DNA of 64,000 nucleotides. Origin: Clostridia bacterium UC5.1-1C12. GTDB taxonomy: Bacteria > Bacillota_I > Bacilli_A > Erysipelotrichales > Erysipelotrichaceae. The stretch lies in assembly GCA_001305055.1 (NCBI GenBank), contig BBZX01000009.1, forward strand, positions 1-64,000, given 5' to 3'. The translations under genes were made by a program, and so were the position numbers. The notes below the pieces were generated by a model. It saw nothing but the letters and a program-made list of their open reading frames with translations. It was not told the DNA's origin and did no database searches. This document shows, piece by piece, positions 1 to 64,000 of the stretch; the stretch's first letter is position 1; every line of letters begins with the position of its first letter.

Positions 1-16
1 GTTGGAGGAGGACAGT

Positions 17-872
17 ATGCGGTTCAAAAAGATTTATGTGGAAATTACTAATGTCTGCAATATGCATTGTTCATTCTGTATCCAGAATAAACGGCCTCAG
101 CATTTTATGACCCTCGATGAATTCAGTCATGTCATTAATGAAATCAAGCCTTATACAAGCATGATCTATCTGCACGTACTTGGTGAACCGCTGCTTCATC
201 CGCAGCTGTTTGACCTTATGAGGCTGGCAGAGGCTGCCGGCTTGTTTGTGCAGCTGACAACCAACGCTACCTTGATCGATAAGTGCCTGAGCGGTTTATG
301 TGATGCATGCAATCTGCGGCAGATCAATATCTCCGTTCATAGCTTTGCCCAGCATAGCGAAGCAGAGCAGCAGGCTTACCTAAAAAGCATCAGTGACGCT
401 GCGCGCAGGCTCAGCGACGCTGATAAATATGTTTCTTTGCGTTTATGGAACATGCATGGTGATGTACCGTCTGCCGAAACAAAGCAAGCGATGCGATTTT
501 TGAGAAAGAATTTCAAACAGCCATTACCGCCTGTGATCGCCGTCAGTCAATAAAATTGATGAAGCAGGTGTTTCTTCAATTTGATGAAGTATTTCAATGG
601 CCTGATCTTGCCAATCCCTATGTTTCCGATACCGGCCGCTGTCTTGGCTGGCGCCAGATGTGCGGTATTTTAAGCGATGGCACAGTGGTTCCCTGCTGCT
701 TGACAGTCAAGGCATTGAATCGATGGGAAATCTTTTTCAAACATCTTTTTCGGATATTATAACAAATAAAGCAAATGCAGCTATGCTTGATGAGCTGAAA
801 AGTGGTACAATTAAACGTAAGCTTTGTCAGCATTGCTCATATCGTTTACGTTTTCAAAAGGGAGGAATTTAA
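17..872 (+). CDS. Radical SAM protein (frame broken twice)
   Basis: Radical S-adenosylmethionine enzyme of unknown substrate. The N-terminus carries the cluster-binding motif CNMHCSFC (CxxxCxxC) at about residues 17-24, then a TIM-barrel-like region. The C-terminal part has further Cys residues (GRCLGW, VVPCC, LCQHC) like a SPASM or related auxiliary-cluster domain. ATG 17 follows the strong Shine-Dalgarno GGAGGAGG at 4-11; an in-frame TTG at 2 is less likely. The frame breaks at the T run 497-501 and near C699. Adding one T and one C gives a continuous protein of about 285 aa. Its stop overlaps the start of the following MATE gene by one base, so the two are probably co-translated. The substrate cannot be told from sequence. 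Confidence 0.8.
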
Positions 873-2248
873 TGAATACTAAAAGTAATAAAATGGCTAC
901 AATGCCAATACCTAAATTAGTTTTAAATATGTCACTGCCTGCGATTCTGGCAATGACGGTGCAGGCTTTATATAACATCGTCGATTCATACTTTGTAGCG
1001 AAGGATACATTAAGCGGTTTGACAGCTGTATCACTCGCGTTCCCGATCCAAATGATCATTGTCGCATTATCGGTTGGTATTGGAGTAGGTATCAATTCAT
1101 GCGTATCAAGAAATCTTGGCGCTCACAATGAGGAAGATGCGATTAATACCGCTGAACATGGATTGGTGCTGACCATGTTTTTGTATTTGATCTTACTGCT
1201 GCTGGGATTGTTTGCTGTTGATTTATACATACCGCTGTTCACCAGCGATCCGGCTGTCATTACATCTGGCATTGCTTATACGAAGATCGTATTGATTTTC
1301 TCATTCTCACAGATGCTTGCGCAAAGCATTATTTCAATTCTTCAGGGAACCGGTGATATGGTTTCATCGATGTACGTGCAGCTGACAGGAGCGATTGCTA
1401 ACTGTATCTTAGACCCGATTATGATCTTTGGTTTGTTTGGCTGTCCTGCACTGCATGTTGCGGGGGCTGCCTATGCAACGGTAATCGGCCAGTTCCTGTC
1501 ATTATTGCTGGCATTATTTCTGCTGTACCGCAAAAGAGACAAACTGCCGATTTCATTGCGCACCTTTAAATTCAGACCTTCCATTTTGACCAATATTATC
1601 CGCATCGGCTTGCCTTCCGCAGTCATGCAGGCAGTGGGTTCGGTTATGGTTACCGGAATGAACTTGATTTTATCGCAGTTCGGTGACGCGGCAATCACGG
1701 TTATGGGTATCTATTTCAAACTGCAAAGCTTTGCCTTCATGCCTTTGTTTGGCATGAATCAGGGTGTATTGCCGATTTTGAGTTTCAATTACGGCGCTCA
1801 GATCAAAAGCCGCTTTATGCAGGCACGGCGCTTCGCAACCAATCTGGCACTTGGTTATACATTGATTGCCTTAGCTGTATTCCAGCTCTTTCCTGAACAG
1901 CTGATGGCAATCTTCTCAGCTGATGGAGAAATCATGACGCTGGGTATTGTGTCATTGCGAATATTAAGTCTTGCGTTTCCAATCGCGGCAATCAGTATTT
2001 CGCTTTCACCGGTCTTCCAATCATTGGAACGGGCTTCAATTACGATGATTACTTCAATTCTGCGTCAGCTGGGCTTGCTGCTGCCTTTATCATGGCTTCT
2101 CTTTAAGCTGTTTGGCGCCTATGTCGGCTGGCTTGCATTCCCGATTGCGGAATTGATTGCAACGATTTATAATATAGTCATGTATCGTAAAGTAAAAGTA
2201 GAAATTATTGACAGAATGCCTGAAATGGCTGAGGAGGTAGCAGTATGA
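872..2248 (+). CDS. MATE family efflux transporter
   Basis: Multidrug and toxin extrusion-type exporter of 458 aa, a typical length, with about twelve hydrophobic segments in two similar halves. The early sequence PKLVLNMSLPAILAMTVQAL followed by YNIVDSYFVA is the usual MATE N-terminal helix. I chose ATG 872 because GGAGG sits at 861-865 with good spacing; a longer frame from 824 lies inside the upstream radical SAM gene. The stop overlaps the ATG of the following amidohydrolase (2245). The three genes therefore look like one operon, perhaps modifying and exporting a small molecule, but that is inference. Substrate unknown; probably Na+ or H+ driven. Confidence 0.9.
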   Translation: MNTKSNKMATMPIPKLVLNMSLPAILAMTVQALYNIVDSYFVAKDTLSGLTAVSLAFPIQMIIVALSVGIGVGINSCVSRNLGAHNEEDAINTAEHGLVLTMFLYLILLLLGLFAVDLYIPLFTSDPAVITSGIAYTKIVLIFSFSQMLAQSIISILQGTGDMVSSMYVQLTGAIANCILDPIMIFGLFGCPALHVAGAAYATVIGQFLSLLLALFLLYRKRDKLPISLRTFKFRPSILTNIIRIGLPSAVMQAVGSVMVTGMNLILSQFGDAAITVMGIYFKLQSFAFMPLFGMNQGVLPILSFNYGAQIKSRFMQARRFATNLALGYTLIALAVFQLFPEQLMAIFSADGEIMTLGIVSLRILSLAFPIAAISISLSPVFQSLERASITMITSILRQLGLLLPLSWLLFKLFGAYVGWLAFPIAELIATIYNIVMYRKVKVEIIDRMPEMAEEVAV

Positions 2249-3393
2249 TTTTACTTAAAAACGGAACCGTTTATGCAATGGATGAAGCCGGTGTATTTGT
2301 CGGTGATGTAAAGTTTGACCAAGGCAAATTGTCGCTGTCGGCAAAGATTTAACAGCGGATGGCTGCGAGGTCATTGACTGTACAGGCAAGAATATTTATC
2401 CTGGTTTTATTGACGGTCACTCACATTTGGGAATGCAGGAATCAAGCATTCGTTTTGAAGGTGATGATGTTAATGAAATGAGCGATCCAGTGACTCCGCA
2501 TGTACGTGCCATTGACGCGCTGAATCCAATGGATGAGACAATTCATAACGCAGCTTGCGGCGGTGTTACGACGGTATGTTCCGGACCGGGCAGCGCGAAT
2601 GTGATCGGCGGTACTTTTGCCATCTGGAAAACCAATGGTCATGTGATTGATAAAATGGTCATCAATCCAATGGCGGCGATGAAATGTGCCTTTGGTGAAA
2701 ATCCTAAGCGTGTATATAGTGATAATAAGATTAAGACAAGAATGCAGACTGCAGCTTATCTGCGTGAAACATTAATGAAGACAAAGGAATATATGGCTAA
2801 AAAGGCATTGGCTGGTGGTGATATAAGCAAGCAGCCGGCTTATGATATGAAACTGGAGGCAATGATTCCGGTTCTTGAAAAAAAGATTCCTTTGAAGACT
2901 CATGCTCACCGTGCCGACGATATTCTCACCGCGCTGCGGATCGCCCGTGAATTTGATGTGCTGATGACATTGGATCATTGCACAGAGGGTCATCTGATTG
3001 TCGATGAGGTAAAGGCAAGCGGCTTCCCGGCTTTTGTGGGACCGTCATTGACCGACAAGTCAAAATTTGAGTTAAAAAATCTTACTTTCGCAACGGCTGG
3101 TATCTTAAATAAAGCGGGTGTTAAAATTGCTTTAATTACTGACGCGCCGGTAATTCCTCAGGAATATCTGCCGCTGTGTGCCGGTCTGGCTTGCAAGAAG
3201 GGGTTGGATGAAATGGAAGCTTTAAAAGCTATCACGATCAATCCTGCGGAAATCTTAGGTATTGCGGATCGTGTCGGTTCATTAACTGTTGGGAAGGATG
3301 CTGACATCGTAGTCAGTGACGGCAATATATTTAATACCTTGACGAATGTAAATTATACATTCATCAAACGGGGAAATGGTTTATCAATTCTAA
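2245..3393 (+). CDS. Imidazolonepropionase-like amidohydrolase (two indels)
   Basis: Metal-dependent hydrolase of the amidohydrolase superfamily, about 382 aa after correction. Visible hallmarks are the metal-binding GFIDGHSHLGM, a later HAHRADD, the LDHCTEGH segment, ITDAPV near the C-terminus, and the closing GSLTVGKDADIVV. ATG 2245 overlaps the MATE stop and follows GAGGAGG. The frame is lost in the A run 2326-2328 (one A missing) and again at the A run near 3367-3369 (one A too many). Corrected, the protein ends in the usual TFINGEMVY-type tail with stop TAA at 3391-3393; uncorrected, reading continues to 3407 through the terminator. Related enzymes act on cyclic amides or ureido compounds; the substrate is not known. 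Confidence 0.82.
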
Positions 3394-3400
3394 AATACAG

Positions 3401-3426
3401 GCACTGAAACATTCAGTGTCTTTTTT
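3401..3426 (+). terminator. Rho-independent terminator
   Basis: Stem GCACTGAA/TTCAGTGT with a short loop, followed by TTTTTT. It lies just after the corrected stop of the amidohydrolase, which supports that correction, and closes the radical SAM-MATE-amidohydrolase unit. Confidence 0.8.
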
Positions 3427-3463
3427 CTTACAAAGCCGTCATTTATTCGTGTTTTATTTATGT

Positions 3464-3469
3464 TATAAT
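3464..3469 (+). promoter_or_regulatory. Putative -10 of the response regulator operon
   Basis: TATAAT with an upstream TG (extended -10 form) lies 31 bases before the response regulator start. No good -35 hexamer is visible at 17 bp. Read as the likely promoter of the two-component/ABC operon. Confidence 0.5.
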
Positions 3470-3500
3470 GACACGTAGAGATGAGAAATGAGGGAACCCT

Positions 3501-4187
3501 ATGAGTAAATTATTAATTGTCGAAGATGATGAAACCATCGCTTTAGGCTGCGAGTACTCTTTTAAAAAGGAAGGCTTTGAAGTCATGGTAGCGAAAAACT
3601 GCGCACAAGCTAAGGAGCTGCTGTCAAGAAACAGTTATGATTGTCTGATCCTTGATCTGGGCTTGCCTGACGGCAATGGCTTTGAAGTCTGTGAATATGC
3701 CAAATCGGTGGGTTCACCGGCGGTTATATTTCTGACTGCCAGAGATGATGAAAATGATATTGTATTTGGCTTGGATATGGGTGGTGATGACTACATCACT
3801 AAGCCGTTTGGACTTAAAGAGCTGATGTCCAGAGTGAAGGCTGTTTTGCGCCGCAAGAATCAAAATCCGGATCAGGAGAAAATCATTACTTTAGGTGATT
3901 TAAAAATATATTCATTAAAGGGCAAGGTCTATAAGAAAAATCAGGAGGTTTTTCTATCTGCTATGGAATATCGTCTATTGATGACGCTAGCCACCCGTAA
4001 GAATGAAATCCTGAAACGTGAAGAGCTGTTGGACAGCATTTGGGATATCGGCGGTGATTTTATCAATGATAATACGCTGACAGTTTATATTAAGCGGCTG
4101 CGTGAAAAGATTGAAGATGACCCGCAGAATCCGAAACTGATTGAAACGATCCGCGGTATCGGATATCGTGGTATCAGCCGTGAATAA
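3501..4187 (+). CDS. OmpR/PhoB-family response regulator
   Basis: DNA-binding response regulator of 228 aa. The receiver domain (about 1-115) shows the acidic pocket IVEDDE, the phospho-acceptor Asp in LILDLGLPDGNG and the conserved Lys in YITKPF. The C-terminal winged helix (about 130-225) ends with the typical TVYIKRLREKIEDD and RGIGY. ATG 3501 has GAGGGAA upstream. It overlaps the start region of the sensor kinase and is followed by an ABC transporter, the layout of VncRS- or BceRS-like modules that sense antimicrobial peptides or cell-envelope stress. The likely targets are the downstream ABC genes; this is inferred from position. Confidence 0.93.
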   Translation: MSKLLIVEDDETIALGCEYSFKKEGFEVMVAKNCAQAKELLSRNSYDCLILDLGLPDGNGFEVCEYAKSVGSPAVIFLTARDDENDIVFGLDMGGDDYITKPFGLKELMSRVKAVLRRKNQNPDQEKIITLGDLKIYSLKGKVYKKNQEVFLSAMEYRLLMTLATRKNEILKREELLDSIWDIGGDFINDNTLTVYIKRLREKIEDDPQNPKLIETIRGIGYRGISRE

Positions 4188-4188
4188 A

Positions 4189-5405
4189 ATGAAGGACCGC
4201 CGCCTGCGCCAGACCTTGATTCTGCTTGTGCTGGCCTTGACGGTTACGGTAGGAATGGTTTTTTTTCTGGCATCAAAGTCAGTCAATTTCATAGAACGCC
4301 AGCAGATCCGCAGGAATGCGGAGATTATCGGCTTGATTGCCGAGAAATATCCGGATGCTCAGAGTGAAGTTATTAAGCTATTTCAAAGTGAACATCTGTC
4401 TACCAGTGAATTGGGGGAAGAAATCTTTCAGAAATACGGGATGGATTTCGCAAGCGGCAATATCGTCGGCAATTATCAGGAAGCACAGCTTTATATCGTA
4501 TCGATTTTTCTTGTTTTAATTGCGCTTTTCTGCTTCGCGGTCTTTTTTATCTTTTACTTTTATCTGAAACGAATGGATAATTCATTAATTAATATCTCGG
4601 AATATATCAATCGATTATTAAATAAAGATTATGCTTTAGATATCATAGATAATGATGAGGGTACTTTAAGCTCGCTTAAAATGATATTTATAAGGTTACG
4701 GTAATGATGAAGGAGCAGAATGAATTGCTGAAGCAGGATAAAATGCTGCTGGCAAATAATCTGGCGGATATTTCTCATCAGCTTAAAACACCGCTTACCT
4801 CGATGCTCTTGATGTCAGATTTGCTGGATAGTGATGAACTGACCAAGGAAGAGCGCAAGGAATTTTTACGGGTGATCAAATCACAGCTGAAGCGGATTGA
4901 ATGGTTAGTATCCTCACTGCTCAAGCTGTCAAAGCTGGATGCGAAAACCATTGAGTTTAAGAAGGATCAGATTCATGCCCATGATTTATTGCGTAAGGCG
5001 ATCGAGCCGGTTTATATGATGATTGAAACGAAGGATCAGCAATATCTGGTCAGCGGTGATAATCCGCTGATTGAAACCGATGTCAACTGGACCTGTGAGG
5101 CTTTTGTTAATATCTTGAAGAACTGCAGCGAACATACACCGCAGGGTGGCATTCTGAAGGCTGAGGTTTTTGATACAGTGATGTATACGGAATTTGTTTT
5201 ATCGGATAATGGTGTCGGCATTGATGCTAAGGATTTACCTTTTATCTTTGATCGTTTCTATCGCTGTTCAACAGTCAGCAAGGAAAGTGTCGGCATTGGT
5301 TTAGCTATGGCATATTCAATCATAACTGGTCAGGATGGTACGATCAGTGTCCAATCCGTATTGAATCAGGGTACTTCATTCTCGATTCGTTTTTATAAGA
5401 AGTAG
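4189..5405 (+). CDS. Sensor histidine kinase (one frameshift)
   Basis: Membrane sensor kinase, about 405 aa when corrected. Two transmembrane helices (about residues 12-32 and 100-125) flank a short extracellular loop of about 70 aa. They are followed by a HisKA domain with phospho-acceptor His in ADISHQLKTPLT and a HATPase domain with an N-box-like FVNILKNCSEHT, DNGVGID, FDRFYR and GIGLAMAYSI. The frame breaks in the A run 4678-4681; one extra A joins LSSLK to NDIYKVTVMMKEQ. ATG 4189 or GTG 4180 are possible starts, both overlapping or abutting the regulator. Partner of the preceding response regulator; the small extracellular loop suggests stimulus sensing through the adjacent transporter, as in Bce-type systems (inference). 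Confidence 0.88.
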
Positions 5406-5413
5406 GTGACGTG

Positions 5414-6082
5414 ATGGAAATATTAAAAGTATCGCATATTTCAAAAGTATTTGGTAATAAACAGCCTTCGGTGATTCTGAAGGATATTAGCTTTACTGTT
5501 AAGAAGGGAGAATTTGTGGCGATTGTCGGACCTTCCGGCTCAGGCAAATCGACGCTGCTGCATATTCTTGGCGGTCTGGAGCCGCCGACTTCCGGCTCTG
5601 TTTCGATTGATCGGACAAGTCTTTATAATTTGAGCGAGGATCAGCTGACAATTTTCAGACGACGTCAAATCGGTATGATTTATCAGTTTTATAATTTAGT
5701 TCCGACGTTAAACATCCGTGAAAATATCCTGCTGCCTTTATTGTTGGATAATAAGGAGGTTGAACAGAGTTATTTGAATCAGATCATCACATCATTAAAT
5801 ATCGATAAAATCATGGAATACTATCCCTCACAGCTTTCCGGCGGTCAGCAGCAGCGGGTTGCCATTGCGCGTTCATTGATTCATCATCCGACTCTGGTAT
5901 TGGCTGATGAGCCGACGGGGAATTTGGACAGCATGAATTCAAGAGAAATCGTTGATTTGCTGAAACTGGCTAATAAACGGACCAATACGACGATTCTTTT
6001 AATTACGCATGATATGAATATTGCGATGCAGGCGGACCGAATTTTAGAAATGAATGCCGGTGAGATCAAAGAGGACAAGTAA
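5414..6082 (+). CDS. ABC transporter ATP-binding protein (MacB/LolD type)
   Basis: ABC ATPase of about 222 aa with Walker A GPSGSGKST, Q-loop YQFYNLVPTL, signature LSGGQQQR, Walker B LVLADEPTGNLD and H-loop ITHD. The AGNLD-type Walker B extension and the length fit the MacB/LolD/BceA class that energises FtsX-type permeases. GTG 5411 and ATG 5414 are both possible; I prefer ATG. It sits 8 bases after the kinase and 5 bases before the permease, so the operon is tight. The probable role is removal of, or protection from, a peptide or envelope-active compound. Confidence 0.93.
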   Translation: MEILKVSHISKVFGNKQPSVILKDISFTVKKGEFVAIVGPSGSGKSTLLHILGGLEPPTSGSVSIDRTSLYNLSEDQLTIFRRRQIGMIYQFYNLVPTLNIRENILLPLLLDNKEVEQSYLNQIITSLNIDKIMEYYPSQLSGGQQQRVAIARSLIHHPTLVLADEPTGNLDSMNSREIVDLLKLANKRTNTTILLITHDMNIAMQADRILEMNAGEIKEDK

Positions 6083-6087
6083 GCTTC

Positions 6088-8615
6088 ATGAATATTCTGA
6101 ATGTTTATATAAAGAAGTATCTAAAGGAAAACCGACATCGTACAGCCTTATCGATTGCCAGTATCGCGCTGGCTGCCGCGATGATTTTTTCAATGTCGGC
6201 GATTATGACCTCCATCTATGTGAGCATTAATGAAAGTCTTGTTCGCTCAACAGGTAATTATCATGCCGTTTTTACCGATGTGAATCAGAACTTTGCCTCC
6301 TATCTTGATATGAATATGAAAATTGAGGAGGAAATGAAGGTACAGCATTATGGTGTTTCCTATCTCAGTGATTCAATGAATAAACAGAAGGCATATCTGC
6401 GTCTGCTTGGTTTTTCGTCCTCAGCGATGCAGAATCTTGATATTGATCTGGTTGAAGGCCGCCTGCCCAGAAACAGCAATGAAATCATTGTTTCACAGTC
6501 TTTGCAGTATGAGGGAAAGATTAAAATGGTACCGGGCCTGCAGGTGGTTTTAAACCTAGGTGAGCGAGTCAGTGAAGCGGGCAATAAGCTTGATGAAGCG
6601 GCGCCGATTGAGGATAATGAACAGTTTTTGCCGCTGCACAGCGGCAGCTATGAAGTAGTCGGTGTATTTGAAACCCCAAATTTTGATTATGATAATCCCT
6701 TTTATTCAGTTATTACCGCTTATGATGAGAATGCTGATCTGCCGATGGATATTTATCTGCTTTATAAGGATATCAAAGATACTTATCAGGTAACCGGATC
6801 ACTCAGCCAGCTGTTTAAGGGAGAATATGCAGCTTTCAGCTATAATGATACATTACTTAAATACAACAATGTATTTAATGAGCGTTTAATTTCATTTCAG
6901 ATGCTGGTGCTGATCGTTTTCTTCCTGCTGTTCTTTTTGATAATCGCCGGTGAATTGATTTTCAGCAGTTTTGCGAATGCGTATCTGAATCGTGAAAAGC
7001 ATCTGGCAATCTTTAAGAGTATTGGGGCTACCGGTCATCAGATCCGCATGATGATCGTCTATGAGGGAATTGTGATTCTTGGTCTGGCTTTGCCGATGGG
7101 TCTTTTGGCGGGTTATGGGTTTACGAGCGGTACTTTTTATGTCGTGAATCAGCTGCTGAAGCGGATCGTTGTCAGTGCCGTCCAGCTTAATTTTCATTAT
7201 ACATGGCAGCTGATGCTGCTCAGCGGAGGGGCTGCTTTGTTCTTCTCCTTCGGTTCAATGCGATTAGCGGCGAAAAAAACAAGCCGCAAATCAATTCGAT
7301 CCACGCTTTTATCCAATGATGAGGTTGATGAAGAACGTAAGCCGTATCTTGATCTTCAAAATAAATTTTTAAGCATCGATAATAAATTAACACTGAAGCA
7401 TCTGAAACAGAATCATAAACCTTATCGTAAAATTATCTTTCTGCTGAGCAGTGTCATGGCGTTATTTATTACAACACAGACGGTATTTGATTATATGCGT
7501 CAGGGAGTATTTCTCAATATCGATGATGCCGGTTATGATGTCAAGGCAGTAATTATGAATGATAAATATCCAACTAGACTGATTACCCGCTTAAAGCTCA
7601 GTGATGGATACTCAAGAATGCTGGTGGCGGAAATGGTTAACGTGACAAGTGATGATCTAAGTGCGTTCAGCATGAGTTCAAGGCTTTATATAATATTGAT
7701 GAAACCGTAACGTTTACACTGATTTCTTATAGTGATGATGTGCTTGATTACTATATCAAACGCAATAGTCTGGCAAGAAATCTTGATAGTATCAAGAATT
7801 TGGATCGGCCGATAGGCATTCTATATAATCAGGCGTATGACGCGGATAATCGTAAAATAGTTGAAATAGCGGATGCCGATCGCATCAATAATATTTATAG
7901 CCTGTATCCATCGGATGTTAAGCTCTTTGATAAGCTTGAGGTTATTTCTACCCATGCTCTGCTGCCAGGGCTCACCATGCAGGACACGCCGCAGATGATC
8001 ATTTCCGATGCGATGATGCAGCATGTAATTGCTGAATTAAAGAGTGTTGGCACTTATGAAGAACATTTTACTGTCTTCTTTAAGAGCAGCAATCCTAACG
8101 CGCTTGAGGGAATGCTGAATATGCTGCCGCAGAGTGAAGGTGTAGATACCTTTGAGGTTATCAACGCAGTAGCCCGCCAGCTGGAAACAAAGACAATCAA
8201 GGCATTGCTGGAAATCATGATGTATGGGTATATTATTCTGATCGCCTTAATGGGTATGGTAGCGGTATTCAATATCTCAAGTGTTAACTTTGAGTACCGT
8301 CGGCGTGAATTTGTGCTGTATCGCATGCTTGGCCTTCGTATGCGTTCCGTCCGCAGGATGATATTCAGTGAACTGATCTTCTATGGTTTAAAGATTCTAA
8401 TGTTATCCATACTTTTGAGTCTGATTGTAAATGGTCTTATTTATACGTTTATGTTTAAACCGATGGGCATGCATTTCCATTTGGAAAAGACAAGCATCAT
8501 CGTTTGCTGTGCGCTGATTCTGATTGTATCGATCCTGTTGATGCTTTATGCTACCCATAAGATACGGATCAGCCGTTACAGTGAAGAGGCAAAGAATGAA
8601 ATTTCATTATTATAA
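6088..8615 (+). CDS. FtsX-type ABC permease, 8-TM class (one frameshift)
   Basis: Large permease of about 842 aa after correction. It has an N-terminal helix, an extracellular domain of about 230 aa, three helices (near nt 6900, 7060 and 7210), a second extracellular domain, and a closing trio of helices near nt 8210, 8390 and 8500. This doubled FtsX arrangement is typical of permeases paired with one MacB-like ATPase. The frame breaks near 7675-7685, where one base is missing; downstream the reading continues FKALYNIDETVTF into the frame that runs to 8615. Likely controlled by the upstream two-component pair. A terminator follows directly. Confidence 0.85.
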
Positions 8616-8636
8616 GCTGTAAAATATTACACAAAG

Positions 8637-8664
8637 AGAAACACTTTTCAAAAAGTGTTTCTTT
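8637..8664 (+). terminator. Rho-independent terminator
   Basis: Perfect 12-bp stem AGAAACACTTTT/AAAAGTGTTTCT with a 2-base loop, then T-rich sequence. Ends the two-component/ABC operon. An extended -10 (TG-N-TATACT, hexamer 8669-8674) immediately downstream may start the next operon. Confidence 0.8.
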
Positions 8665-8695
8665 ATGTTATACTAGAGCAACAGGAGGTTTAATT

Positions 8696-9372
8696 ATGGG
8701 TGATGCAATTAAATTAATAGGTATTGTTATCATTGTGGCAGGCTTTGCATTGAAGCTTGATGTATTGGCTGTCGTACTGATTTCCGGACTTGTGACCGGA
8801 TTAGTTTCAGGGATGTCTTTTGTTGAAATATTGAGAATTATCGGTGATTCATTTGTCAGCAATCGTCTGATGTCCATCTTTTTGATCAGCTTTCCAATCA
8901 TCGCTGTTTTAGAGCGATACGGCTTGAAGGAGCGAGCTGCCTATCTGATCGGACAGATCAAGAAGCGACTGCCAGAAAGGTATTGGCGATTTATTTGCTG
9001 ATTCGTACGCTTGCGGCGGCATTTTCAGTTCGTTTAGGCGGTCATGTGCAGTTTGTCAGACCTTTGATCTATCCGATGGCAGAAGCTGCCGGTGAGAAAT
9101 GCAAGGGTGCATTGTTTACGGAGAAGGAAACGGATTTTGTGAAGGGCTTAGCGGCGGCCGCTGAAAACTATGGTAATTTCTTTGGTCAGAACTGTTTCTA
9201 TGGCGCCAGCGGCGTTTTGCTGATTCAGGGTGTTTTAATTGAAGCGGGTTATGAAGTTACGCTTCAGTCAATTGCGCTGAATTCCATTCCGGTAGCGGTG
9301 ATCATGTTTATTCTGGCTTTGATTCAGTTCCATTTTGCGGATAAGAAAATCAGAAGGGACGGGATGATGTAA
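8696..9372 (+). CDS. DUF969 family membrane protein (one frameshift)
   Basis: Integral membrane protein, about 225 aa corrected. It has an N-terminal helix LIGIVIIVAGFALKLD, several further helices, and the motif LGGHVQFVRPLIYPMAE. I recognise it as DUF969, which is typically found with DUF979 and a pyroglutamyl peptidase, exactly as here. The frame breaks near G8965 (one G missing), which otherwise splits it into 8696-9001 and 8983-9372. RBS AGGAGG precedes ATG 8696. Biochemical role undefined; given the neighbours, a subunit of a 5-oxoproline or pyroglutamyl-compound transporter is a reasonable inference. Confidence 0.85.
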
Positions 9373-10313
9373 TGAATGAATTTTTAAATATTGCGACAGA
9401 AATCGTCTTTGTATTATGCGGTCTTGTTTCAGTGGCAACGGCATTCCGCGGTTTAAAGAATGAACAGGCACGCATTGGGACTTTTCTGTTTTGGCTGATT
9501 CTCGGTTTGATTTTCATTTTAGGTAAGATATTGCCATCCGAGTTAGTCGGTGCGCTGTTATTGGCGATGGGTGTGCTCTCGGCGACAAAACAAGTACGCA
9601 TGGGCAAATTCACTGAGGCTGATCCGCAGTTTAAGAAAATGTCAAGTGAAAAAGTCGGCAATTTGATTTTTCTGCCAGCCTTAATGATCGGTGTAGTGGC
9701 AATGCTTCTGTCAACGATAAAAATACCTTGGCAGGGTGAGAGCTTCGCTATTCCAAGTGCTGTTGCTATTGGGGTTGCAAGTATTGCGGCATTGATCAGC
9801 GGTATGCTGCTGCTTTATCCGAAAAATAAGGAAACGGTAGAGGATTCAACCCGGCTTTTGATGCAGGTTGGCGGCAGTTCATTACTCCCGCAGCTATTGG
9901 CCGCATTAGGTGCTGTGTTTACATCAGCAGGTGTTGGTACAGTCATTGCGAATGCGATCGGCGGCATTATACCTGAGGGTAATATTTTAATCGGCGTTAT
10001 TATTTATGTAGTCGGCATGGTGGTTTTCACGATGATCATGGGCAATGGCTTCGCGGCATTTTCAGTAATTACAGTGGGAATTGGGATTCCATTTGTTATT
10101 CAGCAGGGCGGTGATCCGGCAATGATCGGCGCTTTAGGTTTAACGGCTGGTTTCTGCGGTACACTAATGACACCGATGGCGGCGAATTTCAATATTGTGC
10201 CAAGCGCGGTACTTGAAACAAAAAGTAAATACGCGATTATTAAGGCACAGCTGCCAATGGCATTGGCTATGATTGTTGTCCATGTGATTTTAATGCTTGT
10301 ATTAGGTTTTTAA
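9372..10313 (+). CDS. DUF979 family membrane protein
   Basis: Polytopic membrane protein of 313 aa with about nine to ten hydrophobic segments; late motifs include MGNGFAAFSVITVGIG and GFCGTLMTPMAANFN. I recognise this as DUF979, the usual partner of DUF969. Its ATG overlaps the DUF969 stop, implying coupled translation and probably a two-component permease. The next gene, pcp, starts 13 bases later. The set resembles ion-transporter-superfamily permeases split in two. Substrate unproven; 5-oxoproline is an attractive candidate because of pcp. Confidence 0.87.
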   Translation: MNEFLNIATEIVFVLCGLVSVATAFRGLKNEQARIGTFLFWLILGLIFILGKILPSELVGALLLAMGVLSATKQVRMGKFTEADPQFKKMSSEKVGNLIFLPALMIGVVAMLLSTIKIPWQGESFAIPSAVAIGVASIAALISGMLLLYPKNKETVEDSTRLLMQVGGSSLLPQLLAALGAVFTSAGVGTVIANAIGGIIPEGNILIGVIIYVVGMVVFTMIMGNGFAAFSVITVGIGIPFVIQQGGDPAMIGALGLTAGFCGTLMTPMAANFNIVPSAVLETKSKYAIIKAQLPMALAMIVVHVILMLVLGF

Positions 10314-10325
10314 AGGAGGTCATTT

Positions 10326-10967
10326 ATGAAAATATTAGTTACTGGCTTTGATCCGTTTGGCGGTGAGAAAATTAATCCGGCCATTGAATCGGTGAAGCTT
10401 TTGGCTGATGAAATCGGCGGTGCTGAAATCATTAAGCTGGAAATCCCGACAGTATTTAATAAATCGCTGGCGGTGATTGAAAAAGCTGTCAGAGAGCATC
10501 AGCCGGATGTGGTACTGTCGATTGGTCAGGCTGGCGGCCGCAGTGCAATCAGCGTGGAATATGTCGGTATTAATTTGAATGAGGCCCGCATTAAGGATAA
10601 TGAAGGGTATCAGCCTTCCGGTGAGAAGATATACGAGGATGGCGAGAATGCGTATTTCGCTACGCTGCCTGTCAAGGCAATGACAGCTGCTATGAAGGCG
10701 GCTAATGTACCGGCAGCAATTTCTTATACAGCAGGCACCTTTGTCTGCAATCATGTGCTCTATGGTGTCCGCTACCTTGCGGAAAAAGAATTTCCGGCAA
10801 TGCGTTCAGGCTTTATACATATTCCTTTCCTTCCGGAACAGGTACTTGATAAGGCAAATACACCAAGCATGAGTCTGGATTTGATTGTCAGGGGCTTAAC
10901 TGCCGCAATTGAGGCAATTGTATCGAATGAAAAGGATATTCAGGCAAGAGCCGGAGAAACTCATTAG
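10326..10967 (+). CDS. pcp: Pyroglutamyl-peptidase I
   Basis: Cytoplasmic cysteine peptidase (family C15) that removes N-terminal pyroglutamate from peptides. At 213 aa it is the normal length. Opens with [17 protein letters not shown]. Visible catalytic elements are the Glu in [13 protein letters not shown], the nucleophile Cys in [12 protein letters not shown] and the His in [21 protein letters not shown] precedes ATG 10326. It is the third gene of the DUF969-DUF979-pcp unit and supplies free 5-oxoproline from peptides, so the membrane proteins may move that product. Confidence 0.96.
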
Positions 10968-10993
10968 ACTTTAACTATAACGATAAAATAAAA

Positions 10994-11030
10994 CCCGTAC
11001 TTTGGATATAAAACAAAGCATGGGCTTTTT
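10994..11030 (+). terminator. Bidirectional terminator between pcp and the glycerophosphodiesterase gene
   Basis: Stem CCCGTACTTTG (10994-11004) pairs with CAAAGCATGGG (11014-11024) with one mismatch, followed by CTTTTT. On the minus strand the stem is followed by TTTTATTTTA, so it can also serve the convergent gene. Confidence 0.8.
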
Positions 11031-11032
11031 CA

Positions 11033-12812
11033 TTACTGCTTTGCAGTGGGAAAGAAGAATTCAGTTAATGAATCAATCCAAAGATTTCTCATCAGCATAT
11101 CCTTGTAATAGCTGGCGAGCAGCGGATTATCGGTAACGATGCCATCAACGCCTAAACGCAGCACCTTGTTGATGTTGACTTCCTTATTAGCGGTCCAGGC
11201 ATATAGCTTTTTGTGGCTGAAATCAGCCAGTGATGCGATTTCATTATTGACAAAGGTCGTTTCAATACTGTACCCATCGATGGTATCATAGTCAAGCAGC
11301 GGTGCATAGAAGACAGCGGTAATTAAAACTGTCTCAATGTTTGGATTGATGGCTTTTGTCTGCTGAAGAATGGCAGAATCCATGCTGGCAATGCTGCATT
11401 GCTCCTCCATACCATATTTTTGAATCAATGAAAGTGTCGTTTCCACAAGCTGCCGTTCATGGCCGGTTGATTTAAGCTCAATCATCAAATGGATGCGTTC
11501 TTTTGCCGCTGCCAGCATCATTTCTAATGTAGGTATCGGCTCAATTGGCAAATTCAGGATCAAAGCTAGAACCGGCATCTAAGGTCTGAACGATATCATA
11601 AGGAGTATCCCAAACCTGACTGTCATAACCGGTGGTTCTTTTGAAATTAGTATCATGCATAATGATCAGTGTTCCATCTTGGGTTTGCTGGACATCGATT
11701 TCAGCACTGTCAGCGCCGGCAGAGATAGCGGCTTCTAAAGCGGCCAAGGTGTTTTCAGGGGCAAAGGCGGCACCTGCCCGGTGGGCGATGATCTGCGTAT
11801 CCTTATGATTATTGTAATACAGAGCGCCGCCAATCTCACTTTCACTGAAAATCAGCAGCAGCATAATGGCAAAGACACCAAAAAAGGTTCGGCATAACCG
11901 CTTTGTTATAGATAGCTGCTTTCTTGTCATTGGCAGCCGCTGCTCATTATTTAGATGATGACTTTCTATAACTATGAAGGTAATCATCGCTGATGTTGTA
12001 ATAATATCGTTGGCAAGTCTGAAAAAATCAGAAAACTTAGCCAAGCCAAAGCGAAAAGGCATCTGCCCCTTCGCCAGCAAGTATGGTATTTGCTGCGAGC
12101 AGTAAGATAATAATTAAAGCAATCAGCATCAGGCCCAGCTGCAGCAATAACATAAAAATTATCAGACGCCCAAATAAACGGAAGGGATGTTTGGCAATCA
12201 GCTTCATGCTTTTTTCCATGCATCCATGAAACTCTGTGACTGCTGAATGAAGATGAAACCAAATAAAAAGGTGAATACGATGGTATTAACCGCAATCAAA
12301 AGCAGCCAATAAAGCAGCGCCAGCTTAACATCGGCAAGCATCGCATCTTTAATGAATTCAGGAATAGCAAACGTTAAAAAGGAAGCAGTAAATGGAAAAC
12401 TTGATAGAATGATCAGCAAGGCCAAAAAATCAGCAGCGGTATGTTTTTAGCCGCAGGTAATTTATTGATGTCTTCACAGACTGCCGGTAAAGTTCAAGCA
12501 AACTGAGGTTTTGCTGCTGCCAGCCATATTGACCATAGATAGACAGAGCGGTAATTTCAAAAAAAGCAGTGCCGCGATTAATAAGAAGAAGCTGATTAAT
12601 AGCAGGATCGATAAGGGATGGATCAGCATCAGACGTATATTTTCTTGAGTCAATATACTTAAACCGGTGTTTTTTAGAATCAATGACATAATTTCTTGGT
12701 AAAAGGTATAAATCAGAAATGAACTAACCGTACGGTGAATAATTTCAAAATAAAGCAAGGTCGGCCAATTTTGTTTATGAATTGAGAGTGTATTTTTAAT
12801 TAATTGAATCAT
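11033..12812 (-). CDS. Membrane-anchored glycerophosphodiester phosphodiesterase (six indels)
   Basis: Protein of about 593 aa after correction. An N-terminal membrane domain of several helices (nt 12812 to about 11850) is followed by a catalytic GDPD domain with AHRAGAAFAPENTLAA, AEIDVQQTQDG, MHDTNFKRTT and the closing DGIVTDNPLL. The domain order matches the GDPase-membrane plus GDPD class that hydrolyses glycerophosphodiesters, probably from phospholipid head groups or polyol teichoic acids. ATG 12812 lies 47 bases after the LysR stop. I place indels near 12508, 12479, 12437, 12213, 12045 and 11543-11546 (four bases missing, two extra). It is the most damaged gene in the window, yet every segment still reads as conserved protein. 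Confidence 0.78.
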
Positions 12813-12858
12813 TAGCTTCCACCATTCTCTTCTAGTTTGCGTCAATTGATCTATTCAA

Positions 12859-13737
12859 TTATAATTCCGGCGCTATTTTAAGAAAGGCTTCCATTTCTCT
12901 GGTCAGCCATTTGTTTTTGTGATAAAAGATCTGCCGCCAGCTGATCAGCTGAAAATCACTGACCGGCAGAATCATGATGCTCTGCTTGGCAACGGCTTCC
13001 TCAATCGTAAATTTAGGCAGCAGAGAGATCCCCATGTCAGCGGCAATCAAGCCGATAATAAAATCAGTATTGCCGATTTCCAAGAAAGGATCAATGGTTT
13101 TCTGCTGCGCGTATAACTGCTGATCTAAGGCATGCCGGTAACTGACATTGTTTTCGGTAAGTATGAAGTTCTCATTTAAAAGATCACTGAGTTTTAATTG
13201 CTTGCTTGCGGCTAAGTGATGCTGACTCGATGCGGCAAAAACGATTTCTTCCGGAGCTTCAAATACCTTGATCCAATTTTTGTGATTCCTTTTGCTGTCA
13301 AGCAGATAGACAAGATCAAGCTCATTGTGATCCATCATTGTTAAGAGCTGATCCGGAGCGGCTGTTTTAATGCAGAGTGATACTTGTGGGTAGCACTGAT
13401 GAAAAGCAGTAAGCAGATTAGGAAAACGCGTTGCGCACAGTGATTCTACTGTACCGATCCGCAGACTTCCATTAAGCGCTGAATCCTCACTCACTGCCTG
13501 CTTGGCGTGATTGACTTCTTCAATGATTCGACGGGCATGCTGAAGGAAGCATTCGCCTTGCTGGGTTAATGCGATACGTTTGCCGATGCGGTCAAAAAGA
13601 CGGGTATTTAATTCTTTTTCCAGTTCATGAATCTGAATCGTAACCGCTGCCTGTGAATAATTTAATTCAGCGGCAGCTTTAGAGAAGCTTTGCAGTTCCG
13701 CAATTCTTAAAAATGTAATGATAGTTCTAAGTTCCAT
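12859..13737 (-). CDS. LysR-family transcriptional regulator
   Basis: Regulator of 292 aa. The N-terminal winged helix-turn-helix (about 1-60) includes ITFLRIAELQSFSKAAAELN followed by YSQAAVTIQIHELEKEL. A periplasmic-binding-like effector domain (about 90-290) follows. It is divergent from the CyuA-like gene across a 106-bp region with a palindrome, the usual LysR arrangement, so it probably controls that gene in response to cysteine, serine or a related metabolite. The minus-strand glycerophosphodiesterase starts 47 bases downstream and may be read through. Confidence 0.92.
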   Translation of the reverse strand: MELRTIITFLRIAELQSFSKAAAELNYSQAAVTIQIHELEKELNTRLFDRIGKRIALTQQGECFLQHARRIIEEVNHAKQAVSEDSALNGSLRIGTVESLCATRFPNLLTAFHQCYPQVSLCIKTAAPDQLLTMMDHNELDLVYLLDSKRNHKNWIKVFEAPEEIVFAASSQHHLAASKQLKLSDLLNENFILTENNVSYRHALDQQLYAQQKTIDPFLEIGNTDFIIGLIAADMGISLLPKFTIEEAVAKQSIMILPVSDFQLISWRQIFYHKNKWLTREMEAFLKIAPEL

Positions 13738-13774
13738 AATAGCTCCTATAAATTATTTTTAATAATCTTATAAA

Positions 13775-13812
13775 AATATTAAAAAATTAATATTATGAGT
13801 TCATGCTATAAT
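13775..13812 (+). promoter_or_regulatory. LysR operator candidate and promoter of the CyuA-like gene
   Basis: A perfect inverted repeat AATATTAA-N4-TTAATATT spans 13775-13794. Thirteen bases on, an extended -10 (TGC before TATAAT at 13807-13812) points to the CyuA-like gene. No clear -35 is visible, in keeping with an activator-dependent promoter. Operator assignment is inferred from position and symmetry. Confidence 0.6.
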
Positions 13813-13843
13813 AAAATTAACTAGAAGTCAAGAGGGGTTAGCA

Positions 13844-15117
13844 ATGGATAAAAAGGATAGATGTTATCAGGCGTATCTTAATATTTTAAAGAAGGAATTG
13901 GTACCCGCAATGGGTTGTACGGAACCGATTGCGATTGCCTATGCGGCAGCGATTGCCCGTGATGTGCTGGCTGATGAAGTAAAAAAGGTTACAGTTCAGG
14001 CCAGCGGCAATATTATTAAGAATGTAAAGAGTGTGGTAGTGCCGAATACCGGCGGCCGTAAGGGGATTGCGGCAGCAGCGGCAGCAGGTATCGTCGCTGG
14101 TGATGCCAAAGCAAACCTTGAGGTCATTGCCGATGTGAGTGAAGAACAGCTGTGTCAGATCGACGCGTTTTTAAAGCGTGTGCCTATTGATATTGAGCAT
14201 GTTGACAGTGATAGTTCATTGGATATAAGCATCTTTGCCGCCAGTGATTTACATACAGCACGGGTGCGCATTGTGAGGGAACATTGCAATGTGGTATTGA
14301 GAGAACGTGACGGTCAATGTTTGTATCAGGGGGATGATGCGGTTATCCGCAGTCAGGAGGATTGTTATGACGCGCTTTCCATGCGGGGAATCTATGATTT
14401 TGCCGTTCATGCGGATATCGAGGATGTCAAGGCTGTGCTGGATCGTCAAATCAGCTGTAATATGGCGATTGCACAGGAAGGGCTGCGTCAGAGCTATGGC
14501 GCCAGTATTTCATCAATTCTGTTGTCTACTTATGGCAATAATCTTCAAACCAGAGCGAAGGCCATGGCAGCAGCGGGTTCTGATGCGCGTATGAGCGGCT
14601 GTGAATTGCCGGTTATTATTTTATCCGGCAGCGGAAATCAAGGCATGACCGCTTCAATTCCAGTTATCGTATATGCCCAAGAGCTGAATATCAGCCGTGA
14701 GAATCTTTATCGAGCACTATTGATTTCCAATTTGATGACGGTTCATCAAAAGCTGAGAATCGGCAGGCTGTCAGCCTATTGCGGTGTGGTTGCCGCCGGG
14801 GCTGGGGCAGGCGCTGGCATCGCATATTTGCTGGGCTGTTCGTATGAGCAGATCTGCGCAGTATTTACCAATGCGCTGGCGATCCTTCCGGGATGATTTG
14901 TGACGGTGCGAAGCCTTCCTGCGCAGCTAAGATTGCGACAGCGGTTGATGCCGGCATCATGGGCGCACAGATGGTAATCCGCGGCAAGAGTTTTCACAGC
15001 GGTGAAGGCATTGTCTGTCAGAATGTTGAAGCGACCATTGCCAATGTCGGACGGCTTGCCAGCCGCGGCATGAAAGATACTGATGAAGAGATCATTCAGA
15101 TGATGATTGAAAACTAG
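13844..15117 (+). CDS. CyuA/YhaM-like L-cysteine desulfidase or serine dehydratase alpha family (one frameshift)
   Basis: About 424 aa corrected. The N-terminus ELVPAMGCTEPIAIAYAAA carries the family Cys, and GSGNQGMTASIPV and the late GMICDGAKPSCAAK carry further conserved residues. In this UPF0597 family, Cys residues bind an Fe-S cluster that acts on L-cysteine (CyuA) or L-serine. The frame breaks at the G run 14891-14893 just before GMICDGAK; one G restores it. ATG 13844 follows AGAGGGG. Likely under the divergent LysR protein. Probably degrades cysteine to pyruvate, ammonia and sulfide in the cytoplasm; serine is the alternative substrate. Confidence 0.85.
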
Positions 15118-15125
15118 GAGGAAGT

Positions 15126-15500
15126 ATGAATATTCAGGCATTTATTAAAGATTACTGGTATAAGATTGCAGTACAGGATCGATTGGGCTTAGCTGAAATG
15201 TTCACTGAGGATGCCATTATCCGCTGGCATAACACTAATGAAGAATTTACCAGAGAAGAATTCGTCAAGGCTAATTGTGATTATCCGGGTGACTGGCATG
15301 GCAATGTTGAACGCATTGAAATCAATGAAGATTATATATTAACGATCAGTCATGTCTGGAGTGCTGATCAGTCATTTCATGTATGCTCCTTCTTTATCTT
15401 TGATGATGATCGGATTTTTAAACTGGATGAATATTGGGGAGACGATGGGGAAGCGCCGCAGTGGCGTCAACAGCTTAAGATTGGCCGAAAGATTCAATGA
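15126..15500 (+). CDS. SnoaL/NTF2-like small protein
   Basis: Small soluble protein of 124 aa. Length and pattern (helical start FIKDYWYKIAVQDRLGLAEM, then FTEDAIIRWHNT and a beta-rich C-terminus ending DEYWGDDGE) fit the NTF2-like cone fold, which includes small hydrolases, isomerases and scaffolds. It starts 8 bases after the CyuA-like stop with RBS AGGAGGAAG, so it is co-transcribed. A terminator follows. No specific reaction can be assigned. Confidence 0.75.
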   Translation: MNIQAFIKDYWYKIAVQDRLGLAEMFTEDAIIRWHNTNEEFTREEFVKANCDYPGDWHGNVERIEINEDYILTISHVWSADQSFHVCSFFIFDDDRIFKLDEYWGDDGEAPQWRQQLKIGRKIQ

Positions 15501-15514
15501 TTTAAGTTCATTTT

Positions 15515-15537
15515 AAACAGCAGCTTGCTGTTTTTTT
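15515..15537 (+). terminator. Terminator of the CyuA-like operon
   Basis: Stem AAACAGCA/TGCTGTTT with loop GCT, running into a stretch of seven T residues. Confidence 0.82.
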
Positions 15538-15541
15538 GCAT

Positions 15542-15568
15542 AAAAAACTCTCAAGCTAACTTGAGAGT
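15542..15568 (-). terminator. Terminator of tRNA-Leu
   Basis: On the minus strand a 9-bp stem ACTCTCAAG/CTTGAGAGT with a 4-base loop is followed by TTTTTTA. It lies 11 bases beyond the tRNA-Leu 3-prime end. Confidence 0.82.
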
Positions 15569-15578
15569 ATTCTGCATA

Positions 15579-15665
15579 TGGTGCCCGAGGCCGGACTCGA
15601 ACCGGCACAGTATCGCTACCGGTGGATTTTGAGTCCACTGCGTCTACCAGTTTCACCACTCGGGC
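15579..15665 (-). tRNA. tRNA-Leu (CAA)
   Basis: An 87-nt cloverleaf with a long variable arm. Acceptor GCCCGAG pairs with CTCGGGC, the anticodon loop is CTCAAAA (anticodon CAA) and the T arm contains GGTTCGAGTCC. The 3-prime CCA is encoded. Stand-alone gene with its own terminator. Confidence 0.96.
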
Positions 15666-15808
15666 AAGTGCTTAGATATTATAACGTATAAAAAGATAAA
15701 TTTCAATTCTTTTTGATAAAAAAGTTTAAAAAATCATTCAATAGTCTTTATCTTTTATACTTGTCAAGGCTTGGTATTTGGTGTAGACTCGACATTGGAG
15801 GTGAGTCT

Positions 15809-16572
15809 GTGAATCCAGAATTGATCCTTAATATATCGGCCAAAGCAGGCCGTTTGCTGCTTGAAAGCGGCGCAGAAATATATCGGGTGGAAGAAACGAT
15901 CAGCCGAATCATGGAGCATTATCAGGTTGAGGAAGCCAGCAGCTTTGTGACACCCAGCGGTATTTTTGTATCCTTTGTGCTTGATGGCAGCAATTATTCT
16001 AAGGTAGTGCGGGTAAAGGGCAGTTCTTTGAATCTTGAACGCATCAATCGAATCAATGATTTATCACGCCGCTGCTGTTCACAGCATTTAAGCATTGAAG
16101 CTGTCGGTCATGAATTAGCGCAGATTGAAAAAGAACCGCTGTATGCCATGTCGATGCGTTATCTGGCATCGGCGATGATCGCCTTTTGCTTTACTCTATA
16201 TTTTAATGGCACGCTTAAGGATGCTCTCTGCGCTTTTGCGGTTGGTTTGGCCGTACGGGCGGCCGCTAATTTTTAGAGTGTAAAAAGATTAATGCGTTTG
16301 TGACGATTACCATCGAATCATCAATCATTGCTTTGCTGGCGCTGATTTTTGAATCGATTTCATTCTGTGTGAGTAAGGATGCGGTTATCATTGGCTCACT
16401 GATGCTTCTGGTTCCCGGCTTATCCATTACCAACGCGATCCGTGACTCCATCTCCGGGGATCTGCTTTCGGGCGTGACGCGCGGAATTGAGGCTTGTCTG
16501 ATTGCTGTTGCGCTGGCATTGGGGGCTGGTATTACAATCACATTCTGGATGAATGTAGGGGGATTGTTATGA
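15809..16572 (+). CDS. Threonine/serine exporter ThrE N-terminal subunit (one frameshift)
   Basis: About 254 aa corrected. A cytoplasmic DUF1212-type region (LLESGAEIYRVEETI, SFVTPSGIFVSF) is followed by about four to five helices, including MLLVPGLSITNAIRDSISGD. In Firmicutes the exporter is commonly split into this part and a small DUF3815 partner, as here. GTG 15809 with GGAGGTGAG upstream is the best start. The frame breaks at the T run near 16270-16274; one extra T joins AANF to LECKKINAFVTI. The stop overlaps the partner gene start. Probably proton-driven export of threonine or serine. Confidence 0.85.
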
Positions 16573-17015
16573 TCATTCATGTCTTATCGGCGACCGTCGC
16601 AATCTATTTCTTTGGCTTCTTATTTAATATCCGCGGCAGGCAATTATGCTTTTCAGCATTAGGCGGCGGCTTGGCTGCTTTTGTTTATGAATTGGGAATT
16701 GCTTTTAATGTAAATCTCATGCTGACACTCTTTTCAGCGACGCTTTGTTTTTCAATTTATTCAGAAATTATGGCGCGTATACTAAAAACGACAGTTACAA
16801 CCTTTGCCATCAGCGGTTTGATTCCCTTGGTTCCCGGCAAAGGCATGTATATGACTATGCTTTATTTGGTCAATGGTGATATGGCAGCGGCAGGCAGTTT
16901 TGGACTTACCACCTTAGCCAGTGCCGGCATCATCGCTTTAGGCATTATGGTTGTCTCAACATTCTATAAAGCATTCAGTGAAGCCAAGGCAAAGCCAATG
17001 TGCGATAAAGATTAA
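16569..17015 (+). CDS. Threonine/serine exporter small subunit (DUF3815)
   Basis: Membrane protein of 148 aa with about four helices and the family motif GLIPLVPGKGMYM, mirrored by VPGLSITNAIRD in the larger partner. ATG 16569 overlaps the stop of the upstream subunit. Both genes are needed to build the ThrE-like fold (family knowledge). Confidence 0.87.
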   Translation: MIIHVLSATVAIYFFGFLFNIRGRQLCFSALGGGLAAFVYELGIAFNVNLMLTLFSATLCFSIYSEIMARILKTTVTTFAISGLIPLVPGKGMYMTMLYLVNGDMAAAGSFGLTTLASAGIIALGIMVVSTFYKAFSEAKAKPMCDKD

Positions 17016-17021
17016 ATCGGT

Positions 17022-17050
17022 AAAATAAAATCCCGCCGTTTGAGCGGGAT
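17022..17050 (-). terminator. Minus-strand terminator
   Basis: Stem ATCCCGC/GCGGGAT with a 7-base loop; on the minus strand it is followed by TTTTATTTTA. It lies just past the stop of the TipAS-like gene. Confidence 0.75.
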
Positions 17051-17060
17051 CATCAAATAC

Positions 17061-17727
17061 TTATTTTTCAGCTGTTTTCTTAGCAGCTGCTTTTTTAGCA
17101 GGTGCCTTCTTCTCAGTTGGCTTTTCAGTCGTTTTCTTAGCAGCCGGTTTTCTGGCAGTCTTTGGCTTTTCAGCAGTTTCTTCAGCTTTAGCCTCAGCCT
17201 TAGCGGCTGTTTTTTTCGCAGCTGTCTTTTTAGGAGCCGCTTTCATTGGCGCAGCTTCGTCATCAGCGGCCGTTTTTTTAACCGCTTTTTTCTTAGCCGG
17301 TGCTTTTACTTCTTCGGCCTTATCTTCCTTTGCCGCAGGCGCTGGCTTTTCGGCTTTAGGAAGCTTAGGAAGATCTCTTCTCAGATAAGCTTTAATGGCC
17401 TGACTCATAAAGCCTGCAAGGCCAATTTGGAACTGATCCATACTTTCTGTGAAGCGCTTGTCAGTCACATATAAATTAGCGAGGCGGGCAAGAATCATAT
17501 CTGTACATTTATAATAATACTTTGTCAGATACTCCTGCCATGCTATAACACAGTTATAAACATCCGGACTGTCAAGGTCTTTACTCATATTGTCAATAAA
17601 CATCTGATAAATTTTTTCAGCTTCCAAGCCGATTTTCTCTAACTGCTCTTCAGATGTCTGTTCAGAAACACGAATGCCTCTATTTACTGGTTTGTTTCTA
17701 ACTTTCTTTCTTTTTATGATTCTTCAT
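17061..17727 (-). CDS. TipAS-like domain with alanine/lysine-rich histone-H1-like tail
   Basis: About 221 aa in two parts. Residues from about 35 to 120 (AWQEYLTKYYYKCTDMILAR, YVTDKRFTES, GLAGFMSQAIKAY) resemble the TipAS drug-binding domain found at the C-terminus of TipA-type MerR regulators. No MerR helix-turn-helix is present. The rest is a low-complexity tail of PAKK, KTAAKK and KAEAKAEE repeats like histone H1 or bacterial Hc1-type proteins, which usually bind DNA. ATG 17727 has AGGAGAAAG upstream; one A too many in the run near 17710 appears to break the frame, leaving only a TTG start at 17627. The role could be a drug-binding, nucleoid-associated protein; this is speculative. Confidence 0.7.
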
Positions 17728-17759
17728 TTTCTTTCTCCTAATTCCCAAGTCATAACTAT

Positions 17760-17765
17760 ATTATA
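17760..17765 (-). promoter_or_regulatory. Putative -10 of the TipAS-like gene
   Basis: TATAAT on the minus strand, about 33 bases upstream of ATG 17727, within an AT-rich stretch. A TTGAAT hexamer lies 15 bases upstream of it, a short spacer, so the -35 is uncertain. Confidence 0.4.
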
Positions 17766-17836
17766 ATATATTTTGAAAAAATTCAAATTTTTATTAACAC
17801 TCATAGTATGAGTCGGTGATTCATTTTTAAACACGA

Positions 17837-18961
17837 TTAATAAGTTTCGTGCAGACGTAGGTTTACAGTTGCTTTTTGTTTACCTTTTTCCATGATTACA
17901 CGAGGGATACGGTCTGATAACAAGCAGAGAATTTCATAAGAAATAGTATTCAATTCCTCAGCGATGCGCTTCACAGGCATCTGCTTAGATATAATTTCAA
18001 CGGTGGTCCCTAATGGCTTGCTGCTGTTCAGCCGAATCATGCATTGATCCATACAGATCCTGCCGACAATTTCGACTTCTTCGCCATCTACGATCATCGA
18101 GCGTCCCTGATTGGCTCGAATAAAACCATCCGCGTAACCGATGGGCAGCGTGGCGATCCATTCATCACCTTTAGCTGTGTACGTTGCTCCATAACCGACA
18201 CATTCACCGGCATGAATCTGTTTAACACAGGTAATCTTGCTGTAAAGTGAAAGCACTGGCTGAAAATCAACGGATGTAGAGATGGGGGAGACACCGTAAA
18301 GGATGAGTCCGGCTCTTACCGCATTGGTAAGCTCATCAGGAAACTGAAGGATGGCAGCACTGTTTTCACAGTGAATCCATTTAGGCTTGATTGAGAGTTT
18401 ATCAACGAGAGCCTTAAAGGTATGATACTGCATTTCACAATAGTGCAGATCTTCATCCGCACAAGCGTAATGCGTATAAATTCCTTCGACGATTCCGTTA
18501 TACTGCGTTATCAGAGCGATGGCAGTATTCATTTCATCAGAAGTTTTCATGCCGATGCGGTTCATGCCTGAATCAGCCTTTAAATGAAACTTTAAATGGG
18601 ACAAGTCATCATGACATGACAGGCATTCATTCAGCCATTCCAAACTCAGAACGGTTAAAGTAATCCGATGTGTCTGTGCCAGCGGGATATCCGCAGCACG
18701 AATATGACCTAATACGAGGATATCTGAGGTAAAACCTTGTTTACGAAGTGAAAGTGCTTCATCCAAATAGGCAACTGCCACCATGGCAGCGCCTTCTTCC
18801 ATGGCTGTTTTCGCAACCCAGTAATCACAATGACCATATGCGTTGGCTTTTAAAACAGCAATCATTTTTTTGTTTGTCAATTTCTGTATTTCACGGCAAT
18901 TATGCCGCAGGGCATCAAGATTGATCTCTGCCCAGGTATCACGATAGAACATGTCATTCAC
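17837..18961 (-). CDS. alr: Alanine racemase
   Basis: PLP-dependent racemase making D-alanine for peptidoglycan; 374 aa, normal length. The PLP lysine lies in AVLKANAYGHCDYW near residue 38, the catalytic Tyr in VGYGATYTAKGDEW, and the C-terminal barrel motif is VGRICMDQCM. Starts at 18961 (MNDMF) or 18952 are possible. A small membrane protein gene on the same strand lies 20 bases upstream, so the two may be transcribed together. Confidence 0.95.
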   Translation of the reverse strand: MNDMFYRDTWAEINLDALRHNCREIQKLTNKKMIAVLKANAYGHCDYWVAKTAMEEGAAMVAVAYLDEALSLRKQGFTSDILVLGHIRAADIPLAQTHRITLTVLSLEWLNECLSCHDDLSHLKFHLKADSGMNRIGMKTSDEMNTAIALITQYNGIVEGIYTHYACADEDLHYCEMQYHTFKALVDKLSIKPKWIHCENSAAILQFPDELTNAVRAGLILYGVSPISTSVDFQPVLSLYSKITCVKQIHAGECVGYGATYTAKGDEWIATLPIGYADGFIRANQGRSMIVDGEEVEIVGRICMDQCMIRLNSSKPLGTTVEIISKQMPVKRIAEELNTISYEILCLLSDRIPRVIMEKGKQKATVNLRLHETY

Positions 18962-18981
18962 CTCGTTCTAGTCTATGCAGA

Positions 18982-19410
18982 TTATACGATTCTTGAATAT
19001 TGATAAGCGACAGCGACAGCGGCAGCTCTGAATACGATGGCTAATAAGCTTTGAATGCTGGCATTCAAATACATCCGCAGCAAGGCTGTAAAGAAGGCCG
19101 GCCATGCAGCTGGATTCAACAATCCGGAAAAGCCAAAATAAGTAATCAGATCTGCAATCAGAATGGCAATGACGCATAAGACTGCTCCAAGTATCGAGAA
19201 ACGCTGCTGAACACCGCGGCCCGCTTTTTGGACAGCCATGGCAATACCATAACCGACGACTATTAATAATAAAGAAGATTCAATATGTATGTACTGCATC
19301 AATGCGCCATAGACAACAGCAATCACGACTGCGCTGATGCCTCCGGCAATAATTGCCCGTGTGAAGCGCTGCTGAGAGGTGAGTGCCTGGGTATTGAATA
19401 TTTGAATCAT
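18982..19410 (-). CDS. Uncharacterised four-helix membrane protein
   Basis: 142 aa with about four hydrophobic segments (roughly residues 18-40, 46-64, 72-98 and 118-138). I recognise no family or catalytic motif. ATG 19410 follows AGGAGG. It is probably co-transcribed with alr, which starts 20 bases downstream. No functional assignment. Confidence 0.7.
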   Translation of the reverse strand: MIQIFNTQALTSQQRFTRAIIAGGISAVVIAVVYGALMQYIHIESSLLLIVVGYGIAMAVQKAGRGVQQRFSILGAVLCVIAILIADLITYFGFSGLLNPAAWPAFFTALLRMYLNASIQSLLAIVFRAAAVAVAYQYSRIV

Positions 19411-19616
19411 AGTATTCCTCCTAACTTTTACTAGTATAGCATATTCAGGCGAATTTACAAACAGGAAGGCGCTTATTTGAGCTTACTGTAAGAAACATTT
19501 AATAATGTATAAGGATGATTTATCAGGACAAACTATCTGAGGAAGTGAGTATACTGCCGCTGATCTAAACGCGCTTTTGTGATGGATAAGAAATTGTAAA
19601 AATTTTAAAAAAGTTG

Positions 19617-19645
19617 TTGACATAGCAGAAAGCGAATGGTATTAT
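19617..19645 (+). promoter_or_regulatory. Strong promoter of the tRNA cluster
   Basis: -35 TTGACA (19617-19622), exactly 17 bp, then -10 TATTAT (19640-19645), about 40 bases before tRNA-Val. The 206 bases upstream (19411-19616) show no other feature I can support. Confidence 0.9.
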
Positions 19646-19685
19646 ATTAAGGCGTCAAGGGCGAATTGCCCATGGCTAATACGAT

Positions 19686-19761
19686 GGAGGTTTAGCTCAG
19701 TTGGGAGAGCGTCTGCCTTACAAGCAGAGGGTCAGCGGTTCGAGCCCGTTAACCTCCACCA
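19686..19761 (+). tRNA. tRNA-Val (TAC)
   Basis: Acceptor GGAGGTT pairs with AACCTCC, anticodon loop CTTACAA, T arm GGTTCGAGCC, encoded CCA. First of six tandem tRNAs. Confidence 0.96.
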
Positions 19762-19765
19762 TTAT

Positions 19766-19841
<76 letters not shown>

Positions 19842-19853
19842 TTTAAAAAATCT

Positions 19854-19937
19854 GGGAGGGTAGCGAAGTGGCTAAACGCGGCTGACTGTAACTCAGTTCC
19901 TTAACGGTTCGGCAGTTCGAATCTGCCCCTCCCACCA
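19854..19937 (+). tRNA. tRNA-Tyr (GTA), one base apparently missing
   Basis: Acceptor GGGAGGG, anticodon loop CTGTAAC and a long variable arm identify tRNA-Tyr, with encoded CCA. The sequence between T loop and CCA (CTGCCCCTCCCA) is one C short. A full 5-bp T stem plus 7-bp acceptor needs CTGCC then CCCTCCC. The shortage falls in a C run, like the homopolymer deletions seen in many protein genes here. Confidence 0.93.
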
Positions 19938-19944
19938 TTTTTAT

Positions 19945-20020
19945 TGGGGTATAGCCAAGCGGTAAGGCACTAGACTTTGACTCTAGCATTTCACTGGTTC
20001 GAATCCAGTTACCCCAGCCA
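19945..20020 (+). tRNA. tRNA-Gln (TTG)
   Basis: Acceptor TGGGGTA pairs with TACCCCA, anticodon loop CTTTGAC, encoded CCA after discriminator G. Confidence 0.95.
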
Positions 20021-20032
20021 ATTTTTATGACT

Positions 20033-20108
20033 GACTCGTTAGCTCAGATGGTAGAGCATTTGACTTTTAATCAAAGGGTCTGGAGTTCGAATCTCCAACG
20101 AGTCACCA
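20033..20108 (+). tRNA. tRNA-Lys (TTT)
   Basis: Acceptor GACTCGT pairs with ACGAGTC, anticodon loop CTTTTAA, encoded CCA. Confidence 0.96.
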
Positions 20109-20111
20109 TTT

Positions 20112-20185
20112 GCGGATGTAGTTCAATGGTAGAACTTCAGCCTTCCAAGCTGACTACGTGAGTTCGATTCTCATCATCCGCTCCA
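20112..20185 (+). tRNA. tRNA-Gly (TCC)
   Basis: Acceptor GCGGATG pairs with CATCCGC, anticodon loop CTTCCAA, encoded CCA. Last of the six-tRNA cluster. Confidence 0.96.
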
Positions 20186-20197
20186 AAAACATTTGAT

Positions 20198-20219
20198 ACG
20201 CCTTAACGGGCGTTTTTTT
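20198..20219 (+). terminator. Terminator of the tRNA cluster
   Basis: Stem ACGCC/GGCGT with a 6-base loop, then seven T residues. Confidence 0.85.
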
Positions 20220-20287
20220 GTTCGTTTTACAGGCTTGAATTGCATTTAACTTTATGATAAAATGAATAAAATGATTGGAAGTGAGAA

Positions 20288-20401
20288 GATGAGAAAATAA
20301 ATAAGAAACTATCAAGCAATTAAAGGAACAAGCGCATAATACTGCTGTTTTAATCGTTGTGTCTCTTATTTATATCTCATCATCCGCACTGGGAGGTGCG
20401 G
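20288..20401 (+). promoter_or_regulatory. Structured leader with tiny upstream ORF before the ABC-F gene
   Basis: A 17-bp stem forms from 20288-20306 and 20364-20381: GATGAGA pairs with TCTCATC and ATAAATAAGA with TCTTATTTAT, with only a small AA/A internal loop. The 5-prime arm contains a minimal ORF, ATG AGA AAA TAA at 20289-20300, preceded by GTGAGAAG; one extra A would lengthen it to MRKINKKLSSN. A second hairpin, CCGCAC-TGGGAG-GTGCGG (20384-20401), places most of the Shine-Dalgarno GGGAGG in its loop just before ATG 20407. This looks like antibiotic-responsive attenuation, known for ABC-F resistance genes; the mechanism here is inferred. Confidence 0.6.
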
Positions 20402-20406
20402 AAACT

Positions 20407-21958
20407 ATGTTTATAATAAAAAATCTTACAATAAAAAATGCTAAAGGATCAATTCTTCTTGATGAGTTCTGCCTGACTTTAAGCAGTCATGATAAGGCAG
20501 CGATCATCGGTGAAGAAGGCAATGGAAAAAGCACATTGCTGAAAGCTGTCTTCGATCAGTCATTGATTGATCAGTATGCCAGTGTGAGCGGTGTGATTCA
20601 AAAAATAACTGTCGGGTCGGGATGCTGAGTCAAAAGCTTGATTCAGCTTGGTTTGATTCGACAATCTGTGATTATTGTTTAAAAGAAACCGTGGATGAAG
20701 AGATTGCATATGAAAGATACAATGAATTAATGAATTTGGAAAAGCTGTGCGTCCAATTAAGAATGGATCCTTTAATGCTGTCATCACAGCAATTAATTAA
20801 AACATTAAGCGGCGGTGAAAAGGTTAAACTGCAATTGCTGAAATTAATGAGCAGGCATTATGATGTCTTGCTCTTGGATGAACCAACGAATGATTTAGAT
20901 CTGGATACCTTAGTGTGGCTGGAACGCTTTATGAATGAATATGAGGGCGCTTTATTGTATGTCAGTCATGATGAAACACTGCTGTCAAGAACAGCAACCC
21001 GGATTATTTTGCTGGAACAAGTCAATAAAAAACTAAAGTAAGACATTCAATTTACAATATCGGTTACGATCAGTTTGTTAAGGAGCATCAGGCATCCGCT
21101 GTTAAGGCGGAGCAGCTGGCAAATAAAGAAAAGGAAATCTATGAAAAGAAGCGTGAGAAGCTGCTGAAGATTTTGAATGCAGTCCACGATGCGCAAAATA
21201 GTTGCAGCCGTCAAGATCCGCATACAGCTCAGCTTTTAAAAAAGAAAATGCATTCAGTAAAAAGTATGGAGAAACGATTCGAAAAGGAAAGCTATACAAA
21301 GCTGGATACTGTTGAAGAAGCCATCGATGTGATGTTTGATGACTTTGACTGGAACCCAAACAAGGTTATTTTAGATGCGGATTTTTGCGTCGAGGTAGAG
21401 AATCAGCGATTGATTGAACCTTTTGAGCTGCATGTGAGAGGGTTTGAAAAAGTGGCCTTCATCGGTCCCAATGGCTGTGGGAAAACCACTTTGATGAAAC
21501 AGATTATCGAGCTGCTGAAAAATCGCAGCGATCTGAAGCTGGGCATTATGCCGCAGAATTATCAGGAACAAATGCCGTATGAGAGAGCTGCTGTTGATTT
21601 TTTAGCACCTGATCACGATAAGGATACGGTGACTAGAGCCAGAGAAATGTTAGGACGTATGAAATTTACCCGCGATGAAATGGCTGCACCCATCCATTCG
21701 TTGAGTGAAGGGCAGAAAGCCAAGCTGTTCTTATTGAGGTTCATTATGCAGCAATGTAATGTTCTGCTGCTTGATGAGCCAACCCGTAATTTGTCTCCAA
21801 TGAGCAATCCGGCTCTGCGTGAATGCCTGTGTGATTTTAAGGGGTGCATTCTATCGGTATCGCATGACCGGCGTTATATTCAAGAGGTTTGCACAACCAT
21901 TTATCAAGTAAAAGAAAAGCAGTTAGTCAAAATAGACAAACTGCAGTTAGAACTATAA
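20407..21958 (+). CDS. ABC-F family ATPase, ribosome-protection type (two frameshifts)
   Basis: Soluble protein of about 517 aa with two ABC domains and no membrane segments. The first has Walker A GEEGNGKST, signature LSGGEKVKL and LLLDEPTNDLDLD. The second has GPNGCGKTT, signature LSEGQKAKL and LLLDEPTRNLSPMS. A charged linker (EQLANKEKEIYEKKREKLLK) between them matches the ABC-F interdomain element that enters the ribosomal E/P site. Frame breaks lie in the A runs near 20600-20605 and 21028-21032, one A missing at each. The leader suggests inducible expression. Antibiotic resistance of the Lsa/Vga kind is plausible, but the subfamily is not assigned. Confidence 0.87.
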
Positions 21959-21965
21959 AAAACTA

Positions 21966-21996
21966 AAAAGGCAGGAAACTGCCTTTTAATTTTTTT
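21966..21996 (+). terminator. Bidirectional terminator
   Basis: Stem AAAAGGCAG/CTGCCTTTT with loop GAAA, then AATTTTTTTT. The minus strand also has a T-rich tail (TTAGTTTTTT), so it can end the convergent pilin-like gene. Confidence 0.85.
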
Positions 21997-22025
21997 TAAT
22001 CTGAGTAAGTTTACACAAAATAACT

Positions 22026-22851
22026 CTATTTGATTTCTGTAAATGATCCGCCATTAATAATCGGATAATTGCCATCAGGAGATTTTATGACCTGTACTTT
22101 GCCATAAATTACTTGGTCATTTTTTATGTCATACTTCGTACAGTTGATCCACTTGCCGCCAGTTACATCATCCAAAGAAATTTTCTGATCAGTTAAAAAT
22201 AAATTATAAGTGCTTTCACCTTGTTTATACATCCGCCAGCTTCGGTTTGTGGTATCGATGCCCTGTTCTTTTAGCTTAACACTCACGCTTCTGCCAGGGA
22301 AGAATAAGGAGCATAAGAACCCGGGGTCGTACTGACTGCTTCACTGTCAAGGTTAGTTTTACCGTTCGCAAAATATGCATTCAAATCGTTATATGGAAAT
22401 TGTTTCATATCGCTAAAATTAATCGCCTCTAAGCGTTCTCTCAATTCTTTAATATCGATGATTCCATCACCGTGAACACTGCATCGGATAGTTAAAACTG
22501 CAAAATCATCACTGATCATATTGCCGTATATGCCATCCTCAGAACAGATTCCTGTATAAGAACCGCCAGTATAAAACCGTTTGCATTTTCACTTTCGGCC
22601 TTGTGCGAAGCATAGATGTCCGCCAGCAGCTTTTTAGCGTCTGCCATTGATGCTGGTGAATTATGAGCCGCCGAAGCTTCATATTCTCTGACAATGCTTG
22701 TCATATTAGCACGGCAGACTGCATCTTTCGCATCTTTTGCATAACCAAGAAAACTAGGCACAAGAAAAAGTGCTAAAATTCCAAGGATTGCAATCACTAC
22801 AATCAATTCAATCAAAGTAAAGCCTGATTTTTTCCTATTTATATTACACAT
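22026..22851 (-). CDS. Type IV pilin-like protein (two frameshifts)
   Basis: About 275 aa corrected. A short basic leader ends in the prepilin cleavage motif KSGFTLIELIVVIAILGILA, with Glu at +5, followed by the hydrophobic helix and a globular C-terminal region with few Cys. One A is missing near 22575 and one near 22290. No prepilin peptidase, ATPase or platform gene lies nearby, so it is an orphan; assembly would need machinery encoded elsewhere, such as Com or Tad/T4P genes. It could be a pseudopilin, minor pilin or simply a methylated-N-terminus surface protein. Confidence 0.78.
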
Positions 22852-22932
22852 ACTTCCACCCCAGTTTTATCTGCCTTTATTATAATATTTTTGAGCTTAA
22901 ATCAAAAAGGCGCAATTCATGAAAAATAGAAA

Positions 22933-22958
22933 AAGCATCCCATAATGCTGAGATGCTT
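22933..22958 (-). terminator. Terminator of the chromate transporter genes
   Basis: Minus-strand stem AAGCATCT/GGATGCTT with an intervening loop, followed by TTTCTATTTTTC, just past the stop at 22968. Confidence 0.7.
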
Positions 22959-22967
22959 CAATAATTC

Positions 22968-23534
22968 TTATAATTTAAGCAGAATTCCGATTACCGCACA
23001 GATTGAAATATAGAAAATCGGATGCTTTTTGTATTTATTTGTACAGTATAAGAGAATCAAGAATAAGAGAATCGGCAGCCATTGAAACAGATCCATCAGA
23101 TTGCCGCTTGTCTGAAAAGCAGCCGTATCTACCAAGGTAACCGCAAAAATACTTAAGCCGGCAGCGGCAATGAGTCCGGCAACCGCTGGCCGCAAACCAT
23201 AAAACATGGCCTGTACCGCTGCGCTTTCTTTAAACTTCTTTAATACCTGAGCAATGATAATAATAACGATGATGCTTGGTGTTATCAAGCCTAAAGTGGC
23301 AATTACACCGCCGGTGAAGCTTGCTACGGTATAACCGGTAAAAGTAGCCATGTTGATGCCGATCGGACCCGGTGTTGATTCTGAAATGGCGATCATGTCG
23401 GCCAGCATTGCGGCATCAAACCAATGGAATTTATCAATTAAAGCATTCAGGAAGGGAATGGTAGCCATACCGCCGCCGACCGCAAACAGACCGATTTTGA
23501 AGAATTCATAAAAGAGTGTTAATAGGATCGACAT
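22968..23534 (-). CDS. Chromate transporter family protein, half-size
   Basis: 188 aa with about six hydrophobic segments. The start FFKIGLFAVGGGMATIPFLN and the SESTPGPIGINMATFTGY segment are characteristic of the CHR family. Short CHR proteins occur as adjacent pairs that are thought to form one transporter, and the second half lies directly upstream, with which this gene overlaps by one base. Known members export chromate, but in gut anaerobes the natural substrate may be another anion. Confidence 0.9.
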   Translation of the reverse strand: MSILLTLFYEFFKIGLFAVGGGMATIPFLNALIDKFHWFDAAMLADMIAISESTPGPIGINMATFTGYTVASFTGGVIATLGLITPSIIVIIIIAQVLKKFKESAAVQAMFYGLRPAVAGLIAAAGLSIFAVTLVDTAAFQTSGNLMDLFQWLPILLFLILLYCTNKYKKHPIFYISICAVIGILLKL

Positions 23535-24076
23535 TATTTTTTACCTCCTTGAAGTTTTTTGATCAGCAGGCCGCACAGCGCTGAAGCAACAACGACATAA
23601 ACCGGCGATAATTTTAAAACGCCGACCATCACAAAAGCAAACAGAAACAACAGGATACCATAAACATCCTTAACTCCAGATTTTGATAAGGATACAATCG
23701 CATTAAAGATTAACGCACAAACCGCAACACGGATACCGGAAAGCGCGTATTGTACTATCTCGATGTGAGAAAATCCCTGAATTAAAGAAGCAATCAGCAA
23801 GATGATGACGATCGATGGAAAGACAACACCTAAGGTTGCGATAATACCGCCGGCAATGCCTTTCTGATAATAACCGACAAAGGTTGATACATTAACGGCA
23901 ATAATACCGGGTGTACATTGACCGACGGCATAATAATCCATAATTTCTTCCTTGGTTGCCCATTTTTTGTTATCGACAACTTCACGTTCTAATAAGGGAA
24001 GCATGGCATAGCCGCCGCCGAATGTGAAGAGACCCATTTTCGCAAAAGTAACGAATAGATCAGCTAATTCTTTCAT
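23534..24076 (-). CDS. Chromate transporter family protein, half-size
   Basis: 180 aa counting from ATG 24076, which follows AAGGGG. Motifs FVTFAKMGLFTFGGGYAMLP and YAVGQCTPGIIAVNVSTFVG are the counterparts of those in the next gene. It is first in the pair and overlaps its partner by one base, implying stoichiometric co-translation. An in-frame extension to 24166 lacks a good ribosome site. Confidence 0.9.
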   Translation of the reverse strand: MKELADLFVTFAKMGLFTFGGGYAMLPLLEREVVDNKKWATKEEIMDYYAVGQCTPGIIAVNVSTFVGYYQKGIAGGIIATLGVVFPSIVIILLIASLIQGFSHIEIVQYALSGIRVAVCALIFNAIVSLSKSGVKDVYGILLFLFAFVMVGVLKLSPVYVVVASALCGLLIKKLQGGKK

Positions 24077-24218
24077 AAAATACCCCTTTTCTAAATTGTT
24101 ACCACATAAAGGTATCATTTCTTTATTAAATATGCAAGGTTTGATGGTATAAAATGTGATTTCCAATGATAAAGATGTAATAAAATGTAAATAAAATCTG
24201 TAAATTTGTGAAAATGTG

Positions 24219-24247
24219 TTGACGAAAGAGTGAAATAAATGTAAACT
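24219..24247 (+). promoter_or_regulatory. Promoter of the peptide transporter operon
   Basis: -35 TTGACG (24219-24224), 17 bp, -10 TAAACT (24242-24247), 34 bases upstream of ATG 24281. Confidence 0.7.
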
Positions 24248-24280
24248 CTTAAGGTATAAAAGGAATAAAGGAGGTAGGAC

Positions 24281-25222
24281 ATGAGAAAATATGTGACAAA
24301 AAGAATCTTACTGATGTTTTTGTTGCTTTTGGGGATGTCTTTTTTAGTTTTTGCGAGTCTGTACATCGCACCCGGTGATCCTGCAGAGCTGGTAGCCGGT
24401 GCTAATGCGACGCCTGAGGATATCATCAGAGTAAGAGCCTATCTGGGACTCGATCAGCCCTTTCTTGTGCAGTATGGAGTTTATTTGAAAAACCTCCTTA
24501 CCGGTAATTTAGGAACGTCGCTGACCACCCGTCAGCCGATCCTTCAGGAAATCATCGTTCGCTTGCCGCATACATTGAATCTTGCTTGTTCGAGTATGAT
24601 CGTGGCCTTGGTCATCGGTATTCCGACAGGGATTATCGCTGCAATTAAAAAAGATACATTTATCGATAATCTGCTGACGACAACTTCGCTGGCAGGGATA
24701 TCGATTCCTAATTTCTGGCTTGGCTCAATGCTGATACTTTTATTTTCGGTAACGCTTCGCTGGCTGCCGACAGGCGGCATGAATGAACCGTTTTGGACAG
24801 CCGTAGGCTTTAAACAGGCGATACTGCCGTCAATTTCATTAGGCCTTGCGGTAGCTGCCGGATTTACGAGAATCGGCCGTTCGGCAATGCTTGATGTATT
24901 GCAGTCAGATTATATCCGTACTGCGAAATCAAAGGGAATAAAAGGATACAAAGTAATATTGATTCATGCGCTGCGCAATGCGATGATTCCAATCATTACG
25001 CAATTTGGAACCAGCTTCGGCGGTTTGCTGGGCGGTGCGATCATCACTGAACAAGTATTCGTTATCAATGGTGTCGGTACTTATTTGATTAATGCAATTA
25101 ACCAGCGCAATTATCCGGTTGTGCAGAGTACCGTTCTTGTCATTGCGGCCATGTTTATTATCGTTAACTTGATTGTCGATCTTGTCTATGTTTTGATCGA
25201 TCCAAGAATCAGTTATGAATAG
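24281..25222 (+). CDS. Peptide ABC transporter permease, DppB/OppB type
   Basis: Inner membrane permease of 313 aa with about six helices, the N-terminal PGDPAELVAG motif of DppB-like proteins, and the EAA-loop GRSAMLDVLQSDYIRTAKSKG that contacts the ATPase. RBS AAAGGAGGT precedes ATG 24281. First gene of a six-gene operon with its partner permease, binding protein, two ATPases and a gamma-glutamyltransferase. Confidence 0.94.
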   Translation: MRKYVTKRILLMFLLLLGMSFLVFASLYIAPGDPAELVAGANATPEDIIRVRAYLGLDQPFLVQYGVYLKNLLTGNLGTSLTTRQPILQEIIVRLPHTLNLACSSMIVALVIGIPTGIIAAIKKDTFIDNLLTTTSLAGISIPNFWLGSMLILLFSVTLRWLPTGGMNEPFWTAVGFKQAILPSISLGLAVAAGFTRIGRSAMLDVLQSDYIRTAKSKGIKGYKVILIHALRNAMIPIITQFGTSFGGLLGGAIITEQVFVINGVGTYLINAINQRNYPVVQSTVLVIAAMFIIVNLIVDLVYVLIDPRISYE

Positions 25223-25231
25223 GAGGAGACC

Positions 25232-26119
25232 ATGGAGCTTAAACGTGAAAATCCTCTTAAAGGGGCATTTAGAAAATTATTAAAGAATAAATTGGCAACG
25301 GCTTGTTTCATCATCCTGCTGATAGAAATTCTGCTTGTGGTGCTGGCACCGCTGATCGCACCCTATGATCCGGAAGCACAGGATGTCTATGTGAAACTGG
25401 CACCGGGCTTTTGGGGAATGAACAATACAGCCGGCGTACCTTACGCGCCAGGACATTGGCTGGGAACCGATAACCTGGGCCGTGATATTTTCTCCCGTTT
25501 GTTGTGGGGCGGCCGCATTACCTTGACCGTAGGTTTTGTATCAACGATGACCGGTTTGTTCTTCGGTGTATTATTTGGACTGCTGGCTGGTTTCTATAAA
25601 AAGCTTGATAATATCATCATGCGTTTTATGGATCTCTTATTTACCTTTCCGGGCATTTTGCTGGCGATGCTGATCGTTGCGATGCTGGGGGTAAGCACGG
25701 TAAATGCGACGATTGCCATCAGTGTCTGGTCAATTCCTAACTTTGCTCGAATGACCCGCGGCAAAGTGCTTCAGATCAAAGAAGAGGATTATATTATGGC
25801 CATCCGCTCTTTGGGGGCCAGAGATACGCGTATTCTGCTGTGTCATGTGCTGATCAATGCACTGCCGGTTATTATCGTTATTGCGACAATGCGCATGGCC
25901 AGTTCAATTATGTCCATAGCGACACTGAGTTATCTCGGCTTGGGATCACCGCCGCCGACACCTGAATGGGGCGGCATGATATCGATTGCGAAGGATTATA
26001 TGTGGGACCGTCCTAGTTTGATTATCATTCCTGGTGTTGTCGTTATGATTACTGTAATTTGCTTTAACATTCTTGGTGACAAGCTGAGGGACATCTTAGA
26101 TCCAAGTTTAAAAGATTAA
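25232..26119 (+). CDS. Peptide ABC transporter permease, DppC/OppC type
   Basis: 295 aa with an N-terminal helix, the family motif HWLGTDNLGRDIFSRLLWGG, about six helices and the ATPase-contacting segment EEDYIMAIRSLGARDTRIL. Starts 10 bases after the DppB-like gene with RBS AGGAGGAG. It forms the heterodimeric channel with that permease. Confidence 0.95.
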   Translation: MELKRENPLKGAFRKLLKNKLATACFIILLIEILLVVLAPLIAPYDPEAQDVYVKLAPGFWGMNNTAGVPYAPGHWLGTDNLGRDIFSRLLWGGRITLTVGFVSTMTGLFFGVLFGLLAGFYKKLDNIIMRFMDLLFTFPGILLAMLIVAMLGVSTVNATIAISVWSIPNFARMTRGKVLQIKEEDYIMAIRSLGARDTRILLCHVLINALPVIIVIATMRMASSIMSIATLSYLGLGSPPPTPEWGGMISIAKDYMWDRPSLIIIPGVVVMITVICFNILGDKLRDILDPSLKD

Positions 26120-26140
26120 ATTCGAAAGGAAAAAAGAAAC

Positions 26141-27697
26141 ATGAAAAATTTATTAAAGAGGGCTGCCGTTTTCACAACGGTACTTGCACTGGCTGGCTGT
26201 TCATCTTCCGGCTCTAATGATGGAAATACTGATCCTAATACAACAACAGCGGATAAGCCATTTAATGTCGTGCTGACTACTGCACCGGTAGGCTTTTCAC
26301 CATTGACGACCAATGACGCGCCGTCTACTTATGTCAATGCGCAGATTTATGAGACACTTTATCGCCGCAGCATGGATGGTACAAGCTATGAACCATTGCT
26401 GGCTAAATCAGAACCAGATTGTGATGAAGCCGGTACGACATGTACGATTGAACTGCAGTCAGGCGTTACTTTCCATGACGGCACACCCTTTAATGCGGAG
26501 GCTGTCAAATATACGATTGAGCGCATCAAAGATCCGAATTACGGTGCAGCCCGTGCATCCATTGCCTCTTCAATTGAAGAAGTAAACGTACTTGATGATA
26601 CGCATGTAGAATTAAAAACAAGCTATCCTGATGGTGTATTGATTGCTAAGCTGGCTCATGCCAATTCCGCGATCATTTCACCAACCGCTGATCAGGCACA
26701 GGATTTGATGACTCAGCCGGTCGGCACGGGGCCTTATCAATTTGTCAGCGCGATTTCCGGCTCTGAAGTAAAGCTGACTCGCTATGATGGATATTGGGGA
26801 GAAAAGCCGGAGATTAAAGATGTAACAATGACAGTCATCGCTGAAACATCCACGGCTATTTCACGTTTAGAAACCGGTGAAGCAGACTTCTTGCCAAGAG
26901 TGCCGGTGAATCAAATGAATCGTGTTAAGAACATCGCTAATGTTGAAAGTGTTGCCGAAAGCAGCAGCGCGATCACTTATTTGGCACTGCGCAATAATTC
27001 TTCAGTAAATCCTAAGATGGCTGATTTGAATCTGCGTAAGGCAATTGTAATGGCATATGATCCAGATGGCTATATCGCTTCAGTTGACGGATATGCCTCT
27101 TATTCAAGAAGTATTGTGGGTCCAACTTTATTTGGTTATACAAGTGATGCGGAAAATTATGGTTATGGCTATGATCTTGAAGCAGCTAAGAAACTTGTGG
27201 AAGAGGGCGGTTATGCAGATGAGCCGATCGTATTCCTGATTAACAACCGTCCGGAGACAATTGCTTTAGCTGAATACATTCAATCGAATCTGAAAGCAGC
27301 CGGTTTGAATAATGTAACAATTGAATCATTAGAATGGGCGGCATATCTATCAGAAACACAGCAGGATAACCGTTATGATATTACAGTGCTGACATGGTCA
27401 AATGTAACCGGTGACGGTACGGAAATGTTAGATCCTAACTTCCATTCAGTAAATAGTTCAAAACGGGTTCGTTATGATAATGCGGAATTTGATGCATTCG
27501 TTGATGCAAGCAAGCAGACACTTGACAGTGCTGAGCGTACAGCAGCGATCAGTGCAGCGAATAAGATGATTTTAGATGATGCGGTTGCCGCAACCTTATA
27601 CAATCAGTATCAGGCTTATGCGTTCAACGCTGCTTATACGAATGTAGAAATGGATGCCGGCGGTGTCTTCTATGTTCAGAATTTCAAATTGAAATAA
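26141..27697 (+). CDS. Extracellular peptide-binding lipoprotein (SBP family 5)
   Basis: 518 aa. Lipoprotein signal with lipobox LAGC and cleavage before Cys 20, then a Ser/Asn/Asp-rich linker and a family-5 solute-binding fold (TVHDGTPF-like LQSGVTFHDGTPFNAEAVKY, GTGPYQF, LRKAIVMAYD). Delivers peptides to the downstream-encoded importer. Placed between permease and ATPase genes, 21 bases after the DppC-like gene. The terminal gamma-glutamyltransferase suggests gamma-glutamyl peptides or glutathione as ligand, but the sequence alone does not prove it. Confidence 0.94.
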   Translation: MKNLLKRAAVFTTVLALAGCSSSGSNDGNTDPNTTTADKPFNVVLTTAPVGFSPLTTNDAPSTYVNAQIYETLYRRSMDGTSYEPLLAKSEPDCDEAGTTCTIELQSGVTFHDGTPFNAEAVKYTIERIKDPNYGAARASIASSIEEVNVLDDTHVELKTSYPDGVLIAKLAHANSAIISPTADQAQDLMTQPVGTGPYQFVSAISGSEVKLTRYDGYWGEKPEIKDVTMTVIAETSTAISRLETGEADFLPRVPVNQMNRVKNIANVESVAESSSAITYLALRNNSSVNPKMADLNLRKAIVMAYDPDGYIASVDGYASYSRSIVGPTLFGYTSDAENYGYGYDLEAAKKLVEEGGYADEPIVFLINNRPETIALAEYIQSNLKAAGLNNVTIESLEWAAYLSETQQDNRYDITVLTWSNVTGDGTEMLDPNFHSVNSSKRVRYDNAEFDAFVDASKQTLDSAERTAAISAANKMILDDAVAATLYNQYQAYAFNAAYTNVEMDAGGVFYVQNFKLK

Positions 27698-27729
27698 GAA
27701 ACAAGGATATAAAAGAAGTAGGTCTGGCG

Positions 27730-28701
27730 ATGGAAAAAGTTCTTGAAGTAAATAACCTGGTGGCTACCTTTACAATCAATAAAAAAGAGTATGAAGTACT
27801 TCGGGATATTTCATTTTCAATCAATAAAAATGAAACACTCTGTGTGGTGGGTGAATCAGGCTGTGGTAAGAGTGTCACGACTTTATGCATCATGGATCTG
27901 CTTCCTAATAATGGCAGAGTTGTTTCGGGCAGTATTTCACTGAATGGCACCGATCTGACCAAGCTTTCTAAAAAGGAGCGCAACAGCTACCGCGGTAAGA
28001 AGATGGGGATGATTTCCAGGAACCGATGACAGCGTTAAATCCTTTGCTGACGATTGGTTATCAGCTTTGTGAGAATATTATGCTGCATCGGGGACTGGAT
28101 AAAAAGGAGCTAAGAAATTAGCGGTTGAATATCTTGAAAAGTTGGTGTTGCTCAGGCGGAAAGCCGCCTGAAGCAATATCCGTTTCAGTTAAGCGGCGGT
28201 CTGCGTCAGCGTGTGCTGATTGCGATGGTATTATCGGCTCAGCCGGATCTGCTGATTGCGGATGAACCAACGACGGCGCTTGATGTAACGATTCAAAAAC
28301 AAGTGTTGACACTGCTTAATGATTTGAAAAAAGAAATGAATGCAGGTATCTTGTTTATTACCCATGATCTTGGTGTCGTCGCGGAAATTGCTGACCGGGT
28401 CATTGTTCTTTATTCAGGCCGTAAGGTTGAAGAAGGCAGTGTCGCACAGATTTTTAAAAATCCTAAGCATCCGTATACGATCGGCTTAATGAACGCGGTT
28501 CCTAATGTTGATTTGGATGAATTCGAGATTCAGCCGATTCCGGGTACGTTCCCGAATCTGACGGAAGAAATCAAAGGCTGCCGTTTCAATCCGCGCTGTA
28601 AATATGCACATAGCCGCTGCTTTGAAGAGGTGCCTTGTACGATTGAAGTAGAACCGGGTCATTTTGTTTCATGTTATAAAGCTGAGGAGGAGATGCAATG
28701 A
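27730..28701 (+). CDS. Peptide ABC transporter ATPase, DppD/OppD type (three frameshifts)
   Basis: About 324 aa corrected. Walker [10 protein letters not shown]-loop region [15 protein letters not shown], signature LSGGLRQRV, Walker [13 protein letters not shown] and the C-terminal OppD/F Cys-containing tail ([15 protein letters not shown]). Three single-base losses fall close together: a T near 28016, a G near 28110 and a G near 28142. They leave open pieces 27730-28029 and 28213-28701 with a scrambled middle. One extra base at each site gives a continuous conserved sequence. Powers import with the following DppF-like ATPase, whose start overlaps this stop. Confidence 0.88.
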
Positions 28702-30421
28702 GTCAGGATAAAGTTATTCTTGAGTTGAGAAAGCTGAAAAAATATTTTCCTCTGAAAAAGAATGTGAATCTAAAAGCGGTTGAGGATGTAACCTTTAAGA
28801 TTTATGAAGGTGAGAAGTTCGGCGTTGTTGGTGAATCTGGCTGCGGCAAGTCAACCTTAGGGAGAGTCATTCTTCAGCTATACAAGCAGACCAGCGGTTC
28901 TTGTGTCTATTACGGCAAAACAATTGAGGAAGTAAATCCTAAATATATTGCGAAAGAAATTGCAAAGCTTGTGAAATATCAGCAGGAAGCAGATAAATAT
29001 TATAAACAGGCACTTGAGGCTGATAAAAAGATTGAGGCTTGTTATGCTCAGCGTGACGCTTACGATGTTGATGGCTCGAAAAGTGATATCAAGAAATATG
29101 ATAATCTTTCACTGAAGATCGGTAAGCTTGAATTTGAATCTAAAGAGTTAAAGAAGAATGCTTCCCGACAGCTGCGTGAGGGTTCAAGAACCGTGGGTTC
29201 TTTGATCTTATGCAGGGATCTGCCAAAGATTGCCGAGTTGTTTGCGAAAGCGCAGAAGGAAGTTGATCAGGCACATGAATATCTTTCTAAATATCATGAG
29301 CTGGAAGCTAAATATGAAAAGAATAATACGATCATGTATCAGATTCGTACGACAAGCGAAGAAATTGACCGTTTGAATGCATTGTCTGAATTGAGTGAAG
29401 AAGAAGCGCTTGCCTTGTCAGATCTTAAAGCAATTCGATCTGAGAACAGCAAGGTGAATGTCAAGGCAATGGTGGAAGAGAATTTGGATTTAAAGGGGAA
29501 GATGATTGATTTATATAATACCAGTGAAGAACACCGAATGCAGGCGGTGAAGTACAAGGAAGCAGCTTTTGCGTACCGCGGTAAGGATATTCTGCCGATT
29601 ACTGAACGCTGCCTTGATCCGGAATATCAGAAAAGCTTGATGGCAACTATGAGGAAGGCATCAATCTTTCTAAGCTGGATAAGAAGGAAATGCGTGAGCT
29701 GCGCCGGGATATGCAGATGATTTTCCAAGATCCGGCGGCTTCGCTTGATCCGCGTCAATCGATTGGCAGTGCCATTGAAGAGGTTTATAAGATCAATACC
29801 AAATTCGGCTCGAATGTGCGCCGCGAGAAGGCGATGGAGCTGCTTGAAAAGGTAGGTCTCAAGCGTGAACATTATTATTCTTATCCGCATGCGTTGAGCG
29901 GCGGTCAGAAGCAGCGTGTCGGCATCGCCCGGGCGATTGCTTTGAATACACGTTTTGTCGTATTGGATGAAGCTGTATCAGCGTTGGATGTTTCGGTACA
30001 GGCACAGATTCTTCAGCTGCTGAATCAGTTAAGTGAAGAAAATCATCTGACTTATTTCTTCATTACTCATGATTTAGGTGTTGTAAAGCACTTCTGTGAC
30101 CGTATATTGGTTATGTATCTGGGTAATGTCTGTGAATTAAGTGAGAGTAAAAAGCTGTTTAAGAAACCGCTGCATCCATATACGCAGTCTTTATTGGCAT
30201 CGGTGCCGCGGCTTACCATCGGCGCTGAGCGCAGCAATGAACAGATTCTTGAGGGGGAGGTACCCAGTGCTGTTAATCCGCCGAAGGGCTGTCCGTTTCA
30301 TACCCGATGTCCGAAATGCATGGAAATCTGTAAACAAGAAAAACCAAGATACATGGAGGCAGAGCCCAATCACTTTGTCGCATGTCATTTGTATGATGAG
30401 GTAAAAGAAAATGAACTTTGA
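28698..30421 (+). CDS. DppF/OppF-type ATPase with large internal insertion (one frameshift)
   Basis: About 574 aa, far longer than the usual 310-340 aa. Walker [10 protein letters not shown] is at residues 45-53. The core then breaks off after VYYGKTIEEV and resumes near residue 325 with LSKLDKKEMRELRRDMQM, IFQDPAASLDP, signature LSGGQKQRV, Walker B VVLDEAVSALD and the Cys-containing OppF tail. The intervening roughly 240 residues are rich in Lys, Glu, Ala and Tyr and look largely helical or coiled-coil; I recognise no domain. One C is missing near 29636, near the end of the insertion. The ATP-binding motifs are intact, so the protein should be active. The stop overlaps the next gene. Confidence 0.85.
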
Positions 30422-32019
30422 TCCGCTTTATCAGCCGTATGCTTCCAACCGTTATCCGATTATCGCAAATAACGGAATGGTTGCGACCGGTTCAGCTCAG
30501 GCTTCGGCAGCCGGGCTTGAAATATTGCGCCGCGGCGGCAATGCTGTAGATGCTGCCATCGCAACAGCGGCGGCATTGACGGTAGTTGAACCGACAGCCA
30601 ATGGTTTAGGCTCCGATGCGTTTGCGATTGTCTGGATGAAGGATAAGCTTTATGGCTTAAATTCATCAGGTTATGCACCTGCTGATATCAGCCGTGAAAA
30701 GTGCTGGCTAAAGGGCATGAACAGATGCCGATCTTTGGCTGGACGCCGGTTACCGTGCCGGGCGCACCGATGGCATGGGCAGAGTTATCCAAACGCTTTG
30801 GTAAGCTGCCATTGATTGAGGTACTGGCCCCGGCTGTCCGCTATGCCGAAGAAGGCTATCCGCTTTCACCGATGTTAGCCAAAATGTGGGAGCGTGCAAG
30901 TGAGCGCTTTGCGAAAGAATTTGCCGGCAAACATGAATTTGATGAATGGTTCAAGGTATTTACTAAGCAGGGTGAAAGCTATCACTGCGGAGAGATTGTC
31001 AAACTGCCTGATCATGCGAAAACACTTAGGCTGATTGGTAATACCGACGCGAAAGCATTTTATGAAGGGGAGATTGCCCAACAGCTGGTGAAACAATCAA
31101 AGCGTGACGGTGGTTATTTTTCGCTTGATGATTTGAAAGATTATAAGGCATCGTGGTTGAACCGATCAGTGTAAATTATCATGGTTATGATGTATGGGAG
31201 ATACCGCCGAATGGTCAGGGTATCGTTGCCTTGATGGCACTTAATATCTTAAAAGAATTTGATTTTAAGGAAAAGGACTGTACGGATACCTATCATAAAC
31301 AGTTTGAGGCGATTAAAATGGCATTTGCGGATGGTATGCATTATGTTACTGATCCGGATTGTATGGCAGTTGATTATCATGATTTGATTAAGCCTGAATA
31401 TGGGAAGGCGCGGGCTGCTGAAATTGGCAGAACCGCCAAAGAACCGAAAATCGCAGAACCGCCGAAAAGCGGAACTGTATATCTGTGTACCGCGGACGGT
31501 GAAGGAAATATGGTCTCTTATATTCAGAGCAATTACATGGGCTTTGGCTCTGGTATTGTGGTTGAAGGCTACGGCATAACACTGCAGAACCGCGGTCATG
31601 ATTTCTCACTGGATGAAAATCATTATAATGTACTGAAACCGCGCAAACGGACATATCATACAATTATTCCTGGTTTTATCACTAAGGATAGCAAAGCGGT
31701 GGGGCCTTTTGGCGTCATGGGCGGTTATATGCAGCCGCAGGGTCATGTACAGGCAGTCATGAATCTGATTGACTTCCATCTGAATCCGCAGATGGCATTG
31801 GACGCGCCGCGCTGGCAGTGGGTGAAAGGCAAGAAGTTTACCATCGAACCGGAATTCCCCAATGCCATTGCTTTGCAGCTGCAGTCGCTGGGACATGAAA
31901 TCATCCCTGAATTATCCCGTGTTTCCTTTGGCCGCGGCCAGATGATCGTGCGCTTGGAAAATGGCGTGTTAGTGGGCGGCACTGAATCGCGGACCGACAG
32001 CAACATTGCGTGTTACTAA
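30411..32019 (+). CDS. Gamma-glutamyltransferase family protein (two frameshifts)
   Basis: About 536 aa corrected, the normal proenzyme length. N-terminal region GMVATGSAQASAAGLEILRR and GGNAVDAAIATAAALTVVEP are classic. The likely autocleavage site and nucleophile is the Thr in SGTVYLCTADGEGNMVSYI; FGVMGGYMQPQGHVQ and LDAPRWQW follow. No signal peptide is visible, unlike most bacterial secreted GGTs, so it probably works in the cytoplasm. One G is missing near 30701 and one near 31155. ATG 30411 overlaps the DppF-like stop by 11 bases. Expected to hydrolyse or transfer gamma-glutamyl groups from peptides brought in by the ABC transporter. Confidence 0.88.
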
Positions 32020-32029
32020 TTAAAACAAA

Positions 32030-32058
32030 AAAGCACAGTCGAGCTGTGCTTTAATTTA
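32030..32058 (+). terminator. Bidirectional terminator
   Basis: Stem AAGCACAG/CTGTGCTT with loop TCGAG, followed by TTAATTTATTTTT; the minus strand also continues TTTTTTGTTTTAA. Separates the transporter operon from the convergent glycerophosphodiesterase gene. Confidence 0.8.
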
Positions 32059-32869
32059 TTTTTCAGGTTCGGCTTCAAATCCCTCAAAGATTATGATTGA
32101 AGATTTAAGCGCGTCATAGGTTGCACGATCCTTCACCGTCCAATAAACGATCGGAGCATTGAATAATGCTTTGCATAGTTTTAATGCTGTACGGTTTCTG
32201 TGACCGACATCGTAAGCGATGAAATCAGGCCGTGAAATAAAATTCGCCAGCAGGCATTCAAGGATAAATTTAGCCGGTTGTTTCATGTTTAATTCACCGG
32301 ATAGCTGCCCGCGGATGTAATTTGGACGATGATTTTTAAACCAGCCAACCGCCATTGGATTAAATGATTCCACGCAATAGCTGCCCTGGTAATGATCCAA
32401 AAGCTTTGCGCTTTGACGGCAAGTCTCACTGTCAGCACCCTTCTGTTTGATTTCCACAATCAGCGGTGTACGGCCGTCTACTAATTCAAGCACCTCTTCA
32501 AAAGTTGGGATAGTGCAATCAGTATTAAATAATCTGAATTTTTTATTTCATCTAAAGTCAGCGCGTCTACCTGGACATCAATACCGCATGCTCTTAATAA
32601 AGAGAAATCATGCAGGACAACCAGTTTTGATCTTTGGTCAGCTGAACGTCAAGCTCCATACCGTAACCGTGAGTGCATGCACGTTCAAATGCCGGCAGGG
32701 AATTTTCAGGGAAACCCTTCAAAAGATCATGATAACCGCGGTGCGCATAGTTCCATTTGACAAAGGGCAGCAATGCTTTTCGTTTTGAAAGCCGGGGCAT
32801 CATAAAGAAGATCAAAAAGCACAAACCTAAAATCAGCAAAAGTATGAGTAATAAAAACAGCTCCTTCAT
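32056..32869 (-). CDS. Glycerophosphodiester phosphodiesterase, membrane-tethered (two frameshifts)
   Basis: About 271 aa corrected, with one N-terminal helix (about residues 3-25) and a GDPD catalytic domain: NYAHRGYHDLLKGFPENSLP, MELDVQLTKD, VVLHDFSLLR, and later LIVEIKQKG. One A is missing near 32627 and one near 32547. It starts one base after the MFS stop with GGAGGATTAAT upstream, so both are one operon. Hydrolyses glycerophosphodiesters at the membrane surface. Shorter than, and distinct in architecture from, the larger enzyme at 11-12.8 kb. Confidence 0.85.
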
Positions 32870-32870
32870 A

Positions 32871-34130
32871 TTAATCCTCCACATCAAAAGCTTCTAACAG
32901 ACTGCGTTTCTCAGGCCGGTTGTCACCGTGTTTTACCTGCGTGAAAAGAAGCAGGGCAATCAGCACACAAAGGGCGGCATATGGAAATAAGGTCCAATAC
33001 CCGACATATTCCAATAGGAAGCCGGACAAGATTGGCGTAAGAACTTGGGCAGCCATTGAAAAGGTATAGTAGGTACCGGTATATTTTCCGACATCACTGC
33101 CCTGGCTCATTTCCACAACCATCGGATAAGAATTAACATTAATCATTGCCCATGCAATGCCGACCATGCCGAATACGATATTCAGCAGCGGTGAAAAGGT
33201 GATGAAAAACATTCCCGAAAGATAGCTGCATGCCAATAAAACTACACCGGCAAGAATCATTTTCTTACGGCCGAATCGGCTTGACAGGGAACCGACCGGT
33301 ATGTAGCTGATGATTGCCGCAACGGTTGCGACCATCATTGGCTTTGCAAACTCACCGCCGCTCATTCCCCAAACAACATTCGCGTATTTAGAAAAAGCGG
33401 TGGTGACGGCATTATAACCCATAAACCAGAAAGCCACGGAAAAGAGGATAAACATCAAGGAGCGCTTTACCGCAGGTTCCATTTTGCCGTGCTGGGTTGT
33501 AGAAGCTTCCTCATTCTCCTCATCATCAGCGATGCGCAGTTGTTTTTCTTTAATCGTCATAAACAAAATCGCCACACAGAGCAGCATGATTGAAGCAATG
33601 CTTATAAATAATGGGAAATAATTAGGGTTGGCTGTTTTTGGTACTAATAATGTAATCAGAATCAAAGTGATAATGCCCCCGACTGCCCCCATCAGGTTAA
33701 TAATCGCATTAGCTTTTGAACGCAGAGGTTTGGGCGTAATATCCGGCATCAGCGCCACTGCTGGTGATCGATAAGTCGCCATCGCAAAAAGTGTCAGACC
33801 TAAAGCTGTAAAGAATAACAGCATCGACTGCATGAGATCAGCAATCGGCAGCAAAAGCATAGTGAAAGCCGCTAGGATCGAGCCAAAGACAATAAAGGGC
33901 ATCCTTTTTCCCATCCGCGTATTGACACGGTCCGAAAAAGCGCCAAATAACGGCAGCATAAACAATGCAAGGATATTATCCAGCGACATGATAAAACCGG
34001 ATACCGTATCTTTTAAATGAAAGGTATTTAATAAAATCAGCGGAATAATATTATCATAAAGCTGCCAAAAGGCACAGATGGACATGAATGCAAGACCTAC
34101 TAAAATGGTACGTTTGTTGTTGAGTTTCAT
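32871..34130 (-). CDS. MFS transporter (sugar/cation symporter-like)
   Basis: 419 aa with about twelve helices. The cytoplasmic loop motif GAFSDRVNTRMGKRMPF after the second helix resembles GPH or SLC45-like sugar and cation symporters. The central loop is acidic (ADDEENEEAST). Upstream of and tightly linked to the glycerophosphodiesterase gene, so a glycerophospho- or sugar-linked substrate is possible, though not shown. The start ATG 34130 follows GGAGAACC. Confidence 0.88.
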   Translation of the reverse strand: MKLNNKRTILVGLAFMSICAFWQLYDNIIPLILLNTFHLKDTVSGFIMSLDNILALFMLPLFGAFSDRVNTRMGKRMPFIVFGSILAAFTMLLLPIADLMQSMLLFFTALGLTLFAMATYRSPAVALMPDITPKPLRSKANAIINLMGAVGGIITLILITLLVPKTANPNYFPLFISIASIMLLCVAILFMTIKEKQLRIADDEENEEASTTQHGKMEPAVKRSLMFILFSVAFWFMGYNAVTTAFSKYANVVWGMSGGEFAKPMMVATVAAIISYIPVGSLSSRFGRKKMILAGVVLLACSYLSGMFFITFSPLLNIVFGMVGIAWAMINVNSYPMVVEMSQGSDVGKYTGTYYTFSMAAQVLTPILSGFLLEYVGYWTLFPYAALCVLIALLLFTQVKHGDNRPEKRSLLEAFDVED

Positions 34131-34262
34131 AATGGGTTCTCCTATGCTTAAACAGTACCAAATTGAAGCGTTTGTGTAAAGAGCAAAAAGTATTTGCCGA
34201 TCTGAAATAAAAAGTGAAGATTTGAACTGTATAGTGCAGTTTTTTTTAAGAATTTGCTTTTT

Positions 34263-34295
34263 AAAATGCTGTTTTCAGTCATGAACAGCATTTTT
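34263..34295 (+). other. Hairpin in the MFS/purF divergent region
   Basis: Stem AAAATGCTGTT/AACAGCATTTT, 11 bp perfect with a 10-base loop, with T-rich flanks on both strands. No gene ends here on either strand, so it is not an obvious terminator. It lies upstream of the purF promoter. Function unknown. Confidence 0.5.
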
Positions 34296-34318
34296 AATTG
34301 CAGAAATTGTAAAAAAGA

Positions 34319-34347
34319 TTGAAAACAGCGGTAAAGAATGGTATTGT
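34319..34347 (+). promoter_or_regulatory. Promoter of purF
   Basis: -35 TTGAAA (34319-34324), 17 bp, -10 TATTGT (34342-34347), 45 bases before ATG 34392. No purine riboswitch core is visible. Confidence 0.65.
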
Positions 34348-34391
34348 TTAATTGGACTTTTTTATGAATAAGTACGGTAAGGGAGACTCAA

Positions 34392-35792
34392 ATGGAACTT
34401 GAAAAAACGTATTTTTTGAACGGTAAAATCAATGAGGAATGCGGTGTTTTCGGAATTTATAATGCCAGTGACGCAGCTTCACTGACTTATTTTGGATTAC
34501 ACGCGCTTCAGCACCGCGGTCAGGAAGCGGCAGGCATTGCCAGCAGTGACGGTGAAAAGGTACGATGCTATAAGGGTAAAGGCTTAATTACAGAAGTATT
34601 TAATCCTCAGATCATCGATACACTGACCGGCAACAATGCAATCGGTCATGTCCGCTATTCAACGGAAGGCGGCAATGAAATCGAAAATGTGCAGCCTTTA
34701 ATGGTCAGAGCGCATACCGGTCATTTTGCCGTGGTTCATAACGGGCAGGTAGTTAATGCTCATGAATTAAAAATGCAGATGGAGAATGAGGGAAGTATCT
34801 TTCAGGGCAGCAGTGATTCTGAGGTACTGATTCATTTGATTCAGAAGGAAGTAGGCTCTTTCAGTGAAAAAATTAAGAAGGCCTGCAACAAGCTTGAGGG
34901 TGCATTTGCATTTATTATTCTAACAAAGGATTGCCTGTATGCGATTCGTGATAAGAATGGTTTAAGACCGCTTTCGATAGCTAAATTGGATGAAGGCTAT
35001 TGCTTATCCTCTGAAACATGTGCATTTGAGATTGTTAACGCTAAATTTATCCGGGATATTGAACCGGGTGAGGTAGTGAAGATTTCCAAGGAAGGTTTAA
35101 GCTTCTTTAAATATACAGAATATACTCAGAATAAGATGTGTGCGATGGAATATATTTATTTTGCCCGTCCCGACAGTAATATTGACGGCATTAACGTTCA
35201 TACGGCACGGCGCATTTCCGGACAGGTGCTGGCAAAACTTGAGGATCATGAGGGGGATATCGTTATCGGTGTTCCTGATTCATCTCTGTCAGCGGCAATC
35301 GGTTATTCAGAAGCCAGCGGTCTGCCTTATGAAATTGGTTTGATTAAGAATCGTTATGTCGGCCGTACTTTTATTCAGCCGACGCAAAAGCAGCGTGAAC
35401 GCGGTGTGCGCATGAAGCTGTCAGCAGTAAAGAGCATTGTTTCAGGCAAGCGTGTTTTTATGATTGATGATTCAATCGTACGCGGTACGACCAGCAAACG
35501 GATTGTGCAGCTGTTAAAGGAAGCTGGGGCAAAAGAGGTTCATGTGCGTATCGGATCACCGGCAATTACACATCCTTGTTTCTATGGCGTAGATACATCA
35601 ACCTATGATGAATTAATTTCATCGAGACTGAATGTCGATGAGCTGTGTGCTTTTATCGGTGCTGATTCTTTAAAATTCTTAACGATTCAGCAGCTTGAGG
35701 AAGCGTTTAAGACAAAGAATCTTTGTACATCCTGCTTCAGCGGTCATTATGTGACAAATCTGTTTTCTTTACAGGACAAATTAATAAAATAA
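34392..35792 (+). CDS. purF: Amidophosphoribosyltransferase
   Basis: First committed enzyme of purine synthesis, converting PRPP and glutamine to phosphoribosylamine; 466 aa. A propeptide of about 16 residues precedes the nucleophile Cys in NEECGVFGIYN. The glutaminase domain has HALQHRGQEAAGI and RYSTEG. The PRTase domain has the PRPP loop VFMIDDSIVRGTTSKRIVQL, and the two C-terminal Cys (LCTSCFSGHY) can bind an Fe-S cluster as in Bacillus PurF. No other pur genes adjoin it; it is followed by a terminator and pyrC. Confidence 0.97.
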   Translation: MELEKTYFLNGKINEECGVFGIYNASDAASLTYFGLHALQHRGQEAAGIASSDGEKVRCYKGKGLITEVFNPQIIDTLTGNNAIGHVRYSTEGGNEIENVQPLMVRAHTGHFAVVHNGQVVNAHELKMQMENEGSIFQGSSDSEVLIHLIQKEVGSFSEKIKKACNKLEGAFAFIILTKDCLYAIRDKNGLRPLSIAKLDEGYCLSSETCAFEIVNAKFIRDIEPGEVVKISKEGLSFFKYTEYTQNKMCAMEYIYFARPDSNIDGINVHTARRISGQVLAKLEDHEGDIVIGVPDSSLSAAIGYSEASGLPYEIGLIKNRYVGRTFIQPTQKQRERGVRMKLSAVKSIVSGKRVFMIDDSIVRGTTSKRIVQLLKEAGAKEVHVRIGSPAITHPCFYGVDTSTYDELISSRLNVDELCAFIGADSLKFLTIQQLEEAFKTKNLCTSCFSGHYVTNLFSLQDKLIK

Positions 35793-35797
35793 AAATA

Positions 35798-35827
35798 GCC
35801 ATTCTGTGTTTACGCAGAATGGTTTTC
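35798..35827 (+). terminator. Terminator between purF and pyrC
   Basis: Stem CCATTCTG/CAGAATGG with an 8-base loop, then TTTT. Only 30 bases from the pyrC start, so pyrC expression may depend on read-through or on an internal start. Confidence 0.72.
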
Positions 35828-35857
35828 CAATTATACTTGTTTAATAGGAGGAAATTT

Positions 35858-37132
35858 ATGTTGCTAATTAAAAACTGCCGGATCATTGACCCGGCGAATC
35901 AGTTGGATCAGATAGGTGATATCGCAATCAAGGACGGACGTATTGAAGCGGTGGGACAGGTGGATGAAAATCAGCCCTATGATCGGATCATCGATGCTTC
36001 AGGGTTCATTGCGGCACCCGGCTTGATCGATGTTCATGTGCATTTCCGTGATCCGGGCTTTACTTATAAAGAGGATTTAATGAGCGGCTCACACGCGGCT
36101 GCCAGAGGCGGCTTTACTTCGGTTTTATGTATGGCGAATACTTTACCGATTGCGGATAATGTGACAGTCATACAAGATATTCAAAAAAGAAGCAAGGATT
36201 GTCCCGTGCATCTTTATCAAGCGGCGGCTATTTCCAAGGGCTTTAAAGGCAAGGAACTGACGGATATGAAACAGCTGAAGGAGATCGGCGTGCCATGCTT
36301 TACAGATGATGGTCTGCCGCTGATGAATGCCGGCTTAGTCAGAGAAGCCATGGAGCTGGCAGCATCATTGGATTGTGTATTAAGTTTTCATGAGGAAGAT
36401 CCTGCCTTTGTTCATGGCAGCGGCATCAATGAAGGCGCTGTTAGTGAAGCGATGGGCTTACCGGGAGCTATGCGTGATGCTGAAAATGTGATGGCAGCCC
36501 GAGATTGCATGCTGGCTGCTACGACCGGTGCCAGTGTATCCATTCAACATATTTCAAGCAAGGAAGCCGTGGCCATGGTACGATTTGCGAAACAGCTGAA
36601 TCCGAAGATTGTCGCAGAGGTGACACCGCATCATTTCACATTAAATGAAACGGCTGTCCTAAAAGCCGCAGCCTTGGCTAAAATGAATCCGCCGCTGCGT
36701 GAGGAAGCGGACCGACAGGCGATTTTGGCCGGCTTGCAGGATAATACAATTGAAATTATCGCAACCGATCATGCCCCGCACAGTGCTGAGGAAAAGAATC
36801 GGGAGTTTGCGAAGGCACCAAGCGGCATCATCGGTCTTGAAACTTCATTGGCTTTAGGCATCAGTGAATTAGTACATAAAAAGATTCTTACTATGAGTCA
36901 GCTGATTGAAAAAATGAGCGTCAATCCAGCTCGTGTATATAAACTGCCGGGCGGTACGCTGAGTGTCGGCGCGGCTGCGGATCTGGTGCTGTTTGATGAA
37001 AATGAAAAATGGCAGGTTGCTGATTTCGCATCAAAAGCAAATAATTCACCGTTTATCGGCTGGGAATTAAGCGGCAAGGTTAAAATGACAGTGATGGCGG
37101 GAAAGGTCGTTTATGAGGATGGGGCAGAATAA
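35858..37132 (+). CDS. pyrC: Dihydroorotase
   Basis: Pyrimidine biosynthesis enzyme interconverting carbamoyl-aspartate and dihydroorotate; 424 aa, type I dihydroorotase length. Zinc ligands in DVHVHFRDPGFTYKED, a flexible catalytic loop, a His in LSFHEEDP, SIQHISSK, and the catalytic Asp in IIATDHAPHS. ATG 35858 with GGAGGAAATTT upstream is preferred to the longer frame that begins inside purF. Overlaps the following metallophosphoesterase gene by 20 bases. Confidence 0.94.
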   Translation: MLLIKNCRIIDPANQLDQIGDIAIKDGRIEAVGQVDENQPYDRIIDASGFIAAPGLIDVHVHFRDPGFTYKEDLMSGSHAAARGGFTSVLCMANTLPIADNVTVIQDIQKRSKDCPVHLYQAAAISKGFKGKELTDMKQLKEIGVPCFTDDGLPLMNAGLVREAMELAASLDCVLSFHEEDPAFVHGSGINEGAVSEAMGLPGAMRDAENVMAARDCMLAATTGASVSIQHISSKEAVAMVRFAKQLNPKIVAEVTPHHFTLNETAVLKAAALAKMNPPLREEADRQAILAGLQDNTIEIIATDHAPHSAEEKNREFAKAPSGIIGLETSLALGISELVHKKILTMSQLIEKMSVNPARVYKLPGGTLSVGAAADLVLFDENEKWQVADFASKANNSPFIGWELSGKVKMTVMAGKVVYEDGAE

Positions 37133-38251
37133 ACAAAGCGTCAGCTGGTCAGCCGATAAAATAGAACGGGGCACTGCAGGTGAATTGAGAATTTATCATC
37201 AAATGCTTCATCTTGATGAAAATAAGCGGATAATTTTGATCAGTGATATCCATGGCTGTCGGAGTTTATTTCATGAATTGCTTGAAAAATGTCATTTTAA
37301 TGATCAGGATATTTTGATTCTTTTAGGTGATTTAGGTGAGAAAGGCCCTGATTCATTGGGTGTGCTTCATGATGTCATGGATTTATGCGCGGCGGGCAAT
37401 ACCTATGTTGTGCAGGGAAATTGTGATTGTTTAGTACCTTCTTTGATGAAGCAGGAACTGACTGATTTTATTGGCTATACACAATTCAGAGAAGCATCAT
37501 TGCTGAATGAAATGGCTCATTTGTGTGGGTATGCTGCCGTCGATGAAACGAATGCGGAAGCGTGCCGTCAGGCTATTGCTAAGCAATTTGCCAAGGAGCT
37601 GGCCTTTATTGAAAATATGCCGCTGATTTTGGAAAGTGAGTCGATGCTGTTTGTGCATGCGGGCTTGCGCCATGAGGAAATTTCACGTAATACATGGGAG
37701 GATTTTCTAACTTTGCCAGCGTTTGCGGAAGGTCATAAGACTTTTAAGAAGCATGTTTACTGCGGACATTGGCCTACTTTGAATTATCATATGGATATTG
37801 CGGATTGCCGTCCTTATACTAATGCGGCGATGAATGTGACCGGTATCGATGGCGGCAATGGTGTCAACGACGAGGGCCAGCTGAACGCCTTAATTCTGGA
37901 TCAAGGCAAGTCGTCCAGTATAGGGGTGGATGCTCTGCCGTCTGTCCTGATTTGTAAGGCACAGGCCGCGAATCCTGATCCAATCTTTATTTCATGGGCG
38001 AAGCGGGAGGTTTTATTACTTCAAAGACAGGCTGATCAGTGCTATTGTGAACATCTTGCCTCAAAACGCAAGCTGTGGCTGCCTGCTGCCTATCTGTATG
38101 AGGATGAGGGAAGCTTTGTTGTCATGATTATACGGATTATCGCTTAAATGTGAAGCCGGGCGATACAGTAAAGGTTATCACTAAGCATGATGGTTTTGTA
38201 TATGCCAAGCATAAGGATCTGGTTGGCTGGATCGCAGCGGAATGCTTTTGA
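37113..38251 (+). CDS. Metallophosphoesterase with C-terminal SH3-like tail (one frameshift)
   Basis: Calcineurin-like phosphoesterase, about 379 aa corrected. All metal-binding blocks are present: ISDIHGCRSLFHEL, LLGDLGEKGPDSLG, VQGNCDC, FVHAGLRHEE and YCGHWPT. This set fits PPP-like protein phosphatases or Ap4A hydrolases. One T is missing near 38117; with it the protein continues VKPGDTVKVITKHDGFVYAK and ends GWIAAECF, an SH3-like tail. ATG 37113 or 37119, within the end of pyrC. The next gene starts 1 base after the stop. Substrate unknown. Confidence 0.82.
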
Positions 38252-38252
38252 T

Positions 38253-39317
38253 ATGAAGCTTCTGCGCCGCGATATTTATGCCATCACCCTTCATTCATCC
38301 AGTATGATTACCACGGAGATACAGGTTTATCTGATCAAAGGCAGGAGTGAGCATCTTTTAATTGATATTGGTTTTCATTCTGCTTCGGCCGCTGATGAAT
38401 TATGTGCGGCCTTAAAGCAGCTGAACGTAGAACTGAAGGATGTCCGTTTAGTTTTAACGCATCTGCATGTTGATCACAGCGGCAATGCCCAACACTTTGC
38501 TCCCTGTTTAAAAGAAATTTTGGCCAGCGAATGGGATGGCTGTATGGTTACTCATAAACTCAATAAGACAACCGCTCATTATGTACGCAAGAATCGTCAG
38601 CTGGCAGGGATACCGCGCAGTGTTTGTGTTCAATTGAAATCAGAAAGTGAAATATTTGAAGGCGGGGACAGTGTTTTTGCCTTTACGCCGATTCGAGCAC
38701 ATGAGCGGTTAAGCGTGGGAGATTATACCTTTGAGGTGGTTGATTTGGCAGGTCACTCACCCCAGCAAATCGGTCTGTATGAAATCAATGAGCATTTTAT
38801 GTTTGCGGCGGATAGTGTCCTGAATCAGATTTATCCGACGATTAATTTCTGGATGGAAGAATTTTCAAGCATGCAGGATAATTTTGATACGTTAAAACGC
38901 ATCTGTGATTTTGACTGCGAAATATTATATCCCGCCCATTATGGTCCAATTTTTGATATTAAAGAACGCTGCATGCAGACCGTGGATCATCATATGAAAA
39001 AAGGAAAATATCTGCTTGATGTTGTCAAACAGGGAAGCGGTACGGCTTATGAATTTGCGATGCGCATGCAATGGGGGCGTCAGCTGAGGCGTTTTGATAC
39101 ATTAAGCTGTCCGCAGCAATGGTTTGCATGCCTGGAATTATTGGCACACCTTGAACGATTCTATGATTTAGGTATCTTGTCGCGTGAGCTGATTGACGGG
39201 CATTGGTACTATAATATAAAAATAACCGTGATGGTTATTTTTTGTATTACAGGAAATCCCATTTCCCAAGCATTTAAGTACCAATCAATGCTCTCTTCCG
39301 CTGTTAATTGGACTTGA
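38253..39317 (+). CDS. MBL-fold metallohydrolase
   Basis: Metallo-beta-lactamase-fold hydrolase. The metal site is clear: LTHLHVDHSGNAQHF (HxHxDH), DLAGHSPQQIGLYE, FMFAADSVLNQI and ILYPAHYGPIFD. The C-terminal region is helical, as in the larger members of the family that act on thioesters or cyclic phosphates. The last 25 or so codons read through a convergent terminator, so the true stop is probably near 39215 and another small indel may be hidden there. Directly follows the phosphoesterase gene and is likely co-transcribed. Confidence 0.83.
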   Translation: MKLLRRDIYAITLHSSSMITTEIQVYLIKGRSEHLLIDIGFHSASAADELCAALKQLNVELKDVRLVLTHLHVDHSGNAQHFAPCLKEILASEWDGCMVTHKLNKTTAHYVRKNRQLAGIPRSVCVQLKSESEIFEGGDSVFAFTPIRAHERLSVGDYTFEVVDLAGHSPQQIGLYEINEHFMFAADSVLNQIYPTINFWMEEFSSMQDNFDTLKRICDFDCEILYPAHYGPIFDIKERCMQTVDHHMKKGKYLLDVVKQGSGTAYEFAMRMQWGRQLRRFDTLSCPQQWFACLELLAHLERFYDLGILSRELIDGHWYYNIKITVMVIFCITGNPISQAFKYQSMLSSAVNWT

Positions 39318-39629
39318 ATTTTTTTACCTTCATAACCATATAAGCCTGCTTTCTTTGAACTGATGATTAAAATATCGAAACGTTTCTTGCCGTCAATATC
39401 ATATTCGGTGACACTCTCATCAGCTGAAGCTTTAAGCAAACTGTTTTGACGATCGGCTCATCAAGATAGTTGAAGTAAGGACGCGATAGCAATGAGATTA
39501 CCAAAATCAGGTGTACCGCCATTACTTTCCCATTCAGTAACTGCCTGACGTGATACATTCAGCTTGTCGGCTAACTGTTCCTGTTACTCTCAGCCTCTTT
39601 ACACAGGTTTTTTAATTTTTCTGAAACAT
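39209..39629 (-). CDS. XRE-type helix-turn-helix regulator, badly frame-broken
   Basis: Scattered over three frames are an HTH block (EQLADKLNVSRQAVTEWESN then GGTPDFGNLIAIAS) and a C-terminal block (SLLKASADESVTEYDIDGKK, RFDILIISSKKAGLYGYEG, WYLNAWEM). Together they match XRE regulators with a small C-terminal domain. At least three indels are needed: near 39580-39590, near 39470-39490 and near 39440 (A run). The start near 39629 is uncertain, and the stop is probably about 39247. It may be a real gene with sequence errors, as elsewhere here, or a decaying one; the density of breaks is higher than for neighbours. Confidence 0.55.
39219..39243 (+). terminator. Bidirectional terminator between convergent genes
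   Basis: Stem AAAATAACC/GGTTATTTT with a 5-base loop, followed by TT on the plus strand and TTTATATTATAG on the minus strand. It lies inside the apparent C-terminal ends of both convergent frames, implying both truly stop earlier. Confidence 0.7.
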
Positions 39630-39813
39630 TTTGTTTCCTCTCTGCACTAGCTATAGTCAGACAAAGGAATATGAATAAAACCAGCATCTAAGCGCAGCAT
39701 TTGTTTTAATAATACTGCTTTTCGCTGCATTATGCCTATCGATGAGAGCAGATTTGCTTCTTGCTTAAGGATTTGTTAAGATGGGTTTAGAAATTTATTT
39801 ATGAGGTGGATCA

Positions 39814-41005
39814 ATGATGGAATTAACAATGGAACAAATCCGATATTTTCGGCTGCATGCTCATCATTTGGATCGCTTTTATGAGCCGGCAGATTTAATA
39901 AGTGTGACGGGTGCATGCGGTTTACAGAATACACCGCCGGGAGCATGGGAAACGGCATTGTTTAACCGTATTCCCGCTTATTCAAAAAACGCTGCCCGTC
40001 AGCTGCTTGCAGACAAAAGTTTACTTCAGGCTTGGAGCATACGCGGTCTGCCACTGGTGTTTCCCAGCCGGGAAAGTGATGTTTTCTTATCGTCTTTGAG
40101 TGCTGCTGAAGATGAACCATGGATTTATACCAAGGGTATTTCACTTGCCTTGGAACTGCTTGAAATGGATTTTGATGAAGTGCTGGACCTGCTGCTTCAG
40201 GTAATGCCGCAGCTTGATCATCATATCATCACCAGCAAGGCTGCATTGGATGAAACCATCGCCGGCTGGCTGCTGCCGTTGCTGCCCAAGACCAAGCAGC
40301 CCATCTGGCAGCAGCCTTCAATATATGGCAGTCCAAACAAGCAAACGATTGGCGGTGCGGTCGTGTCCTTTATGCTGAGACCCTGTGCGGTCAAGGGATT
40401 GGTCGTTTTCGGTGAGCGTCATAATCAAACCCCCACCTTTACCTCTTACAGTAATTGGCTTGGGTACCCGCTTAAAGAAAGACCTGCTGCAAACAAACAG
40501 CTGGTGCGTAAATTCCTGCATTGCTACGGTCCCGCAACGCGGAAAGAATTGATACAATGGCTGGGCTGTTCCCCTATGCAGGGAAGCCGCTTATGGAATT
40601 CACTTGCCGAGGAAAGAATAAAGGTTTCGGCAAACGGCAGACAAGCTTTTATGCTTGCAGAGGATTTGGCTGATATTATGAAGCCATTGCAGCTGGAGCG
40701 GGAATATCTGCTTTTAGGCGGTCATGATCCATATCTTGACCAGCGCGACCGCCTGACACTCTTACCTGACAAACGCCGTCATGCGAAAAATTTGGCAGCT
40801 GGTATCAAATCCCGGTGCTATTGTATATCATGGTGAAATCATAGGCTATTGGACAAGCAGAAAGCAAAATCAAGGCATGATGATTCAGATGCAGGTATGG
40901 CAGGCAAATGTGAATGCTTCCATACTTCTTGAATTAGCTGCTGTCTATGCGGCCTCTAAAGGGGTTAAACTGCTGAACGCGGATATAACTAAAACACCAG
41001 ACTGA
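39814..41005 (+). CDS. Winged-helix DNA-binding protein, HTH_42 family (one indel)
   Basis: About 396 aa corrected. Family landmarks include GACGLQNTPPGAWETALFNR, QAWSIRGLPLVFPSRESD, CYGPATRKELIQWLGCS and YLLLGGHDPYLDQRDR with a NPGAIVYHGEIIGYW-type end. This fits the PF06224 family, some members of which (AlkX/YcaQ-like) bind or repair alkylated and cross-linked DNA. The A run at 40785-40789 seems one base too long, splitting the last 70 residues into another frame. ATG 39814 with GAGGTGG upstream. Stand-alone gene with a terminator after it. Confidence 0.78.
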
Positions 41006-41036
41006 CATTTCATCAATCGGGTGTTTTGTTTTGTTT
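40991..41036 (+). terminator. Bidirectional terminator
   Basis: Stem AAAACACC/GGTGTTTT enclosing about 21 bases, followed by GTTTTGTTTTT. Between the winged-helix gene and the convergent GH1 gene. Confidence 0.65.
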
Positions 41037-42805
<1,769 letters not shown>

Positions 42806-42807
42806 GC

Positions 42808-44035
42808 CTATTCCCCCATTTCTTCTTTTAATGTTTTAGTCTCATGCGCTTTGAAGAAAGGCCACCAGATCAGCCATGAAACAATAAATAATACAGCTAC
42901 TAACAGAATAACACGGAAATCACCATGTGTCGCTAAGAATGAGCAAAGCGGGAAGGGCAGCTGGTTAACATTCATCACCGCATGCGGTATTGTTACCCAG
43001 CCATTGCTGAAAGCAATCCAAGCAATGGTTGGAATTACCAATCCATTGATCCACATTGGAATCATCAGGACTGGGTTTAAGGCAATCGGCGCGCGTATAC
43101 CAATGGCTCATTGATATTAAATAAAGACGGAATCATCGAAATCTGACCAAATTTACGAATCCGTTTGCTCTTTGAGCGCAGCATCATGATATTGAGTGCT
43201 AAAGTCATGCCCATGCCGCCGATAAAGATTACCGAGTATGTAACGTTAGACGTATAGATATTGGTGGGTGTCAACCCGGCTTCAAAAGCTAAAGCGTTGG
43301 CGGTAATACCGGCTAAACCGATCGGTGAGGTGATGGGATTCATAAACCAGCTGTTGATGCCGAAAGAATAGAAGAAGACCGGAATAAAAATACAGAGAAT
43401 AAAGCCCGGATATGTTTGGCCAATTTCGATCAGCGGAGAGAAAAAAGCAGTAATCAGAGCAAATAAATCAATGTTGCACCAGTAAATTAAAATGGTTGTT
43501 AAGACTAAAACGATAATGCCCGGAATCACTTGATTCAGCCAGCGTACAAGAAAATCCGGCAAGGTTTCTGAATCTTCAAATAAATGCAGTTTAAAATACA
43601 GATTACTGATAACAATTGTGACAATACCTGAGAAAAAGGCTGAAATCATGCCTGAACCGCCGAAGCGTCCAAAGCTTACCGTGAATTGGAAGTTTTCGAT
43701 GGTAGCTTAATTACCATAAAGAACATCATTAAGGCAATCAAGCCAGTGGATACGCCATATTCTTTAAAGCCATATTCCTTTGCACCATGATAACCCACCA
43801 AGAAGACAAGTGTCAGTGACAGGATGCCGAAGCTGAAATTATAAACCGGTGACAGATCTGGCAGAAATGAAATATAACCGGCAAACAAATTATAAATAGA
43901 GATTAATGAGCCTAATAATAGAATTGGTACATTGGCCATTAAGGCACCGGATAAGGTACGAATGATTTTCTTATCCATCGCTTTCGCAACCTTAGGGGCA
44001 AAGCTGGTTCCTAGCCAGTTAATAAATTTATCCAT
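42808..44035 (-). CDS. PTS lactose/cellobiose-family IIC component (two frameshifts)
   Basis: Sugar-translocating membrane protein, about 409 aa corrected, with about ten hydrophobic segments. The family motif SLFNINEPLVYGAPIALNP is restored once one G is added near 43091. A second break, one missing A near 43707, separates the first 115 residues. Overlaps the IIB gene by 8 bases at its start. The substrate is probably a beta-glucoside or related disaccharide, from the adjacent GH1 enzyme. Confidence 0.88.
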
Positions 44036-44358
44036 TTTGCGTCTCCTTTTCTTTTAGTGTCTCAATGCATAATTGAAGCAGACCTTCTCCGTCAAGTCCC
44101 GCATACATATCTTTCGGAATGATCTCGACCGGTACATTATAGCGGTCACAGCTCTTTTTTAAATCATCATAAGCATAAGCAAGGTGCGGCCCAATCAATA
44201 AAATATCAATATTTGGCAAATCATCTTCAATATTGTTTTGACTTTTAGCTTCAACCCGTGCCATGATCTTGTTTTTTGGCAGCAATTCTTGTCTGTTGAG
44301 CTAAAAAGCCGCTGGACATCCCGGCACCGCAGCAAAGCAGTATGTTCATTTTTTCCAT
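44028..44358 (-). CDS. PTS lactose/cellobiose-family IIB component (one indel)
   Basis: About 109 aa. The N-terminus MEKMNILLCCGAGMSSGF contains the phospho-acceptor Cys loop, and the core IDILLIGPHLAYAYDDLKK is typical. The A run near 44274-44279 appears one base too long, cutting the N-terminal 28 residues into another frame. ATG 44358 follows AGGAGG. First gene of the operon IIB-IIC-IIA-GH1, divergent from its likely regulator. Confidence 0.87.
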
Positions 44359-44385
44359 ATGTAAATCCTCCTCTTGGAATTATGT

Positions 44386-44463
44386 GAAATCGATTTCTAC
44401 GCTGTCATTATGACAAGTTTTCATTAATGCTTCAACCGATATTTTTACCATTCATGGTGAATG
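44386..44463. promoter_or_regulatory. Inverted repeats in the PTS/regulator divergent region
   Basis: Three perfect symmetric elements lie in the 198-bp intergenic region: GAAATCGATTTC (44386-44397), TGTCAT-T-ATGACA (44403-44415) and CATTCA-TGG-TGAATG (44449-44463). They are candidate operator sites for the adjacent PRD regulator or for catabolite control. No clean -35/-10 pair is seen for either strand. Confidence 0.5.
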
Positions 44464-44556
44464 CTTGTTTTTTCACCGGCTTAGTGAAATTGTGTGTTTG
44501 ATAATTACCGGCGGTTTCGTTACAATTAATATAGTATAGGGAAAAGGAAGGATAGA

Positions 44557-46438
44557 ATGAAAAAAATCAGGAGCTGCTGCTGAATGTTTTAAAAAAGCAG
44601 AATAAACCCATATCTTCCACAAAACTGGCTGAACTGCTGTCCGTATCATCACGTTCAGTTAAAAATTATGTCAATGAGATCAACGCGGAGCATCCGGATA
44701 CGATTTTGGCAAGCAAACAGGGGTATACGTTTAATTCACAGGCGGTTTTCACCGCTGCAAAAGATTCAGTACCGCAGACTTATGCTGAACGTTCTTCTTA
44801 TATCATTAAAGAATTCTTTGTTCATCACCGCACTCAGCTAGATCTTTATGAGTTATGTGATATTCTGTATCTCAGTTATTCTTCGATTAAAAGTCTCTTA
44901 CAGAAAATGAATAAGGAATATGAACCCAACAAGATTCGTTTCCAATGCCGCAATGATCAGCTTTATGTCACCGGCAGTGAACGGGATAAGCGCCGTTTTT
45001 TGACCAGCATCATATATAAAGAAGCGACAGGTAATTTGGTGGATATCTCGGTGCTTAAAGAAATGTTTCCGGCTATTGATGTAATGTATATTAATGAGCT
45101 GCTGCATACTTGTTTTAAAAAGGATAACTGTTACATAAATGATTTTGGTTATATGAATCTGAATCTGCATATCACTGTGATGCTGAACAGTATTTTAAAT
45201 CAGCCTAAAGCAGTTAGTTCAAGCACTGAAAAGAAGCTTGAAAATCCTTTGGCAGCGACGGTCATTCATCAGCTTCAGCAGCATTTTCATGTTGTTTTTC
45301 AAAATAATGAAATTGAGGAAATGGTCTCAATGATTATGATGAATATTCATATGTGTCAGATTAATTCACCCAAGGAGATTCAAAAGAGTGTCGGTGATGC
45401 CGTTTATCAGCTAAGTAAAGAATTGATCGCCGCCTTGAATCAGCAATATCATCTGCGGATTCAGGAACAGACGCTGCTGCTGCCGCTGGCGCTGCATCTG
45501 AAAAATCTGCTGGCCCGAGTCAATCAAAATACTACGCTGCATAATCCGCTGCTGGATACGATTCAAAGCGCCTGCCCGATTTTGTTTGACTGTGCACTCT
45601 ATGCCGCTGATTTTCTTTATCAGCGCTGTCATATCCAGATATCTAAGGATGAGGTTGCCTATCTGGCGATGCATATCGGTGCGGATGTAGAACGGCAGGA
45701 TCAGGATGTTCATAAATTGAAATGTGTGCTGCTTTGTCCTGATTATCAGAAAATCAATCATTCATTTATAACTACCTGCTGATTCATTTTGATTCACAGA
45801 TCAGCATCGTGCAGTGTGTTTCCTTTCTTCACGAAATTAATGATCAGGCTTATGATCTGCTGTTTACTACCATACCGATCCAAGACAGTATCCATCCGAT
45901 CATTCAGCTTTCCCCCTTTACCAACAGCATTGATATTAAAGATGTCTTTAACCGCATTGAAGAAATCATAGAAAAACGTAAGTTAGCGGTGCTGCATCAG
46001 GAATTTGATCATTTCTTTTCACCGAAGCTTTTCTATCATGAGGAAGCTGAAGCCAGTGATAAATTTAAAATCATTCATATTCTGCATCAAAAGCTGTTGA
46101 GTCAGGGCCATGTCAACGCGGATTTCTATCATGATGTAATCCGCCGGGATGAAGCGGCAACGACTGCTTTTGGCAAGATTGCCATTCCGCATTCAATGAA
46201 AATGAATGCTAATCATACAAGAATTGCGGTTGCGGTATCGCGAACGGGTATAAAATGGGATCAGCATTTGGTTCATATTGTCCTGTTGATTGCGATTAAC
46301 GAAAAGGAATCATATTTATTTAAAGAGCTATATGAAGCGCTGATTAACTTCTGTACGCAGGATAATATTATGATGCTGCTGAAAGAGACCGCGGCTTTTG
46401 AGGATTTCAGAGAGATTATTCTGCGTTTTACTCAATGA
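44557..46438 (+). CDS. LicR-like PRD transcriptional regulator with IIA domain (two frameshifts)
   Basis: About 627 aa corrected. Order: HTH (LLSVSSRSVKNYVNEIN), second HTH (LYLSYSSIKSLLQKM), two PRDs around residues 190-400 (with His in MMNIHMCQI and YLAMHIGADVE), a IIB-like segment and a C-terminal fructose-type IIA domain with His in FGKIAIPHSMKM. One A is missing near 44561-44566, which removes the first 50 residues from the main frame, and one near 45753. Such activators are controlled by phosphorylation of PRD and IIA/IIB sites. Divergent from the IIB-IIC-IIA-GH1 operon, its probable target. Confidence 0.88.
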
Positions 46439-46460
46439 TGCAGATGAATGTATTTTAATA

Positions 46461-46489
46461 TTGACAAGCCATAAGGTTTACGTTAAGAT
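46461..46489 (+). promoter_or_regulatory. Promoter of the mntP riboswitch transcript
   Basis: -35 TTGACA (46461-46466), 17 bp, -10 TAAGAT (46484-46489), about 10 bases before the riboswitch begins. Confidence 0.82.
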
Positions 46490-46499
46490 TAACTCATAC

Positions 46500-46620
46500 T
46501 TCATGAGGGAGTAATTTGCACAGTGATGTGTGACATGTCAACATAATGACACAAAGTGTCTGGCTTGTCTTAATGAATGAGACTCATGTACAGTTTTTTT
46601 AGACTGTGCATGAGTTTTTT
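46500..46620 (+). ncRNA. Manganese-sensing yybP-ykoY riboswitch with terminator platform
   Basis: Conserved blocks appear in order: GAGGGAGTAATTT, then TCAACATAATGACA, then TGTCTGGC and AATGAGACTCATG. The strong terminator ACTCATGTACAGT/ACTGTGCATGAGT (46582-46594 with 46603-46615) plus six T residues overlaps the 3-prime part of the aptamer. The arrangement predicts that Mn2+ binding keeps the terminator from forming and turns on mntP. Family and ligand are established knowledge; mutual exclusion is inferred from overlap. Confidence 0.87.
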
Positions 46621-46644
46621 GTTTTTATCGGGAGGAACTAAGAG

Positions 46645-47196
46645 ATGGGAATTATAGAAATACTGATGATTGGTATTGGTTTAAGTATGGATGCCTTTGC
46701 GGTATCTTTAAGTAATGGACTGGTATGTCCGATCAGCGCAAATCAAAAGCTGAAGATCATGCCGCTGTTTTTTGGTGTGTTTCAGGCAGTGATGCCGTTG
46801 TTTGGCTTTTTTGCCGGTAATTTGTTTGCGGAAGTGATTGACCGCTATTCAGGAATCGTTATTTTAATTATTTTGGGCTTTATCGGCGGTAAAATGATGG
46901 CTGACGGCATCAAGGAAATGCGCAATCCGGAGGTGGAGAGCTGTACGATCTTTACATATAAGACATTGATTATGCAAAGTGTTGCGACCAGCATTGATGC
47001 CTTTGCGGTTGGTGTCAGCTTTGTTGGTGTGGGAGTTGATATCTTGTCAGCAGTTTGTATTATTGGAATAACTACGGCAATCTTAAGCTATGCGGCTTTA
47101 TTTGTCGGCCGCCGCTTCGGTTCAATGCTGGGCAGTCGGGCGCAGATTTTCGGCGGTTTGATTTTAGTGTTCCTAGGTATTAAGGCACTGTTTTGA
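46645..47196 (+). CDS. mntP: Manganese efflux pump MntP
   Basis: 183 aa with six helices and the two paired signature motifs SMDAFAVSLSNGL and SIDAFAVGVSFVG, whose Asp residues form the Mn2+ path. Exports excess manganese. GGGAGGAA precedes ATG 46645. Directly downstream of a yybP-ykoY riboswitch, the classic regulatory pairing. The following flavodiiron gene starts 81 bases later. Confidence 0.96.
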   Translation: MGIIEILMIGIGLSMDAFAVSLSNGLVCPISANQKLKIMPLFFGVFQAVMPLFGFFAGNLFAEVIDRYSGIVILIILGFIGGKMMADGIKEMRNPEVESCTIFTYKTLIMQSVATSIDAFAVGVSFVGVGVDILSAVCIIGITTAILSYAALFVGRRFGSMLGSRAQIFGGLILVFLGIKALF

Positions 47197-47277
47197 TTGT
47201 TGTTGATATATGGGCAAATCATGTGCATACTAAGCCTGAGTATGATATTTTAATACCGAGATTAAGAGAGGTACACG

Positions 47278-49802
47278 ATGAAAACTTAGAGCTGAAAAAG
47301 GGTTTTACCTGGACGGGTATTTTGGATAAAGAGTTAAAAGTATTCGATATCATTATGGAAACGGAGTTTGGGACTTCATATAATTCCTATATCCTAAAAA
47401 CATCAGATAAAACTGTGCTGTTTGAAACAGCTAAGGAAAAATTTTTTGATGAGTATTTGGCAGAATTGAAGCAGATTACCGATATTAAAGACATTGATAC
47501 AATTGTTGTCAATCATACGGAGCCTGATCACGCGGGCAGCGTCGGCCGTCTGCTTGAGTTAAATCCGAATATTAAGATTGTCGGTACTGCCTGCGCGCTG
47601 AATTTTCTAAAGGAAATCATTAATCGTGATTTTAATAAGCAGGCGGTTAAGGAAAATGATGAAATAAAAATTGGTGATAAAACACTTCGCTTTATGCCTT
47701 TGCCGAATCTGCATTGGCCAGATACAATGTATACTTATATCGTAGAAGACAAGACACTGGTAACGTGTGATTCTTTTGGCGCACATTATGCGTTTGATGG
47801 GATTTTGCTTAGCCGTTTAGAGGATCAGGCGGGATATCAGCGGGCTTTGAAATATTATTTTGATAACATCCTCGGTCCATTTAAGCCTTTTATGATTAAG
47901 GCTTTAAACCGTATTCAGGATCTTGAGGTGGAGCTGATTTGTACGGGACACGGACCGGTGATCGACTGTGGTATTGATGAATTGATGAACCAGTATCGCG
48001 AGTGGTCTGAAAGCAGTGTGCCAAATGCGAAAAAAACGGTAGTCATGCCTTATGTGAGCGCTTATGGATATACCGCTCAGGTGGCTGAAGCAATTGCTAA
48101 AGGGCTGCGTTCTGCCGGTGATATAGAAGTTCTGCTGTATGATATGGTAGAGGCGGATGCCGATGAGGTGTTGAGGAAGATTGAAAAAGCTGACGGTTTG
48201 CTTTTTGGTTCACCGACTATTCTTCAGGACGCACTGAAACCGATCTGGGATTTAACGACGGCGATTCATGCGCCGACCCATGGCGGTAAATTAGCGAGCG
48301 CATTCGGCAGCTATGCATGGAGCGGTGAGGCAGTCAATAATCTAACTGAGCGGCTGAAACAGCTGAAGATGAAGGTCGTTGACGGTTATCGTGTGAAACT
48401 GCGGCCAAGCGGTGATGAGCTTGAGGGTGCCGCGGCATATGGTCATGATTTTGGCTGTCTGCTGTTGGATAAGCCGAAGGTGAAGCCGGCAGCAAAACCT
48501 AGATTAGTGAAATGTCTGATCTGCGGTGAGGTTTTTGAAGAGGGAACAGAAATCTGTCCGGTCTGCGGTGTCGGTAAGGAGAATTTTGTGCCTTATGAAG
48601 ATACGGTCAATGAATTCCATCACGACAGCAATGAGTTATTCTTAATCATCGGCAACGGCGCGGCGGGCTTAAATGCGGCAGCTGCGATCAGAGAACGCAA
48701 TCTAAGCGCTTCGATTGTATTGTTGGGTGATGAAAAATCATTACCGTATAACCGGCCGATGCTGACGAAGACACTGCTTGCAGATTTTGAACCGTCACAG
48801 CTGTTGATTCATGATGAAGCGTGGTATCAGGAAAAGAATATTCTGAACCTGACCGATCTGCATGCGGTAAAGCTGCTGATTGATGAAAAGGAAGTCGTAT
48901 TAAGCAATGGTGATCATTTACATTATGATAAATTAATTCTGGCAACTGGTGCTGAATGCTTCATTCCGCCGATTGCGGGTGCTGATCAGGAAGGGGTATT
49001 GGCTCTGCGCCGGATTGAAGATGTGCATAAGCTGAATCAGAGGCTGCCGAAGGTAAAACAGGCGGTAGTGATCGGCGGCGGTGTATTAGGTCTTGAAGCG
49101 GCTTGGGAACTAAGCCGACATGCTTCTGTGACTGTGCTTGAGCTGGCGCCGCAGCTGATGGGCCGTCAGCTGGATGTTACGGCTAGTTCGATGCTTGAGG
49201 AAAGCATCCGTTCAGCCGGCATCAACACACAGACAAATGTTTCAATCCAAGCAATTGAGGGTGATCAGGGTCAGGTAAGCGGTGTACGCTTGGCGGACGG
49301 CAGTTTCTATCCTGCGGAGCTAGTTTTGATTTCGTGCGGTATCAAAGCAAATACATCACTGGCTATTGAGGCCGGTATTGAGTGCGGCAGGGCCATCAGG
49401 GTTGATGAGCATTGCCGTACATCAGCGGCAGATATCTATGCGGCAGGAGATTGCGCGGAGTTTGAAGGCATCAATTACGGCAACTGGGAACAGGCGCTGT
49501 CAATGGGTAAAACAGCGGGTGCCAATGCGGCTGGTGAGGCAGTGAGCTATTCATTGATTTCACCGGGCTTATCGTTCCAGGGAATGAATACGGCGCTGTA
49601 TGCTTATGGCGATAACGGCAAACAAAAGGATCAGACATATCGTTCTGCACTGCTTCGCGATGATGAGCATCATACGCTTGAATCACTGTATTTTAAGAAT
49701 AATGAACTGTGTGGTTTTATCCTGCTGGGGGATATTTCGAAAATGACCGCCTTATTGAGCGCGGTGAATGAAAAACAAACTTTTGCGGAACTGTTTAAAT
49801 AA
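47278..49802 (+). CDS. Flavodiiron protein-rubredoxin-NADH:rubredoxin oxidoreductase fusion (one frameshift)
   Basis: About 841 aa. Domains: a diiron metallo-beta-lactamase-like domain (about 1-250; NHTEPDHAG, LHWPDTM, CDSFGAH, TGHGPV), flavodoxin with FMN (about 255-395), rubredoxin (LVKCLICGEVFEEG and EICPVCGVG, about 410-450) and an FAD/NAD(P)H oxidoreductase (about 460-800; IIGNGAAGLNAA, IGGGVLGLEAAW, IYAAGDCAEF). This is the class-F-like architecture, which reduces O2 to water or NO to N2O with electrons from NADH in one chain. One A is missing just after the ATG (MKNLELKKGF); without it the frame runs back to 47193 with a non-homologous start. RBS AGAGAGG. Confidence 0.92.
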
Positions 49803-49843
49803 TTTAAGCTGCTGTGAAAGAATTTTGAACTAAGGGAGAAAGC

Positions 49844-50686
49844 ATGATGGATAAAGGAGAGTATCTCACAGTCAGTCAAATGGCTAAGCTTCACCACATC
49901 TCACGTCAGACACTGATTTATTATGATCATATCGGCTTGTTTCGGCCGCAAATAACTGATGATAAGGGTTATCGTTATTACAGCTATCTGCAGGTTAACG
50001 TTTTAAAAGAAATCTTATTTTTGAAGAAGCTGAATCTGCCTTTAGAGGTAATCGGTAAAATTGTTAAGGATCAGAACCCTCAGGAGGCTGTCGAAATTTT
50101 AAAGGATCAGCGTAAAATCATCGATGCCGAAATTGAAAAACTGATTCGGACCCGCAAATATGTCGATGAAAGACTGCTGCTGTATGATACGATTGATTCT
50201 AACCAGTCTGTCGATCAGCCGTATTTTCGCCATGTAGATGAACGCTCTTTTTTAGCGCTGCCTTTTGAAGAGGATATTTGCGGTAATGAAGATGAGCTTC
50301 AGGTCAGATTCATGGCAGCTGTTGATGAAGTGGGCAGTTATGATCTTGTGCCTTCTTTAGGCTTTGGGGTCATCATTCCCAAACAGGCGCTGCAAAGTGA
50401 TTTAAGAGCCTCTTCCGTCTTTGTGTTTGTACCTGAAGGTTCACCGATCATCAGGCACTCACCTTTAGTGCATACATTGCCGGCCGCTGAATGCTGCTGC
50501 ATGTATTATTACGGCCGGCCGAGTCATCATCAAAATCAGCTGCGTTCACTGTTGGCTTATATCGATGAAAAAGGTTATGTGGCAGCCAACGATGCGTTGG
50601 ATATCTGCTTGCTTGATCATGTGAAATATAAAGGGCAAAAGGATGTTGATTTCTGCAGTCTGCAGATTCCGGTTCAAAGAAAATAA
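49844..50686 (+). CDS. MerR-family transcriptional regulator
   Basis: 280 aa. The winged helix at about 8-75 includes SQMAKLHHISRQTLIYYDHI and DKGYRYYSY, a coiled-coil dimerisation helix lies at about 80-125, and the C-terminal part looks like a GyrI/BmrR-type effector domain. Likely a drug or small-molecule sensor. It follows the flavodiiron gene by 41 bases and precedes the FMN lipoprotein; targets unknown. ATG 49844 or 49847. Confidence 0.87.
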   Translation: MMDKGEYLTVSQMAKLHHISRQTLIYYDHIGLFRPQITDDKGYRYYSYLQVNVLKEILFLKKLNLPLEVIGKIVKDQNPQEAVEILKDQRKIIDAEIEKLIRTRKYVDERLLLYDTIDSNQSVDQPYFRHVDERSFLALPFEEDICGNEDELQVRFMAAVDEVGSYDLVPSLGFGVIIPKQALQSDLRASSVFVFVPEGSPIIRHSPLVHTLPAAECCCMYYYGRPSHHQNQLRSLLAYIDEKGYVAANDALDICLLDHVKYKGQKDVDFCSLQIPVQRK

Positions 50687-50697
50687 TGTGATAATAA

Positions 50698-50722
50698 AGC
50701 GAACTTAACGGTTCGTTTTTTT
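50698..50722 (+). terminator. Terminator after the MerR gene
   Basis: Stem CGAAC/GTTCG with a 6-base loop, then seven T residues. Confidence 0.72.
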
Positions 50723-50855
50723 AAATTATTAGTTCATAAAATCATAGTTTCTGCTTATTTATGAAAATTTTCTTGACTGTATATTAACTATATAGTGGAA
50801 AATAAAGGCGGAGTTAAACGCTTACATAACACAAAGAGATGAAAAGGAGAAAGTT

Positions 50856-52534
50856 ATGAAAAAGTGGCAGGATTATTGCTGTGTGGTGTGCTGGTCGTAG
50901 GTACGGCTGCCTGTTCGCCAAAGAAGGAAGTTAAAACGCTGACGGGTACCGGCAAGGGCTTCGGCGGTGAGATCACCGTTACGGTGACAACCGAAGACGG
51001 AAAAATCACCAAAGTAGAAGCGGTCGGTGAAAAAGAGACGCAGGGGATTGGATCGAATGCGATTGAACAGCTGCCGGCGAAGATCGTCGAAGCAGGTACT
51101 GCGGAAGTGGATACCATCGCAGGCGCGACCGTTTCCAGTAAGGGAATCCTTTATGCAGTAAATAACGCGTTAGATCCTGAGGCTTATCCATGGCCGATTG
51201 AAGAGAGTAAGAAGGATGTCAATGAGGTTGTGGCTTCTGATGCCGATATGGGCTTTGGCGTTGCCAGCTCAGGCCGTGTAGGTCCGGGCAAGGATGATCA
51301 GGAAATACAGGTTTACAGCTTTAATCAAGTCTATGCAAGTGCAATTTTTGATAAAGAAGGAAAAATCTTAGAATTGCATATTGATCAGCTGGAAGTGGCG
51401 ACACCGAATTATGATGGTGAAACGATGCCGCATTTCAGCGGTTATCCAGGCCAGACTGGCTATAATATTGATGAAAATCACGACGGCAAGGTTGATGGTG
51501 TTACTGAGAATACCGAAGACTTGTTTATGTCTGAGATCGATGGCTGGAAGACCAAACGCGAACGCGGCGACGGTTATGTGATGGGTACCGGTTATTGGTA
51601 TCAGCAGATGGATAAATATGAATCGATTTTTGTCGGCATGAGCGTTGATGAGGTTGAGGAATGGTTTGCGAAATACTGCTCTGATTTAAACGGACGTCCA
51701 TTGCAGGCCAACGTTTCTAAGGACGAAGATGTGAAGAAATATGAAGCATTGAGTCAAGAAGAAAAAGACATGCTTGCCGATGTGACATCATCAGCGACAA
51801 TGAGTCTGCAGGACGGTCATGGCGATATCTTAAAAGCAATCAAAAAGGCTTATGAGAACCGTCGTCCTTTAGCAATTGAAAGCGCGAAGGGATTAGGCTT
51901 TGGTGTCGCTAATTCAGGCCGTGTAGGTCCGGGTAAGGACGATCAGGAAGTACAGGTTTACAGCTTTAATGATGTATTTGTAACAACCTTATTTGATGAG
52001 AATGATAAAATTGCCGCAATAATGATTGACCAGCTGGAAGTGGCAACGCCGAATTATGATGGTGAGACAATGCCGCATTTCAGCGGTTATCCGGGTCAAA
52101 GCTATAATATCGACGAGAACCATGACGGCAAGGTTGATGGTGTTACCGAGAATACCGAAGACTTGTTTATGTCTGAGATCGATGGCTGGAAGACCAAACG
52201 CGAACGCGGCGACGGCTATGTGATGGGTACCGGTTATTGGTATCAGCAGATGGATAAATATGAATCGATTTTTGTCGGCATGAGCGTTGATGAGGTTGAG
52301 GAATGGTTTGCGAAATACTGCTCTGATTTAAACGGACGTCCATTGCAGGCCAACGTTTCTAAGGACGAAGATGTGAAGAAATATGAAGCATTGAGTCAAG
52401 AAGAAAAAGATATGCTTGCCGATGTGACATCATCAGCGACGATGAGTCTGCAGGACGGTCATGGCGATATCTTAAAAGCGATTCGCAAGAGCTTGGAAAA
52501 TAAACATGCGATCGATTTAAAGATTGGACAATAG
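50856..52534 (+). CDS. FMN-binding lipoprotein with tandem duplicated domain (one frameshift)
   Basis: About 559 aa. Signal peptide and lipobox GTAAC give a lipid-anchored extracellular protein. Residues about 35-105 are an FMN-binding domain, with DTIAGATVSS resembling the ApbE flavinylation motif (Thr of GAT). Then come two copies of a roughly 200-aa unit, from about 130 and 345, each starting GFGVA(S/N)SGRVGPGKDD. Each contains EVATPNYDGETMPHFSGYPG, a Ca2+-loop-like DENHDGKVDG and a 100-residue stretch identical in both copies. One A is missing after ATGAAAAA near 50862, hiding the signal peptide. Probably moves electrons outside the membrane; function of the repeat unit unknown. Confidence 0.83.
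51248..52480 (+). repeat. Tandem intragenic duplication in the FMN lipoprotein gene
   Basis: Two units of about 640 bases. Offset is 645 bases at the unit start and 642 after one codon is lost in copy 2. The last 350 or so bases of each unit (51483-51838 and 52125-52480) are nearly identical, while the first third differs clearly. This suggests recent gene conversion or a young duplication under local homogenisation. Confidence 0.9.
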
Positions 52535-52541
52535 TAAAAAG

Positions 52542-52563
52542 AAGGACCCTTGGTAGGGTCCTT
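52542..52563 (+). terminator. Bidirectional terminator
   Basis: Stem AAGGACCC/GGGTCCTT with a 6-base loop. T-rich on the minus side (CTTTTTAC), weak on the plus side. Between convergent FMN lipoprotein and MATE genes. Confidence 0.65.
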
Positions 52564-52566
52564 TGC

Positions 52567-53937
52567 TTATTCAGTGATACCGGCTTTTAATTTGCGGCGT
52601 TTCAGCCAGCCGCCCTGCAGATAATAGAGGATAAAGAAAATGGAAGTTACGATCCAGGTCAAAGGGTAACATTGCAGAATCTTATCCAGCAATACGTTTT
52701 GCGGCATATAATAGGCAATCCAAGCAATTCTTAAGCCGCAGATGCCCAAGGCAGTCATCACCATCGGCACAAAGGATTCACCGCAGCCGCGCATGGCGCC
52801 TGAAAGCAGTTCAATGCATACATAACAGACATAGAAGGGGCCTAAAATCCATAGAATCTGCATACCGATTTCAATTACCTGAGCATCATTGGTAAAGAGG
52901 CGATAGATGAACTGACCGGTACTTAAGAAGAGGCATGAAATAGCGACGGCGGTTATCGAGGCCATAAGGATCGATATTTTTACACTCTTATGCACTCGAT
53001 CAAGCTTACGGGCGCCAAAGTTTTGACCGACAAAGGTAGTAATAGCTACCCCAAAAGCACCCATCACCATCCAGAACAAGCCGTCAATTTTGCCATAAGC
53101 GGTCCAAGCGGCAATCGAATTTGTACCGTAAGCGTTGATGCTTGACTGAATGATAACATTGGATACTGCATACATGACGGACTGCAGTCCAGCCGGCAGA
53201 CCGATAATGATAATTTCTTTTAAGATAGTCGGGTTTAAGCTGATTTCTCGAGGATGCAGCTGATAAAGCGTATCGGAGCGGATCAGCGTATAGGAGACCA
53301 GAATCGCGCTTACCAGCTGAGAAAGAATTGTTGCGATAGCGACCCCCATGACTTCCCAGCGAAAGACCACAACGAATATTAAGTCCAGAACGATATTGAC
53401 ACCGCAGGCGGCAATCAGATAATACAGCGGCCGTTTGGCATCACCGACAGCCCGTAAAAGCCCGGAACCCATATTATAGATCATCTGCGGAATGACACCG
53501 ATAAAATAAATTCGCAGATAGGTTAAGGAATAAGCCATGATTTCCTCAGGCGTCTGCATCATCCGCATGGCACTTTCCGCCCCAAAAATGCCGATAACCA
53601 TCAATACGGCACCGCCCAAAATTCCCAACGCGATTGATGTATGAACAGAGCGATGAATGTTTTCGCGATCCTGAGCGCCGAAGTATTGTGCTAAGACAAC
53701 ACCGGCACCGGAGGAGAGACCAACGAAAAAGCCAACCGTTAGGTTAATCAGTGTGCCGGTCGTACCGCCTACGGAAGCAAGGGCTTCCTTGCCGACAAAG
53801 TTACCGACGATAATCGCATCGACCGTATTGTAAAGCTGTTGGAAAAAGGTACCTAAGACGATCGGGAAAAAGAAAATCAGCAGCTGTTTCCAAATAACTC
53901 CTTCCGTAATCCCATTAACGGTATTCTTCATAAACAT
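52567..53937 (-). CDS. MATE family efflux transporter (second copy)
   Basis: 456 aa with twelve predicted helices. Motifs LLIFFFPIVLGTFFQQLYNT and DAIIVGNFVGKEALASVGG are the DinF/NorM-like N-terminal helix and loop. Distinct from the first MATE gene in the window. Preceded by two inverted repeats likely to regulate it. Substrate unknown; drug or toxin export is the family role. No frame break. Confidence 0.93.
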   Translation of the reverse strand: MFMKNTVNGITEGVIWKQLLIFFFPIVLGTFFQQLYNTVDAIIVGNFVGKEALASVGGTTGTLINLTVGFFVGLSSGAGVVLAQYFGAQDRENIHRSVHTSIALGILGGAVLMVIGIFGAESAMRMMQTPEEIMAYSLTYLRIYFIGVIPQMIYNMGSGLLRAVGDAKRPLYYLIAACGVNIVLDLIFVVVFRWEVMGVAIATILSQLVSAILVSYTLIRSDTLYQLHPREISLNPTILKEIIIIGLPAGLQSVMYAVSNVIIQSSINAYGTNSIAAWTAYGKIDGLFWMVMGAFGVAITTFVGQNFGARKLDRVHKSVKISILMASITAVAISCLFLSTGQFIYRLFTNDAQVIEIGMQILWILGPFYVCYVCIELLSGAMRGCGESFVPMVMTALGICGLRIAWIAYYMPQNVLLDKILQCYPLTWIVTSIFFILYYLQGGWLKRRKLKAGITE

Positions 53938-53956
53938 CCCTCCTAAATATACAAAA

Positions 53957-53995
53957 TGTACCCATAAAACTATGAGTACATGTTCACCCTGAACA
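53957..53995 (-). promoter_or_regulatory. Paired operator-like palindromes upstream of the MATE gene
   Basis: TGTACCCATA-N4-TATGAGTACA (one mismatch, 53957-53980) is immediately followed by the perfect TGTTCA-CCC-TGAACA (53981-53995). They lie 20-58 bases upstream of the MATE start. Most likely repressor sites, but no regulator gene adjoins. Confidence 0.6.
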
Positions 53996-54151
53996 AGTAA
54001 GATTTATTCAAAAAACCTTCATGCAGATAAGTTTACATGAAGCAGATTTGCCTGTCAATATTTCTTGGATACTTTATCATTTTTTACAGAAAGAAATGAA
54101 AATATATGTTATAATTAACTTAAACTAACATAACATGGAAAGAGGTGACGA

Positions 54152-55659
54152 ATGAGAAAGTTAAAACAGAAAATTAATGAAGCATTGGCTTCGGTAATTC
54201 CGATTACCTTGATTGTCTTTTTATTAAGTATTACCATCGCACCGCTGCCGCTGGGCATGATGCTGATGTTTTTGGCAGGGGCCTTGCTGCTGGTTGCCGG
54301 CATGGGCTTCTTTGCGTTGGGTGCGGAGCTGTCGATGATGCCGATCGGTGAAGGGGCAGGCAGTGAATTGGTTAAAGCCCGGCGTTTGCCGATCATGATT
54401 CTAGTGACCTTTGCGATGGGTGTGATTATTACGGCTGCGGAACCGGATTTAACGGTATTAGCACATCAAGTACCGGCAGTTCCGGACAGTATTTTGATTT
54501 GGACAGTGGCCGCGGGTGTAGGTATTTTTCTAGTTTTGGCATTGCTGAGAACAATCTTTAAACTCAAGCTGAACTATATGCTGCTGATTTTATATGCGGC
54601 AGTCTTTATCCTAGCTTATTTTACGCCTGACAGCTTTTTGGCTGTTGCTTTTGACAGCGGCGGTGTGACTACCGGTCCAATTACCGTACCTTTTATCATG
54701 GCATTGGGTATCGGTCTGGCTCGTTTCAATGATGAAGCACATTCGCAGGAAGAAAGCTTTGGCTTAGTCGCGCTGTGTTCCATTGGTCCTATCCTGGCGG
54801 TGTTGATATTAGGTATTCTTTATCATCCTGAGGGTGTCAGCTATACACCTTTTGAGATGGTTCATGTTGAAACGACACAAGATGTCTTTAAAACCTTTAT
54901 GGCAGAAATACCGCATACAATCCTTGAAGTAGGTAAAGCGCTGGGTCCGATTTTAATCTTCTTCTGCCTGTTTCAGTGCGTAACCCGCTGTTTTTTTAAA
55001 CGTCAGTTAGTCAAAATTATCATCGGTACAATTTATACATTTATCGGTCTTGTTTTATTTCTGTGCGGCGTAAATGTCGGTTTTATGCCGGCAGGCAGTT
55101 ATCTGGCGCCCAAATTGTCACGCTGCCTTATGCGTGGGTTTTGATACCGATCGGCATGGTCATCGGCTATTTTATCGTAAAGGCTGAACCGGCCGTTCAT
55201 GTGCTCAAGGAACAGGTGGCAGAAATTTCGGCGGGAACGATTTCGGCACGGGCGATGGAGCTTTCTTTATCAATTGGTGTGGCCTTGTCCTTAGGCATTG
55301 CGATGCTGCGTATTTTAAGCGGGATCAATATTATGTTTTTCCTGCTACCCGGCTATGCGCTTTCTTTGCTTTTGAGTTTTTATGTACCGGAAATTTTTAC
55401 GGCTATTGCTTTTGACAGCGGCGGTGTTGCCAGCGGTCCGATGACAGCGACATTTTTGCTGCCTTTTGCGATGGGAGCCTGTGAAGCCATCGGCGGTAAT
55501 GTTTTAACCGATGCGTTTGGTATCGTCGCCCTTGTAGCAATGACACCGCTGTTGACGATTCAGCTTTTGGGATTGATGATGAAGCTGAAACAGCGTGAGC
55601 TAAAGCTGGATTTAGAGGGTGAAGATCAGATTATAGAGTTTGAGGAGGCTGAACTATGA
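54152..55659 (+). CDS. DUF1538 family membrane protein (one frameshift)
   Basis: About 502 aa corrected, with roughly fourteen hydrophobic segments in two homologous halves. Each half carries the DUF1538 signature: FDSGGVTTGPITVPFIMALG in the first and FDSGGVASGPMTATFLLPFA in the second. The internal duplication and the Ser/Gly/Pro-rich turns suggest a transporter or channel. One G is missing near 55108; corrected, it reads GAQIVTLPYAWVLIPIG. ATG 54152 with GAGGTGAC upstream. The stop overlaps the start of a P-II-like gene, so the two products probably interact. Substrate unknown. Confidence 0.86.
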
Positions 55660-56318
55660 GCAAAGCGACTGTAAAATGTATGGTACTGATCGTTAATCGT
55701 GATCAGGGAAATCGAATCGGCAGTATCTGCCATCAGCATCAGCTGTATTTTTCTTATGCGTGTATGGCCTCAGGCACTGCCGGCAGTGAGTATTTGAATT
55801 ATCTCGGTCTGGGAGAAACGGAAAAAGAGCTTGTATTTACTTTTGCGCCTGCCCATATTCTTGCATCACTTCAAAAGGCAATTGCAGCGGCAATTCATAT
55901 TGAAAAACCAAACAGCGGGATTATTTTTACCATGCCGCTGAGCAGTATCAGCAGTTTATTTTTAAAAAATATCATGCTTAATCATGACAAGGAGACAGTG
56001 TCTATGGAAGAAGGGAAATATGCTTTAATTTGCGCAGTTGTAAACAAAGGCTGTCAGGAGTTAGTGATGGCAGAAGCTAGAAAGGCCGGGGCAGAGGGCG
56101 GTACATTGCTGCATGCACGATCATTAGACAGTGAAGCCAGTCAGTCATTTATGGGCCTGGCGGTTCAAGCGGAAAAGGATGTGATTCTGATTCTGAGCAC
56201 GGCTGATAAGAAACAGGCTATTATGGAAGCAATCAACCAGACCTGCGGCTTGAAGAGTGAGGCTGGCGGCTGTTTGTTTGCGCTGCCTGTCGATAGTGTG
56301 CTTGGCTGTAACTGTTAA
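55656..56318 (+). CDS. Tandem P-II-like regulatory protein
   Basis: 220 aa containing two diverged P-II folds in tandem: about 5-100 (KCMVLIVNRDQGNRIGSICH, ending IIFTMPLSSIS) and about 118-215 (YALICAVVNKGCQELVMAEA, GGCLFALPVDSVLG). Canonical uridylylation Tyr and the TRG/GRGK-type T-loop features are not evident. P-II proteins bind ATP/ADP, 2-oxoglutarate, cAMP or similar ligands and plug or gate membrane transporters (GlnK-AmtB, SbtB-SbtA). Overlap with DUF1538 (4 bases) points to control of that membrane protein. Ends in NC residues, GCNC. Confidence 0.8.
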   Translation: MSKATVKCMVLIVNRDQGNRIGSICHQHQLYFSYACMASGTAGSEYLNYLGLGETEKELVFTFAPAHILASLQKAIAAAIHIEKPNSGIIFTMPLSSISSLFLKNIMLNHDKETVSMEEGKYALICAVVNKGCQELVMAEARKAGAEGGTLLHARSLDSEASQSFMGLAVQAEKDVILILSTADKKQAIMEAINQTCGLKSEAGGCLFALPVDSVLGCNC

Positions 56319-56323
56319 TAAGC

Positions 56324-56352
56324 TTGATTGATTTAGCTGTTTATGCTAGAAT
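56324..56352 (+). promoter_or_regulatory. Promoter of the fluoride riboswitch transcript
   Basis: -35 TTGATT (56324-56329), 17 bp, extended -10 TGC-TAGAAT (56347-56352), seven bases before the aptamer begins. Confidence 0.72.
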
Positions 56353-56357
56353 AATAA

Positions 56358-56448
56358 TTGGGAATGAAGTTCTCCCTCGGAATAAACCGAAACCGCGTAA
56401 AGCTGATGACTTCTGCAACATTTTTGTTGTGGATCATCAGCTTTTTTT
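56358..56448 (+). ncRNA. Fluoride riboswitch (crcB motif) with terminator platform
   Basis: The aptamer shows P1 and loop GGGAATGAAGTTCTCCC, the AAACCGAAACCGC joining region and GCTGATGACTTCTGC, matching the crcB consensus. GCTGATGA (56402-56409) also pairs with TCATCAGC (56434-56441), followed by seven T residues, giving a terminator that competes with the aptamer. Fluoride binding should therefore switch on the downstream antiporter. Ligand class is established; switching is inferred from overlap. Confidence 0.88.
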
Positions 56449-56463
56449 GAAAGGGGATTAATT

Positions 56464-57641
56464 ATGTTAACAAGCTTAGCTTTACTTTTTATTGTCGGTA
56501 TATTTGCCGGCTCAGCGGCTGAAAAGCTGCATCTGCCTGCATTGTTTGGCATGCTTCTTGCAGGGATTTTGCTGGGACCTTCGGCTTGCAGCTGCTTAGT
56601 GATTCACTGCTGTCCATCTCGGCTGATTTAAGACAGCTTGCATTGGTGATTATTTTGCTGAGAGCGGGTCTGTCATTAGATATTAATGATTTAAAAAGAG
56701 TGGGCCGGCCGGCAATCCTGATGTGTTTTTTGCCTGCTTGCTTTGAAATTGCCGCCATGGTGCTGATCGCGCCGCGCATCTTCAATATTACGGTCATTGA
56801 AGCAGCCTTGCTGGGCAGTGTTGTCGGCGCTGTTTCACCCGCTGTCATAGTGCCTAAAATGCTGAAGCTTATGGAAAGTGGTTATGGCAGCGATAAGAGT
56901 ATTCCGCAGCTGCTTCTGGCTGGCGCTTCCGTCGACGATGTGTTTGTGATCGTATTATTTTCCATTTTCACATCATTAGCGGCCGGCGGTACTGTGACTC
57001 TGCTCAGTTTTGCCGATATTCCCGTCTCTATTCTTTTAGGCATACTGACAGGCTGTTTGAGCGGCTGGCTGCTGCAGTGGCTCTTAAAATGGGTTAAATC
57101 TGAGCCCTATCAAGTCTTGCTTGTCCTAAGTGCTGCATTGCTGCTGTGTGGATTGGAAAATATCTTAAAGGGACGGGTGGCACTTTCTGGTTTATTGGCG
57201 GTAATGAGTATGGGGATCACCCTTCAAAAATGCTCACCAAATCATGCCAAAACTCTGCCGCCCATTTTCTCAACATTATGGAAAGGCGGAGAGATCATGC
57301 TTTTTGTCTTAGTCGGCGCGGCTGTAAATATCAATTATGCGGCAGCAGCTGGCTTACCTGCTGTCTTCCTGATAGTCTGTGTGCTGGCAATTCGTATGCT
57401 GGGCGTGGCCTGCTGTCTATTCAAAAGTGATCTAAGCAGCCGTGAGCGTCTTTTCTGCATGATTGCTTATACGCCAAAAGCCACCGTTCAGGCAGCAATC
57501 GGCTCAATTCCGCTGGCGATGGGTTTGGCATGCGGAGAATTGGTTCTAACAATCGCGGTATTATCTATCTTGATTACAGCCCCTTTAGGTGCCTTTATGA
57601 TTGATTTGACTTATTCTAAACTGCTTCAGCATACTTCCTGA
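56464..57641 (+). CDS. Cation:proton antiporter linked to fluoride riboswitch (one frameshift)
   Basis: About 392 aa corrected, CPA-type antiporter with about twelve helices. Begins LALLFIVGIFAGSAAEKLHL and contains GSVVGAVSPAVIVPKML and the central acidic pair GASVDDVFVIVLF. One G is missing near 56582, where SACSCLVIH is really SGLQLLSDS. ATG 56464 with AAAGGGG upstream. Such antiporters are a known class of fluoride-riboswitch-controlled genes and may export fluoride or relieve the pH and ion stress it causes. Ion specificity cannot be read from the sequence. Confidence 0.87.
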
Positions 57642-57708
57642 TCCGGATAAAATTATTTGCATGACCCTTCACTTTGCTGATACAATAAGGACTGAAAGGC
57701 GTGATTAG

Positions 57709-58572
57709 ATGATTAAATGGATCGTAACCGATATGGATGGGACCTTACTGAACAGTAAGGATCAAATCAGCAGCCGCAATAAAGCGGTATTAATGAAATG
57801 TCAGCAGCAGGGAATCAAGCTGATTCTGGCCAGCGGCCGCAGTCAGTACCGGCTTTATCCTTATGCGGAAGCATTGGATATGAAAAAATATGATGGCTAT
57901 TTTATCGAGGTCAACGGGATGGCATACCGTCATCTGCAAAGCAATGAACGAGTTTTATTTAAACGGCTGAATCATAATCAGATCGTTACTATTTTTAATG
58001 AACTGAAAAATATGCCGGCGAGATTCAGTGTTATCTTGATGATTCAATCTATATGGCGATGACGCTTGGGTTTTGCGCAACAGAAGGAACGAAAAAGACT
58101 GCAGCTGCCGGATGATTATCCATGGACTGGCGGTGCCTGGGGCTGGCTTGGTGATACCCGCAACGGATATCCATATATTCATTGGGTGTATTCAGCCGCT
58201 CAGCTGCCATGGGAATTAAATAAAATAACATTTATGCGTGAGCCGGAATATGTCACTTCCATTATGGCAGAGCTGAGTGAGCGATTTGCGGATTGTGAAT
58301 TAGTGCGACCAGTTCCCAGAGCAATCGAATTTTCACCCAAGGGAATTACGAAAGGCAGCTGTCTTGAAAAACTGATGAAGGATGAAAACATCGGTGTTGA
58401 TGAAGTACTGGTGATAGGTGATGGTGAAAATGATATCGATATGTTTTCTAAGGTAAAATATTCCATAGCTATGGGTAATGCGGAGTCCTATGTTAAAGCG
58501 GAGGCGTATGATCTGACTTTAAGCAATGATGAGGATGGCGTAGCAGCCGCTATTGAAAAATACTGCTTTTAA
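57709..58572 (+). CDS. HAD-superfamily Cof-type phosphatase (two indels)
   Basis: About 287 aa. Motif I TDMDGTLLNS with nucleophile Asp, motif II LASGR, and motif III/IV LVIGDGENDIDMFSKVKYSI. The cap lies in between. The frame is disturbed near 58021-58024 (one T missing: RFQCYLDDSIYMAM) and restored near 58067-58069 (one G too many), so both ends share a frame with a stop between. Cof-type enzymes dephosphorylate sugar phosphates, flavin or PLP precursors; no substrate is evident. No clear operon partner. Confidence 0.82.
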
Positions 58573-58668
58573 ATCGCTGATTTTAACGATATAAGGTTTT
58601 TGACAGGCATTTGCAACTACTGGTTGACAACTTTCAAGACGCGGTTGGTGTTCATGACAGCTGCTTTC

Positions 58669-58689
58669 TTGATAAGATGAGCTTATCAG
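58669..58689 (+). promoter_or_regulatory. Operator-like inverted repeat before the XRE gene
   Basis: TGATAAG-N5-CTTATCA lies 16 bases before ATG 58705, just upstream of the ribosome site GAAAGGAG. Two TTGACA hexamers (58600 and 58624 regions) lie upstream without a convincing -10. Possibly autoregulation. Confidence 0.45.
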
Positions 58690-58704
58690 GAAAGGAGTTT
58701 TATT

Positions 58705-59322
58705 ATGAATTTATCAGATCGGATTCAGCAGTTAAGAAAGCAGCAGGGCATTTCACAGGAGGGCTTGGCTGATCAGCTTGGCGTTTCAAGACAGGCAGTA
58801 TCGAAATGGGAAAGTGAACAGAGTATTCCCGATTTAGATAAGCTTATCCTGCTGAGTGAATATTTTGGGGTTACGACAGATTATCTCCTCAAGGGCATCG
58901 AGGAAGCTGACAATGGCAAAAAGCTGCCCAATGCCAATATTTTCGTTATCACAGCAACGGTATTTAATTTTATCGGCTTGATTATGTCAGCGGCAGTTTG
59001 GCATGAAGAACAGCTTGCGACATCAATCGTCATTGGCTTAGTCATAATGGCAGTTGGCTGTATGGTTTACGGGATTGGCATGTTTGCCGCTTCAGAATCT
59101 ACGAAGGCTAGTGCCAGCTGCAATTTCTGGATGATCAATATCTGGTTGCTGACCTTGATCCCATTTTCATTTATCTATAATATAATCTTGGCTGGCTATG
59201 CGGCCCCGTATCCGCAGCTTGTACAGCCATTGATCGCATATCCGCTTTTTTGGCTTGTCTATATCGCGGTTGGGCTATGCGTCACAATGTTTATGTTAAA
59301 AAGACGCCGTGCAAGTAAATGA
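58705..59322 (+). CDS. XRE-family regulator with membrane domain
   Basis: 205 aa. N-terminal helix-turn-helix (about 6-60; [20 protein letters not shown] then [18 protein letters not shown]). The C-terminus has about four hydrophobic helices (about 80-195). HTH proteins with a membrane tail are common in Firmicutes and are thought to sense envelope or antibiotic stress, though most are uncharacterised. ATG 58705 follows GAAAGGAG. Followed by a terminator. Confidence 0.88.
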
Positions 59323-59376
59323 AAGATCATTGAAAAGCTATGCATTAACTATATAAATTTGCAACGATCAATGATG

Positions 59377-59404
59377 ATCCGACATCTCACTGTCGGATTT
59401 TTTC
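59377..59404 (+). terminator. Terminator after the XRE gene
   Basis: Stem ATCCGACA/TGTCGGAT with loop TCTCAC, then TTTTTTC. Confidence 0.82.
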
Positions 59405-59420
59405 TTTCATCAGATTATTT

Positions 59421-59493
59421 CTGCAATTTTTAAACAATTCAAAATTGCAGTTACTTTACATGTTTTTGCAATTTGTTAGAATTAAAACAAATT
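59421..59493 (+). promoter_or_regulatory. Inverted repeats upstream of the BglG/SFCGS operon
   Basis: A perfect 10-bp repeat CTGCAATTTT-N10-AAAATTGCAG (59421-59450) is followed by AATTTGTT-N8-AACAAATT (59470-59493). The block TGCAATTT recurs three times. These could be the operator of the operon, or an RNA antiterminator/terminator pair for a BglG-type protein, although no T run follows the first. Confidence 0.5.
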
Positions 59494-59549
59494 AAATCCC
59501 TGTTAAAATGAAAATGTAACAGGAGCAATTGAAAGAAGGGATGACTGAC

Positions 59550-61448
59550 GTGAAGCTTCAATTAAAAAACCGCCAGATCGAAATATTAAAAAATCTGATT
59601 GCTGCTGGCACACCGATGGATATAACGGTATTGATGAATCGCTTTGGCAAAAGTGAACGAACGATTCGCTATGATTTGAATGAGATTCGTGAAGCGCTTG
59701 AGAAGCAGGGGATCGATGTGAGGACAAAGGCTAAAAAGGGGTTTTATATCCCCGCAGAGCAAAAGCCCAAGGCCAGCCGCATCATTGCTGAAAACGGTCA
59801 GCAAGAGGAGCCGTCATTGCTGGATGATTCCGATGAAACAAGGAATAATTCGATGCTGCTTTATCTGATGCTGCAAAGCAAGCCAATCAGCGCCGATGAG
59901 ATTGCCGATACTTTCTATATTTCACGTTCAACCGCAATTCGTATTCTGAATAATTTAGAAGCGGCTTTCAGCGGTATCCGCATCAATTCACAAAAGGCTT
60001 ATGGCTATCAGCTAGAAGCTGAGGAATTTATGCTGCGAAAGATTGTGACACAGCTATTGGTAAGTGCATTTAAAGGCAGCTATACACCGGAAGATTGGTA
60101 TTTGCTGCTGCCGCGTATCCTTAAGGAAGAGATTTCAATGCTGACCATCAGCGATGTCTCACAGGCAATCAAAAAGGTGAACACACATTATAATGTTTGG
60201 CTCTCCAATACGGCTTTTATCAATCTGCTGAGCTATTGTCTGATTCGCGATCTGCGGCTGCGCAAGGGCTTTACTCAAAACGATCAAAAGGCAGTCGGCA
60301 GTGATTATACAATGGCGCTGCTTCAGGAGCTTGGCAACCGCGGTATCAATACATTGGAAGTTCAATGGATGAATACGATTTTAAATTCTAACGGTATCTT
60401 TGTAAATCAAAGCTGTCTGGATCTGGATGAATTGGATCACGCGCTTGATGAGATGCTTGAACTGCTGAAAGCGGATAAGCACCATCTGCCTTATGTCTTT
60501 GATACGATTACCTTATATGATGATCTGTATGAGCATCTCCAGCATACGATCAGTAAAGAATATCTGCATCTTGAAAATGATGAGAATCCATTGATCGAAG
60601 AATTGAAAGAAAATTACGCGGATTTTTATTTATTAGCTAATGATTTTGCGGACATCTTTGAAAAACATTTTTTGATGAAGCCTTCTGAGAATGAAATCAG
60701 TTATCTGGCAATTTATCTTTATAAGAATCTGATCAATCAGACAGCAAGCAACAAAAAGGTTTTGGTCGTCTGTGCGACAGGCAAGGGGTTAAGCAACCTG
60801 CTGACAACCCGTATCCGCAATGTGTTTCAGAATTTGACGATTGTCGGTTCGGTATCTCCTTATCAGCTTGACAATATCAATTTGTGGAAGGATATCGATT
60901 TTGTGATATCAACGATTCCAATCGCGCATTCGGCTTATCCGGTCATTAAGATTTCCAGGATTTTATCGATGGAAGATATTCAGCGGATACAAGAATTTCT
61001 GCATTATGGGAAATTCATTGATTCTATTCCAATGGATCACAGTAATTCGGCTTCCTTTAATGCTAAGAATGATCCCTTTGATTTATATAAGGATGAGCTT
61101 GATCCAAGCAAGACTGATTTGGCGGCGGCTTCGACCTTATACAGTAAGCTGCAGCTGACCCTGCTTGAATATATCAGCAAGCTGCCTCCTGAGGTTTCAA
61201 TGGGTCAGGATGCGGTACTCGGTATGCTGATTCATATGAGTATGGCAGTGCCTCGCTGGTTTTCTCAGCAGAATGAAGAAGATGAAGAAGAAATTATTGA
61301 GGCTTATTATAAATACCGCGATGAACAGAGTAATGTGTTTGATTTAATGGAAAAATTTTTCGCTCTCGTTGAGGAAAGCTTATTGATTACAATTCCGATT
61401 CATGAGCGATATGCATTTTTCCTCTATATATTCAACAAGGAGGTTTGA
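59550..61448 (+). CDS. BglG-type PRD transcriptional regulator
   Basis: About 632 aa from GTG 59550, chosen because AAGAAGGG lies 9 bases upstream; ATG 59541 and TTG 59529 are alternatives. Two HTH blocks (FGKSERTIRYDLNEIRE and FYISRSTAIRILNNLE), PRD-like helical regions (YLAIYLYKNLINQ), a IIB-like domain with Cys in LVVCATGKGLSNLL, and a C-terminal segment (MLIHMSMAVPRW, IPIHERYAFFLYIF) that looks like another PRD and not a IIA domain. Regulated by PTS phosphorylation in known relatives. First gene of the terminal operon, followed after 3 bases by the amidohydrolase. Confidence 0.87.
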   Translation: MKLQLKNRQIEILKNLIAAGTPMDITVLMNRFGKSERTIRYDLNEIREALEKQGIDVRTKAKKGFYIPAEQKPKASRIIAENGQQEEPSLLDDSDETRNNSMLLYLMLQSKPISADEIADTFYISRSTAIRILNNLEAAFSGIRINSQKAYGYQLEAEEFMLRKIVTQLLVSAFKGSYTPEDWYLLLPRILKEEISMLTISDVSQAIKKVNTHYNVWLSNTAFINLLSYCLIRDLRLRKGFTQNDQKAVGSDYTMALLQELGNRGINTLEVQWMNTILNSNGIFVNQSCLDLDELDHALDEMLELLKADKHHLPYVFDTITLYDDLYEHLQHTISKEYLHLENDENPLIEELKENYADFYLLANDFADIFEKHFLMKPSENEISYLAIYLYKNLINQTASNKKVLVVCATGKGLSNLLTTRIRNVFQNLTIVGSVSPYQLDNINLWKDIDFVISTIPIAHSAYPVIKISRILSMEDIQRIQEFLHYGKFIDSIPMDHSNSASFNAKNDPFDLYKDELDPSKTDLAAASTLYSKLQLTLLEYISKLPPEVSMGQDAVLGMLIHMSMAVPRWFSQQNEEDEEEIIEAYYKYRDEQSNVFDLMEKFFALVEESLLITIPIHERYAFFLYIFNKEV

Positions 61449-61451
61449 CAC

Positions 61452-62588
61452 ATGTTGGAACTACTGATTAAGAATGGCAGTCTGCTGAGTCCGGTCAATG
61501 GTTATCATCAGGAAGTAATGGATATCCTGCTGAAAAACGGCCGTATTGAAAAAATCGCACCGCATATTGAAGCAGAAAATGCTGACGTGATTGATGCTTC
61601 CGGCTGTTTAGTAACACCGGGTCTGATTGATATTCATGTGCATTGTTTCCCACAATGTTCACTGGGTATTGAACCTGATGTATTGGGTATTCAGCGCGGG
61701 GCAACGACGATCCTTGATGCTGGCAGCAGCGGTGCTTTGAATTATGAGACTTTCCGCAGTGAGTATATTGACCGCTGCAAAACAAAGGTCTTTACTTTGC
61801 TGAATGTCTCTAAGCTGGGGCTGGCTGAACCGCATGAGCTTGATGATCTGAATAAAATTGATCGGGAAGCGCTGAAGGCGGCGGCGGCCAAATATCCGGA
61901 TAACATTGTTGGTTTGAAGGCCAGGGCCAGTGCCAGTGTGGTTGGCGCCATGGGGTTTGAACCGATTCGTCTGGCGGCTGAAATCGCTCATGAGGTTAAG
62001 CTGCCGCTGATGGTTCATGTCGGGAATTATCCGCCGGCCTTAAAGGATGTGCTGAATGTACTTGAAGCCGGTGATATCGTGACACATGCTTATCATGGCA
62101 AAAAGGGCGGTATCTTAAATGCTGACGGTACGATTATTGAGGAAGCGCTGAACGCACGCAGACGCGGTGTTCTCTTCGATATCGGACATGGGGTCGCAAG
62201 CTTTAGCTTTAAAACTTTTAAACAGGCGATGACGCAGAACTTTGACTGTGATTTGATTTCAACCGATCTGCATGTGGAGAATTATCAAGGCCCGGTATAC
62301 AATCTGGCGGCGGTACTTTCAAAACTGCTGAATTGCGGTGAATCACTTGAAGATGTTATCAGTAAGGCAACCAGTGTTCCCGCCAAACATTATCAGCTGA
62401 AGGGACTGGGAGAATTGAAAGAAGGCTTTATCGGTGATGTATCCGTAATGAAGCTGAGTGACTGTGATGAAGCGGTTGTGGATTCTATCGGCGATTCATT
62501 AACACTGAAGCAGCGGCTGACTTTAGTCAATACGATTTATAGCAGGGGGGATGAAATTGAAGTATTTAGACACGATACTGACCAATAG
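61452..62588 (+). CDS. Amidohydrolase/deacetylase family metallohydrolase (TIGR03583-like)
   Basis: 378 aa. Amidohydrolase TIM barrel with metal ligands in GLIDIHVHCFP, the carboxylated Lys in VGLKARASAS, His in LMVHVGNYPP and VTHAYHGKKGG, and Asp in LISTDLHVEN. It matches the EF_0837-like family, once labelled adenine deaminase, in which deacetylation of an amino-sugar-type compound is a frequent suggestion. Followed by PRD, SFCGS, DUF4312 and DUF4311 genes, as in Enterococcus and Aeromonas. The C-terminus overlaps the PRD gene by 38 bases. Confidence 0.88.
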   Translation: MLELLIKNGSLLSPVNGYHQEVMDILLKNGRIEKIAPHIEAENADVIDASGCLVTPGLIDIHVHCFPQCSLGIEPDVLGIQRGATTILDAGSSGALNYETFRSEYIDRCKTKVFTLLNVSKLGLAEPHELDDLNKIDREALKAAAAKYPDNIVGLKARASASVVGAMGFEPIRLAAEIAHEVKLPLMVHVGNYPPALKDVLNVLEAGDIVTHAYHGKKGGILNADGTIIEEALNARRRGVLFDIGHGVASFSFKTFKQAMTQNFDCDLISTDLHVENYQGPVYNLAAVLSKLLNCGESLEDVISKATSVPAKHYQLKGLGELKEGFIGDVSVMKLSDCDEAVVDSIGDSLTLKQRLTLVNTIYSRGDEIEVFRHDTDQ

Positions 62589-62934
62589 TGATGTCAGTGT
62601 GGAAGTAAGCGAAGAAATCGTACGCTGTATGAAGCAGGTCGATGATAAGCTTAAGCAGTTAAAGATTGAATTCAGTGATGAGAATGCGGAAATGGTGTTT
62701 ACGAATCATTTAGTAGCACTTACGAAACGTATTTTGAGTAAGGAATTTATTCCGGATCTTGATGATTCACTGATGGAAGGTGTTTCTTTACAGGCTATGC
62801 AGCTTTCAGAAGAATTGGTGAAGGAGCTGTTTGAAAGTCATGGCTGTGAAGTAAATAAATCAGAGTTATTTTTAGTAGCTACTCATATTCAATTATATCT
62901 CGAAAACAGAAAGGATGGGAAAAACAATGAGTAA
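62551..62934 (+). CDS. Stand-alone PRD domain protein (TIGR03582-like)
   Basis: 127 aa made almost entirely of one PTS-regulation domain, with His residues in VFTNHLVALTKRIL and LVATHIQLYLENR at the expected phospho-acceptor positions. No DNA- or RNA-binding domain. GGGGGG ends directly at ATG 62551. Such single PRD proteins of the EF_0829 type occur only with this gene set (family knowledge). May modulate the BglG-type regulator or act as a phosphate-accepting sensor. Overlaps the SFCGS gene by 8 bases. Confidence 0.83.
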   Translation: MKLKYLDTILTNSDVSVEVSEEIVRCMKQVDDKLKQLKIEFSDENAEMVFTNHLVALTKRILSKEFIPDLDDSLMEGVSLQAMQLSEELVKELFESHGCEVNKSELFLVATHIQLYLENRKDGKNNE

Positions 62935-63292
62935 AGAAATTTTAGTAGTAATCGGTCATCGCATGGGTAAAGGCCAGGCGGTAGCCAGAGGTGTTGAAAA
63001 GGCAGGCGGTAAGGCAATCGTTATTCCAGGCATGGCAGCGGATATGAAATTAGGCGATGTGATGCATGAAAATAATGCCGATTTAGGGATCAGCTTCTGC
63101 GGCAGCGGCGGTGCTGGTGCTTTGACAGCCCAAAATAAATATGGCTATAAGGCTAAATCTGAGCTGCGTTCAATTGAAGCTGCCTGTACAGCTGTTGAAG
63201 ATGGCTGCAAGGTAGTCGGACTGGGCTTCATGGATGTGGAAGACTTAGGTCAAAGACTTGTGGAAACATACCGTAAAGTACACGGAGAGTAG
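62927..63292 (+). CDS. SFCGS family glycine-rich protein (TIGR03577-like)
   Basis: 121 aa soluble protein. Contains the eponymous ISFCGSGGAGALTAQNKYGY near residues 53-72, after EILVVIGHRMGKGQAVARGV. The Cys/Gly/Ser loop after a beta strand resembles, at the level of pattern, the phospho-Cys loop of PTS IIB proteins, but the homology is unproven. ATG 62927 is chosen over an earlier in-frame start inside the PRD gene. Part of the EF_0830-type operon of unknown function. Confidence 0.88.
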   Translation: MSKEILVVIGHRMGKGQAVARGVEKAGGKAIVIPGMAADMKLGDVMHENNADLGISFCGSGGAGALTAQNKYGYKAKSELRSIEAACTAVEDGCKVVGLGFMDVEDLGQRLVETYRKVHGE

Positions 63293-63294
63293 TC

Positions 63295-63594
63295 ATGAGC
63301 GAGCAGCTGCTGAAGGAGATGGATCATACAGTCACGGTGACAATGAGCGGTGACGGTATGGTTGATACGGTGGGGAAGATTTTTAATATGATGCGCAAGC
63401 AGGTATTCCAGGATATCAACAAGCCGATCATCCAGATGGATACTCAGGAAGTCTACTTTGACAAGGTGGATGTCACAGAAAAGAAGGAAGCTTTCCTGTT
63501 TATCTTCATGCCAAGAGTACGCCGTTATTACACGGTAACTGCCCGCATTATATTAAAGGTTAAATATTTAGATGTCCAAGAGGAGGATAAGTAA
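63295..63594 (+). CDS. DUF4312 family protein (TIGR03578-like)
   Basis: 99 aa soluble alpha/beta protein with no membrane segment (HTVTVTMSGDGMVDTVGKIF start; RVRRYYTVTARIILKVKYLD end). Recognised from its position and sequence as the EF_0831-type member of the SFCGS gene set. Two bases after the SFCGS stop and its own stop directly abuts the DUF4311 ATG, so all are translated together. Function unknown. Confidence 0.83.
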   Translation: MSEQLLKEMDHTVTVTMSGDGMVDTVGKIFNMMRKQVFQDINKPIIQMDTQEVYFDKVDVTEKKEAFLFIFMPRVRRYYTVTARIILKVKYLDVQEEDK

Positions 63595-64000
63595 ATGAAT
63601 GTCGAGGTTATACTTTATTCAGTAATTATTGGTGTTATCGGCGGCGGCTGTATCGCGGCCGGTGCTGCCAGAATGTTCCATGCACCTGAAATTCAGGCCA
63701 TGGGCGCATTCAGAACATTGGGAGAATTTAACGCATGTAACGGTGACCCGGTTGCCCATTTCTCATTCGGGTTAGGGTTCTTCTTCTCAGCTGCGGCTTC
63801 TGCGTTAGGTGCCGGTGCTTTATCAGGGGATGTATTCCATCGTATTGTACCAAACTGGGCGGCTGCCTCATTATTGGTTAAAAACCGTAATGTTGAGGAA
63901 ACGATTCAGAATCCGCGCAAAATGATGATGGCAGGTTCGGTAATCGGTGCTTTAATCGTTACCTTCCTTAATACAATGGCTACCATTATTCCGGAAAAGC
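63595..64000 (+). CDS. DUF4311 family membrane protein, cut by window end (TIGR03579-like)
   Basis: The first 135 residues of an integral membrane protein. The N-terminal helix is SVIIGVIGGGCIAAGAARMF, followed by FRTLGEFNACNGDPVAHFSF, a second helix and a third beginning GSVIGALIVTFLNT. It is the EF_0832-type member of the SFCGS set, and a DUF4310 gene is expected beyond the edge. Probably half of a transport channel; substrate unknown. GAGGAGG precedes ATG 63595. Confidence 0.87.
   Translation, partial: MNVEVILYSVIIGVIGGGCIAAGAARMFHAPEIQAMGAFRTLGEFNACNGDPVAHFSFGLGFFFSAAASALGAGALSGDVFHRIVPNWAAASLLVKNRNVEETIQNPRKMMMAGSVIGALIVTFLNTMATIIPEK

What the first reader, a model, noticed from the sequence alone, without database searches (positions are those of the whole stretch)
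59421..64000. Start of an undescribed SFCGS/DUF4312/DUF4311 operon with two PRD regulators: a possible non-canonical PTS-like uptake system
Seen: BglG-type regulator, amidohydrolase, single-PRD protein, SFCGS protein, DUF4312 and DUF4311 membrane protein, all overlapping or within 3 bases. Known: the set corresponds to the TIGR03577-03583 families (EF_0829-EF_0839 in Enterococcus), often with a DgaE-like PLP lyase and KDGP aldolase, and has no assigned function. Inference: two PRD proteins imply PTS phosphorylation input, yet no classical IIC is visible. SFCGS has a Cys/Gly loop reminiscent of IIB, and DUF4311/4310 could be the channel. A pathway importing and deacetylating an amino-sugar-like acid would fit. 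The regulator ends in a further PRD instead of IIA.
Basis: partly seen in the sequence, partly recalled or inferred. Interest (0 to 1): 0.78.

Follow-up and report, generated by a model that had tools for sequence, protein, structure and literature searches.

The report
Possible PTS uptake cassette, unusual parts
A gut bacterium carries a conserved operon that probably imports and breaks down an amino-sugar acid, and its importer looks like a sugar phosphotransferase system built from proteins that resemble none of its known parts, which could be tested directly at the bench.

Summary
The window ends inside a conserved operon: PRD regulator, amidohydrolase, stand-alone PRD protein, SFCGS, DUF4312, DUF4311. 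The Dielma fastidiosa type strain (94% DNA identity) continues with DUF4310, a DgaE-type lyase, a DgaF-type aldolase, a second DgaE-type gene and an Fe-alcohol dehydrogenase. In 111 related loci (not all independent) SFCGS keeps DUF4312 and DUF4311 in 110, and PRD and DUF4310 in 109.

New results: (1) SFCGS belongs with the RpiB/LacAB isomerases, not IIB; it keeps the loop cysteine but lacks their His-Asn motif and C-terminal segment. (2) PTS genes sit beside the operon: HPr in five Firmicutes genomes (one also with EI) and an HPr-EI fusion in two Bartonella plasmids. (3) The PRD protein persists in three small genomes with an RpiR-type gene upstream, and one genome reads PRD and SFCGS as one chain. 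(4) yhfTU operons also pair a PRD protein with an RpiB-like cysteine protein and a membrane protein. (5) DUF4311 and DUF4310 look distantly homologous; no known fold was detected.

Best reading (0.45): the cassette replaces the Man-type PTS permease of Salmonella dga, importing and phosphorylating an N-acylated aminosugar acid. No phosphotransfer or transport has been shown.

The parts
59529..61448 (+). BglG/Mga-type PTS regulator (HTH, HTH, PRD, PTS_IIB, C-terminal PRD-like domain)
   Evidence: Pfam hits HTH_11, HTH_DeoR, Mga, PRD 318-398, PTS_IIB 410-487; C-terminal part PRD-like by hhalign, 90.7% and 91.6%
61452..62588 (+). amidohydrolase/deacetylase-like metallohydrolase (EF_0837 type)
   Evidence: PRK09237 400 bits above its cut-off of 371; TIGR03583 below; nearest solved structure 2ics, deposited as adenine deaminase
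62551..62934 (+). stand-alone single-PRD protein, proposed phospho-His carrier; His53 codon 62707-62709, His112 codon 62884-62886
   Evidence: PF00874 27.6 bits against 23; His53 in 29 of 29, His112 in at least 90% of 29 aligned
62915..63292 (+). SFCGS protein, RpiB/LacAB-like; probable start 62927; invariant Cys58 (counted from 62927) codon 63098-63100
   Evidence: PF14272 188 bits; RpiB link; Cys invariant in 27 of 27
63295..63594 (+). DUF4312 protein, role unknown
   Evidence: PF14189 58 bits; in 110 of 111 loci in the chain with SFCGS
63595..64000 (+). DUF4311 membrane protein, cut by the window end; proposed half of the membrane unit
   Evidence: PF14188 187 bits; full length 239 aa in L001; probable distant homologue of DUF4310

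Best explanation
The operon imports and degrades an N-acylated 2-amino-2-deoxy sugar acid (N-acetylglucosaminate-like). Its five-gene cassette is a PTS-type uptake system made of non-standard parts. PEP phosphorylates EI, then HPr, then a histidine of the stand-alone PRD protein (IIA-like role). The phosphoryl group passes to the cysteine of SFCGS (IIB-like role, on an RpiB-like fold), and DUF4311 with DUF4310 carry the substrate, which is phosphorylated on entry. The amidohydrolase deacylates it, the DgaE-type lyase removes ammonia, and the DgaF-type aldolase gives pyruvate and glyceraldehyde-3-phosphate. Shown: gene content, conservation, kinship of SFCGS with RpiB, probable kinship of DUF4311 with DUF4310, and PTS genes beside the operon in some genomes. 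Inferred: every phosphotransfer step, transport, and the substrate.
For: (a) In Salmonella, DgaE/DgaF follow a mannose-family PTS permease, DgaABCD, which delivers D-glucosaminate-6-phosphate (PMC9529869, PMC4987338, passages read). Here PRD-SFCGS-4312-4311-4310 stands where DgaABCD would be. The only sugar kinase that my query (one PfkB protein; other kinase families not searched) found in an operon chain among 111 loci is that of E. faecalis. (b) PTS general components lie on the same strand beside the operon in 8 of 111 loci (7 genomes or plasmids): HPr 11-23 bases after DgaF in L002, L005 and L008; HPr upstream of the regulator in L023 (= L186); HPr plus EI downstream in L185 (an HAD gene lies between); HPr-EI fusion 64 bases after the regulator in two near-identical Bartonella plasmids, with no EII gene annotated on plasmid HY761. 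A homologous longer fused EI in Caballeronia sits beside ptsG. About 0.05 genomes with a neighbouring HPr are expected by chance among 27 examined; 5 were seen. (c) EI is in 30 of 30 SFCGS genomes tested (control 7 of 14). (d) In 3 of 3 loci of small genomes that I read as mollicutes the stand-alone PRD is kept although the gene upstream is RpiR-type (Pfam-tested in one; the other two judged by length and sequence). (e) PRD-SFCGS single chain in L151/L184, one genome. (f) PRD His53 and SFCGS Cys58 are invariant in the rows aligned. (g) The same trio (PRD, RpiB-like Cys protein, membrane protein) in 5 of the 6 YhfT contexts read wide, out of 14 YhfT loci held.
Against: PRD domains are, to my knowledge, known only as regulatory targets, and the regulator itself needs PTS phosphate, so HPr could be there for regulation alone. 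No IIA, IIB or IIC family matches any cassette protein. The membrane models match no known fold (inconclusive). His112 is replaced in the Dielma L126 copy and in L162. As far as I can tell every group sampled is PTS-bearing, so the EI co-occurrence is weak evidence. The E. faecalis version carries its own PTS IIC and a PfkB kinase. Kinases elsewhere in the genomes were not ruled out. The fusion is one case, in a locus that also has a stop inside DUF4311. 22 of 27 genomes examined for HPr show none beside the operon.
Confidence: 0.45

Rival explanations
1. PTS-regulated but not PTS-driven: DUF4311/DUF4310 are an ion-coupled or facilitated transporter, the stand-alone PRD and HPr serve only gene regulation or transporter gating, and a kinase elsewhere phosphorylates the substrate.
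For: PRD proteins have known regulatory roles; the regulator carries PRD and IIB or IIA domains. E. faecalis has a PfkB kinase in the operon.
Against: The stand-alone PRD persists where the upstream regulator is RpiR-type (3 of 3 small genomes) and in yhf operons, whose regulator looks GntR-like by eye. The PfkB query found no kinase in the other chains (other kinase families not searched). A PRD is fused to SFCGS in one genome.
Confidence: 0.3
2. SFCGS is a catabolic enzyme: an RpiB-like isomerase or epimerase, possibly with DUF4312, acting on the phosphorylated aminosugar acid; the transporter is separate.
For: RpiB/LacAB kinship (weakly 53) with the catalytic Cys loop kept.
Against: The RpiB His-Asn motif and the C-terminal Arg/His segment are missing. 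SFCGS keeps company with the membrane proteins where DgaE/DgaF are absent (L126). The known route of glucosaminate-6-phosphate needs no isomerase (PMC9529869, passage).
Confidence: 0.15
3. The PRD-SFCGS pair is a sensor: SFCGS binds the incoming sugar phosphate and modulates PRD phosphorylation, feeding back on the transporter or the regulator.
For: An RpiB-like loop without the full catalytic set, plus a PTS-responsive domain.
Against: Kept in loci with a different upstream regulator type.
Confidence: 0.1

Closest known systems
Salmonella dgaABCDEF (D-glucosaminate, mannose-family PTS)
   Same: DgaE-family lyase and DgaF-type aldolase, PRD-type regulation, PTS link (PMC9529869 and PMC4987338, passages)
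   Different: Man-family PTS components are replaced by PRD, SFCGS, DUF4312, DUF4311 and DUF4310; an amidohydrolase is added, and a lactonase in 33 of 111 loci; the regulator is BglG/Mga-type, not LevR-type
Enterococcus EF_0829-EF_0839 / Aeromonas AHA_3910-3917 families (TIGR03577-03583)
   Same: Same gene families
   Different: E. faecalis inserts PTS IIC, a 99-aa protein and MupG, and adds a PfkB kinase; several window proteins fall under the NCBIfam cut-offs
E. coli-type yhf operon (YhfT, YhfU/DUF2620, YhfY-type PRD, YhfS, Php; gene names recalled)
   Same: Stand-alone PRD-like protein, small protein with invariant Cys and weak RpiB/SFCGS matches, large membrane protein, PLP enzyme, metallohydrolase
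   Different: One 430-aa membrane protein without detectable kinship to DUF4311/4310 (hhalign 0.3-0.4%); no DUF4312 found; other enzymes
RpiB/LacAB sugar-phosphate isomerases
   Same: Loop C-G-S/T-G and surrounding segment; hhalign 95.9% over 76 columns
   Different: Shorter; lacks the His-Asn motif and the C-terminal Arg/His segment

Membership tests
PTS EII permease | Phosphate supplied by EI/HPr | tested here: inconclusive
   Genomic link only: EI in 30 of 30 genomes; HPr/EI beside the operon in 8 of 111 loci; no biochemistry
PTS EII permease | Recognised IIC membrane family by sequence | tested here: not met
   DUF4311 and DUF4310 match only their own Pfam families above cut-off
PTS EII permease | IIC-like fold | tested here: inconclusive
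PTS EII permease | IIA and IIB of known families | tested here: not met
   The stand-alone PRD matches PRD and the small protein matches SFCGS (weakly RpiB); no IIA or IIB hit in either
PTS EII permease | Substrate phosphorylated on entry | not testable with these tools
   Needs transport and phosphotransfer assays
RpiB/LacAB isomerase | Homology and catalytic Cys loop | tested here: met
   Five of five scanned RpiB proteins match PF14272 at E 2e-6 to 8e-4, one above its cut-off; hhalign 95.9%
RpiB/LacAB isomerase | Remaining catalytic and phosphate-binding residues (His-Asn motif, C-terminal Arg/His; identities recalled) | tested here: not met
   Absent in the alignments; PF02502 only E 0.028, below cut-off
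PRD-type transcription regulator (window regulator) | DNA-binding HTH plus PRD and IIB | tested here: met
DgaE-family ammonia lyase (L001) | NCBIfam TIGR01437 cut-off | tested here: met
   469 of 385 bits
D-glucosaminate-6-P ammonia lyase, strict equivalog (L001) | NF047797 cut-off | tested here: not met
   463 of 600 bits, so the substrate may differ
DgaF aldolase (L001) | NF047796 cut-off | tested here: met
   389 of 300 bits

The most novel reading that the evidence does not exclude
A new type of PTS permease in which a PRD domain, to my knowledge so far known only as a regulatory target, is the IIA-like phosphocarrier, an RpiB-like protein is the IIB-like cysteine carrier, and two homologous membrane proteins of undetected fold are the transporter. 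The E. coli-type yhfTUY genes would be a second branch with the same logic.
Probability: 0.35. Interest if true: 0.88.

Novelty: new variant of a known kind. Interest (0 to 1): 0.72.

Why it matters
If right, group translocation was assembled from an unrelated set of parts, PRD domains gain a second job, and two orphan operons (EF_0829-type and the yhf operon of E. coli) become testable with standard phosphotransfer assays. It would also explain how commensals feed on aminosugar acids.

Tried and rejected
SFCGS as a IIB homologue: rejected; sequence and profile matches point to RpiB/LacAB (weakly 53).

YhfT as a fused DUF4311-DUF4310: suggested by eye, not supported by hhalign in two builds (0.3-0.4%).

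Fold searches of DUF4311 and DUF4310: no match at E 0.001 or better; VIA rows (best: 6ivn, titled 'a membrane protein', for DUF4311 and VMAT2 for DUF4310) are at noise level for helical proteins. No known transporter family is thereby excluded. SFCGS and DUF4312 were not modelled, because the two structure jobs went to the membrane proteins.

Weak DUF4311 hits in three genomes: two are an MFS-like protein and one lies in a stretch with several stops; judged chance by reading.

PPDK-like hits of the EI query in L013/L127 are not EI (by reading) and were not counted. HPr-like (NPr-type) genes on the opposite strand near the operon in 16 proteobacterial loci (17 rows, L169 repeats L048) were not counted as support.

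The 97% match of the two regulator C-terminal sets arose, as I read it, from L186 being in one set and L023 in the other (same genome), and was ignored.

Paper searches: (DUF4310/4311/4312/SFCGS) listed 7 papers; the three DUF terms occur in none and SFCGS only by other meanings, judged by title and abstract. TIGR/AHA names: 0 papers. EF0838/EF0839 appear in passing: Tn-seq remark on EF0839 and amino-sugar metabolism (PMC7701990, passages) and an in vivo induced promoter in urine (PMC2912369, passages). No functional paper on yhfT/U/S/X/W/Y in the listings (7 of 7; 15 of 55 listed; titles and abstract starts). (PRD domain, phosphocarrier): 6 listings, none on a transport role by title and abstract start; passages of one, PMC6615313, seen. 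PMC12066602 passages only repeat the Salmonella pathway. Searches listed nothing decisive. The open library lacks most subscription papers.
Full report
OBSERVATION. The ORF list and sequence show the six genes at the stated place, overlapping or within 3 bases. Pfam and NCBIfam confirm each, though several fall under the NCBIfam cut-offs. The type strain Dielma fastidiosa (L001; SFCGS identical; 93.8% DNA identity over 11 kb) continues past the window end with full DUF4311 (239 aa), DUF4310 (215 aa), a DgaE-type lyase, a DgaF-type aldolase, a second DgaE-type gene and an iron-type alcohol dehydrogenase.

CONSERVATION. The genome-collection search found 148 relatives of SFCGS and kept the best 80, so the set leans towards close relatives. 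Adding unnamed-genome loci, plasmid loci and two further Dielma copies gave 111 loci, all with SFCGS. Of 111, DUF4311 and DUF4312 are chained to SFCGS in 110, PRD, DUF4310 and amidohydrolase in 109, DgaE-type in 106, regulator in 105, DgaF-type in 104, and a lactonase in 33. Some misses are contig ends. The two loci without a separate PRD hit are, as I read the chains, L184 (PRD and SFCGS in one ORF) and L187, where an ORF at the PRD place has both histidine motifs by eye but no HMM match. Frequency: SFCGS above cut-off in 7 of 392 and 12 of 398 genomes drawn from two phyla, each including the centre genome; DUF4311 in 7 of 398 of a third phylum, likewise.

SFCGS IS AN RpiB RELATIVE. In the phylum search 26 genomes gave only weak SFCGS hits. 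Five of the ORFs so found were scanned with Pfam: all five are RpiB proteins that also match PF14272 at E 2e-6 to 8e-4, one above the SFCGS cut-off. hhalign gives 95.9% over 76 columns. A PDB profile search lists LacB first at the matching residues, but only at E 0.16. The alignment sets FCGSGGAG on FCGTGLG; the RpiB His-Asn motif and C-terminal Arg/His segment have no counterpart (catalytic identities recalled).

THE PRD PROTEIN. Across 29 aligned stand-alone PRDs, 5 of them from yhf operons, His53, Arg60 and Glu105 are invariant and His112 is in at least 90%. In three loci of small genomes (0.8-1.5 Mb) that I read as mollicutes with TGA as Trp, the PRD stays with both histidines; the gene upstream is RpiR-type, shown by Pfam in one and inferred in the other two from length and sequence, and the regulator HMM has no hit in these stretches. 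One genome has PRD and SFCGS as one 249-aa chain with both histidines and the cysteine. That is a single case, and the same locus has a TAG inside DUF4311, so a sequencing or decay effect is possible.

PTS GENES BESIDE THE OPERON. With the Bartonella HPr-EI fusion as query, same-strand PTS genes were found beside the operon in 8 of 111 loci (Pfam checks of four proteins). These are HPr directly after DgaF (L002, L005, L008), HPr upstream of the regulator (L023 and L186, one genome), HPr and EI after an HAD gene (L185), and the fusion after the regulator in Bartonella HY761 and HY406. The listed genes of the HY761 plasmid include no EII (PLSDB gene tables are incomplete; the chromosome was not searched). 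In Caballeronia a related, longer fused EI stands beside ptsG. Genome-wide HPr counts for 27 genomes: operon-linked HPr in 4 of 5 genomes with at least 7 HPr genes and 1 of 22 with fewer (Fisher p 0.0014, kinship ignored, cut-off of 7 chosen after seeing the counts); 0.05 genomes expected by chance against 5 seen. L016 and L019 are cut by contig ends, so a downstream HPr there would be missed. EI is present in 30 of 30 SFCGS genomes, as expected in these groups.

PATHWAY LOGIC. In Salmonella the Man-family PTS DgaABCD makes D-glucosaminate-6-phosphate, DgaE deaminates it and DgaF splits the product (PMC9529869 and PMC4987338, passages seen). Here the same two enzyme types follow a different cassette. 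The only kinase found in a chain with the PfkB query was that of E. faecalis (other kinase families were not searched). The amidohydrolase suggests an N-acyl substrate, and the lactonase in 33 loci a sugar acid lactone. The DgaE-type protein misses the strict glucosaminate-6-P equivalog cut-off (463 of 600), so the exact substrate is open. The E. faecalis version adds a PTS IIC, MupG and PfkB, which shows that the catabolic part varies. The third Dielma copy (L126) has the cassette without lyase or aldolase.

MEMBRANE PROTEINS. DUF4311 and DUF4310 look like distant homologues: hhalign score 33.0 against a maximum of 16.2 in 20 local column shuffles, though the reported probability is only 22-41% depending on build and settings. 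The AF2 models are middling and give no fold match. This neither shows nor excludes a known transporter fold.

A SECOND, PARALLEL SYSTEM. YhfT loci were searched because YhfU resembles SFCGS. Fourteen YhfT loci were found; YhfU is beside YhfT in 13 of 14. I read wide contexts of 6 of the 14: in 5 (L156, L158, L159, L160, L162; not L161) a stand-alone PRD-like protein is present with YhfT, YhfU and a PLP enzyme (PLP enzyme Pfam-tested in two, phosphotriesterase-type gene Pfam-tested in one). The other eight were not examined for PRD beyond their short flanks. Pfam PRD passes its cut-off in 2 of these 5 PRD proteins and is weak in 3. YhfU to RpiB is 62.9% by hhalign over only 27 columns, and YhfU to SFCGS 16.7%; the YhfU profile hits one SFCGS protein at E 8.7e-5; Pfam gives RpiB E 0.045 and SFCGS E 0.017 in one YhfU each and neither in a third. 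The parallel is suggestive, not proven. YhfT shows no detectable kinship with DUF4311/4310.

VERDICT. I put 0.45 on a PTS-type uptake system and 0.35 on the specific PRD-to-SFCGS relay.

Noticed in passing
window 57709-58572: A HAD-family (Hydrolase_3) gene is split into two ORFs here, while the type strain has one 289-aa ORF at the corresponding place; a real lesion or an assembly error.
   Followed up: partly
window 54152-55659: A DUF1538 gene is split into two overlapping ORFs, while the type strain has a 502-aa ORF.
   Followed up: partly
window 55656-57641: A weak P-II-like protein lies between DUF1538 and a Na+/H+-exchanger-type gene; the exchanger ORF is shorter here (351 aa) than in the type strain (439 aa).
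   Followed up: no
L126 (Dielma, contig C4): A third copy of the cassette with regulator and amidohydrolase but no lyase or aldolase; its PRD has Tyr at the second His position.
   Followed up: partly
L151/L184 (G1067): PRD and SFCGS read as one 249-aa chain; DUF4311 in the same locus has an in-frame TAG.
   Followed up: partly
L164 (E. faecalis): PTS IIC, a 99-aa protein without Pfam match at E 0.01, MupG and PfkB are part of the operon.
   Followed up: partly
L128-L130 (small genomes read as mollicutes): An extra Lys/Gln-rich, coiled-coil-like ORF lies between DUF4311 and DUF4310 (192 aa in L128, 297 in L129, two pieces in L130), without a Pfam match above cut-off in the one tested.
   Followed up: no
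16 proteobacterial loci, e.g. L036 18733-19005: An NPr-like HPr homologue lies on the opposite strand near the end of the operon.
   Followed up: no
L163/L166 (Bartonella HY761 plasmid): The operon with its HPr-EI lies between duplicated plasmid maintenance genes and a type VI secretion cluster.
   Followed up: no
L161 (G345): A YhfT-family gene without a YhfU or PRD hit nearby.
   Followed up: no
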